Below are positions 1-8,560 of a stretch of DNA of 8,560 nucleotides, in pieces (position 1 is the stretch's first letter; each line of letters starts with the position of its first letter). Made by a program: the position numbers and the translations under genes. Origin of the DNA: a bacterium (lineage in GTDB: Bacteria > Electryoneota > JAOADG01). The notes under the pieces were generated by a model, which was given only the letters and a program-made list of their open reading frames with translations, did not search any database and was not told where the DNA came from. The stretch spans positions 1 through 8,560 of the forward strand of contig JAOADG010000039.1 of the NCBI GenBank assembly GCA_026417415.1, given 5' to 3'.

Positions 1-69
1 GAAAAACTAACTCCACCCATTTTTAAATATCGTAAAGTAACCAATTGGTGGGGCAAACCTAAGTATTAA
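1..69 (+). CDS. C-terminal end of an unidentified protein, first visible gene of the operon
   Basis: The first 22 codons of the window are open in frame 1 and end at a TAA stop at 67-69. The other two plus-strand frames close within the first 25 bases, so this is the only frame that can carry a gene end. The visible tail is basic and aromatic (Lys/Arg-rich, with a Trp-Trp-Gly near the end, closing Lys-Pro-Lys-Tyr), which is too little to assign a family. The stop lies 11 bases before the next ATG and the next gene's ribosome binding site starts two bases after it. The gene is therefore almost certainly in the same transcript as the tubulin-like gene and may be another part of the same system. 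No function is proposed. Confidence 0.7.
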   Translation, partial: EKLTPPIFKYRKVTNWWGKPKY

Positions 70-71
70 AT

Positions 72-76
72 GGAGG
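72..76 (+). promoter_or_regulatory. Ribosome binding site of the tubulin-like gene
   Basis: GGAGG sits four bases before the ATG at 81. It is a strong Shine-Dalgarno match and fixes the start of the tubulin-like gene. It lies just after the upstream stop codon, with no room for a separate promoter. Confidence 0.8.
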
Positions 77-80
77 AAAG

Positions 81-1574
81 ATGAATGTACTCATTTGTGC
101 AGGAGGTACCGGTCCTCGTGTGCTTGAATCTTTGGTTCATATGGCATGTGCAGGCGTTGGACCAGAAGAAGTTACCGTACTCATGATAGACGCAGACCAG
201 TCCAATGGCAACACCAATCGAATGAAACGCTTGTTTGAAAGTTACTTTAGTATCAAAGATTTATTTGAAAATACTGGTTTTTTTGAAACAACGTTTGACT
301 TTTTAGATCTAAAGAACGCAAATGAACGCAGTACCAATCCAAAAATTTATTCACCAGTTCAGGATAATGAACGATTACGTGACATCATCAACTTTGATGG
401 TTTGGATGCCACAGAGACCCCACCTGAACTGGCTGATGTTTTTTTCACCCGTGAGTCAGAATTGAATTTGGAACTTGATGTAGGATTCCGCGGTCATCCA
501 GCCATTGGTGCTGCCTCATTATCCCTAACCACACGCTTTACTGAAAACGATATCTGGTCCAATTTAATCAAAAAAGTTCAATTAGCAGTTGCTAATCAAA
601 CCAAACCTGTGAAAATATGTATCGTTGGCTCTGTATTCGGTGGGACTGGCGCCTCTACCTTTGAACCAATATCCAGATTTCTAAAAGATCAATTCCAAAA
701 TTTTATCCAACAAGACAAAGTAGATATTGGCGCTATTTTTATGACACCATACTTTCAATATGTCTCTGTTGACCAACAAGGAGTACACGCCAAAGCAGAC
801 CGTTTTGCTATCGCAACACGTGCAGCCGTTGAGTTTTACCAACATTTACGAGAGAATAACGAACTAAATTTCTCTTCCATGTATTGGTTAGGCGATAGAA
901 ATTTAATGGATGTGTATCCCAGTAATGGTGGACCTAAACAAGAAAATCCTTCTCATCCAGTTGAATTATTAGCAGGTATGGCGATCAATCACTTTTTTGA
1001 ATCTGAAAAACGAGATAAGTTGTGTTTATACTGTTCTCCATCCCAAAATAGTCATCGCGATCTACATTTTGGAAATCCATTCTCATGGAATGACTTACCC
1101 TTTACTACCGATAAAATACGATTCTACCGTACTGCTTTTCTGTCACTATACCGCTTTGCCATAGTGCATAACTACTTTTATATGCCTCTATTTCGTGATG
1201 AGCGATTAAAACAAAAACCAATGTACCTCCCTTGGCTGGAAGATCATAAGTTATACAACCTTCTAAATAATGATAATCTTGATAAAATGGAAAAAGTAAA
1301 AATACATTTTGAAAGATACTATTTCGAGTGGATAAAGCAATTGTACAATTCTAAAATCGGTAATGGTCGTTTCTTTAATATCTTTCCTCTAATAAACAAT
1401 GAGGCCATCCTTCAGTATCTGAATAATTTAGATTGGCAACCACCAGAAAAGGCGGGTTATACTGATGACTATGCCCTCCATGAGATTCTTACGCGTATGT
1501 GTGAATCCAAAAATGCTGCTGGAAATGGCATCAACCGTTATTTCAATCTTCTAAAGGAAGCTATCTATTATTGA
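81..1574 (+). CDS. Divergent tubulin/FtsZ-like GTP-binding protein
   Basis: The product is a 497-residue soluble protein without signal peptide or membrane helix, so probably cytoplasmic. Residues 3-20 form a strand followed by a Gly-Gly-Thr-Gly loop (G8-G11) and a helix, as in the first nucleotide loop of tubulin-like proteins. Residues 183-193 read G-S-V-F-G-G-T-G-A-S-T, a close relative of the GGGTG(S/T)G signature of tubulin and FtsZ, placed after a hydrophobic strand (KICIVGSVF). Between them is an R-G-H-P-A-I-G segment at 137-143. The signature comes later than in FtsZ (about residue 105), so 80 or so residues are inserted. I could not identify a T7 catalytic loop, so GTP binding is better supported than hydrolysis. 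It most resembles the bacterial 'tubulin-like' group that Pfam calls Tubulin_2, from memory. The start is set by the GGAGG site. It is co-transcribed with the actin/Hsp70-like gene 18 bases downstream. The fold is fairly secure; the cellular role is unknown. Confidence 0.75.
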   Translation: MNVLICAGGTGPRVLESLVHMACAGVGPEEVTVLMIDADQSNGNTNRMKRLFESYFSIKDLFENTGFFETTFDFLDLKNANERSTNPKIYSPVQDNERLRDIINFDGLDATETPPELADVFFTRESELNLELDVGFRGHPAIGAASLSLTTRFTENDIWSNLIKKVQLAVANQTKPVKICIVGSVFGGTGASTFEPISRFLKDQFQNFIQQDKVDIGAIFMTPYFQYVSVDQQGVHAKADRFAIATRAAVEFYQHLRENNELNFSSMYWLGDRNLMDVYPSNGGPKQENPSHPVELLAGMAINHFFESEKRDKLCLYCSPSQNSHRDLHFGNPFSWNDLPFTTDKIRFYRTAFLSLYRFAIVHNYFYMPLFRDERLKQKPMYLPWLEDHKLYNLLNNDNLDKMEKVKIHFERYYFEWIKQLYNSKIGNGRFFNIFPLINNEAILQYLNNLDWQPPEKAGYTDDYALHEILTRMCESKNAAGNGINRYFNLLKEAIYY

Positions 1575-1581
1575 ACTGAAT

Positions 1582-1586
1582 AGGAG
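1582..1586 (+). promoter_or_regulatory. Ribosome binding site of the actin/Hsp70-like gene
   Basis: AGGAG lies six bases before the ATG at 1593, inside the 18-base junction after the stop of the tubulin-like gene. Spacing and match are normal and support this start. Confidence 0.75.
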
Positions 1587-1592
1587 CTAACC

Positions 1593-4500
1593 ATGTTTAA
1601 TCTACCTGATTCTTTTAATCGTATTTTCCTTTATGGTATTGATCCGCAAAATAATCAGTTGAACTTACCCAATCCCAATGAATTTGCGGATGATCAGAAT
1701 AATCGTGATTTTCTTACCAAATATGTAGAATCACTCAAAAACTTTGAAACAGAAGACACACAAGCCATTCATAGCGTTCCTTCGGTATTTGCGCGTCCCA
1801 TCCTCTTTTATCAGGCATTCAAAAATGAGAAGCATCCACTTCATAAAGTCATTGTTCAAGAATGGCGCGGGCTACTTGGAATTATTGCCTTCAAAAGAGC
1901 ATATAATTTTCAATTCAATACATACGATTATACCATCGTCCCTCCAAATGAAATACAAGAAAATAGAAACGATACTGCTTTTCGCACCATTTTAAAATTG
2001 CAACGACCAAATCCGCAACAAGAATGGAATCGCCTGACTCTGCTCTATTTAGGAGGAACTGTAGCACCAGACAGGCACTACCGAGTTATTGACGGAAGTT
2101 TAATCGGTTGTACTTCTCCTTGGACCATTTTCTTTACACCTGCAGAATACCACTGTCCAGAAAAAGTGCATTGGAGTAAAAATGGTAAACTGTATGATCC
2201 ATTACAATACTTTAGAACCAGTGAAAATTGGAGTGGTATAGCAATTCTAAAAATTTGGGTTCAACACCTTTTGCTACAATTTACACAATGGGGCACACAA
2301 AATAACGAGGTCTCTGAATATACACCCATTGTAAGAAGAGAATTAGAATCCTGGCTCAGAGACATTAGATGTTACGATTCCCAAATCCATGATCTTGTTC
2401 AAAATGTTAACGTAGATAGTCATGCCCTAATCGATCGAGGTATTTACCGTTTTTTCTCAAAACCTTTAACCATTGAATTACAAGGTAATAGCGATTATTA
2501 TTTGAACAGTTCTAAGCAACCAAATACAAACCTATTGGTATTTTCACGAAGAGGATTAGATCCTACAAAAGCCGTTTATGAATTTTTTTATGGGGATTGT
2601 ATTGATACTATGAGAATGCCTGCGAAAGGCGATTCAGGATGGAAAACCAAATTGGGAGACACTATCCCTATCCCCTATATCATGGCAGAAGATGTGTTTT
2701 TTACTCCCAAGATTGCTAAGATTGAAACCACAACAGATGCATTAGATCTCAGAAACGAAGAAGATCGTAATTCTACTAACAAATTTACTATTCCTCTATC
2801 TTCAGAGTTCTTCAAATATTTTGACTTAATGGAGATTATAAAAAATAAGGAAAAATTGATAGAAATAATTGTAAACAACTATGGAACATCAGTTACTGTA
2901 AAATTAAACATTCCTTTAAAAGGAGGCGATTCATTAAAAGTTACCAAAGAATATCGTGGCGATACTGTGGTAGAAATAGAAGTACAGCCGGCCTTAGAAA
3001 TATGGCCAAATTTTGTTTCCGATGAGTGGAAAGATTATATGATGTTCTGTAATAACAAAAGTCCAAATTTCAAATATGCTCCACTACTTCAAAATGGAAC
3101 TACACTCAAATTCACTTCCAATGATCCAAATGAAAGTGAAATAAGAGTTTGGCAAAGTGAATTGGCACCGATCGGATTTGCAGTAAAAGATAAAGAGGAC
3201 TTCGAGTTAGGTATCATAGCGCGTGCAACTTTACCTCCACCAAACCGTAATGATAATGCAATAAATAACGTGTGGAAAGTGGGGGTAGATTTTGGTACCT
3301 CCAACACCGCTATTAGAGTAAAAGAAGGTAATGATAAAATTGACTTTGAATTTAAAATCAGAAACGTACTGCTCTCGAAAAACGTCCAATTTGAACCGTT
3401 CACATTTATTAAATCTACACAAGGAAACTCTATTCAATCACTTTTTCCTACATTATCTATTAAAAATAGTTTTACTTCTGTAATTCAAGCGTTAGATGAT
3501 CAGTTTTGGAACGTAAACAACTTAAAAACCCATTATTTAACCGTGACTGATGATAAAAAATACGTTATTGAATTACTTACCCATCCTGAACGATATCCAT
3601 TTGAACCGGATATCAAATGGACACAACCCGATGAAAACCAACCAGGCGAACAACATCCTATCAATCAATATCTATCTTTATTAATGCGATATATACTATG
3701 CGAAGCATATGACAACAACGTAACCGAAATCCATTTGGCGTGGTCCTACCCACTTTCTTTGCATAAAAAGATTGTAGTGACAATGGAGTTGTTCTGGAAC
3801 ACATTAATTCTTAACATTGTACGTCCGCCTTCTCTAACCATAAAAGTTAAACCAAAAACTTCGGAATCAGCTGCTATTGCGCGCTATTTGGTGTATCACT
3901 GTAGAGAAGCCAATTTTCCTGCGACAGATCTAAACATCATTGTGGATATGGGCGGGGGATCTACTGATATTGCATTTTCTAGAAGTTATGATGTTTTAAG
4001 TCAATTATCCATTCAGTTTGGTGGTAGAGATATCTTCCGAATAATTACTACAAAAAAGCAACAAGAATTTTTGCATTTTTTAAGAGATGCAACCCGTAGT
4101 GAGAATTTAATTGATGTTAAGCATAATTATGCACCATTAGCTGTTAATACAAGTTTATATTCTACTGAAGATGTGGATGCATATCAACATTCTGTAATTC
4201 AATACATGAATTTGAATCAAAACATGTTTACTTTACAATTACGCACAATTGCTTATCTATTTGTTTCTGGAATTGCTTACTTTTTAGGATTACGTTCCCA
4301 AGAATTTTACAAACACGAAGGTGGAAGCAAACAAATCAAGCTCTTTTTCTGTGGTAAAGCATCACAATTAATTACTTGGTTTGCAGTTGATCGAAATGAC
4401 GCCAAGCGAATTATAACCAGTTACTTTAATCGTGGTCTATGGGAAAAGAATCCTGACTCGGTTAATTCCGATGAATACCAAATTGAATTGCATGGGAAAT

Positions 4501-4970
4501 TATTTAATGAATCTTCATCCCATCAATTGAAAGAAGAGGTCGTAACTGGATTGCTTTGTGATGCTTTAGAAAATGAAGATCAAACTACCAACGGCCACGA
4601 TCGGACTTTTATGGGAGAAATTGGTTGGAGGATAAAAGAATCTGATGGCAATTATCGAGTACTTGATTGGAAAGAAAGTGTCAATTTAGAAACGATTAAA
4701 AAATTAGAACCTCCAGTGAATTGGAGAAATCTTCAAGAAACACAAAACCTAAATGAAAGGTGTTTTATCCTATTGTTTCAAGATTTCTGTAAACAATTCA
4801 GTAAAAATGTTTCAACAGTGGATTCAAATAGCATCCAAAATTCACTGTGTTTAAGAAATCCTGCTACCGTTCAAGCAATGATTCGTGATCCTGAAACAGG
4901 TGTTCTCCAACCTATTTTCATTTACGAATTGAAAACTATGATAAACGAATATATCGAATCTGTTTTCTGA
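1593..4970 (+). CDS. Large actin/Hsp70-superfamily ATPase with a novel N-terminal half
   Basis: A 1125-residue protein, probably cytoplasmic (no signal peptide or membrane helix seen). The actin/Hsp70 ATPase fold starts near residue 561. Phosphate-1 is V-G-V-D-F-G-T-S-N-T (D566, G568, T569), connect-1 is S-E-S-A-A-I-A (757-763), phosphate-2 is D-M-G-G-G-S-T-D (785-792), and an adenosine-like motif is L-F-F-C-G-K-A-S (917-924), after a hydrophobic connect-2-like helix. Acidic and glycine residues of both phosphate loops are intact, so ATP binding is likely. The first 560 residues match nothing I can name; they include a hydrophobic W-R-G-L-L segment (91-95) and a strand-rich part before the ATPase. 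Length exceeds DnaK (about 640) by the N-terminal half, and there is no recognisable Hsp70 substrate-binding domain. SrfB-type proteins also combine about 1000 residues with an Hsp70-like fold, but I cannot confirm that relation. It sits between the tubulin-like and membrane-protein genes and should work with both. Confidence 0.8.
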   Translation: MFNLPDSFNRIFLYGIDPQNNQLNLPNPNEFADDQNNRDFLTKYVESLKNFETEDTQAIHSVPSVFARPILFYQAFKNEKHPLHKVIVQEWRGLLGIIAFKRAYNFQFNTYDYTIVPPNEIQENRNDTAFRTILKLQRPNPQQEWNRLTLLYLGGTVAPDRHYRVIDGSLIGCTSPWTIFFTPAEYHCPEKVHWSKNGKLYDPLQYFRTSENWSGIAILKIWVQHLLLQFTQWGTQNNEVSEYTPIVRRELESWLRDIRCYDSQIHDLVQNVNVDSHALIDRGIYRFFSKPLTIELQGNSDYYLNSSKQPNTNLLVFSRRGLDPTKAVYEFFYGDCIDTMRMPAKGDSGWKTKLGDTIPIPYIMAEDVFFTPKIAKIETTTDALDLRNEEDRNSTNKFTIPLSSEFFKYFDLMEIIKNKEKLIEIIVNNYGTSVTVKLNIPLKGGDSLKVTKEYRGDTVVEIEVQPALEIWPNFVSDEWKDYMMFCNNKSPNFKYAPLLQNGTTLKFTSNDPNESEIRVWQSELAPIGFAVKDKEDFELGIIARATLPPPNRNDNAINNVWKVGVDFGTSNTAIRVKEGNDKIDFEFKIRNVLLSKNVQFEPFTFIKSTQGNSIQSLFPTLSIKNSFTSVIQALDDQFWNVNNLKTHYLTVTDDKKYVIELLTHPERYPFEPDIKWTQPDENQPGEQHPINQYLSLLMRYILCEAYDNNVTEIHLAWSYPLSLHKKIVVTMELFWNTLILNIVRPPSLTIKVKPKTSESAAIARYLVYHCREANFPATDLNIIVDMGGGSTDIAFSRSYDVLSQLSIQFGGRDIFRIITTKKQQEFLHFLRDATRSENLIDVKHNYAPLAVNTSLYSTEDVDAYQHSVIQYMNLNQNMFTLQLRTIAYLFVSGIAYFLGLRSQEFYKHEGGSKQIKLFFCGKASQLITWFAVDRNDAKRIITSYFNRGLWEKNPDSVNSDEYQIELHGKLFNESSSHQLKEEVVTGLLCDALENEDQTTNGHDRTFMGEIGWRIKESDGNYRVLDWKESVNLETIKKLEPPVNWRNLQETQNLNERCFILLFQDFCKQFSKNVSTVDSNSIQNSLCLRNPATVQAMIRDPETGVLQPIFIYELKTMINEYIESVF

Positions 4971-4975
4971 AACTA

Positions 4976-7975
4976 ATGACAATGCATTCAGTACTTCTAC
5001 TTATATTGCTGGTTTCTACTGGAACATGTAACATTTTAGATGTTACAAAAAAAGATACTACTCAATCCATCAAACCTGATGATACCATCCAATGGTATAT
5101 TAAAAACTTTAATTTAAAAGATACAGCCAAATACAAAGATACAATTCAATGGATAGCCTATCATACGGATACATTGAAGTTTGTTCTATTGCACAAAATC
5201 CAGAAAGATACGATTACCATTTCATTCACAACAACGCAAAACGATACTAAAAAGAAAACATTAGTTATACCCCATCTAAGATTAAACTTAAATCACCCAG
5301 AAAATGATACCTTTCGTTGGAATAAGACTAAGAATACGGATGATCAAATATACATTTTTGAGATAGCTCCAAGTAAAGATTTTAAAAATCCAGTAATTAA
5401 GGATTCTACAAAGGATACATTTAAGGTATTAGATAAGAAAAAACATTCACACAAACACGAGTATTTTGCACGTGTATTTTCTATTGTGGGAAAGGATACG
5501 ATTTACTCTAATGAAGTGAAGTTTTCAGTTCCCATCTCATTCTGGAAAAGATGGTGGTGGGTTCTTATTCTAATTTTAGGATTAGTAATTGTTTTACTTT
5601 ATATTCTACCCAAACACCGCAAAAAGAGTGAGAATACAGATTTAAACTCACAATCAAGTAGTTCTACACAACATCAAGATGGGAAGCAAAACAATGGAAT
5701 AGTAAATTTATCTCAGTCAAAAGTTATTTTAAAACATCCAAACAACAGTGCTGCAGACATTAAACCACCCATCACTTTTGAATGGGATGGGTCTGGATAC
5801 AATGAATTTGAATTACAAATTGCTGAAGATGAAAATTTTCAAACATGTATTGTGAAAGAAAAGATCAAAGATGGTTATCAAAAAGAGTTATCATTGAATG
5901 AACTACAAAGTGGAAAAACATACTATTGGAGAGTGATACCGATTACCTTTCAAAATAATACTCAATTTTCCTCTGAAGTTTATTCTTTTTCCATTTATAA
6001 GAAACCACCACCCAAACCTATTTTAGTTTCTCCTCAAAACGAAGCGACTCAAATTCAAACACAAACCATAGATTTTTGTTGGAATTCAAATGAAGAAACT
6101 GCAACCTATGAATTTCAATTATCAGAAGATCAAGAATTTACTTCCAACGTTAGAGTGTTCTTTACCAACGATAAGTCCACAATTATAAGCGATTTATTAC
6201 GTCAAAAAAACTATTATTGGCGTGTTCGCTGTAAAAATGATGCTGGTGAAAGCGAGTGGTCAGATGTTTTCACCTTTCAAACCCAACCAATTAACATTTC
6301 TGAAGTTCTTCAATTCGTTTTAAATTATATCGCTGATTATTGGCAAAAAGTAAGTGAAGACCCTAAACGTGCAAAAGATGAAAATTGGTATTTGCCTATT
6401 AAAAAAGAACTTCAACAATTGGCAGAACGCGAGTGGAATATTCAAAACATTTACTACAACTTAGATGAACTATGGAAATACTCTGCAAATCCAAAACAAG
6501 AAATCCCCTTCAAACCTCACAGGTCTGGGTACTGGGTGTTCATTCCCAAAAGCAGCGATCAGTATTACGTAATTCCTATGGATCACTTTCTATTTACACA
6601 ATCAGATGGAATAGGTTATGTTGGACATTTGTACTCAAATATTGATCGTTCTAAACCGTTAGATATTGAACTATTTCATACGATGCGCGTGGTTGAACCT
6701 GCTGAATTTAAAAAAACTGATCATGGTTTTTTATGGGTAAAACAAGGTGTTATTACTTGGGATGACAAGAGGATGGCTAGTCCAATGACCCAAAAACAAG
6801 AATCCTTTCCAATGACCCATAAATTAGCTAAACAGATTGATGAAGTCATGAACGATAAAATTAAAGAATTACAAAACAAATTAAAACAATTGAATTCAGA
6901 AATGGACTCTAACAAAAAAGAGCTTCAATCTTTAACAAATAAATTGGCTCAATTATCTATACAGATGACCAATTCCAATTCGCAAAAAGTTTTTGATGAT
7001 GTACAGAAAGACATCAATGAAATCAAAAGTGATTTGCTAAAATTGACAAAAGAAACAGAACAACAAAATGAATTACTTAAACAACAAATCGCATCTTTAA
7101 AAAACAACCCATACGGTGCTATTGTAAAACAATTATTCAATGATTCTACCTTTAATAACACTCTAAAAGAATTGATCCTATCACTTTTGTTAAGCGAGGT
7201 TCAAACCATTAAAGAAGAGTTTTTGAAGATTTTAGACGAACGAGAAATAAAATTGGAACAATTTTTCTTTAGCAAGATAGACCAAATTAGAAACAATTTA
7301 GATGCACGAATAGACAAAGTAAATGAAAAATACAATGAAATCAGTCAAACAATTTCGGCGCCATACCCTAAAAAATCATCTCCTATAACTCCAAAACGAG
7401 ACTTACAAAATACTAAAGACATAACAAGAGGTTGCACAGATAATAGGTTGTCAAACGTTCAAACTCGGATTTCAGAGGAAAGTACATTAGAGATAAAAGA
7501 AAATATTTCATCTCTATCAGAGAATGATAAAAAAGAGTACTATCGTTTTATTGAAGATATTAAAGAAGCAGCATGGTTTAAAACTATAGTGGAAATCACC
7601 ATTGATTGTTCTTCCCATTTAAACGACATGTCACAAATGACTAAATTCGTTAGTGAACAAAGCAACTGGGAAGCAAAAATCAAGGTTATTGAAAAAGAGA
7701 ACGAATCCTATACATTTGAAATTTCAGATCAATTAAACAGTCCCAAGCCCAAAATGATTTATCTTTTTCAAAAAAACAAACCCCAATGGGCAGCATCACT
7801 AGTACTTCCCAGAGAATACAAACTTTACAATGACAAACAATTGGCTTCTCTTTTAGGCCTAGACGCAAAAAAGCAATACGAGATCCAACAGATTCTTTTC
7901 CCTGCCATCTTTTACAACCATGGAAACTATTTACAACTATGCAGGAAGATGGAAACAAAACATAGAGAGATTTGA
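4976..7975 (+). CDS. Membrane-anchored FN3 and coiled-coil protein, presumed partner of the tubulin- and actin-like proteins
   Basis: The 999-residue product starts with a short hydrophobic run (residues 6-13) resembling a signal peptide but without Lys/Arg before it. Next come a Lys- and Asp-Thr-rich ectodomain (20-186) ending in an FN3-like sandwich (about 100-186), one transmembrane helix (about 193-211) followed by P-K-H-R-K-K, a polar linker, two FN3-like domains (about 250-341 and 344-438, each with Y-Y-W-R-V at 316-320 and 413-417), a small module (515-595), a coiled coil (about 617-711), a second helical stretch (741-795) and a C-terminal module with a related motif (about 942-992). 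The basic flank after the helix puts the C-terminal 790 residues in the cytoplasm. There is no Shine-Dalgarno site; the ATG lies 5 bases after the preceding stop, so translation is probably coupled. ATG at 4982 is an alternative start. It looks like an anchor or signal-transmitting scaffold; no enzyme motif was found. Confidence 0.75.
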   Translation: MTMHSVLLLILLVSTGTCNILDVTKKDTTQSIKPDDTIQWYIKNFNLKDTAKYKDTIQWIAYHTDTLKFVLLHKIQKDTITISFTTTQNDTKKKTLVIPHLRLNLNHPENDTFRWNKTKNTDDQIYIFEIAPSKDFKNPVIKDSTKDTFKVLDKKKHSHKHEYFARVFSIVGKDTIYSNEVKFSVPISFWKRWWWVLILILGLVIVLLYILPKHRKKSENTDLNSQSSSSTQHQDGKQNNGIVNLSQSKVILKHPNNSAADIKPPITFEWDGSGYNEFELQIAEDENFQTCIVKEKIKDGYQKELSLNELQSGKTYYWRVIPITFQNNTQFSSEVYSFSIYKKPPPKPILVSPQNEATQIQTQTIDFCWNSNEETATYEFQLSEDQEFTSNVRVFFTNDKSTIISDLLRQKNYYWRVRCKNDAGESEWSDVFTFQTQPINISEVLQFVLNYIADYWQKVSEDPKRAKDENWYLPIKKELQQLAEREWNIQNIYYNLDELWKYSANPKQEIPFKPHRSGYWVFIPKSSDQYYVIPMDHFLFTQSDGIGYVGHLYSNIDRSKPLDIELFHTMRVVEPAEFKKTDHGFLWVKQGVITWDDKRMASPMTQKQESFPMTHKLAKQIDEVMNDKIKELQNKLKQLNSEMDSNKKELQSLTNKLAQLSIQMTNSNSQKVFDDVQKDINEIKSDLLKLTKETEQQNELLKQQIASLKNNPYGAIVKQLFNDSTFNNTLKELILSLLLSEVQTIKEEFLKILDEREIKLEQFFFSKIDQIRNNLDARIDKVNEKYNEISQTISAPYPKKSSPITPKRDLQNTKDITRGCTDNRLSNVQTRISEESTLEIKENISSLSENDKKEYYRFIEDIKEAAWFKTIVEITIDCSSHLNDMSQMTKFVSEQSNWEAKIKVIEKENESYTFEISDQLNSPKPKMIYLFQKNKPQWAASLVLPREYKLYNDKQLASLLGLDAKKQYEIQQILFPAIFYNHGNYLQLCRKMETKHREI
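5054..5500 (+). repeat. Dispersed Asp-Thr (GATAC) repeats in the ectodomain of the membrane protein
   Basis: Ten Asp-Thr pairs occur between residues 27 and 175 (Asp at 27, 36, 49, 55, 65, 78, 90, 111, 147, 174). Six are Lys-Asp-Thr and two are Asp-Thr-Ile-Gln-Trp. Every one is written GAT-AC(N), so the pentamer GATAC recurs ten times in about 450 bases. Spacing is irregular (6 to 36 residues), which argues for a composition-driven or eroded repeat, not a clean tandem array. The pairs stop at the transmembrane helix, so they belong to the predicted outside part only. Confidence 0.75.
5552..5608 (+). other. Transmembrane segment of the membrane protein
   Basis: Residues 193-211 (W-W-W followed by 16 mostly Leu/Ile/Val residues) are the only long hydrophobic run in the protein. 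Lys-Arg precedes it and Pro-Lys-His-Arg-Lys-Lys follows it. The heavier basic flank is on the C-terminal side, consistent with the N-terminus outside and the C-terminus in the cytoplasm. Confidence 0.85.
5723..6289 (+). repeat. Two tandem FN3-like domains in the predicted cytoplasmic part
   Basis: Residues 250-341 and 344-438 share the same plan: a Pro-containing first strand (L-K-H-P / L-V-S-P), F-x-W about 15-20 residues later, a Y-x-F-x-L-Q-[IL] type strand with E-D-[EQ]-[NE]-F after it, then Y-Y-W-R-V in the F strand, and a Ser-rich edge before the last strand. This is the layout of bacterial FN3-like domains that bind proteins or carbohydrates. The copies are divergent at DNA level, so the duplication is old. 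Confidence 0.75.
6518..6760 (+). repeat. Module copy A (VIP...PAEF) of the membrane protein
   Basis: Residues 515-595 form a compact, probably beta-rich module: Y-W-V-F-I-P, then Y-V-I-P-M-D-H-F-L-F (P534), then V-V-E-P-A-E-F (P575-A576-F578) and a closing F-L-W-V-K-Q-G. It sits between the FN3 pair and the coiled coil. The end of the protein repeats the same order of motifs (copy B). From memory it resembles an unnamed domain of large bacterial regulatory proteins whose end reads roughly P-A-x-F ... W-x-L-x-x-x-G; this is unverified. Confidence 0.5.
6781..6819 (+). repeat. Short in-frame direct repeat before the coiled coil
   Basis: The 12-mer TCCAATGACCCA occurs at 6781-6792 and again at 6808-6819, an offset of 27 bases (nine codons). 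It encodes Pro-Met-Thr twice (S-P-M-T-Q-K and F-P-M-T-H-K) in the linker between module A and the coiled coil. It is probably a small slippage duplication with no evident function. Confidence 0.6.
6824..7108 (+). other. Long coiled-coil segment of the membrane protein
   Basis: Residues about 617-711 are rich in Lys, Glu, Gln and Leu, with hydrophobic residues at heptad-like spacing (for example I-K-E-L-Q-N-K-L-K-Q-L and N-E-L-L-K-Q-Q-I). There is no Pro between residue 617 and P712. It is likely to oligomerise or to extend toward a partner. A second, shorter helical stretch follows at 741-795. Confidence 0.75.
7799..7951 (+). repeat. Module copy B (VLP...PAIF) at the C-terminus of the membrane protein
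   Basis: Residues 942-992 contain L-V-L-P-R-E-Y-K-L-Y (P945) and, 31 residues later, I-L-F-P-A-I-F (P976-A977-F979) followed by H-G and a short strand. The order matches copy A at 515-595, where the corresponding prolines are 41 residues apart. Identity is low, so this is a proposed distant duplication. Confidence 0.45.
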
Positions 7976-8017
7976 AACGAAACGAATCTAGTTGAACCGT
8001 TCATGAATTTACTTTGT

Positions 8018-8341
8018 TCATTTTAATTTTACGTAGTTGAGTGTCATCCCATTATCAAAACTGAGAGTAAGTTTGTTTTTTTGGATGGTCACTTTTGCAG
8101 GTTGGTCACCTACAATTCCGCCAAGGTAGCCACCTCCGCGAAATACGATGCGGTTGTTCCCAAGGTTTTGATAGGTCGCGCTTAGTGGGAATCCGAAGGT
8201 GGTAACAATGACCGTTCTATCTTTTAAGAATTCAATGGTATGCATTCCGTTTTCGCTTTGCCATTTCCCTTGAAGCTGTGATTCAAGGGAGCAGGAAAGG
8301 AGAAGGAAAGGGATTATCAACAAATAGATGAACTTCTTCAT
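8018..8341 (-). CDS. Small lipoprotein, lipocalin-like in appearance
   Basis: A 107-residue precursor with a classic lipoprotein signal: M-K-K, a hydrophobic core, and lipobox L-L-S-C with Cys17 as the lipidated residue, leaving a mature chain of 91 residues. The mature part has G-K-W just after the Cys (25-27), then alternating strands with T-I-E-F, R-T-V-I-V-T-T and a closing L-N-Y-V-K-L. Such Gly-x-Trp openings followed by short strands are common in small lipocalin-like lipoproteins; the exact family is not recognised. The start is supported by an AAGGGTG site in front and the N-terminal signal. It lies 23 bases downstream of the Sel1-repeat gene on the same strand, so the two are probably co-transcribed, and it converges with the large operon. 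Its GC content (about 45% in sampled lines) is clearly above that of the neighbouring operon gene. It is probably unrelated to the tubulin/actin operon. Confidence 0.85.
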   Translation of the reverse strand: MKKFIYLLIIPFLLLSCSLESQLQGKWQSENGMHTIEFLKDRTVIVTTFGFPLSATYQNLGNNRIVFRGGGYLGGIVGDQPAKVTIQKNKLTLSFDNGMTLNYVKLK

Positions 8342-8345
8342 ATTT

Positions 8346-8352
8346 CACCCTT
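8346..8352 (-). promoter_or_regulatory. Ribosome binding site of the lipoprotein gene
   Basis: On the minus strand AAGGGTG stands four bases before the ATG. It is a moderate Shine-Dalgarno match located in the 23-base junction after the Sel1-repeat gene, and it supports the chosen start. Confidence 0.6.
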
Positions 8353-8364
8353 ATAGATTTAGTA

Positions 8365-8560
8365 TCAACAATTCTTAATTAGCTTAACGATTACGAACAC
8401 AATTACTATAATAACCCAGAAATACTGAATTGATTCTTTTGAAACCTGTTCTTGATTAATCGGTTTGTTCTTGTTCTCATTCTTGTTTTTAAACTCAATC
8501 TCTTCAATACGCTCAATAGCATCCTTGTCACCTTGCTCGGCGGATTTACGATACCACTTT
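8365..8560 (-). CDS. C-terminal part of a Sel1-repeat protein with a C-terminal membrane helix
   Basis: Only the last 64 codons are inside the window; the gene enters from the right edge and ends at a TGA (8365-8367 on the plus strand). The visible part begins K-W-Y-R-K-S-A-E-Q-G-D-K-D-A, which is the first helix and turn of a Sel1-like (TPR-related) repeat, followed by a degenerate second helix. A charged, Asn/Lys-rich linker leads to a hydrophobic run of about 17 residues (roughly residues 44-60, bases 8380-8430) ending L-I-K-N-C. The helix at the extreme C-terminus suggests a tail-anchored protein with its repeats in the cytoplasm, unless a signal peptide lies outside the window. Sel1 repeats usually act as protein-binding scaffolds. 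It is probably co-transcribed with the lipoprotein gene. Confidence 0.8.
   Translation of the reverse strand, partial: KWYRKSAEQGDKDAIERIEEIEFKNKNENKNKPINQEQVSKESIQYFWVIIVIVFVIVKLIKNC

What the first reader, a model, noticed from the sequence alone, without database searches (positions are those of the whole stretch)
81..7975. Operon pairing a tubulin-like protein, an actin/Hsp70-like ATPase and a large membrane scaffold
Seen: three adjacent plus-strand genes with 18- and 5-base junctions; a tubulin-type glycine signature in gene 1 (187-193), intact phosphate-1 and phosphate-2 motifs of the actin/Hsp70 fold in gene 2 (566-572, 785-792), and a signal/TM/FN3/coiled-coil protein in gene 3. Known: both folds are nucleotide switches, and many members polymerise or remodel partners. 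Inference: the three form one membrane-linked complex in which the 790-residue cytoplasmic part of gene 3 is the docking platform. A prokaryotic unit using both cytoskeletal folds together is uncommon and could be an undescribed envelope, stress or conflict system.
Basis: partly seen in the sequence, partly recalled or inferred. Interest (0 to 1): 0.75.

Follow-up and report, generated by a model that had tools for sequence, protein, structure and literature searches.

The report
Mobile tubulin-plus-actin envelope operon
This stretch carries part of a mobile bacterial gene set that almost always pairs a tubulin-type protein with an actin-type ATPase and several membrane or exported proteins, in unrelated phyla; it looks like an undescribed envelope-spanning machine whose function nobody has tested.

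Summary
Gene 1 (81-1574) has a tubulin/FtsZ fold (model pLDDT 90; best match FtsZ, Z 16.1). Gene 2 (1593-4970) carries an actin/Hsp70-fold ATPase at residues 558-998 (MreB, Z 12.6). Gene 3 (4976-7975) is a signal/TM/FN3/coiled-coil protein.

The real unit is larger: exported lipoprotein with a vWA-type MIDAS motif, small TM protein, tubulin-like, actin-like, scaffold with a conserved beta-domain; in 11 loci MotA/MotB (ZorA/ZorB)-like motor genes follow. Window bases 1-69 encode the end of the small TM protein. The lipoprotein gene ends another contig of this genome; ZorAB-like genes lie about 8 kb downstream.

The set is patchy: in one genus an 11.3-kb cassette is absent from two relatives at the same site.

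A tubulin-like/vWA/OmpA set was predicted in 2010 (FtsZl1). The constant actin-like partner, scaffold, ZorAB link and empty site were not found in the papers I could search. A conflict or envelope-guard role is my best guess; one physical complex is inferred, not shown.

The parts
1..69 (+). 3' end of the small TM protein gene (C-terminus EKLTPPIFKYRKVTNWWGKPKY*); the rest lies off the contig
   Evidence: translation ends in the family's C-terminal motif (compare L008 ...LTPPKFRYRPWPKWLL) and lies just 5' of gene 1, as in 57 loci of cluster c2
81..1574 (+). Gene 1, tubulin-like protein, 497 aa; GTPase fold about residues 1-357
636..656 (+). T4 glycine loop FGGTGAS (residues 186-192)
   Evidence: F186, G187, T189, G190 and A191 in 68/68 sequences, G188 in 67/68, residue 192 S or A
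1593..4970 (+). Gene 2, actin/Hsp70-fold ATPase with a large N-terminal region, 1125 aa
3264..4586 (+). Actin/Hsp70-fold domain (residues 558-998)
   Evidence: MreB 4czk Z 12.6, 284 residues, 3.2 A
3288..3308 (+). Phosphate-1 motif DFGTSNT (residues 566-572)
   Evidence: D566 and G568 in 49/49 sequences
3945..3968 (+). Phosphate-2 motif DMGGGSTD (residues 785-792)
   Evidence: D785 47/49, G787 48/49, D792 47/49
4341..4370 (+). Adenosine-type motif (residues 917-926)
   Evidence: G921 in 49/49; family consensus GGNGS
4976..7975 (+). Gene 3, membrane scaffold, 999 aa
5552..5608 (+). TM helix of gene 3 (residues 193-211), followed by KHRKK
   Evidence: orientation inferred by the positive-inside rule
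6032..6286 (+). Ig/FN3 domain of gene 3 (residues 353-437)
   Evidence: fn3 E 2.6e-6, Ig_Rha78A_N E 1.7e-9
6482..6727 (+). Beta-domain shared with the third-component proteins of other operons (residues 503-584)
   Evidence: profile of cyanobacterial and other scaffolds, E 4.5e-7 against this one sequence; L008 BLASTP 9e-8
6818..7105 (+). Coiled coil of gene 3 (about residues 615-710)
   Evidence: only coiled-coil-type matches there

Best explanation
The window holds the cytoplasmic and scaffold half of an accessory, horizontally moved, envelope-spanning machine. SHOWN: the tubulin-fold and actin-fold proteins are inherited together and adjacent across phyla; upstream lie an exported lipoprotein with a MIDAS-type motif and a small TM protein; downstream lies a scaffold with a conserved beta-domain, and in a subset of loci MotA/MotB (ZorA/ZorB)-like genes. 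INFERRED: the lipoprotein senses a ligand or damage outside the inner membrane. The small TM protein passes the signal inward. The tubulin-like protein binds GTP but lacks the T7 catalytic loop, so it probably works as a GTP-dependent assembly switch rather than a treadmilling filament. The actin/Hsp70-like ATPase remodels or builds that assembly on the membrane scaffold, and the output goes to a ZorAB-type ion-driven motor and/or exported hydrolases. The role I think most likely is guarding the envelope in conflict (phage or competitor attack), as Zorya does, rather than housekeeping. I put the linked multi-protein machine at about 0.65 and the conflict role at about 0.35.
For: Folds. Adjacency: 66 of 84 loci with enough sequence have the actin-like gene on the same strand, 63 of them with the gene starting within about 250 bp of the tubulin-like stop. 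Tubulin and actin distance matrices agree, r 0.966, 0 of 2000 permutations as high. vWA-like genes in 36 loci, almost always at position -2, and small TM genes just upstream in at least 57. MIDAS DxSxS plus a conserved Asp in aligned lipoproteins. The vWA-like gene of this genome runs off the end of contig C36. ZorA/ZorB-like genes: 11 loci and contig C10 of this genome (ZorB2 1e-70), joined to the window by a unique 141-bp overlap. Patchy: 4/386, 1/9 and 5/124 genomes. Empty site: 11,252 bp in G178 against 90 and 77 bp in two relatives. SNase, trypsin-like, aspartyl-protease and subtilase genes next to the core in several loci.
Against: Flanking genes are not rich in known defence genes (one McrBC beside the Prevotella locus). 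A crude motif test for hydrolases in the operons is 5/168 against 13/766 elsewhere, not a clear excess. The lipoprotein matches no Pfam vWA model and no solved vWA structure, so vWA rests on motifs. ZorAB is absent from most loci; in this genome it is on the opposite strand, about 5-7 kb beyond the window end. 18 loci, 17 of them from Selenomonadaceae-type genomes, have the tubulin-like gene without the actin-like one. No interaction was tested.
Confidence: 0.42

Rival explanations
1. Membrane-remodelling or envelope cytoskeleton system for ordinary cell biology, as predicted for FtsZl1 in 2010: the tubulin-like and actin-like proteins shape the inner membrane or make vesicles.
For: Makarova and Koonin 2010 (PMC2875224) link FtsZl1 to vWA and OmpA proteins and predict membrane remodelling; 66 of 68 gene-1 relatives match Pfam Tubulin_2; the upstream and third-component partners are membrane-linked.
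Against: Patchy even within a genus and present as a clean insertion, unlike a housekeeping cytoskeleton; the T7 catalytic loop is not conserved in gene 1.
Confidence: 0.3
2. Transport or uptake machine: the motor and scaffold drive import or export of DNA or protein across the envelope, and the exported nucleases and proteases process the cargo.
For: ZorA/ZorB- and OmpA-like genes in 11 loci; exported SNase and protease genes beside some cores; a reviewer of the 2010 paper proposed transport.
Against: No pore, secretin or channel is conserved; the motor genes are missing in most loci.
Confidence: 0.15
3. The genes are only co-inherited as a cassette; tubulin-like and actin-like proteins act in separate processes.
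For: 17 Selenomonadaceae-type loci and one cyanobacterial locus carry the tubulin-like gene without the actin-like gene nearby.
Against: Constant order, gaps of a few bases and matched trees over about ten phyla; the Selenomonadaceae copies mostly form a shorter (about 465 aa) group.
Confidence: 0.12

Closest known systems
FtsZl1 / Tubulin_2 predicted membrane-remodelling system (Makarova and Koonin 2010, PMC2875224)
   Same: Divergent tubulin-superfamily protein lacking a recognisable T7 region, next to vWA-type exported proteins; OmpA-type proteins and protein kinases nearby
   Different: Gene 1 is 497 aa with no extended coiled coil; the constant partner is an actin/Hsp70-fold ATPase, which the paper's text does not report; no P-loop GTPase was seen in the operon genes I scanned. 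Its supplementary gene families (A1-A2, B1-B9) could not be read, so overlap is possible
DO-GTPase GAP1-N2 conflict systems (Kaur et al. 2020, PMC7159879)
   Same: Tubulin-domain, HSP70, FN3 and vWA proteins occur in mobile neighbourhoods, many of them membrane-linked
   Different: There tubulin and HSP70 belong to non-overlapping themes and the core is a TRAFAC GTPase plus GAP1; those systems are nearly absent from cyanobacteria, where ours is frequent
Zorya anti-phage systems
   Same: ZorA/ZorB-like motor genes adjoin the core in 11 loci and lie about 8 kb downstream of gene 3 in this genome
   Different: No ZorC, ZorD or ZorE recognised; the core genes have no Zorya counterpart
MreB / FtsA / DnaK (actin-Hsp70 superfamily)
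   Same: Fold and nucleotide motifs of gene 2 residues 558-998
   Different: No Pfam family reaches its cut-off in gene 2; a large N-terminal half (about 540 residues) of unknown role

Membership tests
Tubulin/FtsZ superfamily (gene 1) | Tubulin-type GTPase fold | tested here: met
   50 of 50 listed rows are FtsZ/CetZ/PhuZ/tubulin, best Z 16.1 over 220 residues, 4.3 A; model pLDDT 90
Tubulin/FtsZ superfamily (gene 1) | T4 glycine-rich loop | tested here: met
   S.FGGTGA invariant or nearly so in 68 sequences
Tubulin/FtsZ superfamily (gene 1) | T7 catalytic loop NxDxxD after helix H7 | tested here: not met
   no conserved acidic pair after helix 343-372; the conserved residues there are P and W
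Tubulin/FtsZ superfamily (gene 1) | GTP binding and filament formation | not testable with these tools
   Needs biochemistry
FtsZl1 (Makarova and Koonin 2010) | Member of the Tubulin_2 profile family | tested here: met
   gene 1 at 35.7 bits (cut-off 27); 66 of 68 sequences match at E 0.01 or better
FtsZl1 (Makarova and Koonin 2010) | Extended coiled coil then helical C-terminal domain (most members) | tested here: not met
   497 aa with no extended coiled coil in the model; the paper gives this for the majority of members only
FtsZl1 (Makarova and Koonin 2010) | vWA protein in the operon | tested here: inconclusive
   MIDAS-type motif protein at -2 and in this genome, but no vWA profile or structure match
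Actin/Hsp70 superfamily (gene 2) | Actin-type ATPase fold | tested here: met
   MreB Z 12.6 over 284 residues, 3.2 A; DnaK, FtsA, actin Z 10.7-11.8
Actin/Hsp70 superfamily (gene 2) | Phosphate-1, phosphate-2 and adenosine motifs | tested here: met
MreB, FtsA or Hsp70 family proper (gene 2) | Pfam family cut-off reached | tested here: not met
   MreB_Mbl 14.3 bits against cut-off 27 for the window protein
DO-GTPase GAP1-N2 systems | TRAFAC GTPase and GAP1 genes in the operon | tested here: inconclusive
   None in the window or in the L027 operon genes scanned; not every locus was scanned
Zorya | ZorA and ZorB | tested here: met
   ZorB2 1e-70 and ZorA2 1.4e-27 on contig C10, not in the window; similar genes in 11 loci
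Zorya | ZorC/ZorD or ZorE effector | tested here: inconclusive
   Not among the seven proteins scanned; others on C10 were not scanned

The most novel reading that the evidence does not exclude
A widespread mobile defence or conflict system that uses a tubulin-fold GTP switch and an actin-fold ATPase together, relaying an outside signal from a MIDAS lipoprotein through the inner membrane to a ZorAB-type ion-driven motor and to exchangeable exported nucleases and proteases.
Probability: 0.25. Interest if true: 0.92.

Novelty: new variant of a known kind. Interest (0 to 1): 0.72.

Why it matters
Tubulin- and actin-fold proteins are rarely encoded side by side as one conserved, transferable unit. 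A compact operon found in cyanobacteria, Bacteroidales, acidobacteria, Poribacteria, Pelagibacteraceae and others makes it testable whether the two cytoskeletal switches can work as one machine. The link to Zorya-type motors and to exported hydrolases gives a concrete hypothesis for a large uncharacterised set (583 relatives in one capped scan) that has stood since the 2010 FtsZl1 prediction.

Tried and rejected
A single-sequence scan of genome contigs with gene 1 found nothing; the five-row alignment found 583 relatives. Profile search of gene 1 against solved-structure sequences gave no hit, so the fold rests on the model. The exported lipoprotein profile found no vWA structure. The small TM gene was not found elsewhere in this genome at a useful score; its tail was then read at window 1-69. 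Defence-island idea: flanks scanned against PADLOC and Pfam, no clear defence enrichment. Hydrolase-effector idea: a motif count gives no clear excess, so it is kept as suggestive only. SrfB/SrfABC: one neighbour of L078 has a weak SrfB match, but none of the 39 gene-2 homologues scanned matches it. Literature searches for the combination gave nothing on point. No short direct repeat was found at the ends of the inserted cassette. Promoter and terminator scans are at chance level.

Full report
OBSERVATION. The window is a whole contig, C23 of genome G000 (2.2 Mb, 40 contigs). Three plus-strand ORFs stand at 81-1574, 1593-4970 and 4976-7975 with 18- and 5-base junctions. Gene 1 passes the Tubulin_2 cut-off, but only over the glycine-loop region. 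Gene 2 shows only sub-threshold MreB/Ppx matches. Gene 3 matches Ig/FN3 and coiled-coil models. Two minus-strand ORFs at the right end (a lipocalin-like lipoprotein at 8018-8341, and the end of a kinase/Sel1 gene at 8365-8559) do not belong to the operon.

FOLDS. With 68 aligned sequences gene 1 gives a confident model (pLDDT 90.1, pTM 0.92). All 50 top second-look matches are FtsZ, CetZ, PhuZ or tubulin, the best Z 16.1 (FtsZ with GTP-gamma-S, 220 residues, 4.3 A). The match covers residues 1-357; the C-terminal tubulin domain appears replaced by helices. The T1 and T4 loops are conserved, but no acidic T7 loop follows helix H7, so canonical GTP hydrolysis between subunits is unlikely. With 49 sequences gene 2 gives a moderate model (pLDDT 76, pTM 0.70) whose residues 558-998 match MreB (Z 12.6), then MamK, FtsA, DnaK and actin. 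Phosphate-1, phosphate-2 and an adenosine-type motif are conserved. The N-terminal half of gene 2 has no assigned role.

THE GENES STAY TOGETHER. The first relatives came from the same phylum (G036), from Picosynechococcus and Gloeothece plasmids and from Prevotella. An alignment-based scan of genome contigs then found 583 relatives of gene 1, of which 80 loci were kept, from Acidobacteriota, Poribacteria, Aminicenantes, cyanobacteria, Selenomonadaceae, Bacteroidales, Pelagibacteraceae, Nitrospirae, Rhodospirillales, Phycisphaerales and others. Of 87 loci analysed, 66 have the actin-like gene on the same strand, 18 do not, and 3 are too short to tell. The 18 are 17 Selenomonadaceae-type loci, most with a shorter tubulin-like protein of about 465 residues, and one cyanobacterial locus with transposase-like genes just downstream. 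Distance matrices of the two proteins correlate at r 0.966 over 47 loci (0 of 2000 permutations). This shows co-inheritance, not contact.

THE REAL UNIT IS LARGER. Clustering of neighbours gives: position -2, an exported lipoprotein with a MIDAS-type DxSxS motif and a conserved Asp (36 loci), called vWA-like here although no vWA profile matched; position -1, a small TM protein; then tubulin-like, actin-like, and a third component. Iterated profiles show that the third components share a C-terminal beta-domain, and gene 3 of the window carries it at residues 503-584. In 11 loci MotB/OmpA (ZorB)-like genes follow, nearly always with a MotA (ZorA)-like gene.

THE REST OF THE OPERON IN THIS GENOME. 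Window bases 1-69 translate to EKLTPPIFKYRKVTNWWGKPKY*, the typical end of the small TM protein. The vWA-like lipoprotein was found at the very end of contig C36, truncated by the contig end. The right end of the window shares an exact 141-bp overlap, unique in the genome, with the start of C10. C10 carries ZorB-like (4368-5093 -), ZorA-like (5059-6624 -), a lipoprotein and an M48-type peptidase gene (read by eye) in one opposite-strand run, plus three Ser/Thr kinase genes, a PP2C-type phosphatase and an FHA-ABC transporter.

DISTRIBUTION AND MOBILITY. Real gene-2 homologues occur in 4 of 386 genomes sampled around G000 (nine further rings are short phosphate-2 matches to other actin-fold proteins), in 1 of 9 and in 5 of 124 genomes of two other phyla. 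In the genus of G178 the chromosome is collinear in two relatives across the site: they have 90 and 77 bp where G178 has 11,252 bp holding the lipoprotein, small TM, tubulin-like, actin-like, coiled-coil, MotA-like, MotB-like and SNase-like genes. No short direct repeat was seen at the ends. The unit is therefore accessory and was gained or lost as a block.

POSSIBLE OUTPUTS. Genes directly after the core in several loci encode exported SNase (G178, L102), trypsin-like (L102, L096, L078), aspartyl-protease (L105, L093) and subtilase (L092) proteins, often 2-20 bases from the previous gene. A crude motif comparison with other ORFs showed no clear excess (5/168 against 13/766), so this is suggestive only. 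General flanks are not rich in defence genes.

PRIOR KNOWLEDGE. Makarova and Koonin (PMC2875224) described FtsZl1 proteins with vWA, GTPase and OmpA partners and predicted membrane remodelling; the text read does not report an actin-like partner, but the supplementary families could not be read. Kaur et al. (PMC7159879) described GTPase-centred conflict systems where tubulin and HSP70 occur in separate themes. Two motor papers searched (PMC11890865, PMC12505986) do not mention tubulin. Searches for the combination gave nothing on point.

VERDICT. The best reading is an accessory, envelope-spanning, two-switch machine. A conflict role is the leading guess, membrane remodelling the main rival. 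A physical complex and any function remain untested.

Noticed in passing
L025:337-11588 against L123:13526-13615 and the matching gap in L124: Clean empty site: an 11.25-kb cassette with the whole operon is present in G178 and absent from two relatives of the same genus at the same position.
   Followed up: yes
Genes after the core in L025, L102, L105, L093, L092, L096, L078: Directly downstream genes encode exported SNase nucleases, trypsin-like, aspartyl or subtilase proteases; could be exchangeable effectors, but a crude control shows no clear excess.
   Followed up: partly
L111 (contig C10) 3-13221, minus strand: Right of the window: three Ser/Thr kinases (two with Sel1 repeats), PP2C-type phosphatase, FHA-ABC transporter, and a run of M48-type peptidase, lipoprotein, ZorA-like and ZorB-like genes.
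   Followed up: partly
L032, L055, L072, L083 and other Selenomonadaceae loci: A group of mostly shorter (about 465 aa) tubulin-like proteins without the actin-like gene, often with a conserved 204-aa protein and a second membrane protein that resembles LytR-CpsA-Psr proteins by eye.
   Followed up: partly
L078:16721-19438: A zinc-ribbon protein of 906 aa with HSP70 and weak SrfB matches, two genes downstream of the actin-like gene.
   Followed up: no
L048, L074, L082, L099, about 2-3.5 kb downstream of the actin-like gene: A second, shorter actin-like ORF (730-994 aa) in the same cyanobacterial loci.
   Followed up: no
L007:2555-5360: McrBC-type restriction genes a short way upstream, on the opposite strand, of the Prevotella operon.
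   Followed up: no
L026:20112-20942: A 'REase-ARP' restriction-endonuclease-like protein (Pfam 1e-37) downstream of the Paracidobacterium operon; no paper found under that name.
   Followed up: no
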